64,000 bases of DNA from Pelagicoccus sp. SDUM812005 (GTDB taxonomy: Bacteria > Verrucomicrobiota > Verrucomicrobiia > Opitutales > Opitutaceae): the NCBI RefSeq assembly GCF_031127875.1, contig NZ_JARXIA010000001.1:310001-374000 (forward strand), written 5' to 3'. Below the pieces are notes generated by a model. That model did not search any database. It was not told where the DNA came from and worked only from the letters and a program-made list of their open reading frames with translations. Made by a program: the position numbers and the translations under genes. The number at the start of each line of letters is the position of its first letter. Position 1 is the stretch's first letter. This document shows, in pieces, positions 1-64,000 of the stretch.

Positions 1-1305
1 GGTACGAATTTCGTGGCTCATGGTCGCGAGGAACTGAGCCTTGGCCCTAGCAGCCTTCTCCGCATCGAACTTCGCTTTCTGGGCGAGTTGCAAGGCGTGC
101 TCTATTTCCGAGTTTTTCTTGAGCATGTTGAACTCGGCTTCCTTCAGCGCTGTAATGTCAGTACGGATACTGACGTAGCGCTCGATCTCGCCTTTTTCGT
201 TCTTGAAAGCGGCGATGGTCGTGTTGCCCCAGTAGAAGTTCCCGTCTTTGGTTCGGTTTCGAATCTCGCCGTGCCAGTAGCCCCTTTTGTCGACCTGGCG
301 GTACATGTGCTTCCAAAATTCGACGGGGTGTAGCCTGCTGTTGAGTATCCTGTGGTCTTGTCCGATCAGCTCGTCCTGGGAGTAACCGCTGATTTCGCAG
401 AATGCCCTGTTGGCGTAGGTTATTCGTCCGCGGACATCGGTTTCGCTGACGATGGCGTGGTGATCGAGCGTGTCCTTCTGGAAGAGGAGGTCGCGGGTGA
501 GCTCGGCGGCCTTGCGGTTTTGCTCGATGATCGTTTGGAAGGTGTTTTCGAGGTGCCGGGCCAGTTGTCCGATTTCGTTGTCGGGCAGGTCGGGGGTGCG
601 GAACGGCTGGCCGTCTCCGAAGTGGGAGTCGAGGCCGTTGGCGATGGACTGCAGCGGTTGCAGAACCTTTCGCTTAAGGAGGATAAAGACGCATACGAGA
701 AGGACGAGGACGCTTGCTGATGCCGCTGCGGTATTGAGATAGACGAGCGTGGCGCCCAGAGGCTGGCCTGCTCCGTGGTCGAGGGAGATGAGGACGCGGC
801 CGTAGACGGTGGATAGGCTTTCCGATTCCCAGCGGCTTAGGTCGACTTGGTCGCAGAAGGTGAGAGTCTGGGATTGGGAGTCCTCATAGAATACTCCGGG
901 GGAAAGATCGAGTATGGCTTGGTCGAGGGGGTGCCGTGTTAGTGTTTTGAAAGTGGATACGCTTTTGCCAATGGCAACGAGGTTGGTGGATGCCACTAGA
1001 GTCCCTTGGGGATCTTTTACGATGTGGATGGAGTGGATATTGGAGTGTCCGCCGAGGGAGGTTACGAAGCGGTTCAATTGGTGCAGGTCCGGAACGGTCT
1101 GGACCGCGTAGGTGATGGCGTGGGCGATGGAGCGGGCCTCGTTCTTTTGTAGCTCGAGGGACCGTTGGTTGCTCGTGTAGGTGGCGACAGCGACAATGCC
1201 TGCGAAAAGCAGGAGGGCAGTCGCGAACACGGGCACGAGAATGCTTCTTCCTAAAGAGGAAGCGTTGCCTTGGGTAATCGCTTGGCCTTTGGGTAGTTTG
1301 ATCAT
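1..1305 (-). CDS. Membrane sensor histidine kinase with PAS domain (3' end outside window)
   Basis: Inner-membrane sensor kinase, 435 residues visible and open at the left edge. It shows a first transmembrane segment at about 21-43, a periplasmic loop, a second segment at about 190-212 ending in KRKV, a HAMP-like linker, a PAS domain at about 275-385 (YANRAFCEISGYSQDELIG) with a PAC tail, a coiled linker, and the dimerisation box ATMSHEIRT, phospho-accepting His about 431, at the very edge. The ATPase and any receiver domains lie outside. Its ATG overlaps the stop of the upstream lipoprotein gene as ATGA, so the two are translationally coupled and the lipoprotein probably presents a ligand to this kinase. 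The kinase call is secure; the signal is unknown. Confidence 0.85.
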   Translation of the reverse strand, partial: MIKLPKGQAITQGNASSLGRSILVPVFATALLLFAGIVAVATYTSNQRSLELQKNEARSIAHAITYAVQTVPDLHQLNRFVTSLGGHSNIHSIHIVKDPQGTLVASTNLVAIGKSVSTFKTLTRHPLDQAILDLSPGVFYEDSQSQTLTFCDQVDLSRWESESLSTVYGRVLISLDHGAGQPLGATLVYLNTAAASASVLVLLVCVFILLKRKVLQPLQSIANGLDSHFGDGQPFRTPDLPDNEIGQLARHLENTFQTIIEQNRKAAELTRDLLFQKDTLDHHAIVSETDVRGRITYANRAFCEISGYSQDELIGQDHRILNSRLHPVEFWKHMYRQVDKRGYWHGEIRNRTKDGNFYWGNTTIAAFKNEKGEIERYVSIRTDITALKEAEFNMLKKNSEIEHALQLAQKAKFDAEKAARAKAQFLATMSHEIRT

Positions 1306-2279
1306 CGGGAGCCAAGGTACAAGGTACGTGAGAAGGTACCTTGGAACCGAGGGACCTTTTGGCTTTGGCCAGTTTCGTGCAGGATCGCGTCGCATCTTTC
1401 CAGCGCTTTGCTCAGCAGCGCTTCGCCTTCGAAGAATTTGGCCTGGTCTTCCTGGTAGGTGAGCTGGAGGTCGTTTTCTAGGATACTCTTGAATTCATTG
1501 GGAGAAATTCCTTCGCGCTCGGCCATGATGGCGTAGGCCACGGCTTCGTTGTCGCGCGCCCAAGCCTGGGCTTCGTAAATAGCGGAGATAATCGCTCGAA
1601 CCGCGTCTTCGTTCCTCGCGATGAGATCGGCGTCAAAGGCGAGCACGTCGAGCACTTCGTTGGGGATTTCTGCGGAGGTGAATATCGTGCGGGCACCTTT
1701 TAGCTCTGAAATGGAAAGGGAATGGGGCGGATAGGTGATAGCGACATCGATTTCCCCGTTCTCCATCTGGCGCTTCAAGGAAAGCTGGTCGCTCTTTACG
1801 GGGACCACGTCTCTGAGCGAAAGGGACGCTTGCTCAAGCAGTCGAGCCAAGATGAAGACCCCTAGGGATTCCGCTTCTAGCCCGATTCTTGCGCCAGCGA
1901 GCTGGTCCGAGCTCCGGATTCCTTCTCGAGCGATGACCACGTCGCCGCCCGCTGAATAGTCCAGGACGAGGGCGATTTGGGGATTGCGGTCGGAATTGTC
2001 CAGGATTTGGCAGTGTTCGACCAAGGTGCAGGCGATCCCATCGAGATGACCCAGCTCGAAGGATCGGCGGGCGTCGGCCAAGGAACTGAAGGAGACGAGC
2101 TTCACTTCGACGCCTCGTTTCGCGTAGAAGCCCTTCACCTTAGCAAGGTAGATGAATTCGGACCCGGGCCATGCATTGATGCCGATCGATATTTGCGGAG
2201 CTGGCTTGGAGCAGCCTGCTAGAAGGGCAAGGGTCGCCGCCGCGAGCGCGGAGAGGACCGTGTTTTTAATGCTTTTCAT
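1302..2279 (-). CDS. NMT1/THI5 (TauA/SsuA)-type solute-binding lipoprotein
   Basis: A 325-residue periplasmic binding protein of the NitT/TauT class. It has a lipoprotein signal peptide with lipobox LLAGC (lipidated Cys23). The mature part opens with ISIGINAWPGSEFIYLAKV and contains GFYAKRGVEV, typical of the THI5/SsuA fold. No permease or ATPase lies next to it; the next gene downstream is a sensor kinase reached through an ATGA overlap. I infer that it is a sensory ligand receptor and not part of an importer. The ligand cannot be read from sequence; relatives bind alkyl sulfonates, nitrate or pyrimidine precursors. Confidence 0.85.
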   Translation of the reverse strand: MKSIKNTVLSALAAATLALLAGCSKPAPQISIGINAWPGSEFIYLAKVKGFYAKRGVEVKLVSFSSLADARRSFELGHLDGIACTLVEHCQILDNSDRNPQIALVLDYSAGGDVVIAREGIRSSDQLAGARIGLEAESLGVFILARLLEQASLSLRDVVPVKSDQLSLKRQMENGEIDVAITYPPHSLSISELKGARTIFTSAEIPNEVLDVLAFDADLIARNEDAVRAIISAIYEAQAWARDNEAVAYAIMAEREGISPNEFKSILENDLQLTYQEDQAKFFEGEALLSKALERCDAILHETGQSQKVPRFQGTFSRTLYLGSR

Positions 2280-2410
2280 GCGCGAGAAGTCTGGTTTTTC
2301 GGAGGAAGGTAGGGGGGATGTGGACCTTCTTCCGAATGAACCTACGGTATCTCAGCGCTTTTCTCTAGCCGGATGCTAGGGAATTGGAGGTTTTTACGGA
2401 AAATTTTGGC

Positions 2411-3325
2411 TCAGCCTTCTTCGTCTTCCTGCTCTTTCTCGGGATCGCCGAGTTGTTCGAGGAGGTGCTTGGTGAGCTTGATGTAGTCTTCGGCGAGATT
2501 GATGGAGGCGTCTTGCTTGGACATCAGGACGGTGGGAATGCCGAGCATCACGGCGCGGCCGACAGTGACTGAGTGGCGAATGAGCTGCGGGTAGATGTGG
2601 GTCTTGGAGGAAACTTTATTCTGCGTCTTGAACCGGTCGATCTGGGCATTGAATCGCTCCAGCGGAACGTGGATCTTGGTGCCGGGCTTTACGGCATTGA
2701 GGGCGATGCCGACTATTTCCGGGTTGGGGGCACCAGCTGCGTCGCGCTGGGCAGCGGAGTCGGAGCGGAACTTGGCTAGCTTGTCGACCAGGAGGTGGAA
2801 TCCGATGATGCTCAAGGCGTCCGGGTTCGAAGGGACGAGTACGTGGTCCGATGAGAACAGGGCGCACTGGGTCGTATAGAAGAAGTTCGGCGGGCAATCG
2901 AAGAGGATGAAGTCGTAGTTGTCCTCGATTTCGCCCAGGGCTTCGTAGAAACGTTCGTAGAAGGTTTTGCCGGGGATTTGCGGAACTTCGTGTTCCAGGT
3001 CCATCAGGGTGAAGGACGCGGGGGCGAGATCGAGGCGCGGCAGCATTTCGTCGCCATCGGTGTCGCGGATAGGGCTTTTTTGGATACAGGCCGACAGCTT
3101 GGAGTTCGGGTCCTTGAAAACGTTGAGGAGGAACTTTTCCGGCGTCTTGTTCAGGAGGTTCCAGCGATCGAGTCGCATCAGCCAAATGGAGGCGTTGCTT
3201 TGAGCGTCGAAGTCAACGATGAGGACGCGACGGCCCATGTAGGCCAGGCAAGCGCCCATGTTTACGAGCAGCGAGGTTTTGCCCACGCCGCCTTTGATAT
3301 TCAGGAAGCTGATCTTCTGTGCCAT
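2411..3325 (-). CDS. ParA/MinD-family partitioning ATPase, orphan
   Basis: A 304-residue P-loop ATPase of the ParA family. It has the deviant Walker A KGGVGKT at residues 11-17, an aspartate-rich switch (LIVDFDAQSNAS) and a Walker B-like FILFDCPPN. Such proteins form nucleotide-dependent dimers on DNA or membrane and position cargo. No parB or parS-like site is adjacent, so chromosome segregation is not supported by context. The divergent neighbour at 3481 encodes an acidic, low-complexity protein that could be its partner or cargo adaptor. The C-terminus is an acidic tail (EKEQEDEEG). The family is sure, the cargo unknown. Confidence 0.88.
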   Translation of the reverse strand: MAQKISFLNIKGGVGKTSLLVNMGACLAYMGRRVLIVDFDAQSNASIWLMRLDRWNLLNKTPEKFLLNVFKDPNSKLSACIQKSPIRDTDGDEMLPRLDLAPASFTLMDLEHEVPQIPGKTFYERFYEALGEIEDNYDFILFDCPPNFFYTTQCALFSSDHVLVPSNPDALSIIGFHLLVDKLAKFRSDSAAQRDAAGAPNPEIVGIALNAVKPGTKIHVPLERFNAQIDRFKTQNKVSSKTHIYPQLIRHSVTVGRAVMLGIPTVLMSKQDASINLAEDYIKLTKHLLEQLGDPEKEQEDEEG

Positions 3326-3480
3326 ATCTTATCTATGCGATTCGTCGGATTGGAGGGGAGAGTTGAAGCTCCCGCAAAAGAATTTGTGAGCAAGTTCCTC
3401 TTTAACATTTCTTTAATCCCTCCCTTGTCGATCGATTGTTTACAGGAGCTTTGCGAGCTCTAAGCTAGTCTCGATTTCAT

Positions 3481-4773
3481 ATGGCACACGCGGAAGAACA
3501 CGGATCAATTTTTCAGGAAATGGCAGAACGGAGAAGCCGTAACGAAAACCTGAACGCCCGAGCGATCGAGCAGGGGATTCCGGTGAGCCAACCTATGGTT
3601 TCCACTGAAAGCGAGGACGTGGAAGCGATCGAAATGAAGCCTGCTTTCGAGATGGAGGAATTTGCGCCAGCTCGTGTATCTGAAAACGAGATACAGGAGG
3701 AGGTGGCGGAGCCGTTGATCGAAAAGGTGGATACAACGAGCACTTTCGACGGGGAGGAAGGGCTCGAGGCGGAATCGCTGCCGGAAACCTCCAGCTACTT
3801 CGACGATTTGGACGCGGGGGAGGATACGGGAAGCATCGAAGCCTCGATCGAGGAGCCGGCCTTGGAGGCGAGTTCCGGGCAGGATTTTGCGGAGGCGAAG
3901 GAGGAGGCTGCGTTGCCGTCCTATTTCGAGAGCCTTGACGACGCGGAAGCGGAAGTGCCGGCGGCGATCGAGGCGGAAGCTTCTAGCAGCGAGCCGTCCG
4001 CGTTAGAGGAGGAGGAGGCAGGTCTCGATATTTCGGAAGCGGTGGAGGCCGATGCCATGTTTACGAACTCCGAGCGCGAGGAGGAAAGCGGCTCTCCCGC
4101 CTCCTATTTTGGAAATTTGGAAGAGTCGGTTTTCGAGGAGCCTGGTCCCGTTTTGGAGGAGAATGATACGGCTCCGTCCGCGGATCTGGAACCGGAGATT
4201 GCGGAGCAGGCGAGCATTGCTGACGATGGATTTTCCAGTGGGCCTCCGCTTCAGCCTGCCGCATTGGAGGATACGACCAACGCAGAGGAAAATTCCTTGG
4301 CGGAGGAGAGCGAGCTGGAATCGGATTCAGAGTTGGTCGCGGCGGAATCGCTCGAAACCGCTGAATCAGCTCCGGCGGAGGAGATGGCGGAAGAGCCAGC
4401 CGATTCACTCAAATCGGAAGACTTGATCGAGCAGAGCGAAAGCTTGTTGGCCGATGCTCCGGAGCCCATTGCGGATGCGGAAGTCATTATGGCCGCCGAG
4501 GAGTTGGTCGATCGAATCGGACCGGTCGTGGACATTCAGAGCCTGCCCAAGACGCAACCATCGCGGGTGCTTTCTAAGACGGCGAAAGCGATGGCCGAGG
4601 AACCGGAGGCCAAGCCAAGTGCGGCGCAGCCGGAGGCGGAGAAGGAGCCCCAGCCGACGCCAGTCGCGAAGAAAGTGGAACCCGTTCCCCAGGAAACCCA
4701 GGAGGCTGCAGTTCCGCCAAAGAAGAAAAAGAAGAAGGTTTCCTTGTTGGATAGCTACTTCAAGGGGCTCTAG
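3481..4773 (+). CDS. Acidic, probably disordered protein with four SYFxxL motifs
   Basis: A 430-residue protein very rich in Glu, Ala and Ser, with no recognisable folded domain, signal peptide or membrane segment. A short motif recurs: SYFDDL (about 105-110), SYFESL (147-152), SYFGNL (208-213), and SYFKGL as the last six residues (425-430), the last preceded by a basic KKKKKK run. The spacing is irregular and the linkers are acidic, as expected of a multivalent linear-motif scaffold. It is divergent from an orphan ParA ATPase across 155 bp. Its stop overlaps that of the convergent ABC ATPase gene in a shared CTAG. I recognise no family; a role as ParA partner or adaptor is inference from adjacency. 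Confidence 0.75.
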   Translation: MAHAEEHGSIFQEMAERRSRNENLNARAIEQGIPVSQPMVSTESEDVEAIEMKPAFEMEEFAPARVSENEIQEEVAEPLIEKVDTTSTFDGEEGLEAESLPETSSYFDDLDAGEDTGSIEASIEEPALEASSGQDFAEAKEEAALPSYFESLDDAEAEVPAAIEAEASSSEPSALEEEEAGLDISEAVEADAMFTNSEREEESGSPASYFGNLEESVFEEPGPVLEENDTAPSADLEPEIAEQASIADDGFSSGPPLQPAALEDTTNAEENSLAEESELESDSELVAAESLETAESAPAEEMAEEPADSLKSEDLIEQSESLLADAPEPIADAEVIMAAEELVDRIGPVVDIQSLPKTQPSRVLSKTAKAMAEEPEAKPSAAQPEAEKEPQPTPVAKKVEPVPQETQEAAVPPKKKKKKVSLLDSYFKGL

Positions 4774-5501
4774 TACTTCAGTTCCCGTTCGAGGAATTGC
4801 CGGAGCTCTTGGCTCTGGGGAGAGTCGAAGAGGTCCTTCGACGTTCCGGATTCGGCGACTTTTCCGTGGCTGATGAAGGCGGCGTAATCGCTGGCCCGTT
4901 TGGCGAATCCCATTTGGTGGGTGACGACGATGCAGTCCTTGCCGCTTTGTATCAGCTCTTCAATGACGTCTAGGATCTGGGCGCTCATCTCGGGGTCGAG
5001 GGCGGAGGTCGGCTCGTCGAAGAGGATAAGCTCCGGGTCGTGGGCGAGCGAGCGGGCGATGGCCACGCGCTGGTTTTGGCCGCCGGATAGTTCCGAGGGC
5101 TTTTTTCGGCTGTGGTCGGCGAGCTTGAAGCGGGCGAGCAGCTCGTAGGCGCGTTCCTGGGCGTCGGCTTTGGCTACGCCGTGGACTTTTTCCAGCGGAA
5201 GGGCGATGTTGGTGAGGGCATCGAAGTGCGGAAAGAGGTTGTAGGACTGGAATACGACGCCGATCGATTTGCGGTAGTCTCTGAGTTCTTCCTCGCTGCA
5301 AGGCACGGCTTTGTCGTTGAGCAGGATGTGTCCGCCGCTCGCTTTTTCCAGGCCGGCCACGAGGCGCAGGGTGGTGGACTTGCCGCCGCCGGAAGGGCCG
5401 ATCAAGGTGAGGCAGCGAGCGTTTTCCAAGTGGAGATCGAGTCCGTCGAGGGCTTGGTGCTGCCCGTAGCTTTTGCTCAGGTTTTCGAGGGCGAGCTTCA
5501 T
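4770..5501 (-). CDS. Polar amino-acid ABC transporter, ATP-binding subunit
   Basis: A 243-residue cytoplasmic ATPase of the GlnQ/HisP class. It has Walker A GPSGGGKST, signature LSGGQNQRVAIARSLA, Walker B LILFDEPTSALDPE and the switch histidine in VTHQMGF. It is the last gene of a four-gene operon (methyltransferase, binding protein, permease, ATPase); its ATG overlaps the permease stop. Length is normal for the family. It energises import of an amino acid or amino-acid-like solute. The substrate is not readable, but the leading methyltransferase gene hints at a histidine-derived compound. Confidence 0.93.
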   Translation of the reverse strand: MKLALENLSKSYGQHQALDGLDLHLENARCLTLIGPSGGGKSTTLRLVAGLEKASGGHILLNDKAVPCSEEELRDYRKSIGVVFQSYNLFPHFDALTNIALPLEKVHGVAKADAQERAYELLARFKLADHSRKKPSELSGGQNQRVAIARSLAHDPELILFDEPTSALDPEMSAQILDVIEELIQSGKDCIVVTHQMGFAKRASDYAAFISHGKVAESGTSKDLFDSPQSQELRQFLERELKY

Positions 5502-6286
5502 GAGTCGAAGGCCAACCTTTTCTCGAGGCGGCGGGAGAGGTGGAAGATGGGCAGGGTGAGGATCAGGTAGCCGACGGCGAGGGGAAAGAAGCTCTCGAAG
5601 GTGCTCAAGGTGGAGGTGTTCACTTCTTGGGCATTGAGGGTGAACTCTTCGATGGCGATGATCGAGAGAAGGGACGAGTCCTTGATGAGGTTCGCGAATT
5701 GGCCGGCAAGGGCCGGCAGGCTGCGACGTAGGGCTTGGGGGAAAATAATGTATCGGAAGGTTTGATACGGGGTGAATCCAATCGCTTTGGCGGAGAGGAG
5801 CTGGGAGCTGCCGATCGACTCGATGCCGGCTCTAAATATTTCGGAGACGTAGGCGCCGCTGAAGAACGAAAGGACGAGGACCCCGACCACGTATCGGTTT
5901 TCAAGGTGGGCAGCGTCGGCGAAGACGTAGAAGATGAGAAGGATTTGTACGAGAAGTGGAGTACCGCGGGTGCCTTCCACGTAGATCTTGAACAGGTAGC
6001 GAAGCGGCAAGAAACGCGAGCGGGCGGAGAGGGCGGAGAGTCCGCCGATGATGCAGGCTACCAGTAAGGATACGCTGGATACTTGGATGGTGAGGAGCCA
6101 ACCTTCGATGAACTTGGTCTTGTATTTGAATACGGCCGACCAGTTCCAATTGTATTCGAGCGAGGCGAAGGCAGCCAGGGCTAGGAGGCAGAGGAAGGAA
6201 AGGGCGAGGGTGGCGCTGGCCCACTTGGCCGCGGCTCGGACGGCGGTGGGATCGGAGTCCGGGTCTTGGAAAAGGAGGGCTCTCAC
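5498..6286 (-). CDS. Polar amino-acid ABC transporter, permease subunit
   Basis: A 262-residue inner-membrane permease of the HisM/GlnP class. An N-terminal hydrophobic anchor at about 25-45 is followed by about five further membrane segments. The conserved start of the permease core is EGWLLTIQVSSVS and the ATPase-docking loop is SAKAIGFTPYQTFRYIIFPQALRR. Only one permease gene is present, so the channel is probably a homodimer. It starts 3 bp after the binding-protein gene and overlaps the ATPase gene by 4 bp, so subunit stoichiometry is probably set by translational coupling. Confidence 0.92.
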   Translation of the reverse strand: MRALLFQDPDSDPTAVRAAAKWASATLALSFLCLLALAAFASLEYNWNWSAVFKYKTKFIEGWLLTIQVSSVSLLVACIIGGLSALSARSRFLPLRYLFKIYVEGTRGTPLLVQILLIFYVFADAAHLENRYVVGVLVLSFFSGAYVSEIFRAGIESIGSSQLLSAKAIGFTPYQTFRYIIFPQALRRSLPALAGQFANLIKDSSLLSIIAIEEFTLNAQEVNTSTLSTFESFFPLAVGYLILTLPIFHLSRRLEKRLAFDS

Positions 6287-6289
6287 TTC

Positions 6290-7072
6290 CTAGAAGAAAA
6301 AAGCATAGCCCATTTCCTGGAAAGCTTTCTTTTCTTCCGCTAGGTAGCGTTCGCCGAGCTGCTCGAAACCGCCGTTTGCCTTGAAGGTGGAAAGGAATTC
6401 GTTCACGGAATTTTTGAGTTCCTCGTTTCCTTTGCGGATGCCGATAGCCCAGTGTTCCGTCTTGAAGGGGGCGAGGATGGGGCGAGTGGTTTCGGGATGC
6501 CGCTTCCAGTTGCGGTAGGTGGACATTTGGTCGTAGATGAAGGCGTCCGCCTTGCCTTGGGTTACTTCCACGACGGCGGCGGTTTCCTTGTCAAGGGCTA
6601 GGACCTGGGCGTGTTTGATGTTCTCCATGGCGTAGAGGTGTCCGGTGGTGCCTTGCTTGACGGCGATGGCGTTTCCGGTTTGGTCCGCGTCTTCGATGGA
6701 TTCTATGTCAGAGTCTTTGGATACGAGCAGGCAAAGCCCGGTTTCCAAATAGGGATCGGAGAAGTCGATGGAGCCGGCCCGTTCTTCGGTGGCCGTCATG
6801 GAGGAAAGGATGAGGTCGATCTTGCCGGTCTTCAGGGAGGAAATGAGACCTGCGAAGGCGATGTTTTCGATGCGGACGGGACGCCCTAGGTGTTCACCGA
6901 GCGCGTAGGCGAGATCGACGCTCACGCCTGCCGGCTGGTTGTTCTCGTCCGACATTTCGAAAGGTGGGTAGGAGAGTTCCATGCCTACCACGAGGGTGTT
7001 GTCGTCGGGCTGGGGACTGCAGGCGACGAGCAAGGCGGCCAGGATGGATGCGAGTAGAAGGATCGGTTTCAT
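6290..7072 (-). CDS. Polar amino-acid ABC transporter, solute-binding lipoprotein
   Basis: A 260-residue binding protein of solute-binding family 3 with lipobox LLVAC (Cys18). Family landmarks are VVGMELSYPPFEM near the mature N-terminus, GLISSLKTGKIDLILSSMT, and FSDPYLETGL. Lipid anchoring keeps it at the inner membrane near its permease. It lies 24 bp after the methyltransferase gene and 3 bp before the permease gene, all on the same strand. The C-terminus ends in an unusual YAFFF. The importer role is well supported; the ligand is unknown. Confidence 0.92.
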   Translation of the reverse strand: MKPILLLASILAALLVACSPQPDDNTLVVGMELSYPPFEMSDENNQPAGVSVDLAYALGEHLGRPVRIENIAFAGLISSLKTGKIDLILSSMTATEERAGSIDFSDPYLETGLCLLVSKDSDIESIEDADQTGNAIAVKQGTTGHLYAMENIKHAQVLALDKETAAVVEVTQGKADAFIYDQMSTYRNWKRHPETTRPILAPFKTEHWAIGIRKGNEELKNSVNEFLSTFKANGGFEQLGERYLAEEKKAFQEMGYAFFF

Positions 7073-7096
7073 GAGGAGCGGTCGGCTGGGGAGGGA

Positions 7097-7846
7097 CTAG
7101 CGTTTTCGCCAGAGGGTGGCGTGGGCGATGCTGTATTGGTTTTTCCGAGCATGCTCGCGAATGAGGAAGGGCATGTCTAGCGCTTCTATCTCGTCGAATT
7201 CGGGGGCGAGGAGGGACTGCAGCGTTTGGTAGCTGCGGACGGGAGCTCCGTCGCGCTGGAAGCCGCCCAGCCACTTTTCTTTGGGCGTGTATTCTTCAAG
7301 CCAAGTGTAGGGGGAGGTGATGGCGAGGATGCCGCCGGTATTGATTGCTTGGCCGATGCTCCGGAGGCATTGGGCGGGATCGGGGAGTCGGTCGATCAAG
7401 TTGGCGAGCAGGGCGAAGTCGAAGGTTCCCAGGTCGCTGGGCAGGGCAAGGGCGTCTCCTTGGCGGAAGCTCAGGCAGTGCGGTCGGGTGTTGGCGGGAC
7501 GCTGCAGGGTGATCCGCTCGGTCAAATCTCCTTCGATGGCGATTTCCGCCTCCAGGCTGGCTCCGTCGCGGATGCGTTCGGCGGCTTCGATGAGCCCGTG
7601 GGAGAAGTCGATGCCGATGGTTTCCTCGAAGTAGGCGGAGAGCTCGCAGGCGCTGCGTCCCACGGCGCAGCCAAGATCGAGGGCGCGTCCGTGCTTGAGC
7701 GGGCGGCGGGTGGCGAGCTCGGCGCAGCGCTTGGAGAAGTCGAGCGCTTCGGGCGGGCCTTGGAAATGGTCGGCAGTCCCGTAGTGGAAGAGTAGATACT
7801 CGGAGATGGCTTTGTCGGTTTCGTAGAAGCTGTCGATGTTAGGCAT
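7097..7846 (-). CDS. Stand-alone ovothiol-type (4-mercaptohistidine) N-methyltransferase
   Basis: A class I SAM methyltransferase of 249 residues, homologous to the C-terminal methyltransferase domain of OvoA. It begins FYETDKAISEYLLFHYG, has the SAM loop LDLGCAVGRSACEL with GIDFS, and a C-terminal KEKWLGGFQRDG then LWRKR. The window's full OvoA (44335-46467) shares GRSA-EL, GIDFS, WLGGF and the terminal VW-K pattern. I use the ATG at 7846, directly before the conserved start; the frame stays open to a TTG at 8014, but that extension is proline-rich and unlike the family. It leads an operon with an amino-acid ABC importer, so it may act on an imported thiohistidine or related imidazole. The substrate is inferred. 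Confidence 0.75.
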   Translation of the reverse strand: MPNIDSFYETDKAISEYLLFHYGTADHFQGPPEALDFSKRCAELATRRPLKHGRALDLGCAVGRSACELSAYFEETIGIDFSHGLIEAAERIRDGASLEAEIAIEGDLTERITLQRPANTRPHCLSFRQGDALALPSDLGTFDFALLANLIDRLPDPAQCLRSIGQAINTGGILAITSPYTWLEEYTPKEKWLGGFQRDGAPVRSYQTLQSLLAPEFDEIEALDMPFLIREHARKNQYSIAHATLWRKR

Positions 7847-8054
7847 GGTCGATGGAAGGGGGGCGATTGGTAGATTCGGTTGGCTGGGCGGGCTGTCGGC
7901 TTTTGGGGGCTCAACGAAGGGGGCTGGGGCGGGATTGCGTCGGCGAACTTGAAATAATTTGGCAAAAAACGGATTCGAGGTATTGTTCCTTGATCTTCTG
8001 CCCCTGTTGCTCAACTCGTTGATCTTAAGGACGATTTGTAATTTCTAATTTCCC

Positions 8055-8573
8055 ATGAGTCTCCCGGATATCCCAGACACAGAGTTAAACAAGCTCACCT
8101 CCCAAGCGCTTTCCAGCGTTTTCGAAACAATGCTCGGCCAGGAGGTTCTGTTCGAAGGGGCTGCCGACTATTCCGGGCGGAAGGCTCCCTTTCCCGATTT
8201 GGGAGGCGCCGAGAAGAACATGATCTTCGTAGGTTCAGTGGGCTTCGTGGGCAGCGTGAACGGGATCATCTACCTGTACATGAAGTCGAACTTTGCGGAG
8301 TCTGCCGCTAAGAAGATCACGGGACTCGACGACGAGGATGTGGACTTCGAGATCGTTTCCGACGTGTGCGGAGAGATGACCAACGTGTTCGCGGGCGGCT
8401 TCAAGAACGCGCTTGCGGATCTGGAGTACAACTCGGTGCTTACGATTCCGACGGTCTTGAGCGGCGACGAGCTCTACATTTCGACCTTGGGCGTGGTGAA
8501 GCACCTGAGGCACAATTTCACGTCCAACGGGGTGGAAATCGTAGCCGACCTCGTGTTGGCGGAGGGCGTTTAG
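8055..8573 (+). CDS. CheX-like chemotaxis phosphatase-family protein
   Basis: A 172-residue protein with the CheX/CheC-type signature EIVSDVCGEMTNVFAGGFKN, where the conserved Glu and Asn act in CheY-P dephosphorylation in characterised relatives. An N-terminal DTELNKLTSQALSSVFETM helix and a central GFVGSVNGIIYLYM strand fit the fold. No other chemotaxis gene is in the window. It may therefore dephosphorylate a receiver domain of one of the many hybrid kinases or orphan response regulators, or it may be a structural relative without activity. The ATG lies 14 bp after a TAATTTCTAATTT stretch, and there is no clear Shine-Dalgarno site. Confidence 0.75.
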   Translation: MSLPDIPDTELNKLTSQALSSVFETMLGQEVLFEGAADYSGRKAPFPDLGGAEKNMIFVGSVGFVGSVNGIIYLYMKSNFAESAAKKITGLDDEDVDFEIVSDVCGEMTNVFAGGFKNALADLEYNSVLTIPTVLSGDELYISTLGVVKHLRHNFTSNGVEIVADLVLAEGV

Positions 8574-8638
8574 CTCTCGGTCCGTCCTGGGGCGCATGCC
8601 GGAAGCAGCCGAGGGCTGCCTGCCGATCGGGCTGCCCT

Positions 8639-10333
8639 CTAATTGCTGGTGTTGGCGAGCGATACGCCTTTCAGCGTGGTGGAAATGAAGGGGATGAGTT
8701 GCTTCTTGCGGCTGACGACGCCTTGCAAGTCGTAGATGAGTCCCTTCTCAACCGCCGGGTAGGAGATGCGTTCGATGAATTCCTTGTCGCCTGCTACGAG
8801 CAGCAGGGAGTTGTGGCGGTTGATATCGGTGACGAGCATGCAGGCGAAGGAGACTTCCTCCTTCTTGCTGAACTTGCGCAGCGCTTCCGAAAGCTCTTCG
8901 GACTTTTGCCAGAAGTTTTGGAAGCCGAGCTCTTCGATCTGGGAAACCGAGAAGCGTACGCCGTTTTCTTCGTAGAACTTTTGGTCCGCTACGATGACTT
9001 CTTCCGGCTTCATGCAGAGAATGACGGAGCCGCTGGAGAAGACTTCCTGGGCGAGGTCGTCCGCTTTGAGCTCGGCGATCTTCTCGAGCCACTCGACGAT
9101 GTCGGCGTCCTTCTCGGTCGCGGTGGGGCCCTTGAGGTTGAGGGTGTCGGTGATGATGCCGCTCATCATGATGCCGGCCATTTCGGGCGTGGGCTCGATC
9201 TGGTGGCGGCGGAAGAGGTCGGCAACGATGGTGCAGGTGGAGCCGACGGGTTCGTTGATGAACAAGATCGGCTGCTGCGTATTCATCGAACCAAGACGGT
9301 GGTGGTCGATGACTTCGGTGATGTTCACCTCGTTGGCGCCGGGGACGGCTTGGGTCATCTCGTTGTGGTCGACCAGGACGAGGTTGGTGGTGCTCGGCTT
9401 GAGCACGTCGGTCTTGGTGAAGATGCCGGAGAGTTGGCCGTTGTCCTCGGTGACGAAGAAGGCTTGGGCGTTGGAGCTGGCGATGCGGCGGCTGACGCGG
9501 GAAATGCGATCGGTCGCGGAGAAAGTGGTGAACTTCGTCTCGATCATGTTCTTGATCTTGGACGCGGTACGGATGGCCCATGCGGTGGTGGCGGAGTCGT
9601 AGGGGCTGATGATGAGCGAAACGCCGTTGGCCTTGGCGAGCTCGAGCACCTCGGAGTCGACACCTAAGCCGCCGGTAATGACCAGCAGGCGTACGCCGAT
9701 TTGGATTGAGCGTTGCTGGATGTCCCAACGGTCGCCCACGATGATGATGGACTGGTCGGCGCGGATGGCGTCGGAGCCGTTGAACTTGCCGAAGGAGCGG
9801 ATGTCCATGGCGCCGATCTTGACGTACATGTCCTCCAGCTTGTCCTCGTCGCGCAGGTTCTTAACGTCGGCCTGCAGGGCGCGGGCGACGTCGTTGATGC
9901 TGGTATAGACGTGCCGCATGGAGCGGGGTTCGCTGAACTTCGGGATGAAGTAGTCTCCCATCTGGAAGATGGAGAGGTAGCCTTTAAGGATGTTGTTGTC
10001 GTCGACGACGGGGAGCACGCGCACGTCATGCTCGTCGACCAGCTGCAAGGCCTCGGACATGGTGGCCTCCTCGTGGACCTTGACCACGTCGCTGATCATC
10101 ATGTCCCTCACGCGCGGGGAGACGTCGGCTAGGAGCAGAGGCGTGGGTTGGTTGAACTTGGCCAGGATGGTATCGATGCGGGCGTTGGTATTGCCGCAGC
10201 GGGCGGGGATGTAGCCCTTTTGCCCTGTCAAAATTTTGAAGTTCGCGTAGGCGATGGCGGAGCAGATCGCGTCTGCGTCCGGGTTTTTGTGGCCGATAAC
10301 GTAGGTTATTTCCTGTTTTTGTGATCTAGGCAT
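8639..10333 (-). CDS. CBS-domain manganese-dependent inorganic pyrophosphatase (family II)
   Basis: A 564-residue cytoplasmic enzyme that hydrolyses pyrophosphate to phosphate. The N-terminal DHH part has GHKNPDADAICSA (metal ligands His15, Asp19, Asp21 with this start). A regulatory insert follows, with a CBS pair flanking a DRTGG-type domain (about 70-300; EALQLVDEHDVRVLPVVDD, then ITGGLGVDSEV). The catalytic DHH motif is VIDHHRLGSMNT, and the DHHA2 domain closes the protein with a near-terminal SRKKQLIP. CBS domains in this family bind adenine nucleotides and tune activity to energy charge. I chose the ATG at 10333; an upstream in-frame start would add 14 unconserved residues. Confidence 0.93.
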   Translation of the reverse strand: MPRSQKQEITYVIGHKNPDADAICSAIAYANFKILTGQKGYIPARCGNTNARIDTILAKFNQPTPLLLADVSPRVRDMMISDVVKVHEEATMSEALQLVDEHDVRVLPVVDDNNILKGYLSIFQMGDYFIPKFSEPRSMRHVYTSINDVARALQADVKNLRDEDKLEDMYVKIGAMDIRSFGKFNGSDAIRADQSIIIVGDRWDIQQRSIQIGVRLLVITGGLGVDSEVLELAKANGVSLIISPYDSATTAWAIRTASKIKNMIETKFTTFSATDRISRVSRRIASSNAQAFFVTEDNGQLSGIFTKTDVLKPSTTNLVLVDHNEMTQAVPGANEVNITEVIDHHRLGSMNTQQPILFINEPVGSTCTIVADLFRRHQIEPTPEMAGIMMSGIITDTLNLKGPTATEKDADIVEWLEKIAELKADDLAQEVFSSGSVILCMKPEEVIVADQKFYEENGVRFSVSQIEELGFQNFWQKSEELSEALRKFSKKEEVSFACMLVTDINRHNSLLLVAGDKEFIERISYPAVEKGLIYDLQGVVSRKKQLIPFISTTLKGVSLANTSN

Positions 10334-10378
10334 GGTGCGAGGGCTGGCGATAAGATGCTGCGATACACAGCTCAATCA

Positions 10379-10425
10379 ATGCCCAAATGTTAATTTTGCC
10401 GGCTGAAATTGAGATATGCCCAAAT
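10379..10425. repeat. Short direct repeat between divergent ppa and phosphohexomutase genes
   Basis: ATGCCCAAAT occurs at 10379-10388 and again at 10416-10425, a 37-bp period. Each copy is followed, directly or after a few bases, by TTTTGC. It lies in the 164-bp region between two divergent genes, so it is a candidate duplicated regulator site. Two 10-mers in AT-richer intergenic DNA could also be chance. Confidence 0.35.
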
Positions 10426-10497
10426 TTTGCGCTTTCGTTTGTTTCAGCTTTCGAAAGTGGTTGAAGCCGAGCGGGCAAGGCAATCTATTGGGCGCTG

Positions 10498-12453
10498 ATG
10501 AATCAGGATCTTATCGCGAAAGTTGCATCCCTCAAAGAAAGCGGCGGATTGTTGCCATCTACCGCAAAGAACATGGAGACTTGGCTCAAGGGCGGGTTCC
10601 TTTCCGAAACGTCCTTGGCCAGCATAGCCGAATTGCTCGACGCTGGAAACGCGGACGAGCTCAACAACCGCTTCTACCGCGAAATCGCTTTTGGCACCGG
10701 CGGCATGCGCGGCCGCACCATCGGGTTGACGGCGACTTCCGTGGAGAAGGGAGATATGGATACAAGCGGCAAGCCTGCTAACCCGGGCGTGGGCTCCAAC
10801 ATGCTCAACGAGTACACGGTGGTTCGGGCGACGCTCGGTCTCTTCGCCTACGCCAAAGCTCACCACGAGCGCGAGGGCATCGCGGCGGCTCCGAAGTTCG
10901 TCATCGCCCACGACGTGCGCCACTTTTCCCGTTTCTTCTGCGAGCTCGCCGCATCGGTCTGGGCCAAGAAGGGCGGCGACGCCTACATTTTCGAAGGGCC
11001 GCGCTCCACGCCCCAGCTCAGCTTCTCGGTTCGCCACCTCGGCGCGACCTGCGGCGTGGTCATCACGGCCAGCCACAACCCGCCGCACGACAACGGTTTC
11101 AAGGCCTACTTCTCGGATGGCGGCCAAATGGTACCGCCCAACGACACCGGCGTGATCGACCAGGTAAACGCCATCCCGCTCGCTGGCTTGCAGGAATACA
11201 TTGAGGTCGACCTTTCGCAGGTGACGATTCTCGGCCCGGAGCTCGACGAGGCGTACAACCAGTGCGTCGCGAATTGCGTCATCGATCAGGACGTATTCAA
11301 GAAGACCGAACTGAAGGCAGTTTTCACTCCGATCCACGGTACCGGCGCGGTGGCGACTTTGCCGGCGCTCAAGAAGCTCGGCCTGGATCCTCTGGTTGTG
11401 GAGGAGCAGCGCGCCTTCGACTCCAACTTTCCTACGGTTAAGTCGCCGAACCCGGAGAACTCCGAAGCGCTCGCTCTCGCTACCAAGCTCGCGGAGGAGA
11501 ACGACTGCGACTTGCTGATGGCTACCGATCCCGATGCCGATCGCATGGGCGTGGCGGTGAAGGGGCCTGACGGCAAGATGGTCCTGCTCACCGGCAACCA
11601 GATCGGATCGATCATGGCGGAATACCGTATTTCCAAGCTCAAGGAAATGGGCTGGATTCCGGAAGCGGGCGGCGACAATTGCGCCTTGGTCAAGACCTTC
11701 GTGACCTCGCCGCTGCAGGATGCGATTGCCACCAGCCATGGTATCAAGGTTGTGAATACGCTTACTGGCTTCAAGTGGATCGGCGAAAAGCTGCGCATCT
11801 ACCAGGACGAGGCTTGCGAGAAGGGGGGAGTCTCCGACTACGATTCCCTGTCGCTCAAGGAACGCGCGGAGCTGCTGCAAAAGCACAGCACCTTCTACGT
11901 TTTCGGCGGGGAGGAAAGCTACGGCTACCTGCCTAACGACACGGTGCGCGACAAGGATGCCAACGCGGCTTGCGCCCTGTTCTGCGAAATCGGTGCAAGC
12001 CTGAAGGCTCAAGGCACTTCCATGCTGGAGTACCTGGACGCGATCTACTTGAAAAATGGCTACTTCCTGGAAGGGCTAGGCCAACTCGTTTACGAAGGCG
12101 CGGCCGGAGCGGCGAAGATCGCTCGCATTCTCGAGACCTACCGTTCGACCCCGCCGACGGAGTTCCTCGGCAGCAAGGTCGCCAAGTTTACGGATTTCGG
12201 CGTAGAGACCGTGCTCGATCCCGACGGCAAGGAAGTGCCGAAGCAGGACCTTTACTTCGTGGAGTTGGAAAATGGATACCGCTACGCGGTACGCGGCAGC
12301 GGCACGGAGCCGAAGATCAAGTTCTACATTTTCGCCAAGGACGACGTGGCGAGCGCGGACGAGTTGGAAGCTACCAAGGGCAAGACCAAGGAAACCTTGG
12401 AAGCGCTCAAGCAAGCCATCCTCGACGACGCTGGCAAACGAGCCGAGAGCTAA
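10498..12453 (+). CDS. Phosphoglucomutase/phosphomannomutase family protein (alpha-D-phosphohexomutase)
   Basis: A 651-residue cytoplasmic mutase interconverting hexose 1- and 6-phosphates. All three active-site loops are present: phosphoserine loop TASHNPPHDNGF (Ser about 192), metal loop ATDPDADRMGV (Asp344, 346, 348), and sugar-specificity loop FGGEESYGYL (about 470). The C-terminal phosphate-binding loop is RGSGTEPKIKFY. Length suits the PgcA/PGM2-like subgroup. It is divergent from the pyrophosphatase gene and ends at a strong terminator. Glucose versus mannose preference cannot be read. Confidence 0.9.
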   Translation: MNQDLIAKVASLKESGGLLPSTAKNMETWLKGGFLSETSLASIAELLDAGNADELNNRFYREIAFGTGGMRGRTIGLTATSVEKGDMDTSGKPANPGVGSNMLNEYTVVRATLGLFAYAKAHHEREGIAAAPKFVIAHDVRHFSRFFCELAASVWAKKGGDAYIFEGPRSTPQLSFSVRHLGATCGVVITASHNPPHDNGFKAYFSDGGQMVPPNDTGVIDQVNAIPLAGLQEYIEVDLSQVTILGPELDEAYNQCVANCVIDQDVFKKTELKAVFTPIHGTGAVATLPALKKLGLDPLVVEEQRAFDSNFPTVKSPNPENSEALALATKLAEENDCDLLMATDPDADRMGVAVKGPDGKMVLLTGNQIGSIMAEYRISKLKEMGWIPEAGGDNCALVKTFVTSPLQDAIATSHGIKVVNTLTGFKWIGEKLRIYQDEACEKGGVSDYDSLSLKERAELLQKHSTFYVFGGEESYGYLPNDTVRDKDANAACALFCEIGASLKAQGTSMLEYLDAIYLKNGYFLEGLGQLVYEGAAGAAKIARILETYRSTPPTEFLGSKVAKFTDFGVETVLDPDGKEVPKQDLYFVELENGYRYAVRGSGTEPKIKFYIFAKDDVASADELEATKGKTKETLEALKQAILDDAGKRAES

Positions 12454-12478
12454 GGCTCGGCTTCAGCTTCAAGAATTA

Positions 12479-12511
12479 GAAAGCCGCTTCCTGCAGGGGA
12501 GCGGCTTTTTT
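12479..12511 (+). terminator. Rho-independent terminator after phosphohexomutase gene
   Basis: AAGCCGCT at 12481-12488 pairs perfectly with AGCGGCTT at 12500-12507 across an 11-base loop and runs into TTTTTT. It lies 26 bp after the stop codon. Confidence 0.85.
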
Positions 12512-12567
12512 GTGGTTCGCCCTTTGGGGCGTATCCATTCTCCGCGGACGCGGGCTGAAGCTCCGCG

Positions 12568-13611
12568 CTACGGGGTGGCTTGGGGGGCGGTGGTTTTGCC
12601 GCTTTGCCAGGAGGGCGCGATGAGGAGGGCGCGGGGTTCGGCTTGGAGGCCGGTTTCTCCGCGGTGCACCATGCCGACGAGGGTGTCGACGGCTGCTTCG
12701 CCGGTGTGGTCGTTGTGCTGTCGCATGCCGGACCAGTCGGGGGAGCTTTTGCGCCATTCCAATTGGATGAGGCCGACGTCCTGAGGGGCGTCCAAACCGA
12801 GTTGGTGGAGCCAGTGGAAGACGTCGTTGTAGAGGGTGAAAATGACGTCGGGCCGATGTTGGTCCATCCAAAGCTTGAAGCGGGCGAAGTCTTGGTCGGC
12901 GTCGGTGGTTTGGTAGAGGGGCGGAAGGCGGGCGTCTTCGGGCAACCGCATTTGCCCGTAGAGGTAGCCGGCGGAGAAGCGTCCTTCCACGAGGCGGTCG
13001 ATCTTTTCGTCGAGCACGAGGCCGGGGCGCTGGTAGCCGAGGCGTAGGGCGTTTTCGACGGCTTGCAGGGCGAGGCCATGGTGGTCTACGCAGACGTAGG
13101 GCAGGGTGGGATTGCGGGTGCGCACGCCGGTGATGACCAGCGGGAGCGCTTCGGCGATGGGTAGCAGCTTCTCGGGAAATTGGCAGTCGTGCATAAGGCC
13201 CACCACGAGGGCGCCTTTGATGCCGCGGGCCAGCATGATGGACTTGAGGCGGCGGGCCTTGAGATCAGGGTCGTTCAGCCAGAAGTAATCGAGCCGGTAG
13301 CCGAGCGAGTCGGCTCGCTGGTTGATGCCTGCGACGTATTCGGGGATGGTCGGATGTTTCTTGAGGGAGTCGTTGTCCGAGTGGGCGTTTACCAGCGCGA
13401 TGGTGGCCCGGTAGCTGTCGCGGTTGCGGATTTGGGAGAGCAGCTGGCCGAGGGCGGGGTTGAGTTGGTAGCCGAGCCGGTCCGCGGTTTCGCGGATCTT
13501 CTTTTTCATCGCGGCGGATACTTCCGGGCTGTTGCGCAGGGCGAGCGAGACGGTGGCTTTGGAGACGCCAACCTCCGCTGCGATGGTGCTCATGGAAACT
13601 TTTTGGGGCAT
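12568..13611 (-). CDS. LacI-family transcriptional regulator (probable arabinose regulator)
   Basis: A 347-residue regulator. The helix-turn-helix is at 6-26 (STIAAEVGVSKATVSLALR) and the hinge region reads RETADRLGYQLNP, followed by a periplasmic-binding-like effector domain (about 62-335). It starts at 13611 within MPQKVSMS; the frame is open further upstream, but that stretch is antisense to the ribulokinase gene. It is divergent from araB, with 117 bp between containing a palindrome. Control of araBAD by a LacI-type protein in place of the usual AraC or GntR-type AraR is the natural inference. The inducer could be arabinose or an arabinoside breakdown product. Confidence 0.88.
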   Translation of the reverse strand: MPQKVSMSTIAAEVGVSKATVSLALRNSPEVSAAMKKKIRETADRLGYQLNPALGQLLSQIRNRDSYRATIALVNAHSDNDSLKKHPTIPEYVAGINQRADSLGYRLDYFWLNDPDLKARRLKSIMLARGIKGALVVGLMHDCQFPEKLLPIAEALPLVITGVRTRNPTLPYVCVDHHGLALQAVENALRLGYQRPGLVLDEKIDRLVEGRFSAGYLYGQMRLPEDARLPPLYQTTDADQDFARFKLWMDQHRPDVIFTLYNDVFHWLHQLGLDAPQDVGLIQLEWRKSSPDWSGMRQHNDHTGEAAVDTLVGMVHRGETGLQAEPRALLIAPSWQSGKTTAPQATP

Positions 13612-13669
13612 TTCGGACAAGGGGTGGAGTAATCCAAAGGGTGGCGGCCAGCGACGACCTAGCTTTTGT

Positions 13670-13680
13670 TTAACGGTTAA
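13670..13680. promoter_or_regulatory. Candidate operator for the LacI-type regulator
   Basis: TTAACGGTTAA is an 11-bp palindrome (5-1-5) in the 117-bp region between the divergent regulator and araB. LacI-family operators are usually inverted repeats around a central CG, and this one has an odd centre, so it is only a candidate. A second partial half-site, AACCGTT, lies close to the araB start. Confidence 0.4.
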
Positions 13681-13728
13681 GGAGGCGGCACCTTTTGCAA
13701 CCTTAAAGGAAGAGGTAGAACCGTTGCC

Positions 13729-15399
13729 ATGAAGTTTTCTATTGGCCTCGATTTCGGCACCAATTCCGTGCGCTGTCTGATCGTAAGAACGGATGGCGAA
13801 GGCGAAGTTTCCACGGCTGTCGTCAACTACCCCTCCGGCAATCAAGGCATCTTGTTGTCGTCCAGCGACCACCACCTCGCTCGCCAAAGCCCCGCTGACT
13901 ACCTCGACTCTCTTGCCAAAGCCACACGCGAGGCGCTTGCGATCGCCAAGGACAGCTATCCGGGATTCGATCCAGCGGATGTGATCGGTATTGGCATCGA
14001 CACTACAGGCTCCAGTCCTTTGCCGGTTGACGAGAACAACCAGGCCCTTTCGGACGACTCGAAGTGGAAGGACAACTTCGCCGCCCAATGCTGGCTTTGG
14101 AAGGACCATACGAGCTACGAAGAAGCGGCGCGCATCACGGAGATCGCGGCCAAGGAACGCCCTCAGTACGTGGCCAAGTGCGGCAATACCTACTCTTCGG
14201 AATGGTGGTGGAGCAAGATCTGGCATTGCTTGAAGGTGGCGCCCGATGTTTTTGAAGCTGCGTATTCTTGGGTGGAGATCGCGGATTGGATCCCGTCCCA
14301 GTTGGCGGGGGTGACGGATCCCAAGGAGATTAAGCGCGGCGTCTGCGCGGCGGGGCACAAAGCCCTCTACGCGGAGGAGTGGGGCGGACTGCCGGACAAG
14401 GAATTTCTCGCGATGCTCGATCCGAAGATCGCCGCCCTGCGCGATCGCTTGTATTCAAAAGCTTACGACGCATCCGAGATCGCCGGTACGCTTTCCGAAG
14501 CGTGGGCGGCTCGGCTCGGTTTGCCAGCGGGCATCCCGCTCGCGATGGGCGAGTTCGACGTTCACTACGGGGCCATCGGTTGCGGCGTCGAGGAGGGAAC
14601 CTTGGTCAAGGTGATCGGGACCTCGACTTGCGACTGCGCGGTGGTCAAGGCGAGCGGCGAGGTTCCGGACGTGCCGGGCATCTGCGGCATCGTCCGCGGT
14701 TCCATCCTGCCGGGCTACTTCGGGGTGGAAGCGGGGCAGTCCGCAGTGGGCGACCTTTTCAAGTGGTGGGTCGAAGGCGTTTGCAAAGGCAACGATGCGA
14801 CGCATGTCGAATTGACGGAAGAGGCGGCCAAGTTGGCTCCGGGGCAAAGCGGCTTGCTGGCTCTCGATTGGAACAACGGAAACCGTACCGTACTGGTCGA
14901 CCAGCGCCTGACCGGTCTGGTGCTAGGGCAGACGCTGCACACGAGCCGGGCGGAAATCTATCGCGCCTTGATCGAGGCGACGGCTTTCGGCGCCCGAATG
15001 ATTCTGGAGCGTATCAGCGAGTACGGCATTCCTGTTAACCGCATCGTCTGCGCAGGCGGCATTGCCGAAAAGAATTCTATGTTGATGCAGATCTACGCGG
15101 ACATCACGGGTCGCGAGATGTTGGTTTCCGCTTCGTCGCAAAGTTGCGCTCTAGGAGCGGCGATCGCTGCTGCGGTCGTTGCGGGCGAAGAGAAGGGTGG
15201 CCATGCGGATTTCGAATCCGCCCAGAAGGCCATGACGGGCCTGAAGCCGGATCGCTACCAGCCCGATCCCGACAGGCATGCCCAGTACAATCGCCTCTTC
15301 GCTTTGTATAAGAAAGTTCATGACAGCTTTGGCGGTGTTGAAGCGGTCGACCTTGGCCCGGTGATGAAGGAGTTGCTCGACATTAAGGAAGGCAAGTAA
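13729..15399 (+). CDS. araB: Ribulokinase
   Basis: A 556-residue FGGY-family kinase, ATP + L-ribulose to L-ribulose 5-phosphate, the second step of arabinose use. N-terminal nucleotide site IGLDFGTNSVRCLIV. Ribulokinase-type features are IGIDTTGSSPLPVD and the Trp-rich SSEWWWSKIWHCL. The C-terminal adenosine loop is RIVCAGGIAEKNSML. Length equals the usual bacterial AraB. A purine-rich AAAGGAAGAGG precedes the ATG. It is first in araB-araA-araD and divergent from the LacI-type regulator. Confidence 0.95.
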   Translation: MKFSIGLDFGTNSVRCLIVRTDGEGEVSTAVVNYPSGNQGILLSSSDHHLARQSPADYLDSLAKATREALAIAKDSYPGFDPADVIGIGIDTTGSSPLPVDENNQALSDDSKWKDNFAAQCWLWKDHTSYEEAARITEIAAKERPQYVAKCGNTYSSEWWWSKIWHCLKVAPDVFEAAYSWVEIADWIPSQLAGVTDPKEIKRGVCAAGHKALYAEEWGGLPDKEFLAMLDPKIAALRDRLYSKAYDASEIAGTLSEAWAARLGLPAGIPLAMGEFDVHYGAIGCGVEEGTLVKVIGTSTCDCAVVKASGEVPDVPGICGIVRGSILPGYFGVEAGQSAVGDLFKWWVEGVCKGNDATHVELTEEAAKLAPGQSGLLALDWNNGNRTVLVDQRLTGLVLGQTLHTSRAEIYRALIEATAFGARMILERISEYGIPVNRIVCAGGIAEKNSMLMQIYADITGREMLVSASSQSCALGAAIAAAVVAGEEKGGHADFESAQKAMTGLKPDRYQPDPDRHAQYNRLFALYKKVHDSFGGVEAVDLGPVMKELLDIKEGK

Positions 15400-15454
15400 G
15401 CGTCCGCTTTTTTCGGGCGAAACAGTTTAGATTATATCCCCATAAAACGAATAC

Positions 15455-16960
15455 ATGAAATCGGCATTTGATACGAAGGAAGTGTGGTTGGTCGTCGGTA
15501 GCCAACATCTCTACGGTCCAGAGACCCTTAAGCAAGTTGCGGCTGATTCGCAGGCGGTAGCGGATTCGCTCGACTCCGACGCGAACGTGCCGGTGAAAGT
15601 CGTCTTCAAGGCCTTGGTCACGACTCCGGACGAAATTCTCTCCGTTTGCCGCGAGGCGAGCGCGGCTCCGCAATGCGTGGGGGTAACGCTTTGGATGCAT
15701 ACGTTCTCGCCATCCAAAATGTGGATACGTGGATTGAAGGCTTTGACGAAGCCGATTTGTCACCTGCATACGCAGTACGCTCGCGATTTGCCTTGGTCCA
15801 GCATCGACATGGACTACATGAACTTGCACCAGTCCGCTCATGGAGGTCGCGAGTTCGGCCACATCTGCGCTCGCCTGGAGAAGGAGCGGGCGGTGATCGT
15901 AGGCCACTGGGAAGATCCGACGGTTCGCGCCAAGTTCGCTCGCTGGACGCGGGTTGCGGGCGCTTGGGCGGCGAGCCAGGAACTTAAGGTCGTTCGCTTC
16001 GGCGACAACATGCGTCAGGTCGCTGTTACCTGCGGCGACAAGGTCGAGGCGGAATCCGTTTTCGGCTATTCGGTGAACACTCATGGTATCGGGGACTTGG
16101 TGGAAGTGATCAAGGGGATCAGCGACGCGGAAATCGACGCGCTTTGCTCGCAGTACGCAGATGAGTACGAGCTTGCCTCCAAGCTCGCGAAGGGCGCGGA
16201 GCTGCATGCTTCGCTGCGCGAGTCGGCGAAGATCGAGCTTGGGTTGCGAGCCTTTCTGGAAGGGGGCGACTTCGGCGCCTTTACCGACACCTTCGAAGAT
16301 CTGCACGGGATGGCCCAGTTGCCGGGCTTGCCGGTGCAGCGCTTGATGGCGGATGGCTACGGGTTTGGGGGCGAAGGGGATTGGAAGACTTCCGCCTTGG
16401 TTCGTACTATGAAGATCATGGCCAGCGGCATCGATGAAGGAACGTCCTTCATGGAAGATTACACGTACCACTTCAATCCGGCCGGAAACCGCTGCCTAGG
16501 CGCTCACATGCTGGAGATTTGTCCCTCGATTGCGGATGCGAAGCCATCCTGCGAGATCCATCCGCTCGGGATCGGCGGCAAGTCGGATCCGGTTCGGCTA
16601 GTGTTCAATGGCAAGTCAGGTCCGGCGATCAATGCCTCCGTGGTGGACATGGGGAATCGTTTCCGGCTCTTGGTGAACAAGGTCAAGGCCATGCCTCCGG
16701 AACAGGATTTGCCGAAGCTGCCAGTCGCGCGCGTGCTTTGGGAAGTTCTGCCGAACCTGCAGGATGGAGCGGCGGCGTGGATCTACGCCGGCGGCGCCCA
16801 CCACACCGGTTTTAGCTACACGGTGAATGCGGACGACATGGAGATGTTCGCGGCGATGGCGGGTATCGAGTACTTGCTGATCGACCAGGATACGAAGCTT
16901 CGCGAGTTCAAAAACGAAATCCGCTGGAACAATGCGGCCTATGGAATCCGGGGACTGTAA
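15455..16960 (+). CDS. araA: L-arabinose isomerase
   Basis: A 501-residue Mn-dependent enzyme, L-arabinose to L-ribulose. It matches AraA throughout: [17 protein letters not shown] at the start, [16 protein letters not shown], the catalytic Glu in [25 protein letters not shown], and the C-terminal [10 protein letters not shown] with its ligand His. Length is normal. It lies 55 bp after araB and directly before araD. The ATG lacks a clear Shine-Dalgarno site. Confidence 0.96.
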
Positions 16961-16966
16961 TTGAAA

Positions 16967-17665
16967 ATGAACTACCGGGAAATAAGGGAAGAATGCGTCG
17001 CGGCGAACAAGGAACTGCAATCGCTGGGGCTTATCGATATCACTTTCGGCAACGTTAGCGTGCTTGATCCCAAGGCGGGCGTTTTTGCGATCAAGCCAAG
17101 CGGCGTTCCCTACGATGCCCTGACTCCGGAGCAGATGGTTATCGTCGACTTGGAAGGCAAGATCGTGGAAGGCGACCTGCGTCCCTCTTCCGACGAGCCC
17201 ACGCATCGTCGGCTCTTCATCGAGTTGGGCGACAAGGGAATCACCTCCGTGGTCCACACTCACTCCCGCAATGCGGTAGCTTTTGCTCAAGCCGAGCGCT
17301 GTATCCCTTGTTTGGGTACCACGCATTGCGACTACTTTCGCGGCGCGGTACCGGTAACGCGGGCCATGACCGAGGAAGAGGTCGCAGGGGCTTACGAGTG
17401 GGAAACGGGCAAGGTGATCGTGGAGCTTTTCTCGGAGGTGAATCCCTTGGAAGTCACGGCCGCCTTGGTGCGCAACCATGGCCCTTTCGTCTGGGGGAAG
17501 AGCGGGGCGAAGGCGGTGGAGACGGCCTTCGCCTTGGAAATCGTAGCGGACATGGCGGCGAAGACCTTGGCCTCGAATCCGGACGCGGCCGGGGCTCCGG
17601 ACCATTTGCTGAAGAAGCACTACGACCGCAAGCACGGCCCCGGCGCCTACTACGGGCAAAAGTAG
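16967..17665 (+). CDS. araD: L-ribulose-5-phosphate 4-epimerase
   Basis: A 232-residue class II aldolase-like Zn enzyme giving D-xylulose 5-phosphate for the pentose phosphate pathway. Features: DITFGNVSV and IKPSGVPYD substrate loops, SSDEPTHRRLF, zinc ligands in VVHTHSRNAVAFAQ, and GTTHCDYFRG. I chose the ATG at 16967 over the TTG at 16961 that follows the araA stop directly. Last gene of the ara operon, with the family's usual length. Confidence 0.94.
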   Translation: MNYREIREECVAANKELQSLGLIDITFGNVSVLDPKAGVFAIKPSGVPYDALTPEQMVIVDLEGKIVEGDLRPSSDEPTHRRLFIELGDKGITSVVHTHSRNAVAFAQAERCIPCLGTTHCDYFRGAVPVTRAMTEEEVAGAYEWETGKVIVELFSEVNPLEVTAALVRNHGPFVWGKSGAKAVETAFALEIVADMAAKTLASNPDAAGAPDHLLKKHYDRKHGPGAYYGQK

Positions 17666-17866
17666 TCGCTGGCGCCATCCTCTGCTCCGCGGTTCAGAGG
17701 CGCTCCGTGCGGGGTTCTTTCTTAAGTGTCTGCCTTGAGGCTTTAGCCTATCTTATAGGATTATCAGTTGCTCGAATAGGCTAGGCGACAAGTTGCCGTT
17801 TTAGCTGGGGGAAAGTACCTTTAAGCCTAGGCGGAGTCCGTGGTTTTTCGGCCTTCGTAGAACGTT
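17666..17866. other. Intergenic leader region before PRC-barrel gene, with inverted repeat
   Basis: About 200 bp without a gene. A nested hairpin (CCTCTG/CAGAGG) just after araD lacks an immediate T-run and is only a weak terminator candidate. TAGCCTAT at 17743-17750 is inverted as ATAGGCTA at 17776-17783 around an AT-rich 25-base loop. The region then runs to a strong ribosome-binding site. It looks like a promoter or leader for the PRC-barrel gene, but I recognise no known riboswitch. Confidence 0.3.
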
Positions 17867-17874
17867 AAAGGAGG
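17867..17874 (+). promoter_or_regulatory. Strong Shine-Dalgarno site that decides the start of the PRC-barrel gene
   Basis: AAAGGAGG is one of the few near-perfect Shine-Dalgarno sequences in the window. It sits 3 bp before an in-frame GTG at 17878 (too close) and 12 bp before an ATG at 17887, favouring the ATG. Confidence 0.6.
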
Positions 17875-17886
17875 AGAGTGATTACG

Positions 17887-18723
17887 ATGTTACGGAGCAT
17901 GAAAGATCTGTTTGGGTACCCGGTCATGGCAACCGACGGGAAAGCTGGCAAGGTGAAGGACATCTTGTTTGGCGACCGTCACTGGCGGGTGCGTTATTTG
18001 GACGTGGAAACGCGGGTCGGCTTCCGCTTGAACCTTCGCTACTTGAGCGAGGAAAAGACGGAGGAGGACCAGGTGACTCGCCGCTTGATCGAGGCTAAGG
18101 ACTTAGGTGTGCCGAAGCTGGGATTGGACGGCAGGGAGATCCCGACTCGCTTGAGCGTGGAAGAGGTGAGCAAATGCGAGGGCTTCGGGGCGCACTTGCC
18201 GGCCGAGGAAAAGTACGAGATGGAGTTTCGCCGCTTCTTCCGCCACGCGATCTACGACGAGCGGCCCTTCTTTGGCAGCTTGGGCTACGCGGGCTACATG
18301 CCGCCGGTGACGGCTTACGACCACACCGAGGAGGAAATCCGCAACCATCTCGATCGCATGGGCGAAATAGCGGGCGAGCATTTGCACTCGGCTCGCTCGG
18401 TGATCGGCTACCATGCGGTGGGCAAGAACGAGACGCTGGGCATGGTAGGGGACTTGATTCTCGACATGGAAAACTGGCGGATCGCTTATTTGGTGCTGGA
18501 TACGCGGCACGGAATTCCCTCCCGGAAGTACCTGGTCGACATGGAGTCGGTCACGCGGCTGGATTGGTCGAGCTCGAGCTTGATGACGAAGCTCAAGAGC
18601 GAGGATCTCGTTTCGATGCGTCGCTACTGGGCCTACGATCCGGTTAACAAGGACGAAACGGACCACGAGTACGACTACTGCGGCAAGCCCTGTTTGCGTA
18701 GCTTGATGGAAGACGTTTTCTAG
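17887..18723 (+). CDS. PRC-barrel domain protein (two barrels)
   Basis: A 278-residue cytoplasmic protein with two PRC-barrel units. The first is at the N-terminus (LFGYPVMATDGKAGKVKDIL, then WRVRYLDVET); the second near 165-230 (SVIGYHAVGKNETLGMVGDL, then WRIAYLVLDTRHG). Such barrels occur in photosynthetic reaction-centre H subunits, RimM, and many stress proteins, and bind partners or RNA. Two-barrel proteins of this size are common in salt- or oxidative-stress settings, but nothing here proves that. A strong ribosome-binding site suggests high expression. The function is not recognised. Confidence 0.75.
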   Translation: MLRSMKDLFGYPVMATDGKAGKVKDILFGDRHWRVRYLDVETRVGFRLNLRYLSEEKTEEDQVTRRLIEAKDLGVPKLGLDGREIPTRLSVEEVSKCEGFGAHLPAEEKYEMEFRRFFRHAIYDERPFFGSLGYAGYMPPVTAYDHTEEEIRNHLDRMGEIAGEHLHSARSVIGYHAVGKNETLGMVGDLILDMENWRIAYLVLDTRHGIPSRKYLVDMESVTRLDWSSSSLMTKLKSEDLVSMRRYWAYDPVNKDETDHEYDYCGKPCLRSLMEDVF

Positions 18724-18880
18724 AGATTTCGGTCGCTAGGGCTTGGTTCTCTGAGGCGGAGTCGATTTTGGGAACTGCGTGGATCGAAGGGTTGCGCGGA
18801 GTGGGGCGAGCTGTTTTTGTCCGGCTTTTCATGATCGAGAAGCCAACAAAACCAGCCTGTAAAGGAGCGTCTGCCTAGCG

Positions 18881-19933
18881 ATGGGGCTGCAGCCGACCTT
18901 CAGGCGTAGCGTGCTTTTGTTGCTGGTAGCGGTCACTTTGTGCTTCGGCTGGTGGCCGTTTGCCTTTTCGCCGGACAACGACGTGGCCTATCGTCCGGAG
19001 GCGGGAGCCTGGAGCTTCAACGGGCAGTACGAGGCGGGAAAGGCGTCGGCTCGCGGGGTGGCGTATGCGGAATCGGTATTGGATACGCGGGCGTGGTCGG
19101 GGGTGACCATTCGGATTTTGCTGCGAGGGCGACCGAACGGGAGCGGCTTGGGCGTCTTTCTGGAGTTTTTCGAGGAGGAGGGCGAAGGCTTGCCGGCGCT
19201 CTTGGTCTCCCAGTGGCAGGACCACTTGGCCATGCGCAGCCGTCGCGACAAGGCGCAGGTGAAGCGGGGCTATTCCGAAATCGGGTATCGGGAGCTGTTT
19301 TCCGGCACGGATTTCGTGGAGCTGGTGCTCAGTTCGGAGGGGCAGAAGACCCATGTCTACGTGGACGGACAGATCGTGGAGTCGCGCAGCAACTTTTCCC
19401 TGCTAGGTCCCGACAACAAGTTCGTGGGCCGCTTGGCGATCGGGAACAACGCGGACGGGACGCGTCCGTTTACGGGCGAGATTCGGAGCGTGGCCCTTTA
19501 CGACGCCTTTTACCGAGCCAAGTCCAGCGCCTTCGCTCGGGCCAAGCCGGTGATGGTCTTCGACCTGAGCGGCGCCACGGTTCCGGAGGGGCTGCTGTTG
19601 CCCGAGCGCTTCGAGCCCGCCAAGCGCAAGGTGCTCAACGCGGTGAACGCGGTGAATTTGGACAAGCCCAGCTATCGCAGCGATATCATCGTCAATTCGC
19701 TGGGCTTCATTCCGGTCGGGATCTGCTTTGCCGCGGCGGCGCGGCGCCGGCTGAAGTCCTTCGTTGGGGTCTTGGTGGCGGTGGGCGCTGCCTCGTTTTG
19801 CCTGAGTCTGAGCATCGAGTGGATGCAGGGGTTCATGGTGCATCGGGATTCGAGCCAGCTGGACGTGTTGCTCAATACCTTGAGCGGCTGCGTGGCGGTG
19901 ATGGTACCGAAACGGTGGATACTGTTTCTTTGA
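18881..19933 (+). CDS. VanZ-like membrane protein with LamG-type (concanavalin-like) domain
   Basis: A 350-residue protein. Hydrophobic segment at about 10-28; a large extracytoplasmic beta-sandwich at about 45-215 resembling a LamG/concanavalin domain (VELVLSSEGQKTHVYVDG, then FTGEIRSVALYD); then a VanZ-like end with two to three membrane segments: DIIVNSLGFIPVG and SLSIEWMQGFMVHRDSSQLD followed by VLLNTLSG. VanZ proteins have a poorly defined role, known from teicoplanin resistance. Insertion of a carbohydrate-binding-like domain between the membrane parts suggests polysaccharide or cell-wall contact. Shine-Dalgarno AAAGGAG is 13 bp upstream. Confidence 0.72.
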   Translation: MGLQPTFRRSVLLLLVAVTLCFGWWPFAFSPDNDVAYRPEAGAWSFNGQYEAGKASARGVAYAESVLDTRAWSGVTIRILLRGRPNGSGLGVFLEFFEEEGEGLPALLVSQWQDHLAMRSRRDKAQVKRGYSEIGYRELFSGTDFVELVLSSEGQKTHVYVDGQIVESRSNFSLLGPDNKFVGRLAIGNNADGTRPFTGEIRSVALYDAFYRAKSSAFARAKPVMVFDLSGATVPEGLLLPERFEPAKRKVLNAVNAVNLDKPSYRSDIIVNSLGFIPVGICFAAAARRRLKSFVGVLVAVGAASFCLSLSIEWMQGFMVHRDSSQLDVLLNTLSGCVAVMVPKRWILFL

Positions 19934-20032
19934 GCAGCGATTTGGCCTTGCGAACGGGCGTTCGCTGCTCCCGCGGTGGGGCGGGGGAATTAATCTCTTT
20001 TCTCGGCTCGTCCGGCTCTCTAGTTTGAGGGG

Positions 20033-21523
20033 GTGAAGTATATACTTTCCTTGGATCAGGGTACGACGAGTTCGCGGGCTGTGTTGCTTGACGAAAAGGG
20101 GCAAATCGTAGCGACGGGGCAGGAAGAGTTTCCCCAGCTCTTTCCCAAGCCGGGCTGGGTGGAGCACGATCCGGAGGCGATTTGGTCTTCGCAGTGGAAT
20201 TCCATCGAAAAGGCCTTGGAAGCTGCCGACTGCGGTTGGGACGCAGTTGCGGCGATCGGCATCACCAATCAACGAGAAACGGTGGTGGCCTGGGATGCGG
20301 ATTCCGGCGAAGCGCTGGGCACGGCCATCGTTTGGCAGGATCGGCGCACGGCGGACTTTTGCGCGACGCTGAGGGACGCAGGTAAGGAATCTTGGATACA
20401 GGAGCGGACGGGCTTGCTGCTGGATCCCTATTTTTCGGCGGGAAAGATGAAGTGGATACGCGAGAATCGGCCGGAAGCGGCTGCTCTGGCGGAAGAGGGC
20501 AGGCTGCGCTTCGGCACCATCGATACCTGGCTGGTCTGGAAATTGAGCGGCGGGAGCTGCTATGTGACGGATGTGTCGAACGCGTCCCGCACCCAATTGA
20601 TGGATTTGCGAAGCTGTTCCTGGGACGCGGAGCTGCGCGAGCTTTTTGGCGTGCCCGAGTCGGCTCTCCCGCGAATCGTGGACTCCAGCGGCGAGTTGGC
20701 GATGACCGCGGCGGAGGTGACGGGGGGGCGCGAAATCCGGATCGGAGGGATCGCGGGGGACCAGCAAGCTGCTTTGTTCGGGCAGCTCTGTTTTCAGCCG
20801 GGAATGGTCAAGAGCACGTACGGGACGGGCTGTTTCGTTTTGATGAACGTGGGCCGAGGCCCAGCTGTTTCGCGCAATCGCTTGCTGAGCACAGTGGCTT
20901 GGCGGATCGCCGGCCAGGTCGAGTACGCCTTGGAAGGCAGCGTTTTCGTAGGGGGATCTGCGGTGCAGTGGTTGCGGGACCAGCTGGGAGTGATCAAGTC
21001 CGCCAGCGAGGTCGAGGCCTTGGCGAGCCAAGTGGAGGATGCGGATGGCGTGGTGGTGGTGCCAGCCTTTACGGGTCTCGGGGCGCCGTACTGGGATCCG
21101 CATGCCCGTGGGGCCATCATGGGGCTGACTCGAGGAAGCTCGGCCGCTCACATTGCTCGGGCGATCTTGGATGGGATTGCGAACCAGGTGGGAGATGTGG
21201 TGGAAGCCATGGAGAGCGACTCCGGGAGGGAGCTTAAGGAGTTGCGGGCGGACGGAGGGGCGTCGGCGAATGCTTTGCTGATGCAGATCCAGGCTGACGT
21301 GGCTGGCGCGGAGGTCAGTTGTCCGAAGATCCTGGAAACGACGGCTCTGGGGGCGGGTTTCTTGGCGGGTTTGGCGGTTGGCTTTTGGAAGTCGCGGGAG
21401 GAGTTGGTCGCCTTGGTGGAGGCGGATCGGAGTTACCAGCCTGCCTTGGGTGACGAGGAGCGGCGCCAGCGCTTGGCGAAATGGCGCAAGGCGGTGCGGC
21501 GAAGCCTGGCGTGGGAGGAGTAG
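20033..21523 (+). CDS. glpK: Glycerol kinase
   Basis: A 496-residue FGGY kinase, glycerol + ATP to sn-glycerol 3-phosphate. GlpK motifs: LSLDQGTTSSRAVL, AIGITNQRETVVAWD, TGLLLDPYFSAGKM, STYGTGCFVLMN and VPAFTGLGAPYWDP. A GTG start at 20033 is preceded by GAGGGG. No glpF or glpD is near. Downstream on the same strand are pgsA and pgpA, which consume glycerol 3-phosphate to make phosphatidylglycerol, so a lipid role is plausible beside catabolism. Confidence 0.95.
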   Translation: MKYILSLDQGTTSSRAVLLDEKGQIVATGQEEFPQLFPKPGWVEHDPEAIWSSQWNSIEKALEAADCGWDAVAAIGITNQRETVVAWDADSGEALGTAIVWQDRRTADFCATLRDAGKESWIQERTGLLLDPYFSAGKMKWIRENRPEAAALAEEGRLRFGTIDTWLVWKLSGGSCYVTDVSNASRTQLMDLRSCSWDAELRELFGVPESALPRIVDSSGELAMTAAEVTGGREIRIGGIAGDQQAALFGQLCFQPGMVKSTYGTGCFVLMNVGRGPAVSRNRLLSTVAWRIAGQVEYALEGSVFVGGSAVQWLRDQLGVIKSASEVEALASQVEDADGVVVVPAFTGLGAPYWDPHARGAIMGLTRGSSAAHIARAILDGIANQVGDVVEAMESDSGRELKELRADGGASANALLMQIQADVAGAEVSCPKILETTALGAGFLAGLAVGFWKSREELVALVEADRSYQPALGDEERRQRLAKWRKAVRRSLAWEE

Positions 21524-21656
21524 GGCGGGTCTGCGAAGCGGGGGCGAAGCCGCTCGCGGGCTGGCGGGGGACTGCAGGGCCGACGGTGGCTTGGGATTCG
21601 ATTTTGCGGTGGAAGCGAGCTTTACTTTGGCGGGCAGAGCTTCTTGAGTGCGGCAA

Positions 21657-22250
21657 ATGAACTTGCCCAACCTCCTAACCTTGTCCCGGATCCCGATGAT
21701 GTTCGTCATCGTGTGGCTCATGCGGGAGTCGTTTACGGGAGCGGCTACGGCGGCGTTCGTGCTTTTCGTGGTCGCTGGGATTACGGATTGGGCGGACGGC
21801 TATGCGGCGCGGAAGCTGAATCAGGTGTCGAACTTCGGGATCCTGATGGATGCCTTGACCGACAAGATCCTAGTCTTGGGCATCATGGTCGCCTTGGTGG
21901 ACAAGGGGCCGGATGCGGGCGGTATCCGGATGTTTCTCTTCCTGTTGATCTTGTGCCGCGAGTTTATGATTACCGGCTTGCGTTTGGTGGCGGCGACGAA
22001 GGGCGTCGTCATGGCGGCGGAGAGCGCGGGCAAGCAGAAGACGGTGACGCAGATCATCGCGTTGGGCGGGTTTCTGCTCGCGGTGGTATTCGAGGTCGAC
22101 TGCGTTCGCTGGGGCGTAGCCTACGCGTCGGACATCGCCTTCTGGGTCGAGTGGGTCGGCCGTGCCTTCTTCTGGATTTGCACGGTGATGACTTTGTATT
22201 CAGGCGCCAAATACTTCAAGAAGTACGGAGAACTGGTTTTTAAGGACTAG
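21657..22250 (+). CDS. pgsA: CDP-diacylglycerol--glycerol-3-phosphate 3-phosphatidyltransferase
   Basis: A 197-residue integral membrane enzyme joining CDP-diacylglycerol and glycerol 3-phosphate into phosphatidylglycerophosphate. The CDP-alcohol phosphotransferase motif is complete (DWADGYAARKL, then NFGILMDALTD), with the Asp residues that bind metal. It opens MNLPNLLTLSRIPMM, typical of PgsA. I chose the ATG at 21657 over the GTG at 21648. It is followed 19 bp later by pgpA, the next step of the pathway. Confidence 0.93.
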   Translation: MNLPNLLTLSRIPMMFVIVWLMRESFTGAATAAFVLFVVAGITDWADGYAARKLNQVSNFGILMDALTDKILVLGIMVALVDKGPDAGGIRMFLFLLILCREFMITGLRLVAATKGVVMAAESAGKQKTVTQIIALGGFLLAVVFEVDCVRWGVAYASDIAFWVEWVGRAFFWICTVMTLYSGAKYFKKYGELVFKD

Positions 22251-22269
22251 CGAAACGCATTATTTTTCG

Positions 22270-22773
22270 ATGATTAAGAATCCAAGATGGGCCCGGTTTT
22301 GGCCGGAGCAAGTAGTTGTTAAGTTGGCCACCATCGGCAGCCTCGGTCAGTTCAAGGCCCCGGGCACTTGGGGTTCGGTCATGGGCGTGGTGTTCTACGT
22401 GGTTTTCGTGGCCCACCTGAGCGATTTTGCGGCGGCCTTGTTCTTGGCGGCGGCGTCCTATTTCGCGATCGGCGTCTGCGGCGAGGCGGAGAAGCGCCTG
22501 AAGAAGGTGGATCCGGGCGAAATCATCCTCGACGAGTTCGTGGCGATGCCGATCTGCTTCCTTGGCCTGTCCGGGATCAACCACCATCCGCAGTACTTTC
22601 TGATCCTGCTGGCGGGCTTTTTGCTGTTTCGCTTTTTCGACATCCTGAAGCCCTTGGGCATCAAGAAGCTGCAGCGCTACCACGGAGGTTTTGGCGTGGT
22701 GGCCGACGACGTGGCGGCGGCTTTGATCGTTGCCGTGATCCTGAACGTGGGCGTGCGCGTTCTCTGGGGTTAG
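22270..22773 (+). CDS. pgpA: Phosphatidylglycerophosphatase A
   Basis: A 167-residue membrane phosphatase converting phosphatidylglycerophosphate to phosphatidylglycerol. PgpA features: ATIGSLGQFKAPGTWGS, the acidic VDPGEIILDEFVAMPI and FRFFDILKPLGIKKLQ, and HGGFGVVADDVAAAL. About four membrane segments. It probably forms an operon with pgsA and converges on lgt, whose product uses phosphatidylglycerol. Confidence 0.93.
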   Translation: MIKNPRWARFWPEQVVVKLATIGSLGQFKAPGTWGSVMGVVFYVVFVAHLSDFAAALFLAAASYFAIGVCGEAEKRLKKVDPGEIILDEFVAMPICFLGLSGINHHPQYFLILLAGFLLFRFFDILKPLGIKKLQRYHGGFGVVADDVAAALIVAVILNVGVRVLWG

Positions 22774-22806
22774 TCGAGGCTGCCTCTAGCCGTCCTTTCG
22801 AGCTGC

Positions 22807-23625
22807 TCAGCGTTCTGTTGCCGAGGCCTTTTTGCGGCGGGCGTAGACGATGAGGGCGATGCCGGCGAGGGCCATGGCGATGGACAAGATGGCTCCGCGG
22901 TTCAGGCCCATGACGGGCAGGATGCCGGCGTCGTGCTCGCGGAATTGTTCGCCGATCACTCGCACGATGGAGTAGCCGAGCAGGAATTCGCCGCCCAGCT
23001 GTCCAGGGTGGTTCTTGAGCACGGGCGAGGTCCAGATGCGGACTTGGGTGTAGACCAGCATGAGCAGGCCTTCGAGTCCCGCTTCGTAGAGTTGGGAGGG
23101 ATGGCGCGGAAAGGGGCCGGCTCCGGGAAAGATGACTCCCCAGCTGCCGTCGGTGGGCTTGCCCCAGAGTTCGCCGTTTTGGAAGTTGGCGAGGCGACCG
23201 AACAGGAGGCCTGGAGGGGCGAGGGTGGCTAGGATGTCGCCGAGCTTGAGGAAGGGAACCTTCAGTCGCTTGGACATGAGCCATCCGGCAAGGATGACCC
23301 CGATGAAGCCGCCATGGCTGGCCATGCCGCCGTCGGTGAACTTGAAGAAGGCGAGCGGGTCTTCGAGCAAGGTTTGCGGCGAGTAGAAGAGGAAGTAGCC
23401 CAACCGTCCGCCCACGATGACGCCGGCGATGATGGCGAGGAAGAGGTCGCTCTGTTGGTTGGTATCGAGCGGGGAGAGGCCTTTCTTGTAGTAGATGTGC
23501 AGCAGCCAGGCTCCGACCATGAAGCCGAGCACGTAGGCTAGCCCGTACCAACGGATCGCGAGCGACTCGGTGAATTGGAAGATGATGGGATCGAGATCGT
23601 GGGTCCAGGGAGGCGAGAATGGCAT
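22807..23625 (-). CDS. lgt: Prolipoprotein diacylglyceryl transferase
   Basis: A 272-residue inner-membrane enzyme that moves diacylglycerol from phosphatidylglycerol to the lipobox Cys of prolipoproteins. The Lgt signature GRLANFQNGELWG is intact, as are the N-terminal RWYGLAYVLGF, SHGGFIGVILA and the C-terminal GEFLLGYSIVRVIGEQFREHD. Several lipoproteins in this window would be substrates. It lies 12 bp after a methyltransferase gene, itself 11 bp after a CNNM-like gene, in an apparent three-gene operon. Confidence 0.94.
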   Translation of the reverse strand: MPFSPPWTHDLDPIIFQFTESLAIRWYGLAYVLGFMVGAWLLHIYYKKGLSPLDTNQQSDLFLAIIAGVIVGGRLGYFLFYSPQTLLEDPLAFFKFTDGGMASHGGFIGVILAGWLMSKRLKVPFLKLGDILATLAPPGLLFGRLANFQNGELWGKPTDGSWGVIFPGAGPFPRHPSQLYEAGLEGLLMLVYTQVRIWTSPVLKNHPGQLGGEFLLGYSIVRVIGEQFREHDAGILPVMGLNRGAILSIAMALAGIALIVYARRKKASATER

Positions 23626-23637
23626 AGGGAAAAGGGA

Positions 23638-24834
23638 TTAGGCAGGGTATTCCTCTTGATGAATTTCGCGGATGTCGACGTCCCAATTTAGGTTGGTATC
23701 CGAAATCTTCTCTACGAGGACTGAACTGCTAAGGTAGCCGAGCGCTGCTTCGAATTGCTTGCTTCCTGAGCTTTGGATAAGCGGATGGATCGTCGCTGCC
23801 TCTCCGCAGGCGGCTTCGATGATTTTAAATCCGGATGCCTTGTTGAAGATAGCTCTCCAGCTGTCGGTTGAGAAACGCCAGAAATCGTAGGGCGACTCGT
23901 GCACAGGCCAGGTCTGGTGCGTGTGGAACAAGCAACGTCCGCCCAATTTCAATACTTTGTTGATTTCGATAGCGGCTTTCCAGGGCATCGCGACATGCTC
24001 GAAAACCGAAAACCCTGCGATCGCGTCCAATGACTTTAGCGGGAAGTAGCTTGATAGGGAGTGGATATCCCCCACGACATCGACGTTTGGGCCGTCCAAG
24101 ATATCGAAGCCGATATAGTCGTTCCGTTCCCCAAACTGATGCTTGCGGGTGATGCCCGATCTTGCGCGAGAACCGATCTCCACAACTTTTAGAGGGGATT
24201 GCGCCTGGCAAAGGCTCTCGAAGAACTCCGCGCAAATTTGATGGGACCGGTCGAGCGAACGGGCTAGATTGCCGATACTGCTGAGCAAATGGGATCCGGT
24301 AGCGGTCTGCACGAGCAATCCGAGTTCTGTACTGTCCCAGTCTTCGGCGACGAGGGTTTCAATTGTTAAGGTGCGCTTGCCTTGTTCGCTGGACTCAGTG
24401 AAGGGAAGCGGAGCAGAGCGTTTATTCGGGTCGTCGGACTTCGGGAGAAAATGGACGCTTTCAATCGGCGAAGGGTCGAGCAGGAGGAATTTTCCGCTGT
24501 AGGTTTTATTGTGGATACGATGCTCGAGAGCTGTCAGAGCGGGGGCTTCTGCTGTAAGATCGATAGCGATCCGCGAGGTGGATGAGTCGTCGAAAGTTAT
24601 TTCGATAACGCAGGTTTGCGATCGGGTAGGAATCTCGAAATCGAAGCGCGCGTCGCGCCCTGCTTCGCCGAAGTGCTGGATCAAATCCTCGCTCTTCCGC
24701 CCATAGCCTTCGATTGCGAATCGGTTTTCCCCGATGATTGCATGGGTGGATACAACTCGCGAATTCGATTTGAAGCACCAACCGAGTACCCGTAGGTAGC
24801 TACCATCGTGGGTCGCTTTATCTACAACATGCAT
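23638..24834 (-). CDS. SAM-dependent methyltransferase with N-terminal beta-sandwich
   Basis: A 398-residue protein. The N-terminal part (about 8-95: YLRVLGWCFKSNSR, IEGYGRKSEDL, FDFEIP) resembles the beta-sandwich modules found ahead of bacterial glycosyltransferases. The C-terminal part (about 210-345) is a class I methyltransferase: KVVEIGSRARSG, YIGFDILDGPNVDVVGDIH, and the Methyltransf_11-like AIAGFSVFEHVAMPWK and KLGGRCLFHTHQTWP. A cell-surface glycan substrate is an inference. Composition is less GC-rich than lgt and the CNNM gene beside it, which may point to later acquisition. Confidence 0.7.
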   Translation of the reverse strand: MHVVDKATHDGSYLRVLGWCFKSNSRVVSTHAIIGENRFAIEGYGRKSEDLIQHFGEAGRDARFDFEIPTRSQTCVIEITFDDSSTSRIAIDLTAEAPALTALEHRIHNKTYSGKFLLLDPSPIESVHFLPKSDDPNKRSAPLPFTESSEQGKRTLTIETLVAEDWDSTELGLLVQTATGSHLLSSIGNLARSLDRSHQICAEFFESLCQAQSPLKVVEIGSRARSGITRKHQFGERNDYIGFDILDGPNVDVVGDIHSLSSYFPLKSLDAIAGFSVFEHVAMPWKAAIEINKVLKLGGRCLFHTHQTWPVHESPYDFWRFSTDSWRAIFNKASGFKIIEAACGEAATIHPLIQSSGSKQFEAALGYLSSSVLVEKISDTNLNWDVDIREIHQEEYPA

Positions 24835-24845
24835 GAAGAAACTGC

Positions 24846-25940
24846 TTATTTTTCTCGGCCTTCGCTCTCGGTTTCGGTGATGGCGGCGTCCTCGGCGGGT
24901 TCGTCGTTGCTTTTGCTCTTGGCTTCGGAGCGGGCGAATTCGCGCATGTCGATGGCGACGTCGTCCTTTTCGAATATTTCGCGCCCGAGGATGTATTCCA
25001 TGATGTCTTCCATCGTGACCACGCCGGCCATGGAGCCGAATTCGTCGACCACGACCAGGAGCTGCTGGTGGGTCTTGAGGATGGTTTGCAGGGCGGCGGC
25101 GACGGTGACGGTTTCGGGAACGAAGTGCACTTCGTTCATGATCTCGCTGAGGCGGATGCGGTCCTGGTCCTCGGCTACGAACTTGAGCAGGTCGCGGCGG
25201 CGCACGAGGCCGACGATCTGGTCGATTTCCTCGTCGTAGACGGGGAGGCGGGCGAAGGGGATATTGGGGAAGTCGCGGAAGATGTCGCCGATAGTGAGGG
25301 TCTTCTCGAGGGCGGTCACCACCACGCGCGGGGTCATGATGGAGCTCACCATTTCCTCGTCGAGCTTGAGGGCGTTGGTTACCATGTCCGACTCGCTGCT
25401 GGTGAGGGTTCCGTCCTTGGCCCCTTTTTCGGCGAGCAGGATGATTTCCTCTTCGTTGGAGGAGGAGTCTTCGTTGTTTTGCTCTTCCCGCACCACGAAG
25501 CGCACGGAGAAGTTGGTCAGGGTGGTGGCGGGCCAGAGGGCGATCTTCATCCAGCGGAGCGGGCTAACGACCCAGGGCTGGAGCTGTATGCGGTAGGTGA
25601 CGCCGAGGTTCTTAGGGATAATCTCGGAGAAGATCAGGATGCTGAGGGTGAGGATGCCGGTGATCCAGCCGATGACGTTGCTGTCCCAGATCTGGATGGC
25701 GAGGGAGCCGACCAAGGTGGAGCCGGCGGTGTTGGCGATGGTGTTGAGGGTGAGAATCGCCGAAATTGTGTTGGAAAGGTCGGTCTTGTGGAACTCGAGG
25801 AGCTCCCCCTTCTTGGGCCGACGCTTCTTCAGCGACTCGATATCTGCGATGGTGGTACTCAGGATGAGAGCCTCGAGCATCGAACAGACGAAGGAAACGC
25901 CTACGGTGAAGGCGACGGCGAGCACGAATTGCGTAATCAT
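24846..25940 (-). CDS. CNNM/CorC-type membrane protein (DUF21 plus CBS pair)
   Basis: A 364-residue integral membrane protein of the hemolysin C/CNNM group. N-terminal DUF21 with about three to four membrane helices (FVCSMLEALILSTT, LTLNTIANTAGSTLVGSLA, FSEIIPKNLGVTYR). Then an acidic linker and a CBS pair at about 205-325 (SSIMTPRVVVTALE, then VDEFGSMAGVVTMEDIMEYI). Relatives mediate or regulate Mg2+/Co2+ export. The usual C-terminal transporter-associated domain is missing; the protein ends in an acidic, disordered-looking tail. It leads the operon with the methyltransferase and lgt genes. Confidence 0.87.
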   Translation of the reverse strand: MITQFVLAVAFTVGVSFVCSMLEALILSTTIADIESLKKRRPKKGELLEFHKTDLSNTISAILTLNTIANTAGSTLVGSLAIQIWDSNVIGWITGILTLSILIFSEIIPKNLGVTYRIQLQPWVVSPLRWMKIALWPATTLTNFSVRFVVREEQNNEDSSSNEEEIILLAEKGAKDGTLTSSESDMVTNALKLDEEMVSSIMTPRVVVTALEKTLTIGDIFRDFPNIPFARLPVYDEEIDQIVGLVRRRDLLKFVAEDQDRIRLSEIMNEVHFVPETVTVAAALQTILKTHQQLLVVVDEFGSMAGVVTMEDIMEYILGREIFEKDDVAIDMREFARSEAKSKSNDEPAEDAAITETESEGREK

Positions 25941-26246
25941 CGTCGGCTGTTGGGGAGATCTGGCGAGTTAGCTCGGCTCGATTGCTCTGGATGGTGACTG
26001 GTGAAGAAACTCGATCTTCGCGAGTCAGGTTCCTCGTCGGCTTCCCCCTCGAATTGGAGAAAAGCGGAACCGGTGCTACGGTCGGCGTGTTGGGCGTGCG
26101 TCATTGATTTTTTCAAAGATGCTGCCCGGAGAGGAAAAATCAAGGGTCATATTGAGGGGGAGATCGGAGCGATTTTTGGGTCTCAAGGAGCGATTCTGGC
26201 GGGAGTCGTTGTTGCAAATTGGGGCGGCAGCCCTCTGATTGCGGCG
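25941..26246. other. Intergenic region or N-terminal extension of the SNF2 gene
   Basis: 306 bp between the divergent CNNM-like gene and the ATG I prefer for the SNF2 ATPase. The SNF2 frame stays open back to a GTG at 26001, but the 82 residues it would add have no family-like features. I see no RNA gene or repeat here; it should hold promoters for both genes. Confidence 0.35.
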
Positions 26247-28643
26247 ATGGATCCATTCGTATTCGACCAGCGGTTTGCCAAGTTCGTGGGGCAGGTTGAT
26301 TCTGCGGCCCTGGCGAAGGGGACCGAACTGTACGAGGCGGGGGCGGCGCGGGTGGATGCCTTGGGCGGCTCCTCGATACGTGGGGCGGTGATCGAGAAGC
26401 GGGAGGGGGCGTTTCAAGTGAGCCTCGCGGTGAACGATGCGGGGGGATTGAGCGGGAGCTGCAGTTGCGCGGAGTTCTTCAATTGCGCCCACGCCTACGC
26501 TTTGGCGCGGGTGGCTCGGGATCGCTTGGTGGGCAAGGTTTCTTCGCCGACGCGGAATTCCCCGCCGAAGGTGGAGCCCCTGAGCCCGCTGCAGGCGGAA
26601 TTGGAGCGTGTCTGGAAGTTGGCAAAGCAGTCGGGCTACCTGCTGTATCCAAAGGACCTTTACAAGTTGGTGTCGAATCGGGCTGGCCTTGGGGTTGCGG
26701 GACGGGAACCGATTCGGGACCTCAAGCGAGTTTTGCAGCAGGAGGCTCCGAAGTCCGTGGAGGACTTCAGCGGGCTTTTGTTCGACTATTTCGAATACAA
26801 GGGAATCCAAGGGGTAGACGGGTTCGAGCGGCCGGTTCGCTCGCGGGGATCCAAGGGAGGTTTTGCTCCGGCGCCGAGCGAAGCGAAATGGGATCGGCCG
26901 GCCTTGAAGCTCCGGGTGCGTATTGGTTTGGAGGAGTCGCCCGATCGCGACTGGTTTCAAGCGCGAGCGCAATGGGAGGTCGAAGGGGGAGGCTTTTCCG
27001 CGGAGGAGATCCGCAAGCTGCGGGATGCGGAGGGCGCTTTGGTAAAGCTCGACGGGAAGGGCTGGTGTCGGCTCGATCGCGAGCTCGACGAGAAGGACGC
27101 CCGAGCCTTGTCCTCCTTGGGACTCGATCCGGATCGCGGCAATTCGCAGCGGATCCACCTTTGCCAGGTGGAGGATCTCCTGGCGGAGGAAATGCTGGGG
27201 AAGGCGAGATGGAAGGAGCTTCGCTCTCGGGCCAAAGCTTTGTCAGGACGGGAAGCTCCAAGGGTGCCGAAGGTTTTGGAAGGCGTCTTGCGGCCTTACC
27301 AAATCGAGGGCTTTTCCTACCTCTGTCGGCTGAGCCAGCTGGAATTGGGCGGAATTTTGGCGGACGATATGGGGCTGGGTAAAACGGTGCAGACGATCGC
27401 TTGGCTGCTGTGGCTGGCCGAGAGAAGCAAGCCGCGGTTTCGGGTTCTGGTCGTTTGCCCGAAGTCTGTAACCGATAATTGGGTACAGGAACCGATCAAG
27501 TTTAAGACCGGTCTGAGCACCGAGCTATTTCGTTCCGTAGAGCAGGGGATCGGGGAGTCGAGCATCGTGGTGGCCAACTACGCCCAGCTGCGGATCCATG
27601 GGGAGCTGTTTACGGGCCAGGATTGGGATGCGGTGGTGCTGGACGAGGCGCAGTATATCAAGTCGCCGACCTCGCAGACCAGCAAGGTTGCCTACAAGTT
27701 GCGTGGACGTCATCGCTTGGCCCTGACGGGCACGCCGATCGAAAATAGCCTCACGGATTTGTGGAGCATCATGCGCTTCGCCATGCCTCGCCTGTTTGGG
27801 CCCTTGCCCACCTTTCAGGTGAACTACAGCAGGGCGCGAGGCGAGGAAGCCCTGGCGGACCTGCGTCAGCGGATGCGGCCGTTCTTGCTGCGCCGCTTGA
27901 AGCGGGAGGTTGCCAAGGAGTTGCCCGAGCGCATCGAGAAGGACATCTATTGCGAGCTGGAGGGCGAGCAGCGGGAGCTTTACGAGGAGGAGCTCGCGAG
28001 CGCTCGAGCCCTGCTGAAGTCGGCCAAGGGGCAAGGCGGAAGCTTGAACGTCTTGCAGGCCTTGTTGCGCCTGCGGCAGGTGTGCTGCGATGCGAAGTTG
28101 CTGAAAGGCGCGGCGAGGCAGGAAGCGGAGGTTTCGGCCAAGGTGCAGGCCCTGCTCGACTTGTTGGAACCTTTGGTTGCGGAAGGGCACAAGGTGCTCG
28201 TTTTTAGCCAGTTCGTGCAAATGCTCGAAATCGTGGAGGGGGAGCTGCGCAAGCGGCAACTTTCCCTGTTGAAGCTGACCGGCAAGACCAAGAATCGAGG
28301 CGAGCTGGTGGAACGGTTTCAAGGGGATGGGAGCGAACAGGTTTTCCTTTTGTCGCTGAAGGCGGCGGGATCGGGGCTCACGTTGACGGCCGCTTCCTAC
28401 GTGGTCTTGCTCGATCCGTGGTGGAACCCGGCTGTGGAGGCGCAGGCGATCGATCGGGCCCATCGCATCGGGCAGACCGACCAAGTGATCGCTTACCGTA
28501 TCCTAGCCAAGGATACGGTCGAAGAAAAGATTCGCAAGATCCAGCAAGAGAAGGCGGAGCTGGCGGCCGCGTTGTTTGGGGAAGACGGTTCGTTGAACTC
28601 CAAGCTGGAGATGGATGATTTGGAAGCGCTTCTAGTCCCCTAG
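26247..28643 (+). CDS. SNF2-family ATPase/helicase with SWIM zinc finger
   Basis: A 798-residue cytoplasmic DNA-translocating ATPase. N-terminal SWIM zinc finger at about 70-85 (CSCAEFFNCAHAY, pattern CxC-n-CxH); middle region unassigned; SNF2 helicase core from about 345. Motif I ADDMGLGKTVQT, II LDEAQYIKS, III LALTGTPIENSLTDLW, IV VFSQFVQMLEI, V AGSGLTLTAASYV, VI DRAHRIGQTDQV. Bacterial SWIM-SNF2 proteins (RapA/HepA-like) act on stalled RNA polymerase or DNA repair complexes; the exact role is unknown. The start at 26247 is preferred over 26001. Its TAG stop overlaps the TAG of the convergent kinase gene. Confidence 0.88.
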   Translation: MDPFVFDQRFAKFVGQVDSAALAKGTELYEAGAARVDALGGSSIRGAVIEKREGAFQVSLAVNDAGGLSGSCSCAEFFNCAHAYALARVARDRLVGKVSSPTRNSPPKVEPLSPLQAELERVWKLAKQSGYLLYPKDLYKLVSNRAGLGVAGREPIRDLKRVLQQEAPKSVEDFSGLLFDYFEYKGIQGVDGFERPVRSRGSKGGFAPAPSEAKWDRPALKLRVRIGLEESPDRDWFQARAQWEVEGGGFSAEEIRKLRDAEGALVKLDGKGWCRLDRELDEKDARALSSLGLDPDRGNSQRIHLCQVEDLLAEEMLGKARWKELRSRAKALSGREAPRVPKVLEGVLRPYQIEGFSYLCRLSQLELGGILADDMGLGKTVQTIAWLLWLAERSKPRFRVLVVCPKSVTDNWVQEPIKFKTGLSTELFRSVEQGIGESSIVVANYAQLRIHGELFTGQDWDAVVLDEAQYIKSPTSQTSKVAYKLRGRHRLALTGTPIENSLTDLWSIMRFAMPRLFGPLPTFQVNYSRARGEEALADLRQRMRPFLLRRLKREVAKELPERIEKDIYCELEGEQRELYEEELASARALLKSAKGQGGSLNVLQALLRLRQVCCDAKLLKGAARQEAEVSAKVQALLDLLEPLVAEGHKVLVFSQFVQMLEIVEGELRKRQLSLLKLTGKTKNRGELVERFQGDGSEQVFLLSLKAAGSGLTLTAASYVVLLDPWWNPAVEAQAIDRAHRIGQTDQVIAYRILAKDTVEEKIRKIQQEKAELAAALFGEDGSLNSKLEMDDLEALLVP

Positions 28644-30391
28644 ACTTCGGACTTGCTAGGCACTTTGAGAGTGAAGGTCGTTCCTTTGCCGAGGACGCTG
28701 CGAACCGTGATTTCGATGCCCAAACGTTCGCACATGCTTTTGACCAGATAGAGGCCGAGCCCGGTGGAGGATTCTCCTCCGGTGGGCTTAGCGGAAAGAC
28801 GCGCGAACTTGCCGAACAGTTTCCTTTGGTCTTCCTCGCTGATGCCGGGTCCGGTATCTGATATGGCGATACAGTTCGAGCCTGTTTCGGCATAGGTTTT
28901 CACTTGGACTTTTCCGTATTCAGGCGTGTATTTGACGGCGTTGTTGATGAGGTTGTTCAGGCAAATGGAGAACCAGTCTGGGTCTGTGAAGATCCGCAGT
29001 TCGCTCTTTGTATCGCCTTCGATCGAGAGCTTTATGTTTTTGCGGTCGGCATGCTCCGTGAACTGGGCGCAGGAATTCTTGACCAGTTCGAACGGGTTGA
29101 CGTGTTGCGATGAGACTTGAACGTCGTGTCCTTCTATTCTTGATACATCGAGTAGGGTTTCGACAAGGGAGAGCATGCGATTGGCGCTGTCCTCGATATC
29201 TTGTATGAACTCGACCGGATCGTCTTCGTCGAAATCGGTCACCGCGCAGAGCCCTAAGATGCCGTTGAGCGGATTGCGCAGGTCATGGGCGACGATTCCT
29301 ATGAATTCATCTTTTTCCCGGTTGAGTCGCGATAGTTCGTCGTTCGCTTTTTCAAGGGATGCGGCCGATTGTTCGATCTTCTTCTTTTGGCGTTCGATTT
29401 GGTCGTTGATCCGGGAGAGCTCTTGGTTGCGCCTTTCCAGCCGGTCGTGGTGGCGCTTGATTGATACGATGAAGATCCATGCAACGACGGCGGTGGTAAG
29501 CAGAGCTATGATAACGTTTATCAAGAGCTCTTTTCTGAGCGGGGCGAGCTGGGCGTCCTCGGTTTGTTCGACAATGAGGAACCAGTCTAGTTCGGGTACG
29601 AAGCGGCAGTTGAGCAAACGCGTCTTGCCGTCTCGCTCGTAGGAGAGATTGGCGATCTCGCCGTTGAGCAAAGCGGAGGATTGTTCCGCTAAGCCTTCAA
29701 TCTCTTGCAAGCTCGGGATGTTAAGCAAGGGGCTGTTGGACGGGCGCAGAACCATCTTTCCGTCTGTATTCACGAAGTAAATCTGCCGGTCGTATTTAGC
29801 CTCGTAGCGGCTGATGAGGTGGTTGACTCGGTTAACGGTGAGACCGACTCCGGTGGCTCCGATGAAGTTTCCTTGGTAATCCTTTACGCGGTAATTGATG
29901 AAGATGGTCATCTCGTCCTGGTTGGCGAGATCCGGATCGACGTTGATCTCGTAGTCCTCAGGTAGGTCGCGCACGCGGAAATACCATTCGTCGCGTGGGT
30001 CGTCCTCGCGTATCTTTTTCAGGATGCCTTGGGGATGGTAGTAGGTTCTCGTCTTCTCCGAGACGAAGAAGCTGCTGATCGTGTTGTACTGGATTTTTAG
30101 CTCGTGCAGGTATTTGGTGACTGCGTCTTGCTTGGATTCGCCTTCCAGACTCCAATCCTTGAGGAAGGTGTCGTTGGCCATGAGCGATGAAATAAAGATG
30201 GGCCTCAGCAGGTCGCGCTGTATTTCTGAGTATACGTTGTCGGAAGTGAGCGGAAGCGAGGTTTCGACAATGGTTCGCCGTACGTTGCGTTTCGAGACGA
30301 AATAGCTGCTGAGGCTATTGGTTAGGAACCCGATGAGAAGGAGCAGGCAAACGAGCCAGGCCCAGCGATATCTGGTAGAAAATGGAATCAT
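28640..30391 (-). CDS. Cache-domain sensor histidine kinase
   Basis: A 583-residue inner-membrane kinase. Transmembrane segment at about 10-30; an extracytoplasmic double-Cache-like sensor at about 35-300 (SSFFVSEKTRTYYHPQGI, DEWYFRV, ATGVGLTVNRVNHLI); second membrane segment at about 305-325; long coiled coil (about 330-365); HisKA box GIVAHDLRNPLNG with His369; HATPase motifs NLINNAVKYTPE (N box), ISDTGPGIS (G1) and STGLGLYLV (G2). Its sensor resembles those for small carboxylates or amino acids. No response regulator is adjacent. It ends on the same CTAG as the SNF2 gene. Confidence 0.9.
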   Translation of the reverse strand: MIPFSTRYRWAWLVCLLLLIGFLTNSLSSYFVSKRNVRRTIVETSLPLTSDNVYSEIQRDLLRPIFISSLMANDTFLKDWSLEGESKQDAVTKYLHELKIQYNTISSFFVSEKTRTYYHPQGILKKIREDDPRDEWYFRVRDLPEDYEINVDPDLANQDEMTIFINYRVKDYQGNFIGATGVGLTVNRVNHLISRYEAKYDRQIYFVNTDGKMVLRPSNSPLLNIPSLQEIEGLAEQSSALLNGEIANLSYERDGKTRLLNCRFVPELDWFLIVEQTEDAQLAPLRKELLINVIIALLTTAVVAWIFIVSIKRHHDRLERRNQELSRINDQIERQKKKIEQSAASLEKANDELSRLNREKDEFIGIVAHDLRNPLNGILGLCAVTDFDEDDPVEFIQDIEDSANRMLSLVETLLDVSRIEGHDVQVSSQHVNPFELVKNSCAQFTEHADRKNIKLSIEGDTKSELRIFTDPDWFSICLNNLINNAVKYTPEYGKVQVKTYAETGSNCIAISDTGPGISEEDQRKLFGKFARLSAKPTGGESSTGLGLYLVKSMCERLGIEITVRSVLGKGTTFTLKVPSKSEV

Positions 30392-30572
30392 TCAAAAGCG
30401 CGTGGAAATTTGAGTCGAAACGGGAAACGGCGAGAAATACCTTTATCGACAGTTCGTCGAGGCTCGAAAGCCTAAGTCTTGGAAAAAGCTAAGCCTGCAA
30501 CGCGAGGCTGAGGTGGGCGCAGGTCTTTTTGGAAGGGCTCCGGAGCTCGTGTAGTGCTGCTAGGCTTTGCCT

Positions 30573-31787
30573 TCACTTTTTCTGCTTCGCTTCGATCCAG
30601 CGGCTCATGAATTCGGTGGAGCGATGCTGGTGGTGGTTCAGCAGCTTGCCGAGGAAGTTGCCTTGGCGGTTGGCATGGCGATCGCAGAAGGCTTGCTCGA
30701 GGATCTCAGGCAGCTTGGCGAGCCAATGGCTTTCTGAAAAACGCTCGCGAGCGATCCGGTAACCGCAAGCTTGGGCTTGTAGCCAGGCCGGCTCCTCGGT
30801 GTAGGTGTTGATCGCAGTGTCGGAGAACTGTCGTGGATCGATGGATACGTTGCTCCCCCATTCGAGGGTTCCGAGCATGCCTTCGGTTGCGATGGGAGAG
30901 GCGATGCTGGGAGTCCCAGCGAGGAAGGCGTCGGCGAGCTTCCCCTTGAGTCCGGCCCCGAAGCGTAGGGGGGCGAGGTTGAGCCGATAGCGCGAGAGGG
31001 TTTCGATCGCGTTTTCCGCTCGGCCGCGAATGTGGAAGCCGATCTTTTCGTTGTGGAGCTGCTTTGCTTTTTCGGGCGTATAGGAGCCGAAGACGTCTAG
31101 GCGCGCTTCGGGGAGCTGCGCTCGGATGAGCGGCCAAATTTCGTGGCGGCAGAATTGTACGGCGTCCCAGTTCGGTTGGTGCAGGAAGCTGCCGATCATG
31201 ACGCAATCCTGGCGCTCGTCGTAGCTGAGGGTAGCGGCCGTCTCAGGCTCCGGCAGGACGAAGGGCCAGTAGGCGATTTGCGGGGGCGAAATCGGAAAGG
31301 TTTCTTGGAGGAGCTGCAGCTCGTATTCCGAGATGATGAGGGAAAGGTCGACCCGCAGAAGGGAGGCGATTTCGCGAAGGGCGATTGGGTTTTGCAGATC
31401 GAGGGCGGCTCCGCTCTTGAGGGCTTGGTGGCGGGCTTCGCGCAGGCAGTGCAGATCGCTGGTGTCGATGACGCGTAGGGTTTCGGGAAGGGCTTGGGCG
31501 ACGCGCCAGCCGAATTGCTCTTCCGTCATGTAGCGGTCGAAGATGACGATGTCAGGGGCGAGTTGGGCGACCCAGGCGTCGAAGCTGGAGGAGTTCAGTT
31601 GGATTTCGTGGGTGGCGATGGGGAAGTCGCTAGCGAGATCGTGGCTGTGCTCGGAGGTTTGGGCGGCGCTGGCGAAATGGATTTCCCACCGGGCCTGGCA
31701 GAGGCTTCGGATGAGGTCGAGGGTGCGGGTGCCCGCGGCGGAGGAGCTTGGCTCCGGCCAGATTTTTCCTAGGATCAGAACTCGCAT
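30573..31787 (-). CDS. Glycosyltransferase, GT4-like (family 1)
   Basis: A 404-residue GT-B fold transferase. N-terminal MRVLILGKIWPEPSSSAAG is the acceptor-side Rossmann start; the C-terminal donor half has CVMIGSFLHQPNWDAVQF, LDVFGSYTPEKAKQL, IRGRAENAIETLSRYRLNL and the nucleotide-sugar motif RFGAGLKGKLADAFLAGTP. The start at ATG 31787 is preferred over a GTG 12 bp upstream. No polysaccharide cluster surrounds it, so it may add a sugar to lipid, protein or a small molecule. Upstream, 30392-30572 holds no gene. Confidence 0.82.
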   Translation of the reverse strand: MRVLILGKIWPEPSSSAAGTRTLDLIRSLCQARWEIHFASAAQTSEHSHDLASDFPIATHEIQLNSSSFDAWVAQLAPDIVIFDRYMTEEQFGWRVAQALPETLRVIDTSDLHCLREARHQALKSGAALDLQNPIALREIASLLRVDLSLIISEYELQLLQETFPISPPQIAYWPFVLPEPETAATLSYDERQDCVMIGSFLHQPNWDAVQFCRHEIWPLIRAQLPEARLDVFGSYTPEKAKQLHNEKIGFHIRGRAENAIETLSRYRLNLAPLRFGAGLKGKLADAFLAGTPSIASPIATEGMLGTLEWGSNVSIDPRQFSDTAINTYTEEPAWLQAQACGYRIARERFSESHWLAKLPEILEQAFCDRHANRQGNFLGKLLNHHQHRSTEFMSRWIEAKQKK

Positions 31788-31943
31788 GGTTGCGACCACT
31801 TATTTGAAGGGGGAGGGCGGAGACCAGTTAAATCTGCAATCTTTGCGGCAACGGTCCTATGAGGGTTTACATCGAGGGGAAGCTGGCCTAGCTTTGGGGC
31901 CTGTTACGCGCACGTATTCCAACTCCCAACGCCAAGACTTGCC

Positions 31944-32864
31944 ATGCCAAAGTTCAGTCTCGAACGTACTATCTCTATCAAGGCGCCCGCAGCCTCGGTT
32001 TTTTCCAACGTTAAGGATTTCAGGAACTGGGTGGCTTGGTCACCTTGGATCTTGGCGGAGCCGATGTGTCGGCTGGAGTACGCGGAAGACGGCCGCAGCT
32101 ACAGTTGGTCCGGCGATATCATCGGCGCCGGCAAGATGGAGGTGCTCGATGTCGTCGAGAACAAGGAGATCCACTATCGGCTAAGCTTCTTGAAGCCGTT
32201 CAAGTCGGTGTCTTCCGTCTCCTTTTATTTTGACGAGGGTAGTGGCGAAACCAATACGCGTTGGACGATGTCCGGTTCGCTGCCGTTTTTCCTTTTTTGG
32301 ATGAAGCGGACGATGGTGGCGGCGATATCCATGGACTACGATCGCGGGTTGCGCATGTTGAAGGACCAGGTCGAGCTGGGACAGGTGCCGTCCACTTTGA
32401 AGTTCGCCGGTTTCGAAACGGTGGAGGGCTTCGAGTACGTGGGCTTGAGCCGGGATTGCAAATTGTCCGAGATCTCTGATCGCATGGGCGCGGACATGCA
32501 GCAGGCGGCTTCGATCCTGAGCGCTCTCGGGATTGAAATGGAGGGCCCGCCCGTTTGCTTTTACGAGCGTTTCGACATGAGCGAAGGGACGACTCGCTAC
32601 CGGATCGCTCTGCCGGTGGCCGCTGGCACGCCTTGCCCCGAAGGGCTTGAGAAGGGGACTTTGGGCGAAATCAAGGCCTATGCGATTCACCATACCGGAG
32701 CGTATCGCCACCTTGGCAACGCCTGGGCGGCGGGAATGATGCACCAGCGCTCCAAGGTGTTCGCAGGCAGTAAGGAAAGCCCGCCTTTCGAGGTGTACCG
32801 GAACGATCCTTGCGCGGTAGGCGAGGAAGAGCTTCTGAGCACGGTCTACTTTCCTGCGAAGTAG
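31944..32864 (+). CDS. SRPBCC (START-like) plus GyrI-like effector-binding protein
   Basis: A 306-residue cytoplasmic protein in two halves. Residues 1-145 form a polyketide-cyclase/START-like hydrophobic ligand fold (FSLERTISIKAPAASVFSN, then FRNWVAWSPW). Residues about 155-305 resemble the GyrI-like/AraC effector-binding fold (AIHHTGAYRHLGNAW, ending ELLSTVYFPAK). The combination is common in Bacteroidetes and Verrucomicrobia and is usually assumed to bind small hydrophobic compounds; no DNA-binding part is present. Divergent from the glycosyltransferase gene. Confidence 0.78.
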   Translation: MPKFSLERTISIKAPAASVFSNVKDFRNWVAWSPWILAEPMCRLEYAEDGRSYSWSGDIIGAGKMEVLDVVENKEIHYRLSFLKPFKSVSSVSFYFDEGSGETNTRWTMSGSLPFFLFWMKRTMVAAISMDYDRGLRMLKDQVELGQVPSTLKFAGFETVEGFEYVGLSRDCKLSEISDRMGADMQQAASILSALGIEMEGPPVCFYERFDMSEGTTRYRIALPVAAGTPCPEGLEKGTLGEIKAYAIHHTGAYRHLGNAWAAGMMHQRSKVFAGSKESPPFEVYRNDPCAVGEEELLSTVYFPAK

Positions 32865-32885
32865 CTTTTTAGGAAGGGTCCGGGT

Positions 32886-33632
32886 TTACGGGGTATTGAG
32901 TATTTTGATACGAGAAGCGACGTTGCCGCGCTCGAGTACGCGGACCACGAGGAGCAGTAGGCGAACGCTCAGTTGGGCGGGGGAAGTGAGGCATTCGGAA
33001 AAGCGGGCTACGGCGGTGTCGCGTTCGGCGATCAATTGGTCGCGTTTTTCGGGGCTGGCGAGGGAGAGCTCCAAGGTTTGGGTCCACGCTTTGTCGCGAG
33101 CGTAGGCAATGCTGTAGATGCTGAGCTTTTCGTCGATGGGACCGACGAGTCGATCCAGCAAACCAAGTGGGCGAAAGATGTGGGTGAGGCGTTGTTGGGT
33201 ATCGTCGATGAGGTTTCCGAGGATCCGGTTGATGGAGTGGAAGTCGTTTTTCAGCGAAAGGGAATCTGCGGCGGCAGCCTGCGCGGCGGCGATGCCGAGG
33301 TCCAAGCTGATGTGGGCGTTCATCCCGAGGAGCAGGTGTTGCAGGGTGACGAGTTTCGGGGATCGGGCGTGGAAGGCGGCATCCCAGGATTTGCAGCTCT
33401 GCTTGCTTTCGCGAAAGCTTCGGTAGGCGTCGAGGTAGCGGCTGGCGAAGATGATATCCAGTTTTTCCATACGCTCGTTGTCTTCGAAGGATCCGCGGTC
33501 GATTCCATCCTTCACTGCGATGGTGACACGTTTGTAGAGGGAGGGGAAGTAGCCGAGCGGATCATTGGTTTCGATGCAGGCGCGGACGATTCTATCGAGT
33601 TCGTCTATTACCTCGTCAATGGTGCGGATCAT
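32886..33632 (-). CDS. DUF5995-like protein
   Basis: A 248-residue, helix-rich cytoplasmic protein resembling the DUF5995 family: DPLGYFPSLYKRVTIAV near the start, RMEKLDIIFASRYLDAY, and the diagnostic LVTLQHLLLGMNAHISLDL with GIAAAQA. A metal or lipid-linked function has been suggested for relatives, but none is proven. I chose the ATG at 33632; a GTG at 33647 adds five residues. It converges on the SRPBCC gene with 21 bp between the stops. Confidence 0.65.
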   Translation of the reverse strand: MIRTIDEVIDELDRIVRACIETNDPLGYFPSLYKRVTIAVKDGIDRGSFEDNERMEKLDIIFASRYLDAYRSFRESKQSCKSWDAAFHARSPKLVTLQHLLLGMNAHISLDLGIAAAQAAAADSLSLKNDFHSINRILGNLIDDTQQRLTHIFRPLGLLDRLVGPIDEKLSIYSIAYARDKAWTQTLELSLASPEKRDQLIAERDTAVARFSECLTSPAQLSVRLLLLVVRVLERGNVASRIKILNTP

Positions 33633-33689
33633 CGAGGGATACTGCACTTTCTAGGCCCGTTGCGGCGAGCTTGATTGTAGTAGGCGCAA

Positions 33690-33720
33690 TAAAACGCTCC
33701 GCCTGAATGGCGGAGCGTCT
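33690..33720 (-). terminator. Terminator after rhlE-type gene
   Basis: ACGCTCCGCC at 33694-33703 and GGCGGAGCGT at 33709-33718 form a perfect 10-bp stem with a TGAAT loop. On the - strand it is followed by TTTTATT, so it serves the helicase gene ending at 33791. Confidence 0.82.
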
Positions 33721-33790
33721 TTGAAAGAATCGAGGAGTTGAGTCCCCGTTGATTGCCCTTGGATCGCGGGCAATGATTCTGGCTCGAGGC

Positions 33791-35212
33791 CTAGAACTTG
33801 GGACGGTTGGGCGGGCGGCGGTTGCGGCGGCTGCGAATGGGGGCAGCAGTTGCTGTTCCTCCGGAGTCGCTTGCGGGGCGGGCTGAGCTTTGGCTCGCGC
33901 CGGAGGCCGCAGGCTTGACGGAGGGCTTGGAGCCCGGTTTTCCGGAGCGGCGTGAGGGCTTGCCGGAGCGATTGCCGTCGGGACGTCCACCGCCACCTTG
34001 GCGCGGGCCGCCTTGCCGTGGTCCTCTTTGTTGCTGAACCTTTTTGGGCTTTTGCGGGTTGGCGATGCGCTGGGCTTCGCGTCCGATGACACCCTTGGGG
34101 CTGAGCTCGAGGAGCTTGATTTCGCGTTTGAGAAGTTTCTCGATGGATACGAGGTAGGCTTCCTCGTCGGAGGAAACGAGGGAGATGGCCTTGCCCTTCT
34201 TGCCGGCGCGGCCGGTGCGGCCGATACGGTGCACGTAGTCTTCGGCGATATTCGGTAGTTCGAAATTAACTACATGCGGCAAGTCTGCGATATCGATACC
34301 GCGGGCGGCGATATCGGTGGCGACGAGGACGCGGATGTAGTTGGTCTTGAAGTCTTCCAGGGCGCGCTCGCGGGCTCCTTGGCTTTTGTTGCCGTGGATG
34401 GCGGCGGCGGTGATGCCATCGGAGTTGAGCTGCTTGGCAAGGCGGTTGGCTCCGTGCTTTGTGCGGGTGAAAACGAGGACTTGTTGCCAGTCGCCGTCTT
34501 TGATGAGGGCGGCGAGGGCTTCGCGCTTGTTCTTCTGGCCGATGGAGTAGGCTTCCTGGGCTACCTGGTCGGCGGTGGAGTTGCGGGGAGCGACTTCGAC
34601 CTCGACGGGATTGCGCAGAATGGTGTCGGCCAGTTTCTTTACTTCCTTGGCGTAGGTGGCGGAGAAGAAGAGGTTTTGGCGCTCGTGGGGGAGCAGCTTG
34701 AGGATCTTCTTGATGTCATGGATGAAGCCCATGTCGAGCATGCGGTCGGCTTCGTCGAGGACGAGGGTTTCGATGGCGCCGAGATTGGCTTCGCCGCGCT
34801 GGCAGAGGTCGAGCAGGCGGCCGGGCGTGGCGACGACGATGTCGAGTCCGCGGCGCAGCTTGGAGATCTGCGGGTTGATGTTTACGCCGCCGAAGAAGCA
34901 GGCGGAGTGGAGGCCTAGGCCGTCGCCGTAGTCGAGGATGCTCTGGTGCACCTGGGCGGCGAGCTCGCGGGTGGGAGCTAGGATGAGGGCGCGGGGGCGC
35001 TTGTTCTTAAAGCTCGATTCCGAGAGGCGTTGCAGGAGCGGCAAGCTGAAGGCAGCGGTCTTGCCGGTTCCGGTTTGGGCTCCGCCGAGGACGTCGCGTC
35101 CTTCGAGGATGGCTGGGATGGCTTTCGCCTGGATGGGGGAGGGCTCGGTGTAGCCTTTTGCGGCGACAGCGGCAGTGATTTCCGGACGGAGTCCGAGAGT
35201 TGCGAATGGCAT
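33791..35212 (-). CDS. rhlE: DEAD-box RNA helicase, RhlE-like
   Basis: A 473-residue ATP-dependent RNA helicase. Q-motif region [19 protein letters not shown] and PSPIQ; motif [12 protein letters not shown]; Ia [53 protein letters not shown]. The C-terminal extension from about 370 is basic, rich in Arg, Gly, Pro and Lys, and likely binds RNA. Roles of relatives are ribosome assembly and RNA decay, often cold-induced. The start at 35212 (MPFATLGL) is preferred over the upstream in-frame start at 35242. The 239 bp upstream (35213-35451) contain no gene I can support. Confidence 0.92.
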
Positions 35213-35451
35213 ATGGTGTGCGGTAGTGGCGGTCGCGGCCACACGTCTTGCGAACGTTGGCTCCGATCTGGCGACTTCCGATTGCCTGTGAGGCGTTGTT
35301 AAGGTTCGCCGCGATAAAAGTCATTTCCTACCGGAGCGATGCGTCGGCCGATCAGAAGGCAAACGCGTGTAAGTTGCGGAGGGTTAGCGCAAAGAGAGGG
35401 CTTCGCCTAGGAAAAAGATGAATTCTTTTTCGCGGGGGCGTTGCGGGAAGG

Positions 35452-35994
35452 CTAGTAGAGGCCTTCGGAGAGGATGACTTGATCGTCTGGTATTTCCCCG
35501 TTTTCGCCGGAGGAATTCTTGCTCGGGGAGGCGGACGGGGGCAGCTTTTCGGCTTCTCGTTCCCGTCTCTCGGAATCTTCCATCTCGAGGGAGTGGATCA
35601 CCGCTTCCGCGAGGTGGCGCAGGAGCTGGCCCTTGCGAATGGGCTTGGGCAGGGCTCGGTAGCGTTCCCCGTCGATCTCGAAGAAGTAATTGGATTTCTC
35701 GGAGCGCTTGGAGAGAATTCCGGTGAGGAAGAGGTACTTGGTGAAGCGGCAGTCCTTGTTGTAGGTGAGTTCCTGGACGATCTTGGTGCCTTTGGTGTCC
35801 GGCAGCATGACGTCTACGATCATGGCGCGGGGAGGATTCATTTCGGCGATGTGCAGGGCGTCTTTGCCGTGGGCGCACTCGAGCACGTCGTAACCTGCTT
35901 GCTCGAGGATGCGAGCGATGAGCTTGCGCGAAGTATTGTCGTCTTCGACGACGACGACGCGGTGCTTGCTAGGTCTGGACTTGGTTTTCTGCAT
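35452..35994 (-). CDS. Orphan single-domain response regulator with C-terminal tail
   Basis: A 180-residue protein. Receiver domain at about 10-130 with acidic pair VVVVEDDNTS, phospho-acceptor Asp61 in MIVDVMLPD, Thr in FLTGI and Lys in ALPKPI. The remaining 50 residues are charged and probably disordered (RREREAEKLPP), with no DNA-binding or enzymatic domain. It could be a CheY-like or phosphorelay intermediate for one of the hybrid kinases. The conserved Lys follows a GERYRALPKP stretch that is longer than usual. Upstream is a cluster of short inverted repeats. Confidence 0.85.
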   Translation of the reverse strand: MQKTKSRPSKHRVVVVEDDNTSRKLIARILEQAGYDVLECAHGKDALHIAEMNPPRAMIVDVMLPDTKGTKIVQELTYNKDCRFTKYLFLTGILSKRSEKSNYFFEIDGERYRALPKPIRKGQLLRHLAEAVIHSLEMEDSERREREAEKLPPSASPSKNSSGENGEIPDDQVILSEGLY

Positions 35995-36036
35995 AGGGTA
36001 CCGCTAAAGCGATAGTGCAGAAATCGTCGCCCCTGC

Positions 36037-36097
36037 GCAGTTCTTGAACTGCCGACCTAAAATATCACGGATTTCCGTGAAAATGCTTTGAAAAGCA
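36037..36097. repeat. Cluster of three short inverted repeats upstream of response regulator
   Basis: In 61 bp: GCAGTTC-TT-GAACTGC (36037-36052, perfect 7-bp arms), TCACGG-ATTT-CCGTGA (36065-36080) and TGCTTT-GA-AAAGCA (36084-36097). They lie in the 119-bp region between the regulator start and the end of the exported RidA gene. They could be operators for the regulator or a structured transcript end. Confidence 0.45.
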
Positions 36098-36113
36098 AAG
36101 ACTTGGAACGGGA

Positions 36114-36653
36114 TTAGTCCTTGATTTTCACGATAGCCGAAATTTCGACTGGAGCTCCGAAGGGGAGGGATTGGGCGCCGATCGCGATGCGGGAGTGCCT
36201 GCCTTTTTCCCCGAATACTTCGACGAGCAGGTCCGAGCAGCCATTGAGGACGAGGGATTGCTGCTCGAAGTCGGAGGTGCAGTTCACGAAGCCTTCGATC
36301 CGTACGATGCGCTCCACCTTGTCGAGGTCCCCGATTTCGGCCTTGAGAGCGGCGAGGAGGGCGATGCTGACGAGCCGGGCGGTTTGGTAGCCGTCCTCTA
36401 CGCTGAAGTCGGAGCCGAGCTTTCCTTTGATAAACTGCTGGTCGGGGCCTTTGGCGATGGCTCCTGCGAGAAAGACAAGATCGCCCGAGCGGACGGCTGG
36501 CTGGTAGTTCGCGACGGATTTGGAGGCGGGCGGAAGTTCGATGCCGAGCGCGGCCAATCGTTGGTGGGCCGAGGGTTCGGAGCGGAGATGGGATGCCGCG
36601 AGTAGTGAAAGGGTCGATACGAGGATCGCTCGGAGGATGGACTTAGAGAACAT
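36114..36653 (-). CDS. Exported RidA/YjgF-family protein
   Basis: A 179-residue protein with a Sec-type signal peptide (about 1-25, LVSTLSLLAASHLRS). The RidA fold follows: LAALGIELPPASKSVANYQPA, SGDLVFLAGAIAKGPD, a LLAALKAEIGDLDKVERIV helix and strand, and a closing GAPVEISAIVKIKD. It matches the longer RidA-like subgroup that begins with an LG-x-LP segment. RidA deaminates reactive enamine/imine intermediates released by PLP enzymes. The catalytic Arg of classical RidA appears replaced, so deaminase activity is uncertain. Its start overlaps the end of an exported PLP aminotransferase gene by 11 bp. Confidence 0.82.
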   Translation of the reverse strand: MFSKSILRAILVSTLSLLAASHLRSEPSAHQRLAALGIELPPASKSVANYQPAVRSGDLVFLAGAIAKGPDQQFIKGKLGSDFSVEDGYQTARLVSIALLAALKAEIGDLDKVERIVRIEGFVNCTSDFEQQSLVLNGCSDLLVEVFGEKGRHSRIAIGAQSLPFGAPVEISAIVKIKD

Positions 36654-37758
36654 AGGAGAGGGCGTCGGTGAGCTGGTTCATCTGTTCCATGCGTCCCATG
36701 CTGATGCGCAGGTAGTCTTGGCCGAAGTAGCTGCGCGGGCTGATTTTCAGGTTATAGGCGCCGAAGATGGCGTCGGCGATCATCTTGGAATTCTTTTGGG
36801 TGGGGGCCAGGACGAAGGTGGTGACCGATGGGATGTAGGCTTGTCCGATCGAGTCGTAGTACTTGCAAAGGTAGCTGCGGGATTCGGCGGTGCGACGTCG
36901 GACGGTTTTCAGCCATTCCTGGTCCTGGTAGGCGGCGATGGCCGCTTCGAGCGATGCGTGGCTGCAGCCGCAACCGATTCCGGTGACGTAGTAGCTGGCG
37001 ATCTTTTCCGCGAGTTCCTTGCTCGTGACCGCGTAGCCGACGCGCATGCCACCGAGACCGTAGGCTTTCGAGAAGGTGCGCAGGACGATGACGGGCAGGC
37101 CTTCGCGCACGCAGCGCATCATGGAGAGCTGGTCCACATCGCCGGCGTAGTCGATATAGGCTTCGTCGACGAGGACGGGGCATTTCTCGGAAACTGTTTT
37201 GCAGAAGGCGTAGAGTTCGCTTGGATCCGCGAGGGTGCCGACCGGGTTTTCCGGATTGCAGACGTAGGCGAGGCTAGTGTTTTCCGTAATGGATTCTTCG
37301 ATACGGGTGAGGTCGACTTGGTAGTCGGCGGTCCAGGGGACCTTGACGTGTTCGACGCCGAACTTTTCCGCCCAGAGCATGAGCGGGTGGAAGGAGGGAT
37401 CGGAGCTGACCATGTTTTGCCCCGGGGCGCTGAAGGCGGTGGCGGCTCCCATGGTGATGTCGGACGATCCGGCGCCGAGTATGACTTGCGAAGGCAGGAC
37501 GTCCTCTTTCGCGGCGATGAGTCGCTTGAGCTTCTCTTGGGCTTCGAGCGGATATTCGTTGGCGTAGAAGAGGGAGGCGCGGATGGCCGCGATCGCCTTG
37601 ATCGAGGGGCCGAACTGGTTCTCGTTGATGGAGAGGTTCGTGTAGCCGTGGGAGCTCGAGATTGTAGTGAAGGTTTGATCTTGGGCGAAGGCTTTCTGCG
37701 AAACGCAGGCAGCCCCCACGGCGATCGAAGCGGATTTGATCCAGTCGCGTCGGTTCAT
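36643..37758 (-). CDS. Tat-exported PLP aminotransferase (HisC-like, class I/II)
   Basis: A 371-residue fold-type I aminotransferase close to histidinol-phosphate aminotransferase. The N-terminus is a twin-arginine signal (NRRDWIKSASIAVG, Arg3-Arg4) with a likely cut after SQKAFA. PLP features: GAGSSDITMGAA, YVCNPENPVGT, VLVDEAYIDYAG and the Schiff-base Lys231 in RTFSKAYGLGGMRVGY. Export as a folded, cofactor-loaded enzyme fits the Tat route. The substrate is unknown; biosynthetic HisC is cytoplasmic, so this is not the histidine enzyme. It is translationally linked to the exported RidA-like protein. Confidence 0.85.
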   Translation of the reverse strand: MNRRDWIKSASIAVGAACVSQKAFAQDQTFTTISSSHGYTNLSINENQFGPSIKAIAAIRASLFYANEYPLEAQEKLKRLIAAKEDVLPSQVILGAGSSDITMGAATAFSAPGQNMVSSDPSFHPLMLWAEKFGVEHVKVPWTADYQVDLTRIEESITENTSLAYVCNPENPVGTLADPSELYAFCKTVSEKCPVLVDEAYIDYAGDVDQLSMMRCVREGLPVIVLRTFSKAYGLGGMRVGYAVTSKELAEKIASYYVTGIGCGCSHASLEAAIAAYQDQEWLKTVRRRTAESRSYLCKYYDSIGQAYIPSVTTFVLAPTQKNSKMIADAIFGAYNLKISPRSYFGQDYLRISMGRMEQMNQLTDALSYVL

Positions 37759-37873
37759 AAGGTAGACATCTTTTGGCCTACCGTTAGCCGATTTCGCGCC
37801 ACGGAGGGGCGGCGCTCGATTTGGCGCGCGAAAAGTGGGCGCTCGCGGAGTGGTACCGCGAGCGAGCTTGCTT

Positions 37874-40800
37874 CTAGCTCGCTTTCGGAGCCCAGCGACG
37901 TTCCCGTTGCTTCACTTTGACCGGTTCGGTTTCGACGATGCAACCGACCACGGCCTTGTGCTTTCGCAGCTCGGTCCACTCCTTGGTGTTCACGCGCCAG
38001 CCCAGCGAGCTGGCCGTAGCGGCGGACGTGATACAGCTGTCCGTGATGCGGAAGGCGATATCGCTAGGCGTGGAGCCGCGGGAGCGGTCGAGCACTTCGC
38101 GCAGCTTGTAGAGAAAGCTGTCGGTATCCTTGTCGGGATCGAGCACCCAGGTGATGTGCTTGATTTGGCCCGGCATGAAGGCGTCGAGGGGATGGACTTC
38201 GAGCACGTTGAGGCGCACTTCGCCGTCGCGGCGGATGACGGTGCCCTTGATGACGACGAGTTTGTCGTTCTCGAGATTGTGTCCGTATTCCTCGAAGGCG
38301 TCGGCGTAGCAATTGACGGTGAGGGAAGTCTTGCGGGTGCCGAGGTTGAAGAAGGCCCAAGGACGGTTGTCCTTGCGGGAGAGCTTCTTGACGACGCCAC
38401 CAGCCACGCCGCAGGCTTGGAATTCGACCTTGTCGCCGAGGTTGTCTACCTTCTCCAGATCGAAGTTGGTGAGGGCTTCGGCGAGGCCTTTGTATTCATC
38501 GAGTGGATGCCCGGAGACGTAGAAGCCGAGCAGTTCCTTTTCGAAGCGGAGCATTTCGCTCTTGGAGAATTGCTTGCTGAGGTCCCACTGGGGAGCGTCC
38601 TTTTCCTTGGGTTCCTCCACGATCATATCGAAGAAGGACTCTTGGCCGCGTTCCTTGTCGCGCTGCGCTTCGGCGGCTTGGTTCATGGCGCCTTCCAGGC
38701 GATGGAAGAGCGATCCGCGCGGTTCGCCGGTGAAGTCGAAGGCGCCGGTCTTGATCAAGTTTTCTAGCACGCGCTTGTTGACGGCTTTGGTGTCGACGCG
38801 CTCGAGCAGGTCGTCGAGTCCCTCGTAGGGGCCGTTGGCGTCGCGTTCCGCGATGATGGTCTTGGCGGCGGAATCGCCGACGCCCTTGACGGCGCCCATA
38901 CCGAAGAGGATGGAGCCGAGCTTGCCGTCTTCCTTGTCCTCTTCGCTGTCGATCACGGGAGTGAACATTTCGTTGGACTTGTTGATGTCCGGCGAAAGGA
39001 CGCGGATGCCCATGCTGTTGGCTTCGTCGATGAAGTGGGAAACCTTGTCGGCGTTGCCCAGTTCCGCTGAAAGCAAGGCGGCCATGAACTCGACCGGGTA
39101 GTTGGCTTTCAGGAACGCGGTGCGGTAGGAGAGCATCGCGTAGGCGGCGGAGTGGGACTTGTTGAAGCCGTACTGGGCGAACTTTTCGAGGATGGCGAAG
39201 ATGTTGAGAGCTTCCTTCTCCTTGATGCCGTGGGTGGCGGCGGCGCCGTCGACGAAGATCTGCTTTTGGGCTTCCATGACGGAGGCGATCTTCTTGCCCA
39301 TGGCGCGGCGAAGCATGTCCGCGCCGCCGAGCGTATAGCCGGCGATGATACGGGCGGACTCCATGACCTGCTCCTGGTAGACGAGGACTCCGTAGGTTTC
39401 GGATACGAGTTCCTTCAGCAGGGGGTGGGGGATCTGGATCTTCTTGGGGTCGCGCTTGCCTTCGATGAATTGGGGAATGAACTGCATGGGCCCTGGGCGA
39501 TACAGGGCGATCAACGCGATGATTTCTTCGAAGACGGAAAGGCCGATCTGCTTGCAGAGGTTTTGCATGCCGCCGGACTCGAGCTGGAAGACGCCGACGG
39601 TGTTGCCCGCGTTGAGCAGGTCGTAGGTTTTGGGGTCCTCCAGCGATACCTTTTCGATATCGAAGTCCGGCATGTTGCGGGTGCGCTGGATATTGTCCTG
39701 GGCGTCCGAGATGACGGTGAGGGTTTTGAGGCCCAGGAAGTCCATCTTGAGCAGGCCGAGGTCTTCGGAAGGACCTTTCGGGTACTGGGTGGTGAGGTCG
39801 CCTTCCTGGAGGGTGACCGGCACGAGGTTCGAGATGGGCTGGTCGCCGATGATGATGCCGCAGGCGTGCTTGCCGGTATTGCGCACCATGCCTTCGATAA
39901 CCTTGCCGTGTTCGACGATGGTCTTGGCGACGGGGTTGACGGCGATCTCGTTGCGCAGGTCGGAGGACTTCTCGACGGAGTCGTCGAGCGAGATGTTGAG
40001 CTCGTCCGGGATCATCTTGGCGATCTTGTCGGCCTCGGCGAACGGCAGGTTGTTCACGCGAGCGAGGTCGCGCACGATCATCTTGGCTCCGAAGGTACCG
40101 AAGGTGATGATGTTGGCCACGGAGTCGTGGCCGTACTTTTCGCGTACGTAGTTTACCACTACGTCGCGACGGCGCATGCAGAAGTCGATATCGAAGTCCG
40201 GCGGCGAAACGCGCTCGAGGTTGAGCATTCGTTCGAAGAGCAGGCCGAAGCGGAGGGGATCGATGTCGGTAATCTTCAATACGTAGGCGATGATACAGCC
40301 GGCGCCCGAACCGCGGCCCGGGCCGACGGGGATGCCTTGGCTACGGGCGAAGTTGATGAAGTCCCAAACGATGAGGAAGTAGTCGACGAAGCCGGTGCCG
40401 GTGATGATGGCGAGCTGGAAGTCCATTTGGCCGCAGACGAAATCGGCGAAGTCTTCGCGTTGGCCTTCCTTGGGGACGTAGGTGGAGCGGTTGTCGTAGT
40501 CGACGCCGTAGCGTTCCTTGAGGCCTTTCTTGCAGAGGTCGAGAAGGACGAAGCCGTTTTTCTTGTGCTTGGCCCGTTCTTCGGGGGTGAGCTTGCAGAC
40601 GGTGTCGTCGCCGTTCTGCTTGTTGACCTTGGTTTTCTCGGATTCGTAGATGTCGAGGATGCGGTCGAAGGCGGCGTGGTCGTCCTTGTATCCAAGTTCT
40701 GGGGGACACTCGAAGATGGGGTAGTGGTCTTCGCCAAACTTGATTTCGAGGTCGACCATTTCGGCGACGTGCACGGTGTTGTCGAGCGACTCGGGGACTT

Positions 40801-41653
40801 CCTTGAAAATCTCGTACATCTCCTGGCGGCTCTTGAGGTAGAACTCCTGGGAGGGGTACTTCATGCGGTTTTCGTCCTCGATGATCTTGCCCGTCTGGAT
40901 ACAGAGCAGGGCGTCGTGCGGCCTGGCGTCTTCCTTGTAGACGTAGTGCGAGTCGTTGGCGCAGATGACCTTCAGGTCGAATTCCTTGGCGAGCTTGAGC
41001 AGGCCGGGGATGATACGTCGCTGGACCGGCATGCCGTGGTCCTGGATTTCGATGAAGTAGTTTTCCTTGCCGAAGATGTCGACGAAGTTGGCGGTAGCCT
41101 TGCGGGCGTTTTCTTCGTCGCCATAAATCAAATACTGGGCGGCGACGCCGTTGATGCAGCCTGAGAGGCCGATGAGGCCCTTGGAGTACTTGGCGAGGGT
41201 TTCGATGTCGGCGCGCGGCTTGTAGTAGACGCCGTTTACGTGGGCGTCGGAGACGAGCTTGCAGAGGTTTTGATAGCCCTCGAAGTCCTTGGCGATGACG
41301 CCCTTGTGGTGGATTTGGTACTTGGGAAAATCTTCCTTGGGCGGGATGTAGTCTTCGGGGATGTCGCCGATGTCGTCGGTGCGCTTGCGCTCGCGCTTGG
41401 GGCGCTCGGATTGCTTGTGGTCGTTGACGTAGTAGAGCTCGCAGCCGATGAGGGGCTTGATGCCGACCTTTTTGCAGGAGCGGTAGAAGTCGATGGCGCC
41501 GAAGAGGTTGCCATGGTCGGTCATGGCGAGGGCCGGCATGCCGAGCTCGAGGCAGCGCTGGGCGGCCCGCATCGGCTTGGCGCAGCCGTCGAGAAGGGAG
41601 TAGTGCGTGTGGTTGTGGAGATGGACGAAGGGGCCTTCGGCGGGATTGGACAT
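37874..41653 (-). CDS. dnaE: DNA polymerase III subunit alpha
   Basis: A 1259-residue replicative polymerase. N-terminal PHP domain ([27 protein letters not shown]); palm/fingers core with [18 protein letters not shown] and the catalytic [41 protein letters not shown]; thumb and helix-hairpin-helix region near 880-960; OB domain near 1040-1150 ([19 protein letters not shown]); short C-terminal tail. Length and order match DnaE1. It is transcribed away from a hybrid kinase, with a DnaA-box-like site upstream. Confidence 0.97.
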
Positions 41654-41706
41654 GGGGAGCAGTGAAGAGGGAAAAGGGAAGCGTGAAAAGGGAAAGGTTT
41701 TAGGAG

Positions 41707-41715
41707 TTATTCACA
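41707..41715 (+). promoter_or_regulatory. DnaA-box-like nonamer upstream of dnaE
   Basis: TTATTCACA fits the relaxed DnaA-box consensus TTWTNCACA. It lies 54 bp upstream of the dnaE start in a 162-bp divergent region that also has an AAGCGCC/GGCGCTT inverted repeat and two TGTAACG copies. A single box is not an origin; it could tie dnaE expression to DnaA. Chance cannot be excluded. Confidence 0.4.
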
Positions 41716-41815
41716 GGGCCCAAGCGCCTGTTTCGCGGTCTTGTAACGCAAAAGGCGCTTTACTGTAACGTAGCGTTGTTGGCGTGAGTTGTAAAACGTC
41801 CGATGGTTTACCCCA

Positions 41816-43936
41816 ATGAATTTCGACGAACTGTTATCGCCCGCCAGCCGGGAGTTTGAGCTGTACAAGCTGATGGTGGAGCAGGCCTACCTGGACGGGA
41901 GCGCGCTTCTTTCGGAGGCTGCGGAGTTCTTCCAGAAGGAGGATTGCCGTTACGCTGCAGTTTTAAGCGAAGGGCAGGTATTAGGGGTGTGCAGCCGTTC
42001 GCGGATCGGGGCCCTGCTGGGGTCGCAGTTCGGCTTTGCGTTGCACTCGCGCTCCAGGGTGCGGGATTTCCTGGAGGACGGCAGCTTGACGGTGGTGATG
42101 GGCGAGAGCTTGGAGGCGATCCTGCTGAGGGCGTTTGCCCGCGACGAGAGGATGTATTGGCAGGACGTGGTGGTGACGGATCCGGACGGGACCTATGTGG
42201 GGCTGTTGCGGGCGAATACCTTGGTGCGTTTGCAGAGCGAGCTGCTCGGCGAGAAGATCGAGCACCTGGAGGAGCGGAAGCGGTCGTTGGAGTCGCTCAC
42301 GGAAGAGCTGCGCCTCTCGAACCAGAGGCTTGAGAAGGCTCGGGACGCAGGTTTGCAGGCGGCCCGGGCGAAGTCCGAGTTCCTTGCAGTGATGAGCCAC
42401 GAAATCCGAACGCCGCTCAATGGAGTGATCGGCATGATGACTTTGCTGGGGGATTCCACGCTCGATGCGGAGCAGCGGGAATTGTTGAGCACGGCGAACC
42501 AGAGCGCCGAGGCCTTGCTCTCCATCCTGAACGATATCTTGGACTTTTCGCGTTTGGAATCGGGACGGATCGAGTTGGAGAAGCGCCGTTTCGAGATCCG
42601 CGAACTGGTGGAGTCGGTGCTGACGCTGATGCTCGAGTCGGCCCACGAGTCGGGCTTGGAAGTGGTCTGCGATATCGATACGGAGGTGCCGTTGGCGATC
42701 GTTTCGGACAGCGGCCGCATTCGCCAAGTGTTGGCCAACCTGTTGGGCAATGCGGTCAAGTTTACCCAAAAAGGGCGGGTGCGCTTGGGCGTTAGCTGGA
42801 ATCGGACGGCGGACGGCGAGGAGTTGCGCTTCGAGGTGGAGGACACGGGAGTCGGGATTTCGACGGAGGCGCAGGAGCGTTTGTTTCAGCCGTTCATGCA
42901 GGCGGACTCGTCGACGACGCGTCGGTTTGGCGGTACGGGGCTGGGCTTGGCGATCTGTTCCCAGCTGGCTAAGGCCTTAGGGGGCGAGATTGGGGTGAAG
43001 AGCCAGGAAGGGCAGGGCTCGACCTTTTGGTTCACCGTTAAGGCAGAAGCTTGGACGGGCGGCAGCAATCGGTATCCGGCGATAGGGGCGGAACGGGAAA
43101 GTGTGGCGCTTCTTTATATAGAGAACGCGACGGCGGCGCGGCAAGTGGAGCGGGAGCTGCTCTGCCGCAACATCGTGTGCTTGTCCGCGGGCACGGCGGA
43201 GCTTTTCGAGGAGCTGCTGCGAAATTGCGGGGTGGGCGTCGACTTAGTGGTCTGCGAAGCGGGCTTTGCCAGTGACCTCCGGGACAAGGCCTTGTCGGGG
43301 GCGGCGTGGATTTCCGTGTACCCGAAGCACGGCATGCGTTTGGTCAAGTCTGGCTTGAAGCGGCATGCTCATGTCTATTTGCCGATTCGGCCGAGCCAGT
43401 TCGGTCGCAGTGTGGAGTCGGTCATGTGGTTGTACAAGCTGGGCCAAGCTCCTTGCGACGTAGCGGCCGAACCGAAGGAGGCGGCGGCCGGCCCCACCCG
43501 GAGCTCGCGGATATTGATCGTGGAGGACAATCCGATTAACCGTCGGCTAGCGGCCCACATGGTGAGGCGATTTGGCTACGACTGCGAGTTGGCAGAGGAT
43601 GGGGTCCATGCTTTGGAAGTTTGCGAGAAGGATACCTTCGATTTGATTTTGCTCGATTGCCAGATGCCGCGAATGGATGGCTACGAGTTCGCTCGACGCT
43701 ACCGGGAGGCGGAGCGGGAAGGCGAGCGTACTCCGATCGTAGCCCTGACCGCCAATGCCCTGCAGGGGGATCGCGAGCTCTGCTTCGCCGCGGGGATGGA
43801 TGCGTACTTGACGAAGCCTTTGAGGCGGGCTTCCTTGAAGTCGACGATCGAGTTGGCCCTTGGCGGCGAGATCAAAATGTTCGAGCAATCGCCGATCCGC
43901 AGCCTAGAAGGGGATCATACCCAGAAAAAGGGTTGA
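41816..43936 (+). CDS. Cytoplasmic hybrid histidine kinase with N-terminal CBS-like pair and receivers
   Basis: A 706-residue kinase without membrane segments. The N-terminal 140 residues look like a CBS pair ([19 protein letters not shown] and [19 protein letters not shown]), suggesting nucleotide sensing. A coiled coil (145-185), HisKA box [16 protein letters not shown] with His195, HATPase ([29 protein letters not shown]), a degenerate receiver (about 415-540, lacking the acidic pocket), and an intact C-terminal receiver with [12 protein letters not shown] and Asp614 in [11 protein letters not shown]. Phosphotransfer to a separate Hpt protein is expected. It is divergent from dnaE. Confidence 0.88.
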
Positions 43937-43984
43937 CGAGGGCGAGGAAAACGGCCTTGTTGGGCGTCTTTCAATTTTTCCACC

Positions 43985-44182
43985 ATGGCAATCGAAGTAA
44001 AAATCCGCAAAAACGAACCCGTAGAACGTGCACTCCGCCGTCTGAAGAAGAAGCTCGACCGCGAAGGCGTCATCAAGGACGTACGCGCTAACCGCTACTT
44101 CGAAAAGCCTTCGCAAACGAAGCGTCGCCAGAAGAAGGTAGCTGCCTTCAACAACATGATCCGCTGCAAGTACGACAACTAG
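43985..44182 (+). CDS. rpsU: 30S ribosomal protein S21
   Basis: A 65-residue basic protein: VKIRKNEPVERALRRLKKKL, then the variable DVRANRYFEKPSQTKRRQKK, the usual S21 layout. S21 helps 16S anti-Shine-Dalgarno pairing during initiation; the window has few strong Shine-Dalgarno sites and the rpsU ATG itself lacks one. It lies 48 bp after the hybrid kinase gene and ends before a strong terminator. No dnaG or rpoD linkage is seen here. Confidence 0.95.
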   Translation: MAIEVKIRKNEPVERALRRLKKKLDREGVIKDVRANRYFEKPSQTKRRQKKVAAFNNMIRCKYDN

Positions 44183-44210
44183 TCGTCGGCGCCGAGATTT
44201 TGAATTTCTA

Positions 44211-44242
44211 AAAGACGTACCCATTGGGGTGCGTCTTTTTTT
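44211..44242 (+). terminator. Rho-independent terminator after rpsU
   Basis: AAAGACGTACCC (44211-44222) pairs with GGGTGCGTCTTT (44227-44238) with one T-G wobble, loop ATTG, and continues into T's. A textbook terminator 28 bp after the stop codon. Confidence 0.9.
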
Positions 44243-44334
44243 GTGATCGTTTGGAAGAGCGCTGGAGAAAGCGTCCGCTCAGGGATGGAACCTGTAGGGC
44301 GGACGCTGGCTGGTGTTCGGCGCTGCGCTGGGGT

Positions 44335-46467
44335 CTACTTCTTCTCCCAGACGGTGAGCTCGGCCACGTTGTGGTCGAAGGTGCGGGCGGTCTTGCGGAG
44401 CACGTATTCGATGTCCCTGGATTCGCCTAGCTGCTGGAAGTTGGCCGACAGGAGCTTTTCCAGCGTGTCGCGGGTGGTCACATTTTCTCCGTCGACCTTG
44501 AAGCCGCCGAGCCAGTGATCCTGTTCGGTGACGCTTTTCTGCCAGTCGTAGGTGGAGGAAACGACGAGCAGTCCGCCTGCGTTGAGTCGTTCGTGAACGG
44601 ACTCGAGGAACTTGGCGGGGTTGTAGGAGCGCTCGAGCAGCGTATCGAGCAGGATGAGGTCGTAGCCGGTGTAGATGGGCTTCAGGTTGGCGAGGTCGCC
44701 TTGCATGAATTCGACGTTGTCGCGTACGCAGTCGAGCCCGAGGTCCTGCAGGTTGGCTTGGTGGAAGGAGACGATTTCGCCTTCTTCGGGCAAGGTGTAC
44801 TGGGTGTAGCCTTTGTCCTTCATTTGCACGCCGATGCGGATCATGCGTGCGGAGAAGTCGATGCCGGTGACGGATTGGTAGCCGGCGGCGAGCTCGAAGG
44901 CGGAGCGACCGGTTTTGCAGCCGAGGGCGAGGGCTTTGCCGCGGGGACGCTTGGTGGCGAGGTCGAGGCAGACCTGGGCGATCTTCTCTGGGTAGTTGGC
45001 TACTCCGAAATACTCTTTGCCGTAGTTGAATTCGCAATACGGTACGACTTCGGGGTCGGTTTCCCAGGAGTCGTCGGGGATTTCTACGGGGGCGTCGCTT
45101 ACGATGTAGCGGAAGCCGGCGTGCTGGTAGAAGTGGCGGCGGAAGGCGTAGCGCGAGTCGCGCATGAGCTCGTTGCCGGTGGAGATCCAGGAGCCGCCTT
45201 TGATGATGTTGTGCTTGGTGTCGAAAGTCGGCGTGGAAAAGTCGTCGTAAAGCGGATGGATTTCGAAGCCGGCGTAACCGCGGATAGGCGTCTCGGTGTG
45301 TTGCCAGACGTTTCCGACGATGTCGTAGAAGCCGTGCTTGAACTCGTGGGTATCGACGGGCACGGAGGACGCAGGGCCTTCGAGGTTTAGGTTGCCCGGG
45401 GCTTTTTCCCATTCAGGAGCGTCCGGAAGTTCGCTGTAGTCGAGAAGTCGATACCATTCCTCTTCGGTGGGAAGCCGGACCGGTTGACCGGTTTTTGCGG
45501 CCTTCCAGTTGCAGAATGCTTTAGCCTCGAGGTAGTTGGTTTCGGCCGGCCAGGACCAAGGCATATCGATTTCCTTGAGCATGGCGCGGAATTTATAGCT
45601 GCCGTCTTTTTGCGGAAGCCAGAAGCGGGGGCAGGTGGCCTTTTCGTAGGTGACCCAGTTCCAGCCTTCCTCGGTCCAGTAGTCGCGAGTGGTGTATCCG
45701 CCGTCTTGCACGAACTCTAGGTATTCTTTATTGGATACGAGGTACTTGCTGGCGGAGAAGGTAGTGACGTCCTTGCTGTAGCTGCCGTATTCGTTGTCCC
45801 AGCCGTAGTAGGCGTCGTCGCGGGACTTGCCGAGCTTGACGGTGCCGCCGGGGACTTCGATGAGCTCGTTGGTGGCGGGGGCGTTGTCCCGGTCGCAGAT
45901 TTTCCAAGTCGGGTGCTGGCCGTCGAGCAGCTCGAGCGGGAGCTGGCGGATGAGCACGGAGCTTGTTTCGAGGTGGATGCGTTCGTGCTCGATGCCCATC
46001 ATAATGGGCCAGAAGGGGCTCTCCCAGCCGATGGGAAGGTTGATCGGGAGCTCTGTGATGAGATTGTCGATACAGTCGCGAACCTTTTGGCGGTATTCGC
46101 GTACGTTGTCGGGGTCGGGCCATTCGTAGTGGGACTCGTTGAGGTCGTCCCAGGACATTTCGTCGACTCCGATGGCGAAGATGGACTCGAAGCTCGGATT
46201 GATGCGATCGACCTGTTTGGCGAGCACCAGCTTGTTCATGAAGAAGGTGGCGGTGTGGCCGTAGTAGAAAATGAGCGGGTGGCGCAGGGCGTCGGCGCGG
46301 GTGCGGTAGGCGACTTTTTCGAGGAGGGGCTCGAAGAGGGCTTCGTAGGCGTCGTAGGTTTCGTGGAAGTAGCGACGGATCTCCTCGCGTTTTTCTTCCG
46401 GATCGCCTTCGGCGAGGTTGACCGTGTAGGGCGTCTTTATCTCGGAGGGGGCCGATTTCGTAATCAT
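44335..46467 (-). CDS. ovoA: 5-histidylcysteine sulfoxide synthase / mercaptohistidine methyltransferase (OvoA)
   Basis: A 710-residue ovothiol biosynthesis enzyme: a non-haem iron sulfoxide synthase joining His and Cys, fused to a SAM methyltransferase. DinB-like N-terminus with the iron triad HX3HXE in GIEHERIHLETSS (about 162-174) and YYGHTATFFMNKL; FGE-sulfatase-type domain at about 205-460 (VPGGTVKLGKSRDDAYYGWDN, RLPTEEEWYRLL, HNIIKGGSWISTG); methyltransferase at about 480-710 (GKALALGCKTGRSAFELA, GIDFSARMI, DHWLGGFKVDG). The linker before the methyltransferase (YCEFNYGKEYFG) departs from the FYETDK...LLFHYG form kept by the free paralogue at 7097-7846. Ovothiol is an antioxidant thiohistidine. 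A monocistronic gene. Confidence 0.92.
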   Translation of the reverse strand: MITKSAPSEIKTPYTVNLAEGDPEEKREEIRRYFHETYDAYEALFEPLLEKVAYRTRADALRHPLIFYYGHTATFFMNKLVLAKQVDRINPSFESIFAIGVDEMSWDDLNESHYEWPDPDNVREYRQKVRDCIDNLITELPINLPIGWESPFWPIMMGIEHERIHLETSSVLIRQLPLELLDGQHPTWKICDRDNAPATNELIEVPGGTVKLGKSRDDAYYGWDNEYGSYSKDVTTFSASKYLVSNKEYLEFVQDGGYTTRDYWTEEGWNWVTYEKATCPRFWLPQKDGSYKFRAMLKEIDMPWSWPAETNYLEAKAFCNWKAAKTGQPVRLPTEEEWYRLLDYSELPDAPEWEKAPGNLNLEGPASSVPVDTHEFKHGFYDIVGNVWQHTETPIRGYAGFEIHPLYDDFSTPTFDTKHNIIKGGSWISTGNELMRDSRYAFRRHFYQHAGFRYIVSDAPVEIPDDSWETDPEVVPYCEFNYGKEYFGVANYPEKIAQVCLDLATKRPRGKALALGCKTGRSAFELAAGYQSVTGIDFSARMIRIGVQMKDKGYTQYTLPEEGEIVSFHQANLQDLGLDCVRDNVEFMQGDLANLKPIYTGYDLILLDTLLERSYNPAKFLESVHERLNAGGLLVVSSTYDWQKSVTEQDHWLGGFKVDGENVTTRDTLEKLLSANFQQLGESRDIEYVLRKTARTFDHNVAELTVWEKK

Positions 46468-46640
46468 AGTAAGCTAGTCGGTTGGAGTTGTACCTTTGGG
46501 TACGAACGAGGTTTCAGGGCGGCTGCAGGTGAATCGGTTACCGATCCAAACGCGCAGTAGCGGACGAAAGGCAAGCGTAGCCAAAAGCGGTAGCGACTCA
46601 AGGGGAAGCTTGCTTTGGGCGCATGGTCCTGGGCGGAGCC

Positions 46641-46670
46641 AAAAAAAACGGCGCTCGAAAAGGAGCGCCG
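46641..46670 (-). terminator. Terminator downstream of the 46730-47185 gene
   Basis: CGGCGCTC (46649-46656) and GAGCGCCG (46663-46670) enclose GAAAAG. On the - strand the stem is followed by eight T's. It lies in the 262-bp region between ovoA and the small gene at 46730; no other gene is visible there. Confidence 0.88.
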
Positions 46671-46729
46671 GCTTGCGGTTTTCTTGGCTGCTTTTTGCCA
46701 GCCCATCTTTCCGGGGGGAAGCTGGGTGG

Positions 46730-47185
46730 CTAGAAGTCGCTCTCGATCTCGGGGATCTTGTTGTCGGTTTTGACGACGGTGACCGGGACCTTGTTTTTGA
46801 TGGCGATGTTTTGCTCCTTGAGGAAGCGGGCTCCGACAGCTTCGCAGGCTTCGCCAACGGTCTTGCAGGGGTACTTGCGGCCTTTCTTGGAAATGTTGTA
46901 TTCGTAGGTGGCGCGGATGAGGCGGTCCATGGTTTCGCCCACGGGATCGTCTTCGGGGATTTGGGCGACCCAGCCGACGTAGTCCTGGTCGGGAATGGTG
47001 CCGTTCGGGTCGGAGACGATGAGGACGAACTGTTTCTTGACGGTTGGCTCCTTGTTGGCCTTTTCCGCTTCCGCTTCCGCCGCTGCTTGTTCCTCGATCT
47101 GCTTGAGCACGGCTTGGATCATGTCCGGCTCGAGGTTGTTGTTGGTGAGGACTTCGTGAATCAGTTCTACGGAAACTTTTGGCAT
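46730..47185 (-). CDS. Conserved-looking protein of unknown function
   Basis: A 151-residue cytoplasmic protein that I do not recognise. Residues 1-35 look helical (VELIHEVLTNNNLEP, MIQAVLKQIEEQ), then an Ala/Glu coiled stretch (AAAEAEAEKANKE). The folded-looking core at 50-151 starts KKQFVLIVSDPNG, has YVGWVAQIPEDDP and CKTVGEACEAVGARFLK. The FVLIVSDP strand and later helices suggest an alpha/beta fold. Typical base composition, a clean start and a strong terminator support it as a real gene. It is divergent from the Nudix gene. Confidence 0.75.
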   Translation of the reverse strand: MPKVSVELIHEVLTNNNLEPDMIQAVLKQIEEQAAAEAEAEKANKEPTVKKQFVLIVSDPNGTIPDQDYVGWVAQIPEDDPVGETMDRLIRATYEYNISKKGRKYPCKTVGEACEAVGARFLKEQNIAIKNKVPVTVVKTDNKIPEIESDF

Positions 47186-47281
47186 GGTGGTATTTCGGAG
47201 ATTTTTTTACTCGTGTCGTGGTACGCGCTCTGCTGGCGTTTGTCTCTAACAGCCTTCTCAGATTTCCGCTCCTCCCACTCC

Positions 47282-47803
47282 ATGCAAGAAGATATTTTCG
47301 ACATCGTTGATGAAAACGATCAGGTCGTCGGTCAGGCGACCCGCTCCGAAGCCCACGCCAAGAAGCTGCGCCACCGCGCGGTGCACGTGTTGATCTTCAA
47401 TAAGGAAGGGGAAGTCTTTCTGCAGAAGCGCTCGCAGACGAAGGACACTTGGCCGGGGGCTTGGGATTCTTCCTGCTCGGGGCATGTGGACAGCGGCGAG
47501 GATTATTTGACTGCGGCCCATCGAGAGCTGCAGGAAGAGCTCGGCTACGAGCCGGAGCAGGAACTGGAGATGCTTTTCAAGCTGCTTCCCTGCGAAGAGA
47601 CGGGGGAGGAGTTCATCCATGTCTATCGAGTGACCGGCAACGGCCCGTTTCGCTTGAACCACGACGAGATCGAGATCGGGGAATGGAAGCCGATCTCAAA
47701 GCTGCTGGAAGGGGTGGGCTTCACTCCGGATCGTTACTCGAGCGCCTTGCGCTTGATCCTGGTCCGCTTGCAGGCGCTGCAGCTCCTGCCGACGACCTCT
47801 TAA
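47282..47803 (+). CDS. Nudix hydrolase, Idi/YfcD-like
   Basis: A 173-residue pyrophosphohydrolase. The Nudix box is complete: GHVDSGEDYLTAAHRELQEELGYE. Opening DIFDIVDENDQVVGQATRSE and FLQKRSQTKDTWPGAWD resemble IPP isomerase-like Nudix proteins (YfcD group) that cleave small nucleoside or isoprenoid diphosphates. The ATG at 47282 precedes the conserved start; the frame is open far upstream but that is antisense to another gene. It lies 12 bp before lpxA on the same strand. Confidence 0.88.
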   Translation: MQEDIFDIVDENDQVVGQATRSEAHAKKLRHRAVHVLIFNKEGEVFLQKRSQTKDTWPGAWDSSCSGHVDSGEDYLTAAHRELQEELGYEPEQELEMLFKLLPCEETGEEFIHVYRVTGNGPFRLNHDEIEIGEWKPISKLLEGVGFTPDRYSSALRLILVRLQALQLLPTTS

Positions 47804-47815
47804 TTTCTAAAGGCG

Positions 47816-48610
47816 ATGGCGAGTATTCACTCAAGCGCGATCGTTTCTTCCGAAGCTATCCTAGGCGAGGGGGTTGAGATCGGCCCGTATGCAATCGTCG
47901 AGGGCGACGTGGAGATCGGGGCGGGCTCCAAGCTGGAGGCCCATGCCGTTCTCAAGGACGGGGCTCGTATTGGAAAATCGGTTACAGTGGGAAATTTTGC
48001 CGTGGTGGCGGGCTTGCCTCAGGATTTGAGTTTCGATCCGTCGATCAGGACCTTTGCTCGAATTGGCGACAAGACGACCTTGCGCGAAGGCGTTACTATT
48101 AACCGAGCGACCAAGGAAGGCGGCTGCACGGTGGTAGGCGAGAGCTGCTTCGTGATGGCGGAGGCTCACGTGGGCCACGATTCGGTGGTGGGCAACAAAG
48201 TGGTGGTGGGCAATGCCAGCCTGCTCGGCGGGCATGTGAGCGTGGGCGACAGCGCCTTTCTGGGCGGCTGCTCGGGGATTCACCAATTCTGCCGCATCGG
48301 CGAGAGCGTCATGTTTGGCGGGCAGTCGACGGCGACTATGGACGTGGCTCCCTTTACGATTTTCGCGGAGCGCAACACCTTGTTCGGCTTGAATTTGGTG
48401 GGGTTGAGACGTCGCGGTTTTTCCAAGGAGACGATCGCGGAGCTGCAGCGGTGTTACCGTAAGGTTTTTCTGGGTACAGGAAATATGCGAGTATTAGCAG
48501 CTGAGGCGAAGGACGCGGGCGAGGGACTGTCGCCGGAGGCGGTCCGATTTCTCGACTTTTTTGCCGGCGGCAAGCGTGGCTTTGCGACGCCGGGGCGCTC
48601 GTCCAAATAA
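47816..48610 (+). CDS. lpxA: Acyl-ACP--UDP-N-acetylglucosamine O-acyltransferase
   Basis: A 264-residue trimeric left-handed beta-helix enzyme, first committed step of lipid A synthesis. N-terminal hexapeptide repeats (IHSSAIVSSEAILGEGVEIG), catalytic His in MAEAHVGHDSVVGNKV, GGCSGIHQFCRIG, and the C-terminal helical part from about 195 (FGLNLVGLRRRGFSKETI). It shows that the organism makes lipopolysaccharide. The usual neighbours fabZ and lpxB are not here; the gene follows a Nudix gene and precedes pdxA by 6 bp. Confidence 0.94.
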   Translation: MASIHSSAIVSSEAILGEGVEIGPYAIVEGDVEIGAGSKLEAHAVLKDGARIGKSVTVGNFAVVAGLPQDLSFDPSIRTFARIGDKTTLREGVTINRATKEGGCTVVGESCFVMAEAHVGHDSVVGNKVVVGNASLLGGHVSVGDSAFLGGCSGIHQFCRIGESVMFGGQSTATMDVAPFTIFAERNTLFGLNLVGLRRRGFSKETIAELQRCYRKVFLGTGNMRVLAAEAKDAGEGLSPEAVRFLDFFAGGKRGFATPGRSSK

Positions 48611-48616
48611 TTTGCC

Positions 48617-49531
48617 ATGAGACGAATAGCTATTACCTGCGGCGATCCTTCCGGTCTCGGTCCAGAATTGATCGAGGCCTGCTTGCGAGAGGAGGATTAT
48701 GGGGATGCCCGCTTCGTCGTATTTGGAAGCAGGGCTTGGTGCGAGCGTCTGGAGGCGGCCGGAGGCGGGCGCGTGCGCGGGGTCGCTTTGAGCGATGCGG
48801 ACTTCGTTGCCGGAACGCCGAACCCCGAGGGGGCACGTTTGGCGATCGCTGCCATGGAGGCAGCGGCCAAGGCCTGCGTCGATGGCGAGTGCGACGCGGT
48901 GGTGACCGGTCCGATTTCTAAGGCCTTGTGCGTGGAGGTCGGTTATCCCTTTCCCGGCCAGACTGAATTTTTTGCGGACCGTTGGGGTGGAGATCCCACC
49001 ATGGCTTTCGTGGGCGAGCACTTGAAGCTTTGTTTGGCGACCTGGCATATCCCTTTGTCGGCGGTGCCGGCGGCCCTGGACGAGCTGACGTTTAAGCGCA
49101 GCGTGCGTTCCGCGAGCCAGCTGGGGCAGCGGTTGGGTTTCGACCAGCCGCGCATCTTGGTTTGCGGCTTGAATCCGCACGCAGGGGAAGGGGGCTTGCT
49201 CGGGAGCGAGGAGATGGAGCGCCTGAATCCGTGGCTGGCGGAACTGCGCGAGGAGTTGCCGTCCGCGTCGATCGAAGATTGCGTTCCCGGGGATACGGCA
49301 TTTGGACGGGCCATGAAGGGGCAGGCGGACGTGTTGGTGGCGCTTTACCACGACCAAGGCTTGGCACCTTTTAAGGCGGTGGATTTCGATAGCGGGGTGA
49401 ATGTGACCCTGGGGCTCAAGCACTTGCGGGTCAGTCCGGACCATGGAACTGGCTTCGAGATCGCCGGCAAGGGGATCGCCAGCAAGGGCAGTACGCACCA
49501 TGCGATCCAGTTGGCTTGCCGCATGAAGTAG
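48617..49531 (+). CDS. pdxA: 4-hydroxythreonine-4-phosphate dehydrogenase
   Basis: A 304-residue NAD-dependent Zn enzyme of the DXP-dependent pyridoxal phosphate route. PdxA motifs: IAITCGDPSGLGPELIE, CDAVVTGPISKAL, FPGQTEFFADRWGG, the zinc-binding GLNPHAGEGGLLGSEE, ALYHDQGLAPFKAVDF and SPDHGTGFEIAG. It starts 6 bp after lpxA, so the two are probably co-transcribed. The PLP made serves, among others, the exported aminotransferase in this window. Confidence 0.94.
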   Translation: MRRIAITCGDPSGLGPELIEACLREEDYGDARFVVFGSRAWCERLEAAGGGRVRGVALSDADFVAGTPNPEGARLAIAAMEAAAKACVDGECDAVVTGPISKALCVEVGYPFPGQTEFFADRWGGDPTMAFVGEHLKLCLATWHIPLSAVPAALDELTFKRSVRSASQLGQRLGFDQPRILVCGLNPHAGEGGLLGSEEMERLNPWLAELREELPSASIEDCVPGDTAFGRAMKGQADVLVALYHDQGLAPFKAVDFDSGVNVTLGLKHLRVSPDHGTGFEIAGKGIASKGSTHHAIQLACRMK

Positions 49532-49597
49532 CGGCGGGACGCGGACGAGCGTCAGGCTGGACTTGATTTTGCGGAAAGACGCACCGATATTCCCGCC

Positions 49598-49975
49598 GTG
49601 CCAGAACAAGATGCAATTCAGTTGCCCGAGGGCGTTCGCAAAGGCGACGAGCGCCTGATCAAGCTCACCGCCGCCGCCGTAGCGAAGGTCGCGAAGCTCG
49701 CGGCCAAGGAGGCGGACAAGCCGTTCTTACGAGTCGGCATTTCCGGCGGCGGTTGCAATGGCCTCTCCTACAAGATGCGCTTCGTCGAGAACGCGAAGAA
49801 GGGGGATATCCTGGTGGATTTTGGCGGCGCCCAGGTGATCGTCGACAGCAAGAGCGCCCTTTATTTGAAGGGGACGCATCTCGATTATTCGGATGCCTTG
49901 ATTTCCGGCGGCTTCAAGTTCAGCAACCCGAACGCGACCTCGAGCTGTTCCTGCGGGGAGAGCTTCAGCGTTTAA
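49598..49975 (+). CDS. A-type iron-sulfur carrier protein (IscA/SufA/ErpA family)
   Basis: A 125-residue Fe-S carrier: IKLTAAAVAKVAKLAAKE, GISGGGCNGLSYKM with the first Cys ligand, and the closing SSCSCGESFSV with the Cys pair. A GTG at 49598 is used. The N-terminal 20 residues are longer than usual. It probably passes clusters assembled by the SufBCD complex encoded at 53.8-57.4 kb, though it is not in that operon. Subtype is not decided by sequence alone. Confidence 0.92.
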   Translation: MPEQDAIQLPEGVRKGDERLIKLTAAAVAKVAKLAAKEADKPFLRVGISGGGCNGLSYKMRFVENAKKGDILVDFGGAQVIVDSKSALYLKGTHLDYSDALISGGFKFSNPNATSSCSCGESFSV

Positions 49976-50115
49976 GGGAAATCTCGTATTTGGCTGGGCG
50001 GGAGGGCGTTTGTCACTTGGATTTCAAGAGTTTAGGCGTGATTAGTGTTGATCATGAGGGGAAAGCCGCGATTAGATGCTGCTTTCATTTGATTTAATCG
50101 AAGTACAAATATTGA

Positions 50116-50793
50116 ATGCCAAAGCCACGAGGTAAGCGTAGACCCCCACGTAAAGTAGACCCATTCGCCCAAATTCGGCGAAATCACCGTATTCGGGTTC
50201 CCAAAATCCGAGTCGTAGGACCGGACGGAAAGCAGTACGGTGTAATGGACACAAAAGAGGCTTTGGAAGTCGCACAAGGAGCAGGACTCGATTTGGTCGA
50301 AGTCGCGGCTCAGGCTCGTCCTCCGGTCTGTCGCATCATGGACTTCGGCAAGTACGTGTACGAGCAGCAGAAGAAGTCCAAGGACAGCAAGACGACTTCG
50401 AGCAAGGTGAAGGAAGTCAAGTTCCGCCCGCGGGTGGAGCAGCACGACTACGAAACCAAGCTGCGTCGCGCCGAGCTCTTCCTCTCCAAGGGCAACAAGC
50501 TCAAGCTCACTCTTTCCTTCCGCGGTCGCGAAATGTCGCACACGGAAATCGGATTCGAAACCATTCGCCGCGCGATCGCCGATCTCGAGACGATGGGGCA
50601 TGCCGACAACCAGCCCCGTTTGATCGGCCGCAATATCAACGTAATGGTTTCGCCACTACCGGCCAACAAGCGCAAGCCGAAGTTCCTCCGCGAGGACGAC
50701 GACCACGACGAAATCGAAGCTTCCGAGCACCATGACGAAGATCATGGCGACGACGATGCGGACGACGTGGTAGGCGAAGACGCCAAGGAGTAG
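50116..50793 (+). CDS. infC: Translation initiation factor IF-3 with acidic/His-rich tail
   Basis: A 225-residue IF-3. N-domain: RRNHRIRVPKIRVVGPDGKQ, DTKEALEVAQGAGLDLVEVA, PPVCRIMDFGKYVYEQQKK; C-domain: VKEVKFRPRVEQHDYETKL and MSHTEIGFETIRR. About 30-35 extra C-terminal residues are dominated by Asp, Glu and His (HDEIEASEHHDEDHGDDDAD), beyond the usual length of about 180. An ATG is used in place of the AUU/AUC often seen in infC. rpmI and rplT, normally next, are absent; an amidase gene follows. A CGATTA/TAATCG inverted repeat lies in the 140-bp upstream region. Confidence 0.95.
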   Translation: MPKPRGKRRPPRKVDPFAQIRRNHRIRVPKIRVVGPDGKQYGVMDTKEALEVAQGAGLDLVEVAAQARPPVCRIMDFGKYVYEQQKKSKDSKTTSSKVKEVKFRPRVEQHDYETKLRRAELFLSKGNKLKLTLSFRGREMSHTEIGFETIRRAIADLETMGHADNQPRLIGRNINVMVSPLPANKRKPKFLREDDDHDEIEASEHHDEDHGDDDADDVVGEDAKE

Positions 50794-50828
50794 TTGATCG
50801 AAACGGATCGCTGATTTCCAAAACACGG

Positions 50829-51959
50829 ATGCATCTTTTCAATCGAAGCGGCACGCTCACAGTAGTAGGCGTTGCCGCTTCTTTTTTGTTTAGCGGTTGC
50901 CAGAGCACGAACTCCGACCAGGCCGAGGAGACGGGGGAATTCGTGCCTCCGGTCCAGGCTGCTCCGGTGGAGCTCCAAAGCGAGGTGCCGAGCGAGGAGG
51001 ACATCGCCAAACCGAACGAGGCGGAACTTCGGGAGTTGGAAGAGGCTTTGGCCGCGGAGGCTCAATCTAGGTTGAAAGAGCCGCGTTCGCTCTCCGAGCA
51101 GGCCAAGTTTTTCGGAGCGAAGGCGACTCGCCTTGCGGAGACGAAGCAGTGGAAGCTGAGCAAGGGAGACCGGACGCTGATCCTGAAGGAAGATAGCCGC
51201 ATCGCTCAGCTCGATGGGGTGAAGGTCATCTTGGACGCGCCGTTGAAACGGGTTCGCGGCAATTGGCTGCTAGGGGAGAGCGATCGCCGGATCGTGCTCA
51301 ATTCCGCGTTTGGAGCCTCGAAGGCCGGAGGCATTGGCGCGGGAACGATCGTGATTGATCCGGGGCACGGAGGCATTCACGACGGCGCCAAGAACGAGCG
51401 GATCGGCATCAAGGAGAAGGAGTTGGCGCTCGACGTTTCGCTTCGGCTTCAAGGGCACCTCGAGGCTCAGGGCTTCAAGGTCGTGCTCACCCGTTACGAC
51501 GATCGCCATATCGAATTGAAGGACCGGCCCAGCGTTGCCAACGGTTTGAAGGCGGACCTTTTCGTCAGCGTGCATTTCAACGCGGCTGGCAAGCCGGAGC
51601 CGGTGGGGCTGGAGACTTACATGTTTACGCCAGCTGGCTATCCCAGCAGTTCGGCCACGGAAGTGGGAGACGACGCGATCCCTTATCCTGCGAACGGCTT
51701 GGATCTGCAGAATTTCGAGTTGGCCTACGCTATCCAGAAGTCGATGCTGACGCGGCTGGGTCGCGAGGATCGGGGCGTTAAAAAGGGTCGCTGGGCAGTT
51801 CTGAAGACTTTGGAATGCCCGGGAGTCTTGGTGGAGTGCGGGTTTGTTTCCAACGATGACGAAGCCTTGCTGGTAAGTACGGCTGGCTATCGGGAGCGAG
51901 TCGCCCAGGCTTTGGCGGAGGCTATCCTTGGATACGCAGGGGTGGAAGCGGATAGCTAG
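50829..51959 (+). CDS. N-acetylmuramoyl-L-alanine amidase lipoprotein (Amidase_3)
   Basis: A 376-residue lipoprotein (lipobox LFSGC, Cys24). An acidic linker precedes an uncharacterised segment, and the zinc amidase domain occupies about 170-372: VIDPGHGGIHDGA, IGIKEKELALDV, LFVSVHFNAAG and VLVECGFVSNDDEA supply the His, Glu, His ligands and the catalytic Glu. It splits the amide between MurNAc and the stem peptide during cell separation or recycling. There is no LysM or AMIN domain; the region at 85-165 (QWKLSKGDRTLILKEDSR) may replace AMIN. Located 35 bp after infC. Confidence 0.9.
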   Translation: MHLFNRSGTLTVVGVAASFLFSGCQSTNSDQAEETGEFVPPVQAAPVELQSEVPSEEDIAKPNEAELRELEEALAAEAQSRLKEPRSLSEQAKFFGAKATRLAETKQWKLSKGDRTLILKEDSRIAQLDGVKVILDAPLKRVRGNWLLGESDRRIVLNSAFGASKAGGIGAGTIVIDPGHGGIHDGAKNERIGIKEKELALDVSLRLQGHLEAQGFKVVLTRYDDRHIELKDRPSVANGLKADLFVSVHFNAAGKPEPVGLETYMFTPAGYPSSSATEVGDDAIPYPANGLDLQNFELAYAIQKSMLTRLGREDRGVKKGRWAVLKTLECPGVLVECGFVSNDDEALLVSTAGYRERVAQALAEAILGYAGVEADS

Positions 51960-51974
51960 GCGAAGCGATTCGGC

Positions 51975-52364
51975 ATGGACTTGAAGTCGATACTTATCGT
52001 GGGGCTGGGAAGCGCGCTCGGCGGCAGCTTGCGATACGTGACGGTGCTTTGGGTGGACCGGAAGGCGACGGGGGATTTTCCGTTCAGCGTCTTGGTGGCA
52101 AATGTCGTGGGCTCTTTTTTGATCGGGCTGCTGCTTCCTTTGTATTCAAAGTTTGGATGGGGCAAGGATGAGGCGGTTCCGCTCTTTTTGTCTTTCGGTT
52201 TGCTCGGGGGCTATACCACTTTTTCGACCTTTTCGCTGCAGACGCTCAAGCTCTTGCAAGGGGGCTACTATGGTTTGGCGGGCTTGAATGCGGCGGGGAG
52301 TTTCGTGGCTTGCTTGTTGGCAGTCTTTTGCGGCTGGAAGCTAGGGCAGCTTTTGTGGGGCTAG
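51975..52364 (+). CDS. crcB: Fluoride channel CrcB/FluC
   Basis: A 129-residue membrane protein with four helices. FluC motifs: GLGSALGGSLRYVTVL, VANVVGSFLIG with the pore Asn, and GLLGGYTTFSTFSLQT with the Phe box. It works as an antiparallel dimer releasing cytoplasmic fluoride. It starts 15 bp after the amidase stop, leaving no room for a fluoride riboswitch, so expression follows the upstream gene. Confidence 0.93.
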   Translation: MDLKSILIVGLGSALGGSLRYVTVLWVDRKATGDFPFSVLVANVVGSFLIGLLLPLYSKFGWGKDEAVPLFLSFGLLGGYTTFSTFSLQTLKLLQGGYYGLAGLNAAGSFVACLLAVFCGWKLGQLLWG

Positions 52365-52417
52365 GGTATCGATCCTGCATCGCGGTCACAGGCTAAGGCG
52401 GGCGGCGCTACGGAATG

Positions 52418-52455
52418 AAAAAGCCGCGTTCCAGATCTTGGATACGCGGCTTTGT
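52418..52455. terminator. Bidirectional terminator between crcB and clpP
   Basis: AAAGCCGCGT and ACGCGGCTTT form a long stem with an inner CCA/TGG extension and a GATCT-type loop, flanked by A's on the left (T's for the - strand) and TTTG on the right. It ends clpP on the - strand and perhaps crcB on the +. The right arm carries TGGATACG; the left arm is its complement less one base, leaving a single bulge. Confidence 0.85.
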
Positions 52456-52476
52456 TGAAATGATTTTTCGTTCGGA

Positions 52477-53055
52477 TTAGATCTTGTCGATGATCTTGTC
52501 GGCGAGACCGTAGTCGATGGCCTCTTGGGCGCTCATGTAGAAGTCGCGATCGGTGTCGGTCTGGATCTTTTCGAGCGGCTGTCCGGATGCCTCGGAGAGG
52601 ATGCGGTTGAGCTCTTCGCGAGTCTTTTCCATGTCTTGGGCGAAGATGTGGATGTCAACCGCTGGGCCTTGGAACTGCCCGCCGATGAGCGGCTGGTGGA
52701 TGAGGACCTTGGCGTGCGGGTAGAGCAGGCGGTTGCCCTTCTTGGGCGCCGACAGGAGAATGGATCCCATGGAGGCGGCGAGGCCGGTCACTACGACGGT
52801 TACCTCCGAGGAGATGAGCTTAATGGTGTCGTAGATGGCGAGGCCTGCGGTTACGGATCCGCCGGGAGTGTTGATGTAGAAAGTGATGTCTTTGCCGGGA
52901 GCGTCAGCTTCGAGGTAGAGCAGCTTTTCGGTGACGTCCTTGGCGGATTCGTCGGAAACTTGTCCCCATAGGAAAATCTTACGCTCTTCCAGGAACTTCT
53001 TCTGGATCTGCGAGCCGATTGGAGATTCTGATGATTTGTCTTCTTTTTTGGGCAT
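52477..53055 (-). CDS. clpP: ATP-dependent Clp protease proteolytic subunit
   Basis: A 192-residue serine protease subunit. Catalytic Ser95 in VTGLAASMGSILL, His120 in KVLIHQPLIGG, and the Asp from the DRDFYMSAQEA region. The N-terminus IQKKFLEERKIFLWGQV fits ClpP. GLAASMGS, where the classical enzyme has GQAASMAA, suggests a ClpP paralogue subtype; other clpP copies may exist. The ATG at 53055 is used. An inverted repeat sits just upstream. No clpX or tig is adjacent. Confidence 0.92.
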   Translation of the reverse strand: MPKKEDKSSESPIGSQIQKKFLEERKIFLWGQVSDESAKDVTEKLLYLEADAPGKDITFYINTPGGSVTAGLAIYDTIKLISSEVTVVVTGLAASMGSILLSAPKKGNRLLYPHAKVLIHQPLIGGQFQGPAVDIHIFAQDMEKTREELNRILSEASGQPLEKIQTDTDRDFYMSAQEAIDYGLADKIIDKI

Positions 53056-53076
53056 CTTGTAAATTGTTGGTTGTAG

Positions 53077-53093
53077 TTGTTGGTAGCCAACAA
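53077..53093. promoter_or_regulatory. Inverted repeat upstream of clpP
   Basis: TTGTTGG-TAG-CCAACAA, perfect 7-bp arms around 3 bases, centred about 30 bp upstream of the clpP start. It could be an operator or a 5' hairpin in the transcript. Confidence 0.45.
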
Positions 53094-53116
53094 GCTGCGA
53101 TTGGCAAGGAATTCGG

Positions 53117-53148
53117 CGAAAAAGGCGAGAACTGAAGTTCTCGCCTTT
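53117..53148 (-). terminator. Terminator at the end of the suf operon
   Basis: AAAGGCGAGAAC (53121-53132) and GTTCTCGCCTTT (53137-53148) form a perfect 12-bp stem with loop TGAA. On the - strand it is followed by TTTTTCG, downstream of the sufT stop at 53187. Confidence 0.9.
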
Positions 53149-53186
53149 GCTCAAAGTTTTCGATGGCGAGCGGGCTCGCGGTTGGC

Positions 53187-53765
53187 CTAAACGAGGCCGA
53201 GGATCATGCGGCCTTCTTCGCTGATCATGCTTTGGTCCCAAGCTGGCTCCCAGACGAGGTTGACCTCCGCTTCGTCGGCGCCGGGAACGAGCAGGATCTT
53301 GCTCTTGGCGTCTTCGGCGATGGCGGGCCCCATGCCGCAACCGGGAGCGGTCAGGGTCATCTGCACGACGACCTTGTTGGCGCTGTTCTCGGTTTCTTCG
53401 ACGACCATGGAGTAGACGAGGCCGAGGTCCACGATGTTGACCGGGATTTCGGGGTCGTAGACGTTGCGGAGCTGTTGCCAGATGGCCTCTTCGTCGGGGG
53501 CTTCGCCGGAGGGTTCGGCCTTCGACTGCTTGGCGGCTTCTTCGGCTGCAGCTTGCTCTGCGGCGATGTCGGATCCGAGAGCGTCGGCGTCGCGACCGTC
53601 GATACGGGCGAGCCCGTAGTCGGTCATGACCGTGTAGCTGCCGCCTAACTGCTGGGTGATGTGTACTTTTGAGAGAGCGGGGAGCTGGATGGGCTCGCCG
53701 CTGGGAATTTGTACCGCTTCAACCTCGCGAGTGAGGCTGCGTTGCTGCTGCTCTTCTGTTTGCAT
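53187..53765 (-). CDS. sufT: Fe-S cluster assembly protein SufT (MIP18/DUF59 family)
   Basis: A 192-residue protein. N-terminal about 80 residues specific to SufT (IQLPALSKVHITQQLGGSYT, then YGLARIDGRDADALG), an Ala/Glu linker, and the DUF59 domain from about 95: LRNVYDPEIPVNIVDLGLVYSM, TLTAPGCGMGPAIAED with the conserved Cys, and VNLVWEPAWDQSMISEEGR. SufT aids maturation of Fe-S proteins. It is the last gene of the operon, 50 bp after sufD, and before a terminator. Confidence 0.93.
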   Translation of the reverse strand: MQTEEQQQRSLTREVEAVQIPSGEPIQLPALSKVHITQQLGGSYTVMTDYGLARIDGRDADALGSDIAAEQAAAEEAAKQSKAEPSGEAPDEEAIWQQLRNVYDPEIPVNIVDLGLVYSMVVEETENSANKVVVQMTLTAPGCGMGPAIAEDAKSKILLVPGADEAEVNLVWEPAWDQSMISEEGRMILGLV

Positions 53766-53815
53766 GGTAGTCTATTGTGGTTCGCTGATCCAGGGCTGCG
53801 TGAGGCGGGCGCCTT

Positions 53816-55144
53816 CTACTTGGAGCGGCGTGTGAACTTGTTTTGGATGATCCGGCGGGCGTTTTCCGCTACGGTTTCGCAGGAGATGCGTTCGAGGACC
53901 TCCTCGAAGAAACCGTAAACGATTAACTCCTGCGCTTTCTCGCGCGGAATGCCGCGAGCGAGCATGTAGAAGATCTCTTCGTCCTCGATCTGGGAGGTCG
54001 TGGCGCCGTGGCTGCACTTGACGTCGTTGGCGTCGATTTCCAGTCCGGGCAGCGAGTTGGCTTCCGCGGTGCCGCTGAGCAGGAGGTTGCGGTTGGTCTG
54101 GTAGGCGTCGGTTTGCTGGGCGCCGGGGTCGACCTTGATCAAGCCGGAGAAGATGGTGCGGGCGTTGTCTACGAGCGCGTTCTTGAAGAGCAGGTCCGAA
54201 ACCGCGTGCGGGGCGGAGTGGGTCTGCAAGGTGCGCTGGTCGATTTCCTGCTCGTTGTCGGCGACGGCGAGGGAGAGCATTTCCACCTTGGACCCGGAGC
54301 CTTTGATTTGGCCGTGGGTTTCGGAGCGGTAGCGCTTGCAGCCAACGTTGACGCTGATGGTCTTAACGTTGGAGTCCTTGCCGGCGACGTTGGAGTTGAG
54401 CTGGAAGCCGAGCGTCTGCTCATTGAAGTTTTGCAGCAGGGTGTAGTCTACGGTGGAACCGACGCCGGCGAAGATGTGGTTCACGCCGCAGGAAAAGGCG
54501 GCTGCGTCTTCGGTGGCGGAGAGGTTGGCTTCCACGAGCTTCACTTTGGCGAAGTCCTCGGTGATGACGAGGGTGTGCGGGAAGATGGCGGAACCGGCGT
54601 TGATGCTCCAGTTGTAGACGACGAAGGCGTCTTCGATCTCCACGCCCTTGGGAACGTAGAGCAGGGCTCCGTTTTCCATGAAGGCCTGGTGCAAGGCGGC
54701 GAACTTTTCGGAGCCAAGGTCGGCCTTCTGCTTCATGAAGTAGTCCTTCACGATGTCGGCGTGCTTGGTGATCGCTTCGCGGAAGGGCGCCCAGATGACG
54801 CCTTTTTCCGCGAGCTCTGGCGAGATGCGGTCGGCTTGCAGGGTTTGGTCGTCGCCGAAGACGAAGCGTCCGGAAAAGTTCTCGATGAAGTTGGAGCGGG
54901 CTACGAGGGAGGCGGCGTCGCTGATGCTAGGCAGGGCGGCGAACTTGACGTCGTCCAGCTCGAGGCCTTTCACGGTGGCGAAGCGCCAGGGCTCGTCGCG
55001 GCGGGTTGGCAGGGCGATGTTTTCGAAGGTTTCGAAGGCTTCGGCCTTGCTGCTTTTCCACCATGCTGGAGCTGTATCCAGATCTTCGATATGGCGATTG
55101 AATGCCTCTTTGATCGGATTGATCGCGTCGCTGCTTTCGCTCAT
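53816..55144 (-). CDS. sufD: Fe-S cluster scaffold subunit SufD
   Basis: A 442-residue beta-helix subunit of the SufBCD scaffold. N-terminal helical part (SKAEAFETFENIALPTRRDEP, PWRFATVKGLEL), a right-handed beta-helix in the middle, and the conserved C-terminal DVKCSHGATTSQIEDEEIFY and ARGIPREKAQELIVYGFF. The His in SHGAT is needed for cluster assembly in E. coli SufD. I use the ATG at 55144; the GTG at 55171 adds nine residues. About 70 bp separate it from sufB. Confidence 0.94.
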   Translation of the reverse strand: MSESSDAINPIKEAFNRHIEDLDTAPAWWKSSKAEAFETFENIALPTRRDEPWRFATVKGLELDDVKFAALPSISDAASLVARSNFIENFSGRFVFGDDQTLQADRISPELAEKGVIWAPFREAITKHADIVKDYFMKQKADLGSEKFAALHQAFMENGALLYVPKGVEIEDAFVVYNWSINAGSAIFPHTLVITEDFAKVKLVEANLSATEDAAAFSCGVNHIFAGVGSTVDYTLLQNFNEQTLGFQLNSNVAGKDSNVKTISVNVGCKRYRSETHGQIKGSGSKVEMLSLAVADNEQEIDQRTLQTHSAPHAVSDLLFKNALVDNARTIFSGLIKVDPGAQQTDAYQTNRNLLLSGTAEANSLPGLEIDANDVKCSHGATTSQIEDEEIFYMLARGIPREKAQELIVYGFFEEVLERISCETVAENARRIIQNKFTRRSK

Positions 55145-55213
55145 GGGTGTGTCTGATGTAAGTGAACTCACTTGGTATTTGAAAATTGGAGATTCAAAAT
55201 TTGAAGATTCGGA

Positions 55214-56623
55214 CTACCCGACGGAGCCTTCCATTTCCAGTTCGATGAGGCGCTTGAGCTCCACGCTGTATTCCATGGGGAACTGGCGCGTGAGGTCGTT
55301 GACGAAGCCGTTGACGCTGAGGCTCATGGCTTCGCCTTCGCTCAGGCCGCGTTGCTGCATGTAGAAGATCTGTTCCGCGGAGACCTTGGATACGGAGGCT
55401 TCGTGCTGCACGGCGTTCTTGTTGCCGCGAACGGTGATGGCTGGGTAGGTGTCGGTGCGGGAGTTCTCGTTGATGAGGAGAGCGTCGCACTCGGTGTTGT
55501 TTTTGCAGCCCTTGAGGTTCTTGGGCATGTGGACCTGTCCACGGTAGGTGGAGCGGCCTTTGCCGACGCTGATGGACTTGGAGATGATGTTGCTGGTGGT
55601 TTCGTCCGCCGCGTGGATCATCTTGGCTCCGGTGTCCTGGTGCTGTCCGTCGTTGGCGAGGGCGATGGAGAGTACTTCTCCGCGAGCCTTCTTGCCCTTG
55701 AGGACGACGCCTGGGTACTTCATGGTGAGTCGGCTGCCGATGTTGCAGTCGATCCACTTGACGGTGGCGCCTTCGTGGGCGATGGCGCGCTTGGTCACGA
55801 GGTTGAAGACGTTGGAGGACCAGTTCTGTACGGTGACGTACTCGATCTTGGCGCCGGGCATGGCGACCAGTTCCACGACTGCGGAGTGCAGGGTGGCGGT
55901 GTCGAACTTAGGGGCGGTGCAGCCTTCCATGTAGGTGACCTCTGAGCCTTCGTCGGCGATGATGAGCGTGCGCTCGAACTGGCCGAAGTTTTCCGCGTTG
56001 ATGCGGAAGTAGGCTTGCAGCGGGTGGCTGACCTTGACGCCTGGCGGCACGTAGATGAAGGAGCCGCCGGAGAACACGGCGCTGTTGAGGGCGGAGAACT
56101 TGTTGTCGCCGGTAGGGATGACCTTGCCGAACCACTTCTTGAAGATTTCCGGGTGCTTCATGAGGCCTTCGGTGGAGCCCATGAAGATGACGCCCTGCTT
56201 GCCGACGCTCTCCTTGATGTTGGAGTAGGCGGCTTCGGAGTCGAACTGGGCTTCGACGCCGGCGAGGAACTTGCGTTCGTTTTCCGGGATGCCGAGGCGT
56301 TCGAAGGTTTGCTTCACGTCGTCAGGCACGTCGTCCCAAGACTTGGAGGCGCGGCTGCCGCCGGACAGGTAGTAGCGAATCTTGTCGAAGTCGATGTTCT
56401 CGAGGTCCTTGGTTGCCCAGTTGGTGGGCATGGGCTTGGACTCGAAGACCTTGAGGGCGCGCTTGCGGAAGTCGCGGATCCATTGGTCCTCTTCTTTGAC
56501 GTCGCAAATGTAGTCGATAACCTTTTCGGAAAGGCCGATTCCTGCGTCGTACTTGTGACTTTCGGTGAAGCGGAAATTGCCTTTCTCGCGATCGACTTCG
56601 ATCTCTGAATTTGGTGTAACCAT
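55214..56623 (-). CDS. sufB: Fe-S cluster scaffold subunit SufB
   Basis: A 469-residue core scaffold where the nascent cluster forms with SufC and SufD. SufB features: [18 protein letters not shown] at the start, [56 protein letters not shown] with a conserved Cys, [15 protein letters not shown], and [19 protein letters not shown] with the essential Cys region. Length is normal. It is third in the operon after the regulator and sufC. Confidence 0.96.
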
Positions 56624-56654
56624 GATTTGGGTACTTGGTTCTAGGTTTTAGGTG

Positions 56655-56675
56655 CTAGGTTCGTTGATAACCTAG
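56655..56675. repeat. Small hairpin with CTAGGTT repeats between sufC and sufB
   Basis: CTAGGTT-CGTTGAT-AACCTAG, perfect 7-bp arms, with an extra direct CTAGGTT copy at 56641-56647. It sits in the 56-bp sufC-sufB spacer, with no T-run, so it is more likely an mRNA stability or processing element than a terminator. Confidence 0.45.
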
Positions 56676-56679
56676 AGGC

Positions 56680-57447
<768 letters not shown>

Positions 57448-57514
57448 GATCTGAATGTGTTTTGTCCGCTGCTTTGGCTGGCGGGTTTGTTATTTAGAAA
57501 GGTTTTGCTTGGGT

Positions 57515-57937
57515 TTAGGATCTGGCTGCCTTGCCGCGGAAGGTGATGTCGATGGAGCTGACGTCGAATCCTTCGGGGAGGAGGTGGGTCAGCTGGGAAA
57601 TGGTGGCGGGGTCGAGCTGCACGTCGTAGATGGTGCCCGACTCGTTGTCGTGGAAGTGGGCGTGCTCGGTGAGGTTGGGGCAGTAGCGGGTGGATTCGCG
57701 CTCGAGGTGGACCTGCTTGACGAGGTCGCACTGGACGAGGGTATCGAGGCAGTTGTAAACCGTTGCGAGCGAGATGGTTGGCATTTCTTGCTTGGCGCGG
57801 GCGAAGATTTCGTCGGCGGTGGGGTGGTCCCGCTTGGATAGGATCGCGTCGTATACGATCTCGCGCTGGCGAGTCGAACGAAGACCGGAAGCGGCGAGCT
57901 TCTGGTGGAGGATCTCTGATCTGACTTCGTTGTTCAT
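57515..57937 (-). CDS. Fur/PerR-family metalloregulator leading the suf operon
   Basis: A 140-residue Fur-family repressor. Winged helix: [47 protein letters not shown]; metal region: [18 protein letters not shown]. The CxxC pair of the structural zinc site found in most Fur/PerR proteins is missing (HDNESG stands in its place), and so is the second C-terminal pair. The remaining Cys lie in [10 protein letters not shown] and RYCPN. The start at ATG 57937 follows three regular inverted repeats. It likely represses itself and sufCBDT in response to iron or peroxide; which one cannot be decided from sequence. Confidence 0.88.
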
Positions 57938-57960
57938 TTGGATTTTGGCGGCGTTCTTAT

Positions 57961-58033
57961 TTAGAATAACTCTAAGTCGCAGTATCAAACTGGAATAATT
58001 CTAAATATCAAGTGAAAATTGGAATCGTTCCAA
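57961..58033. promoter_or_regulatory. Three Fur/PerR-like boxes at exact 29-bp spacing
   Basis: Read on the - strand these are 7-1-7 inverted repeats: TTAGAGT-T-ATTCTAA (57961-57975), TTAGAAT-T-ATTCCAG (57990-58004), TTGGAAC-G-ATTCCAA (58019-58033). Half-site matches are 6/7, 5/7 and 6/7. Centres at 57968, 57997 and 58026 are exactly 29 bp apart. They lie directly upstream of the Fur-like gene. The form matches the known PerR/Fur consensus TTATAATNATTATAA. Confidence 0.75.
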
Positions 58034-58146
58034 GTAAAGGAAAAAGCAGCGTTTGTTTCAGAAGCCCGCCGGAGGCAGGGAAGCCTGTTCGGCTTCGTCA
58101 GGTGGGAGCTGCGGGGGAGGCCTAGCGGCGAATCCGATCGGCTGGG

Positions 58147-58698
58147 CTACAGCTTCTGGATGGAGTCGGTGAGGGCGACTTCGCCGGCTTGTACGACTTG
58201 GCAGAGGATGCCGCGGAAGCGGTGCGGCTTGTTTTCGGGGAGGTTTATCCACTTGATGGATTCGCTGCCGTGGCGCTTGTTCCACTTGGAACAGGCGGTA
58301 TTGAAGACGTCGGAAACCTCGATGACGGCGGTGCCGATCTTGAGGCGTTGGCCGACGGGCAGGTTTGCTTCCGAGAAATCCATGTCGGCGATGATGTTGT
58401 CGCCGGGGTAGGTCATGCAGTCGGGATCGCGGCGGATGAGCTGCAGGATGCGGGAACCGAGGATACAGACTTGGATGCGTGGATCGGGCTTGCCGTCGGC
58501 GGTGTACATCCAGGTTTTTCGTATCCAGCGATCGCCTACGACGCCTTGTTCGGGGTGGAGTTGAAGTTTGGATACGAAGGTACGTTCGCCTTCGTTGGGG
58601 CGCACGCACAAGGTGAGGATGGGGGCGTGGTCCTTGGGAGCGGCGAGGGCCCAGTCGCGTCGGGCGTTGAGGAATTCGATGGTTGCTTGCTGGGACAT
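58147..58698 (-). CDS. MOSC-domain protein
   Basis: A 183-residue MOSC (molybdenum cofactor sulfurase C-terminal) protein: LQLHPEQGVVGDRW, PGDNIIADMDFSEANLPVG, LKIGTAVIEVSDVFNTACSKW with the conserved Cys, and RGILCQVVQAGEVAL. MOSC proteins bind or transfer the molybdenum cofactor or handle sulfur groups; the free-standing type is like YiiM. It is the last gene of a group with a TPR-like membrane protein (4-bp gap) and a GGCT-like gene. Confidence 0.85.
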   Translation of the reverse strand: MSQQATIEFLNARRDWALAAPKDHAPILTLCVRPNEGERTFVSKLQLHPEQGVVGDRWIRKTWMYTADGKPDPRIQVCILGSRILQLIRRDPDCMTYPGDNIIADMDFSEANLPVGQRLKIGTAVIEVSDVFNTACSKWNKRHGSESIKWINLPENKPHRFRGILCQVVQAGEVALTDSIQKL

Positions 58699-58702
58699 GG
58701 TT

Positions 58703-60721
58703 CTAGGCGTCGAGCGGATCGGCGTGGGTGGCTTGGGCGGGGAGCAGGGCGGTTTCCAGTTGAAGCAGCCAGCGCGAGATGAATTCGTCCATGTTTTCCT
58801 GGGCGTTTCGCAGCGCGTTCAGGCTGTTGTCCAGCTTTTGGAAGATGTTTTCTTTGTCGGAGCTGGAAACTTGCTTGGAGTAGTGGATGAGCTTGAGGAG
58901 GTTGGTGATTTGCTTGATGACGCGAATGCGCTGGGCTTCGACGTTTTGGGCTTCCTTGGCTTGGATTATCCGGAGGCTTCGTTCGTGGAAGGCGAGACCC
59001 TGGGCGAGCCAAACGGGCCGTTCTTCGGCTGTGAGCACGCCGTTGGCGCAGGCGGTGAGCAGGGCGCTGGCAAGGTCGTTTGCGCCTTCGGGGTATTCGG
59101 TGTTCTGCGGCGAGAGCTGCTCGACTTGTTGGAGCCGGTAGCTGGGCGGCTGTTCTGGGGAGTCTTTCGTCTGGCCTTCGATCAGGAGGCGGCCGTAGTG
59201 GGGGATTTCTTTGAACCGCCCCATGAGGGCGTAGAGTAGGATGAGGTTCGCGATGGAGTAGTGGCCGGCCGCTCCGGTAGCTCGGGCGAACACGGCTTTC
59301 ATTTCCGATTCGGCTTGTTTCCAGAGTTTGGCGGCGGCGTCGGAGTGGGCGAGGGGCTCGTTGGCACAAGCGGCGAGGCGGATCGTCGCTTGCGGCTCTT
59401 TGCTCAGGATGGCTCCCAGCCACATGGCGACGTAGGCCCGGTTGCCGGAGCTCAGGTCCACGATATCGGGCGCCTTTTTGGCGGTGGCGACTTGGATGGC
59501 GCGGGAGTACTGGTCGTAGGCGGCGGCGTAGGAGTCGGCGATTTCCTTATGGGACTGCGGGTTTTGCAGGCCGATCTGCTCGAGGCTGTGCAGGGAAAAG
59601 GCGTATTGGTGGAGGGCGATGGGGGAGTCCTTGAGCAGCTTGACGGCTTGTTTCGCCTTTTCTTGGTTGTCGCGAGCGATGAGGATGGCTTGTTCCTCGT
59701 TGTCGTACTTGCCGATGCGGTGGAGCCACTGGTTGGTGAGAAAGCAGAGGAGGGTTGTGGCGAGGCCTTTGTATTTGGAGCGGAGGGCTTTGGTGGGGAG
59801 GCGTTCCTTGTCCTCGCAAAGCTGCAAGACGTGGGTGAGGCGGTTTTTGGAGCGTTCCAGGTAGGCGGTGTTGGTGCGGCGGTAGGCGTTCATGGCCGCG
59901 AGGTAGAGCTCGGCTAGGAGGAAGCTGGGGTCGTCCTCGAGGGCGAGTCGAAATTGTTGGGCGGCTTCTTCGAACTCGTCGCTGTCGGCTTCGCCGGTTT
60001 GGTAGATCTTTTCCCAGATGCGGAAGGCTTGGTCGTAGTGGCGGAAGGCGGCGTAATGGGTGGTGAGCTCCGCGGCGTTCATCTCGTGGTACATGCGGCA
60101 TGCGGTTTCGCGGATGCAGGTCTCGAGGGTCGACTCGTCGACTTGGATGTCGTGCGTGTTCTCGTTTTGGGAGAAGGCGTGGGCGCTGACGTTGTCTGGG
60201 CGAGAGCGGGCGATGGAGATGCGGAAGGAGCGCTTGTTGACGGTTCCCTTGAGCGGCTTGGAGAGGATGGAGATGAGGTTGCTTTGCAGCGGGAAGGCGT
60301 ATTCGACGAAGTCGAGAATGCGATCGAGGAGCGTGGGTTCGTTGCGGGCGGATTTGTCGATCTGCCGGAACTCGCTGGCAAAGGCTTTTACGAAGCCGAT
60401 CTCGTAGCCTTCTGAGAGGCGGTTCAGCTCGGATCGGAGGAGTCGGTCGGCTTGTTTGAAGTCGCTTCCGAGGGCTTCTTTGGTGCCGGGGGCGAAGAAG
60501 TAGAGGATGTGCTTGCGGTAGCGGAAGGCTCGGAGACCGATGGAGCCGAGGTAGAGTGCGATCAGTCCGTAGAAGACGTACTTGACGAGGGGCGACTGGG
60601 GGCCGAATTCGACGGCCAGCAACGCGAGGACGAGGATAACGATCAGCGCGTTGCGGAGGGCGGGCAGGGCTTTCGCTTTCCAGAAGGATTGGGGAGGAGC
60701 GGGGTGCGGCGGCGAATTCAT
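58703..60721 (-). CDS. Large membrane-anchored helical-repeat (TPR-like) protein
   Basis: A 672-residue protein I do not recognise as a named family. Two membrane segments at about 20-65 (NALIVILVLALLAVEFG and VKYVFYGLIALYLGSIGL) would leave the rest in the cytoplasm. After a conserved-looking segment at 80-210, the region from about 215 to 640 is all helical, with TPR-like pairs (FEEAAQQFRLALEDDPSFLLAELYL; split by me, not a full match) and many Ala/Leu helices. Probably a scaffold. Upstream is the GGCT-like gene (12 bp), downstream the MOSC gene (4 bp). Confidence 0.7.
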   Translation of the reverse strand: MNSPPHPAPPQSFWKAKALPALRNALIVILVLALLAVEFGPQSPLVKYVFYGLIALYLGSIGLRAFRYRKHILYFFAPGTKEALGSDFKQADRLLRSELNRLSEGYEIGFVKAFASEFRQIDKSARNEPTLLDRILDFVEYAFPLQSNLISILSKPLKGTVNKRSFRISIARSRPDNVSAHAFSQNENTHDIQVDESTLETCIRETACRMYHEMNAAELTTHYAAFRHYDQAFRIWEKIYQTGEADSDEFEEAAQQFRLALEDDPSFLLAELYLAAMNAYRRTNTAYLERSKNRLTHVLQLCEDKERLPTKALRSKYKGLATTLLCFLTNQWLHRIGKYDNEEQAILIARDNQEKAKQAVKLLKDSPIALHQYAFSLHSLEQIGLQNPQSHKEIADSYAAAYDQYSRAIQVATAKKAPDIVDLSSGNRAYVAMWLGAILSKEPQATIRLAACANEPLAHSDAAAKLWKQAESEMKAVFARATGAAGHYSIANLILLYALMGRFKEIPHYGRLLIEGQTKDSPEQPPSYRLQQVEQLSPQNTEYPEGANDLASALLTACANGVLTAEERPVWLAQGLAFHERSLRIIQAKEAQNVEAQRIRVIKQITNLLKLIHYSKQVSSSDKENIFQKLDNSLNALRNAQENMDEFISRWLLQLETALLPAQATHADPLDA

Positions 60722-60733
60722 TGAGTGAGGAGC

Positions 60734-61414
60734 TTAGGCTTTAAGGAATCCGGAGGATTCTTCCCACTTGGAAATGGGGGTCTCTCCGTCGCCGAGGTAG
60801 GTGGTGTCGAGGAAGTAGCGTAGGAAGTCCTTGGATACGTCTTCCGCTCCGTCGCGGCAAATCTTGTGGTATTCGGGAAGCGGCGGACTGGCAGCGGTAA
60901 AGGGGTGGCTTGGGGAGGACGCGTTTGCAGGGCAGTCGAGGGTGTAGGCGATGCGATAGGGGGCGTTTGGCGAGTTCCAGCGGAAGGCGGGCACGGGCTG
61001 GAGTCCGTAGGCGAATTCCCTTTCGCGGAAGGCGGGTATGTCTTCTATGAATACGCGGGTGAGGATACCGTTGTATCGGTCTTCCGGGCGGTAGGTGGCT
61101 TTGCTGTCCAGGGCGGCGAAATCGCCTGTTTTTTGGTAGCGTTTTTGCAGGAAGGCTGCGGGGAAGCGGTAGGAGTATTGTCGGCGGGCTCCAAAAACGA
61201 TGGCAGGTTCCCGTGCGGCTCGGTCCGAGGTGTCGATGGTGCGGGCTGCGGAACCAAGGGAAAGGAGGCTGCCGTAGCCCACGAGCCAGAAGTAGCTTTG
61301 CCCCTCGCTTTTCAAGGCGCTCTCCAGGGTGTCCCATGGGTAGGGGTAGGCGGGCGCAGCCTTGGCTTCTTCGATGGCGGCTTGGATTCGTGCTTCGGAA
61401 ATCTGTGGGTACAT
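60734..61414 (-). CDS. Gamma-glutamylcyclotransferase-like protein
   Basis: A 226-residue protein whose core starts FWLVGYGSLLSLGSAARTI, the glycine loop of the GGCT/AIG2 fold, followed by a basic strand VFGARRQYSYRFP and NGILTRVFIEDIPAFREREF, in which Glu could serve as the catalytic acid. Members make 5-oxoproline from gamma-glutamyl peptides, but this protein is longer than usual at both ends, so the substrate is open. First of three closely spaced genes. Confidence 0.65.
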   Translation of the reverse strand: MYPQISEARIQAAIEEAKAAPAYPYPWDTLESALKSEGQSYFWLVGYGSLLSLGSAARTIDTSDRAAREPAIVFGARRQYSYRFPAAFLQKRYQKTGDFAALDSKATYRPEDRYNGILTRVFIEDIPAFREREFAYGLQPVPAFRWNSPNAPYRIAYTLDCPANASSPSHPFTAASPPLPEYHKICRDGAEDVSKDFLRYFLDTTYLGDGETPISKWEESSGFLKA

Positions 61415-61501
61415 CGCGGCGTTGGGACGGATACGGTAGGAGTAGGGCTAATCGGAGGGGCTGATGGCTGCAATGAGAATTCGGACCGGAGTTCCGCCCA
61501 T

Positions 61502-61532
61502 AAAAAAACGCTGCTTTGGAGAAGCAGCGTTT
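61502..61532 (-). terminator. Terminator after the lpd gene
   Basis: AAACGCTGCTT (61506-61516) and AAGCAGCGTTT (61522-61532) pair perfectly around TGGAG. On the - strand they are followed by a T-run. It closes the transcript ending with lpd at 61575. Confidence 0.9.
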
Positions 61533-61574
61533 GAATAGAAGTACGGGCTCTGCGGCGTGGCCCGAGGTTCGGAC

Positions 61575-62975
61575 CTAGAGGGAGTGGATGGCGGCTCCGT
61601 CGACTGCGAGGCCGGCTTCCTTGATCGCTTCCGAGATGGTCGGGTGGGCGTGTACCGTGCGACCGAGGTCTTCGGCGCTGCCGCCGTATTCCATGTGGGT
61701 CACGATTTCGGAAATCATTTCGCTGGCGCCCTTGGCTACTATTTGCCCGCCGAGGATCTTGTCGGTCTCGGCGCAGGCGATGATCTTGACCATGCCATCG
61801 GTGGCGTCGGACGCGATGGCGCGACCGTTGGCCTGTAGTGGAAATTTGCCTACCTTTACAGCGATGCCCTTTTCTTTGGCTTGAGCCTCGGTGAGGCCGA
61901 CGCCGGCGACTTCAGGCTCGGTGTAGATGACGTTAGGGATGACGTCGTAGTTTACGTGGCCGGCCTTGCCGGCGATCATTTCCGCGAGGGCGACGCCTTC
62001 CTCTTCCGCTTTGTGGGCGAGCATGGGGCCGCGAACGATGTCGCCGATTGCGAAGACGCCTGCGGCGCTCGTTTTGAAGTGGTCGTCGATCTCGATGAAG
62101 CCGCGTTTGTCGGGCGTGATGCCGACGGTGTCGAGGCCGAGGTTTTCGGTGTAGGGCTTGCGGCCGACCGCCACCAGGACCTTGTCGGCGGGGACGGTCA
62201 CTTCCTTGCCCTTCTTTTCGGCGACAACGATGAGCTTGCCGTCGATTTCCTTGGTTCCGGTTACCTTCGTATCGGTATGGATGGTGAGGCCTTGCTTCTT
62301 GAAGCTGCGCTCGAGGAGTTTGGATACGTCCGTATCGTAGCCGGCGGCGACGTTGGGGAGGAATTCGAGAACGGTGACCTTGCTGCCGTAGCGGGCCCAG
62401 ACGGAGCCGAGCTCGAGTCCGATGGCGCCGGCTCCGATGACGACGAGGTTTTCCGGGACGGAGTCGAAGGCGATGGCCTGGTCGCTGGAAACGATGGTTT
62501 CCCCGTCCTGCTTGAGGAAGGGAAGGTCTACGACGGCGGAGCCGGTGGCGAGAATGATGTTCTTCGCGGAAAGGGCTTCCTTGTCGTCGACGGCGATTTT
62601 GCCTTCGCCGAGGAGCTTGCCGTGTCCTTCGAAGCGGGTGATGCCGCGCTTCTTGACCAGCATGTCGACGCCGCCGGTGAGTTGCTTCACGACCTTGTCC
62701 TTCTTTTCCATGACGGTCTTCAGGTTTAGGGAAACCTTGCCGTCGATTTCGATGCCGGCCGCCTTGGCGTTGTGGGCGGCGAACTCGAATTGCTCGCTGG
62801 TGTGGAGCAGGGCCTTGGAAGGAATGCAGCCGACGTTGAGGCAGGTGCCGCCGAGGGCTTTGCGCTTTTCAACGAGGGCAGTCTTGAGCCCGAGCTGGGC
62901 GCAACGGATGGCGGCTACGTAGCCACCTGGGCCACCGCCGATTACGGCTACATCGAATTGGGACGAATCTGACAT
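61575..62975 (-). CDS. lpdA: Dihydrolipoyl dehydrogenase (E3)
   Basis: A 466-residue FAD flavoprotein that reoxidises dihydrolipoamide of 2-oxo acid dehydrogenase complexes. FAD motif [19 protein letters not shown]; redox disulfide [16 protein letters not shown] site [20 protein letters not shown]; second FAD motif [20 protein letters not shown]; catalytic [13 protein letters not shown]. It lies 62 bp after the E2 gene, so it serves at least that complex. Confidence 0.96.
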
Positions 62976-63037
62976 GTTGTCTTTGGGAACTGCGAATGAT
63001 CGCGAAGGTTCGCTGGTCTAGAAGGTGCTGATTGAAG

Positions 63038-64000
63038 TTAAACTTCGAGAAGGAGGCGGGCTGGATCTTCGAGGGCTTGCTTGACCTTGACGAGGAAGGT
63101 TACCGCTTCCTTGCCGTCGACGATGCGGTGATCGTAGGAGACGGCGAGGTACATCATAGGACGGATTTCAACTTGGCCGTTGATGGCGACCGGGCGTTCC
63201 TGGATCGTATGCATTCCGAGGATACCGCTCTGAGGGGCGTTAAGGATCGGCGTGGACAGCATGGAGCCGAAGATGCCGCCGTTGGTAATGGTGAATACGC
63301 CGCCTTGCAGATCATCGATGCCGATCTTGCCTTCGCGGGCTTTGTTGGCGTAGCCGATGATGGCTTGCTCGATTCCGGCGAGGCTGAGCTGGTCGCAGTC
63401 GCGAACGACGGGAACCATCAGTCCTTTCGGAGTGGATACGGCGATGCCGATGTCGTAGAAGTGGTTTTGTACGATCTCGTTGCCGTCGATTTGGGCGTTG
63501 ATGCCTGGGACTTCCTTAAGGGCGTTGACGACGGCTTTGACGAAGAGGGACATGAAGCCGAGCTTCACGCCGTTTTTCTTAACGAAGGCGTCCTGGTACT
63601 TTTTGCGCAGTCCCATTACGGCGCTCATGTCCACTTCGTTGAAGGTGGTGAGCATGGCGGCTTCCTGCTGGGCTGCCACGAGTCGCTCGGCGATCTTGGC
63701 GCGGAGCGGAGTCATGCGCTTGCGCGAGGTGCGCTCGCCGGTGGGAGCAGGCTTCGCGGCCGGGGCCTTGGCGGCGGCGGCTGGCTTGCTCTCTTCCGCT
63801 GGCATGCGGGAAGCGGGCGTTGCCTTGAGCATGTCGCCCTTGGTGACGCGTCCATCCTTGCCGGTGCCCGTCACGGTGGCGGGATCGATCTTTTCTTCCT
63901 CGGCGATGCGGCGAACGGCGGGCGAGATGGCGTCTGACTTCTGCTCGGGCGCCGGCTTTTCGGCGGCCGGTTCTTCGGAAGTTTCCTTCGTATCCGACTT
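63038..64000 (-). CDS. sucB: 2-oxoglutarate dehydrogenase E2 (dihydrolipoyl succinyltransferase), N-terminus outside window
   Basis: 321 residues visible, open at the right edge. After an Ala/Pro/Glu linker comes the peripheral subunit-binding domain ([32 protein letters not shown]), a second linker, and the catalytic domain with [37 protein letters not shown] and the active-site [11 protein letters not shown]. The C-terminus [11 protein letters not shown] and the GSMLSTPI stretch favour the succinyltransferase over the pyruvate type. The lipoyl domain and presumably sucA lie beyond the window. Confidence 0.92.

Follow-up and report, generated by a model that had tools for sequence, protein, structure and literature searches.

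Results

Pelagicoccus sp. SDUM812005, a marine member of the Verrucomicrobiota, carries an operon in which a stand-alone methyltransferase of the ovothiol type is followed by an amino-acid ABC importer, and this operon may let the bacterium make the antioxidant ovothiol from imported or home-made precursor. An ORF check of the window (the whole stretch of DNA analysed, 64,000 nt) recovered, gene for gene and gap for gap, the four-gene minus-strand operon described in an earlier note (Table 1). The methyltransferase and binding-protein genes are separated by 24 bp, those of the binding protein and permease by 3 bp, and the permease and ATPase genes are joined by an ATGA overlap.

Table 1: Position and annotation of the operon genes and of the fused OvoA in the window.
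Feature	Position	Strand	Evidence
Stand-alone TIGR04345 SAM-dependent methyltransferase, 249 aa, operon gene 1	7846 (ATG) to 7097	-	224.3 bits
Lipoprotein substrate-binding protein, polar amino-acid type	7072-6290	-	SBP_bac_3 E 2e-36; LVAC lipobox
ABC permease, polar amino-acid type, single permease gene	6286-5498	-	GTG start; PF00528 (BPD_transp_1) E 7e-22
ABC ATPase	5501-4770	-	ABC_tran; top NCBIfam match GlnQ, 238 bits, under its cut-off
Fused OvoA, sulfoxide synthase + C-terminal methyltransferase domain	46467-44335	-	TIGR04344 671 bits, TIGR04345 336 bits, one frame

Importer and Binding Pocket

The permease scores over the cut-off for TIGR01726 (PAAT permease), and with an SBP_bac_3 protein, this permease and an ATPase in one unit the three genes make up a polar amino-acid ABC importer. 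Against the NCBIfam equivalogs for amino-acid transporters (GlnH, HisJ, ArtJ, and cystine) all its matches were under the cut-offs, so the annotation does not give the ligand, which may yet be glutamine, histidine, arginine, or cystine. The component set resembles those of GlnHPQ and HisJQMP of E. coli, and the permease is 32% identical to GlnP, 29% to HisQ, and 31% to HisM.

The amino-acid type that had been assigned to the binding protein is borne out by an alpha-amino-acid pocket: as in the two E. coli systems, Arg75 and Asp157 (GlnH numbering) are present, here in 33/33 aligned rows, two pairs of which are identical (L040/L053 and L041/L059). Two further features, Lys115 and, at position 10, an acidic residue, were likewise found in 33/33 rows and are shared in kind with the glutamine-binding protein; since Lys115 is common to both, the binding protein may be a glutamine binder. 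Phe50, Thr70, and Lys115 are as in GlnH, Tyr13, Ser67, Ser68, and Thr119 are as in HisJ, and Glu10, Tyr156, and Trp185 match neither. The predicted model of the protein is poor (pLDDT 58.6). EgtUV, an importer of ergothioneine (PMC9732360), gives a precedent in principle for the uptake of a thio-histidine by an ABC system, but EgtUC belongs to cluster F-III and has an aromatic cage for a betaine, whereas the protein studied here has an amino-acid pocket and belongs to the SBP_bac_3 type.

The Stand-Alone Methyltransferase

The family assignment held, as the methyltransferase matches TIGR04345 with an E-value of 1.5e-66 and well over the cut-off of 170 bits. Its nearest solved relatives by sequence are OvsM (211.8 bits), OvoA_Th2 (196.6), and OvoM (143.6). 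The predicted model (pLDDT 85.4) gave a TM of 0.89 to both 9bxk and 9bxn in the structure comparison, and the protein is predicted to share the fold of OvoC, OvoM, and OvsM. Together with this fold it has the substrate-region motifs of OvoM and OvsM: the canonical NLIDRL, SPYTWLEEYTPK..WLGG, and PF.IRE..RK.Q are retained, and they are kept with few changes across all 14 methyltransferases of its clade.

OvoM (9bxl-9bxn, Sulfuricurvum) and OvsM (9bxh, 9bxj, 9bxk, Marinimicrobium koreense) are stand-alone N-methyltransferases of 5-thiohistidine and 5-selenohistidine. The window enzyme is like them in predicted fold (TM 0.86-0.89), in motif set, and in being a stand-alone chain, but it is 34-45% identical to them by structural alignment, lies outside their clade, and shares an operon with an importer. 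With the C-terminal domain of OvoA (OvoC; OvoA_Th2, 8khq) it has TIGR04345 and 44% identity (structural alignment) in common; unlike OvoC, it is not fused to a sulfoxide synthase, and its genome holds a complete fused OvoA as well. In a 103-row tree (the methyltransferase set had a limit of 100 bits, and no row was dropped under it) the window enzyme sits outside the OvoA/OvoM/OvsM clade, in a 74-row group of stand-alone methyltransferases from Verrucomicrobiota whose separation, with a split of 92/87, is not firm. For most members of this group, no sulfoxide synthase was detected in the genome. The claim that the enzyme methylates mercaptohistidine did not stand as given: its clade is separate from OvoA C-termini, OvoM, and OvsM, so that for the window enzyme this is an activity that we infer.

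A Fused OvoA with an Altered Methyltransferase Domain

A complete fused OvoA, absent from the earlier note, lies about 36 kb from the operon.

The presence of this gene makes the stand-alone methyltransferase a second copy. It also refutes the picture of the cell as a mere scavenger, and pure scavenging was rejected for this strain. In 13/13 genomes of the window's family the canonical methyltransferase motifs of the fused OvoA are replaced, while the stand-alone enzyme keeps them. The genomes of family f20 show the same replacement (4/4), and G049 shows it in part; as the OvoAs of families f1 and f20 form one clade, the change may have been a single event. Among eight compared OvoAs from Verrucomicrobiota genomes without a stand-alone methyltransferase (a set that left out G566, G597, and G684), seven have these motifs unchanged or almost unchanged, and the motifs are likewise preserved in the OvoAs compared from Ewingella, Rahnella, Aeromonas, Sulfurovum, Photobacterium, and Oceanimonas. 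In G055, the exception, OvoA is altered and no stand-alone methyltransferase was found at E 1e-30, which counts against a take-over of the OvoA function by the stand-alone enzyme. So does the conservation of the altered domain, which is not decaying: its median identity in f1 is 69%, versus 58% for the stand-alone methyltransferase (55 pairs, 11 genomes).

Conservation and Co-Distribution

The linkage is conserved within the family, which supports the earlier reading, with the same gene order in 13/13 of its methyltransferase-bearing genomes and also in one MAG (14/14 clade loci). The flanking genes for CheX, a DHH phosphatase, and phosphoglucomutase are conserved at this locus too. Within family f1, the methyltransferase, the binding-protein orthologue, and OvoA occur together in 10/37 genomes and all three are absent from the other 27. 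Outside the window's family, the importer was beside the methyltransferase in none of the examined stretches, the nearest case being G763 at about 13 kb.

Among 387 Verrucomicrobiota genomes, a TIGR04345 match was present in 34/35 carriers of the permease versus 75/387 genomes overall, and by genus in 21/22 versus 45/198, a statistic that ignores phylogeny. Where the examined stretch of a permease carrier includes an orthologous binding protein, the match is present in every case (22/22). No such binding protein was found in the examined stretch of 13 of the 30 carriers outside f1, which may therefore hold related importers with another ligand. The permease occurs in 33/64 genomes with a stand-alone methyltransferase, so that about half are without it. 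In 392 Planctomycetota genomes, OvoA was over the cut-off in 9, the permease (E 1e-40) was present in 18, and both were found in 4; in one of these four, the MAG G057, and in it alone, the two are on one contig, with the same permease just upstream of OvoA. Inspection by eye of 26 importer loci outside the family revealed no metabolic partner recurring past close relatives, and no polar amino-acid importer was annotated beside OvoA in four annotated plasmid regions. The Ewingella plasmid region has a gene for an ABC ATP-binding protein about 4.3 kb from OvoA.

Other stand-alone methyltransferases have a different neighbour, a protein of about 385 aa found in 43 of 83 loci (the 83 include L070, a split OvoA tail) though in 0/14 of the window enzyme's clade; it was found neither in the window nor in the f1 loci examined. 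Three members had no Pfam match and three no NCBIfam match, and against solved structures one sequence reached a best E of 1.3 and a profile of eight found nothing. Its motifs may be those of a metal-peptidase (M29).

Discussion

The explanation that we favour, tentatively, is that the operon joins an amino-acid uptake system to a cytoplasmic imidazole-N-methyltransferase with the OvoC/OvoM/OvsM fold. The stand-alone enzyme of the Pelagicoccus lineage would convert 5-thiohistidine to ovothiol A and would have taken this step over from the fused OvoA, the methyltransferase domain of which lost canonical motif residues. The importer would bring in a chemically similar alpha-amino acid, be it 5-thiohistidine, ovothiol for reuse, or histidine, and on this proposal imported and home-made material would reach the same enzyme. 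The operon, the predicted fold, the retained motifs, the OvoA gene, the amino-acid pocket, and the co-distribution of permease and methyltransferase are observed, whereas the substrate, the ligand, the take-over, and the direction of use are proposals. The possible single origin of the altered OvoA domain, the GlnH-like residues of the pocket, and the permease carriers in which no orthologous binding protein was found count against this explanation. So do the genomes with a stand-alone methyltransferase, of which about half are without the permease and most are without OvoA.

Genomes of the latter kind suit a substrate outside ovothiol chemistry. The stand-alone methyltransferases, an old trait of the Verrucomicrobiota, would then act on histidine or another imidazole amino acid supplied by the importer, with the 385-aa protein as a co-processing partner. 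The separate clade, the many TIGR04345-bearing genomes without the OvoA N-domain (56/75 over cut-off, 55 at E 1e-15), and the recurrence of the 385-aa neighbour argue for it, as does a Cys at position 152 in 53 of the 60 other group members (f41 apart), where the window enzyme, OvoM, OvsM, and most OvoAs have Asp. The window enzyme nevertheless keeps Asp152 with the full OvoA/OvoM/OvsM motif set, and fused OvoAs that lost their motifs are confined, G055 excepted, to lineages with a stand-alone methyltransferase; we consider such a substrate somewhat unlikely.

The two halves of the operon could also be unrelated, an ordinary glutamine-type importer having been retained behind the methyltransferase gene through synteny. 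The conserved flanking genes, the confinement of the linkage to the family in the examined stretches, and the GlnH-like Lys115 and acidic position 10 are all consistent with this. The enrichment of TIGR04345 among permease carriers and the independent location of the permease near OvoA in G057 speak against it, and it appears rather unlikely. The top-scoring solved relative by sequence being OvsM, an ovoselenol route with 5-selenohistidine as substrate was considered too, but the window enzyme falls outside the clade that holds OvsM. TIGR04348, which we take to be the selenosugar synthase SenB, was over its cut-off in 0/57 genomes (best score in the strain's own genome 39 bits versus 300), and the ovoselenol route, for which we see hardly any chance, was rejected on this ground.

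Little is known of what makes ovothiol useful to cells (PMC12631010). Among the literature matches listed, none describes an importer-methyltransferase arrangement for 5-thiohistidine, in agreement with the earlier note, or a route by which bacteria take up 5-thiohistidine or ovothiol. What emerges across the phylum is a group of ovothiol-type methyltransferases in genomes without the enzyme known to make the precursor, and this group is co-distributed with a single amino-acid permease. It offers a cheap, direct test, in which one enzyme and one binding protein are tried on a few compounds. A broader reading, rather unlikely in our estimate, is that many Verrucomicrobiota lacking OvoA salvage foreign 5-thiohistidine through this importer and turn it into ovothiol with the stand-alone enzyme, with Pelagicoccus having both steps in one operon and the OvoA methyltransferase function taken over. 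If true, Verrucomicrobiota that have no sulfoxide synthase would obtain a thiol antioxidant by salvage.

The Operon and Its Conservation

The earlier note had described a four-gene operon in which a stand-alone ovothiol-type methyltransferase (MT) leads a binding lipoprotein, a permease and an ATPase, and both its place and its spacings are borne out by the open reading frames and the family searches. The importer scored below the cut-offs of all amino-acid transporter equivalogs in these searches, so the ligand is not given by annotation. The gene for an acidic low-complexity protein, with relatives 33-66% identical over the aligned stretches, converges on the ATPase gene with a 4-bp overlap of the ends.

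Features of the window (window positions)
Feature	Position	Strand	Evidence and spacing
MT	7846-7097	minus	TIGR04345 family search
Binding lipoprotein	7072-6290	minus	family search; 24 bp gap after MT
Permease	6286-5498	minus	family search; 3 bp gap after binding lipoprotein
ATPase	5501-4770	minus	family search; ATGA overlap with permease
Acidic low-complexity protein	3481-4773
SsuA/NMT1-type binding protein	1302-2279
Complete fused OvoA	46467-44335	minus	TIGR04344 671 bits, TIGR04345 336 bits

Conservation of the linkage in relatives had been set beforehand as a test. The order and strand of the four genes are kept in all 13 MT-carrying genomes of the window's own family (f1), the window included, and the same gene order was found in one Opitutales MAG (L042), whose contig ends inside the ATPase; the operon is real and conserved. 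The family loci are not independent observations, because the flanking genes are syntenic too. When 37 family genomes were surveyed (binding-protein orthologue at E below 1e-100), the MT, this orthologue and the OvoA N-domain went together: 10 genomes had the full set and the other 27 lacked it entirely. No importer and MT in this arrangement were described among the matches listed on ovothiol methyltransferases/OvoM and ovothiol transport/uptake (open-access literature, few subscription papers), and nothing was found in the open-access literature joining ovothiol with Verrucomicrobia, Pelagicoccus with ovoA, or 5-thiohistidine with an ABC transporter; related literature is PMC12631010, PMC9732360 and PMC13188914.

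The Stand-Alone Methyltransferase

By sequence, the solved relatives of the window MT are the 5-selenohistidine N-methyltransferase OvsM (211.8 bits), OvoA_Th2 (196.6) and the 5-thiohistidine N-methyltransferase OvoM (143.6). The closest named MT, 82% identical and from Pelagicoccus sp. SDUM812002, puts the genome in the Pelagicoccus group. Its predicted model (pLDDT 85.4, pTM 0.86) matches 9bxk (OvsM with 5-selenohistidine) and 9bxn (OvoM with 5-thiohistidine) with a TM of 0.89 by query length at 2.2-2.3 Å; structures other than OvoA, OvsM and OvoM entries reach at most 0.67 among the 50 best rows. From this predicted fold and its motifs, the window MT would work like OvoM. A maximum-likelihood tree built from 103 rows unites the OvoA C-termini with OvoM and OvsM in a clade of 23 rows (support 100/95). 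The window MT falls elsewhere, in a clade of 14 MTs (100/99) within a second group, the 74 rows of Verrucomicrobiota stand-alone MTs (split 92/87). It thus does not group as an OvoM or OvsM, on a split that is not firm: six MTs of the family f41 branch with OvoA at this fork although all six have the gene that neighbours MTs in the 74-row group.

A serious rival is that the stand-alone MT group has a different, older function. The main reason to keep it is this neighbour, a highly conserved protein of ~385 aa found near the MT at 43 of 83 stand-alone MT loci; in the 33 loci where it was called as an ORF it lies 5' of the MT in the same orientation, and in 29 of them the two centres are no more than 1.5 kb apart. 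The family includes L116:5881-7053 (minus strand), L062, L115, L161 and others, and seven members share 53-68% identity with the first. Searches of Pfam, NCBIfam and the PDB gave no meaningful match for the protein, and clusters of conserved His, Asp and Glu residues suggest that it is a metal enzyme. The 14 loci of the window MT's clade all lack it. The older function is also favored by the 56 of 75 genomes with a TIGR04345 match in which the OvoA N-domain is not over cut-off, so that their MTs are without home-made 5-thiohistidine by the known route.

The Fused OvoA

A complete fused OvoA, absent from the earlier note, is encoded 36 kb from the stand-alone MT, which is therefore a second copy. 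The MT-domain motifs of this OvoA are replaced in 13 of 13 family genomes (typically NLIDRL by LDTLLERS, SPYTWLEE by SSTYDW, RETxRKxQH by RKTARTFDH, and the Asp of motif I by Ala, Asn, Val or Ser). The OvoAs of the family f20 are also altered (4/4), and that of G049 in part. Canonical forms are retained by the window stand-alone MT. Among the OvoAs fetched, those of Ewingella, Rahnella, Aeromonas, Sulfurovum, Photobacterium, Oceanimonas and a planctomycete have canonical or near-canonical motifs, as do 7 of the 8 that came from Verrucomicrobiota genomes lacking a stand-alone MT. One Streptomyces OvoA diverges along other lines. On a plasmid of Streptomyces sp. RerS4 (L182), the gene for a divergent OvoA has a methyltransferase gene directly downstream, another two genes upstream, and metK nearby.

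Motif replacement in OvoA together with motif retention in the stand-alone MT fits a take-over by the latter. The median identity of the altered domain is 69% (55 pairs, 11 genomes), between those of the stand-alone MT (58%) and the synthase domain (73%); the f20 genome G055 has an altered OvoA and no stand-alone MT; and the f1 and f20 OvoAs form one clade in the 103-row tree, so the alteration may be one event. All three points count against a simple loss, and the altered yet well-conserved domain may have another role. The OvoA of G055 lies in two frames (L194, G055:C1:2889965-2892704), the N-domain in one of 561 aa, followed by a partial N-domain and the MT domain in one of 428 aa.

The Binding Pocket

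Across 33 aligned binding proteins (window included, two pairs identical; GlnH numbering), Arg75, Asp157, Ser67, Ser68, Lys115, Thr118 and Gly120 are invariant. Variation is slight at Tyr13, Phe50, Thr70 and Trp185 (32 rows each), Tyr156 (31) and position 10 (Glu in 30, Asp in 3). Arg75 and Asp157 are taken here, from the GlnBP and HisJ structures, to hold the two ends of the amino acid. The aromatic pair, the acid and the lysine would suit an imidazole thiolate. In GlnH, however, glutamine is held by Asp10 and Lys115, and the window-type proteins likewise have Lys115 and an acid at position 10, so the ligand may also be glutamine.

Distribution of the Importer

Among 387 Verrucomicrobiota genomes (window permease at E 1e-45, TIGR04345 at E 1e-35), the permease was matched in 35 (weakest 2.1e-52) and TIGR04345 in 75; both occur together in 34, the one permease carrier without TIGR04345 being G717. 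Of 198 genera, 22 have the permease and 45 have TIGR04345, with 21 shared (hypergeometric 6.5e-15, without correction for phylogeny). The permease is present in 33 of 64 genomes with a stand-alone MT versus 1 of 11 with OvoA but no stand-alone MT (G594). Of the 30 permease carriers outside f1, 17 have an orthologous binding protein (42-62% identity to that of the window) within the fetched stretch, 3.4 kb away in G647; in the remaining 13, some of them close to a contig end, none was found there. All 22 genomes having both proteins (17 non-f1 and 5 f1) have a TIGR04345 match. No MT was found in the stretches fetched around the permease outside f1 (mostly ~6 kb each side); in G763 it is ~13 kb away. 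The amino-acid importer is tied to the MT by distribution.

OvoA is over cut-off in 9 of 392 planctomycete genomes, three of which (G165, G191, G226) have OvoA and a permease on different contigs. Six others (G123, G160, G192, G264, G319, G412) have sulfoxide-synthase-like proteins, three in frames of ~455 aa, that cover most of TIGR04344 at 222-277 bits, well below cut-off. In the planctomycete MAG G057 (locus L043), a permease of the same kind and its ATPase precede a fused OvoA, separated from it by a single ORF read as ADP-ribosylglycohydrolase-like; the contig runs out before reaching any binding-protein gene. This permease, the sole match to the window's in that MAG, is 52% identical to it over 220 residues, up to 62% to other members and 32% to E. 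coli GlnP. It scores 253 bits against the window permease but at most 205 against the 17 other planctomycete permeases found. Its position near OvoA is an independent physical link.
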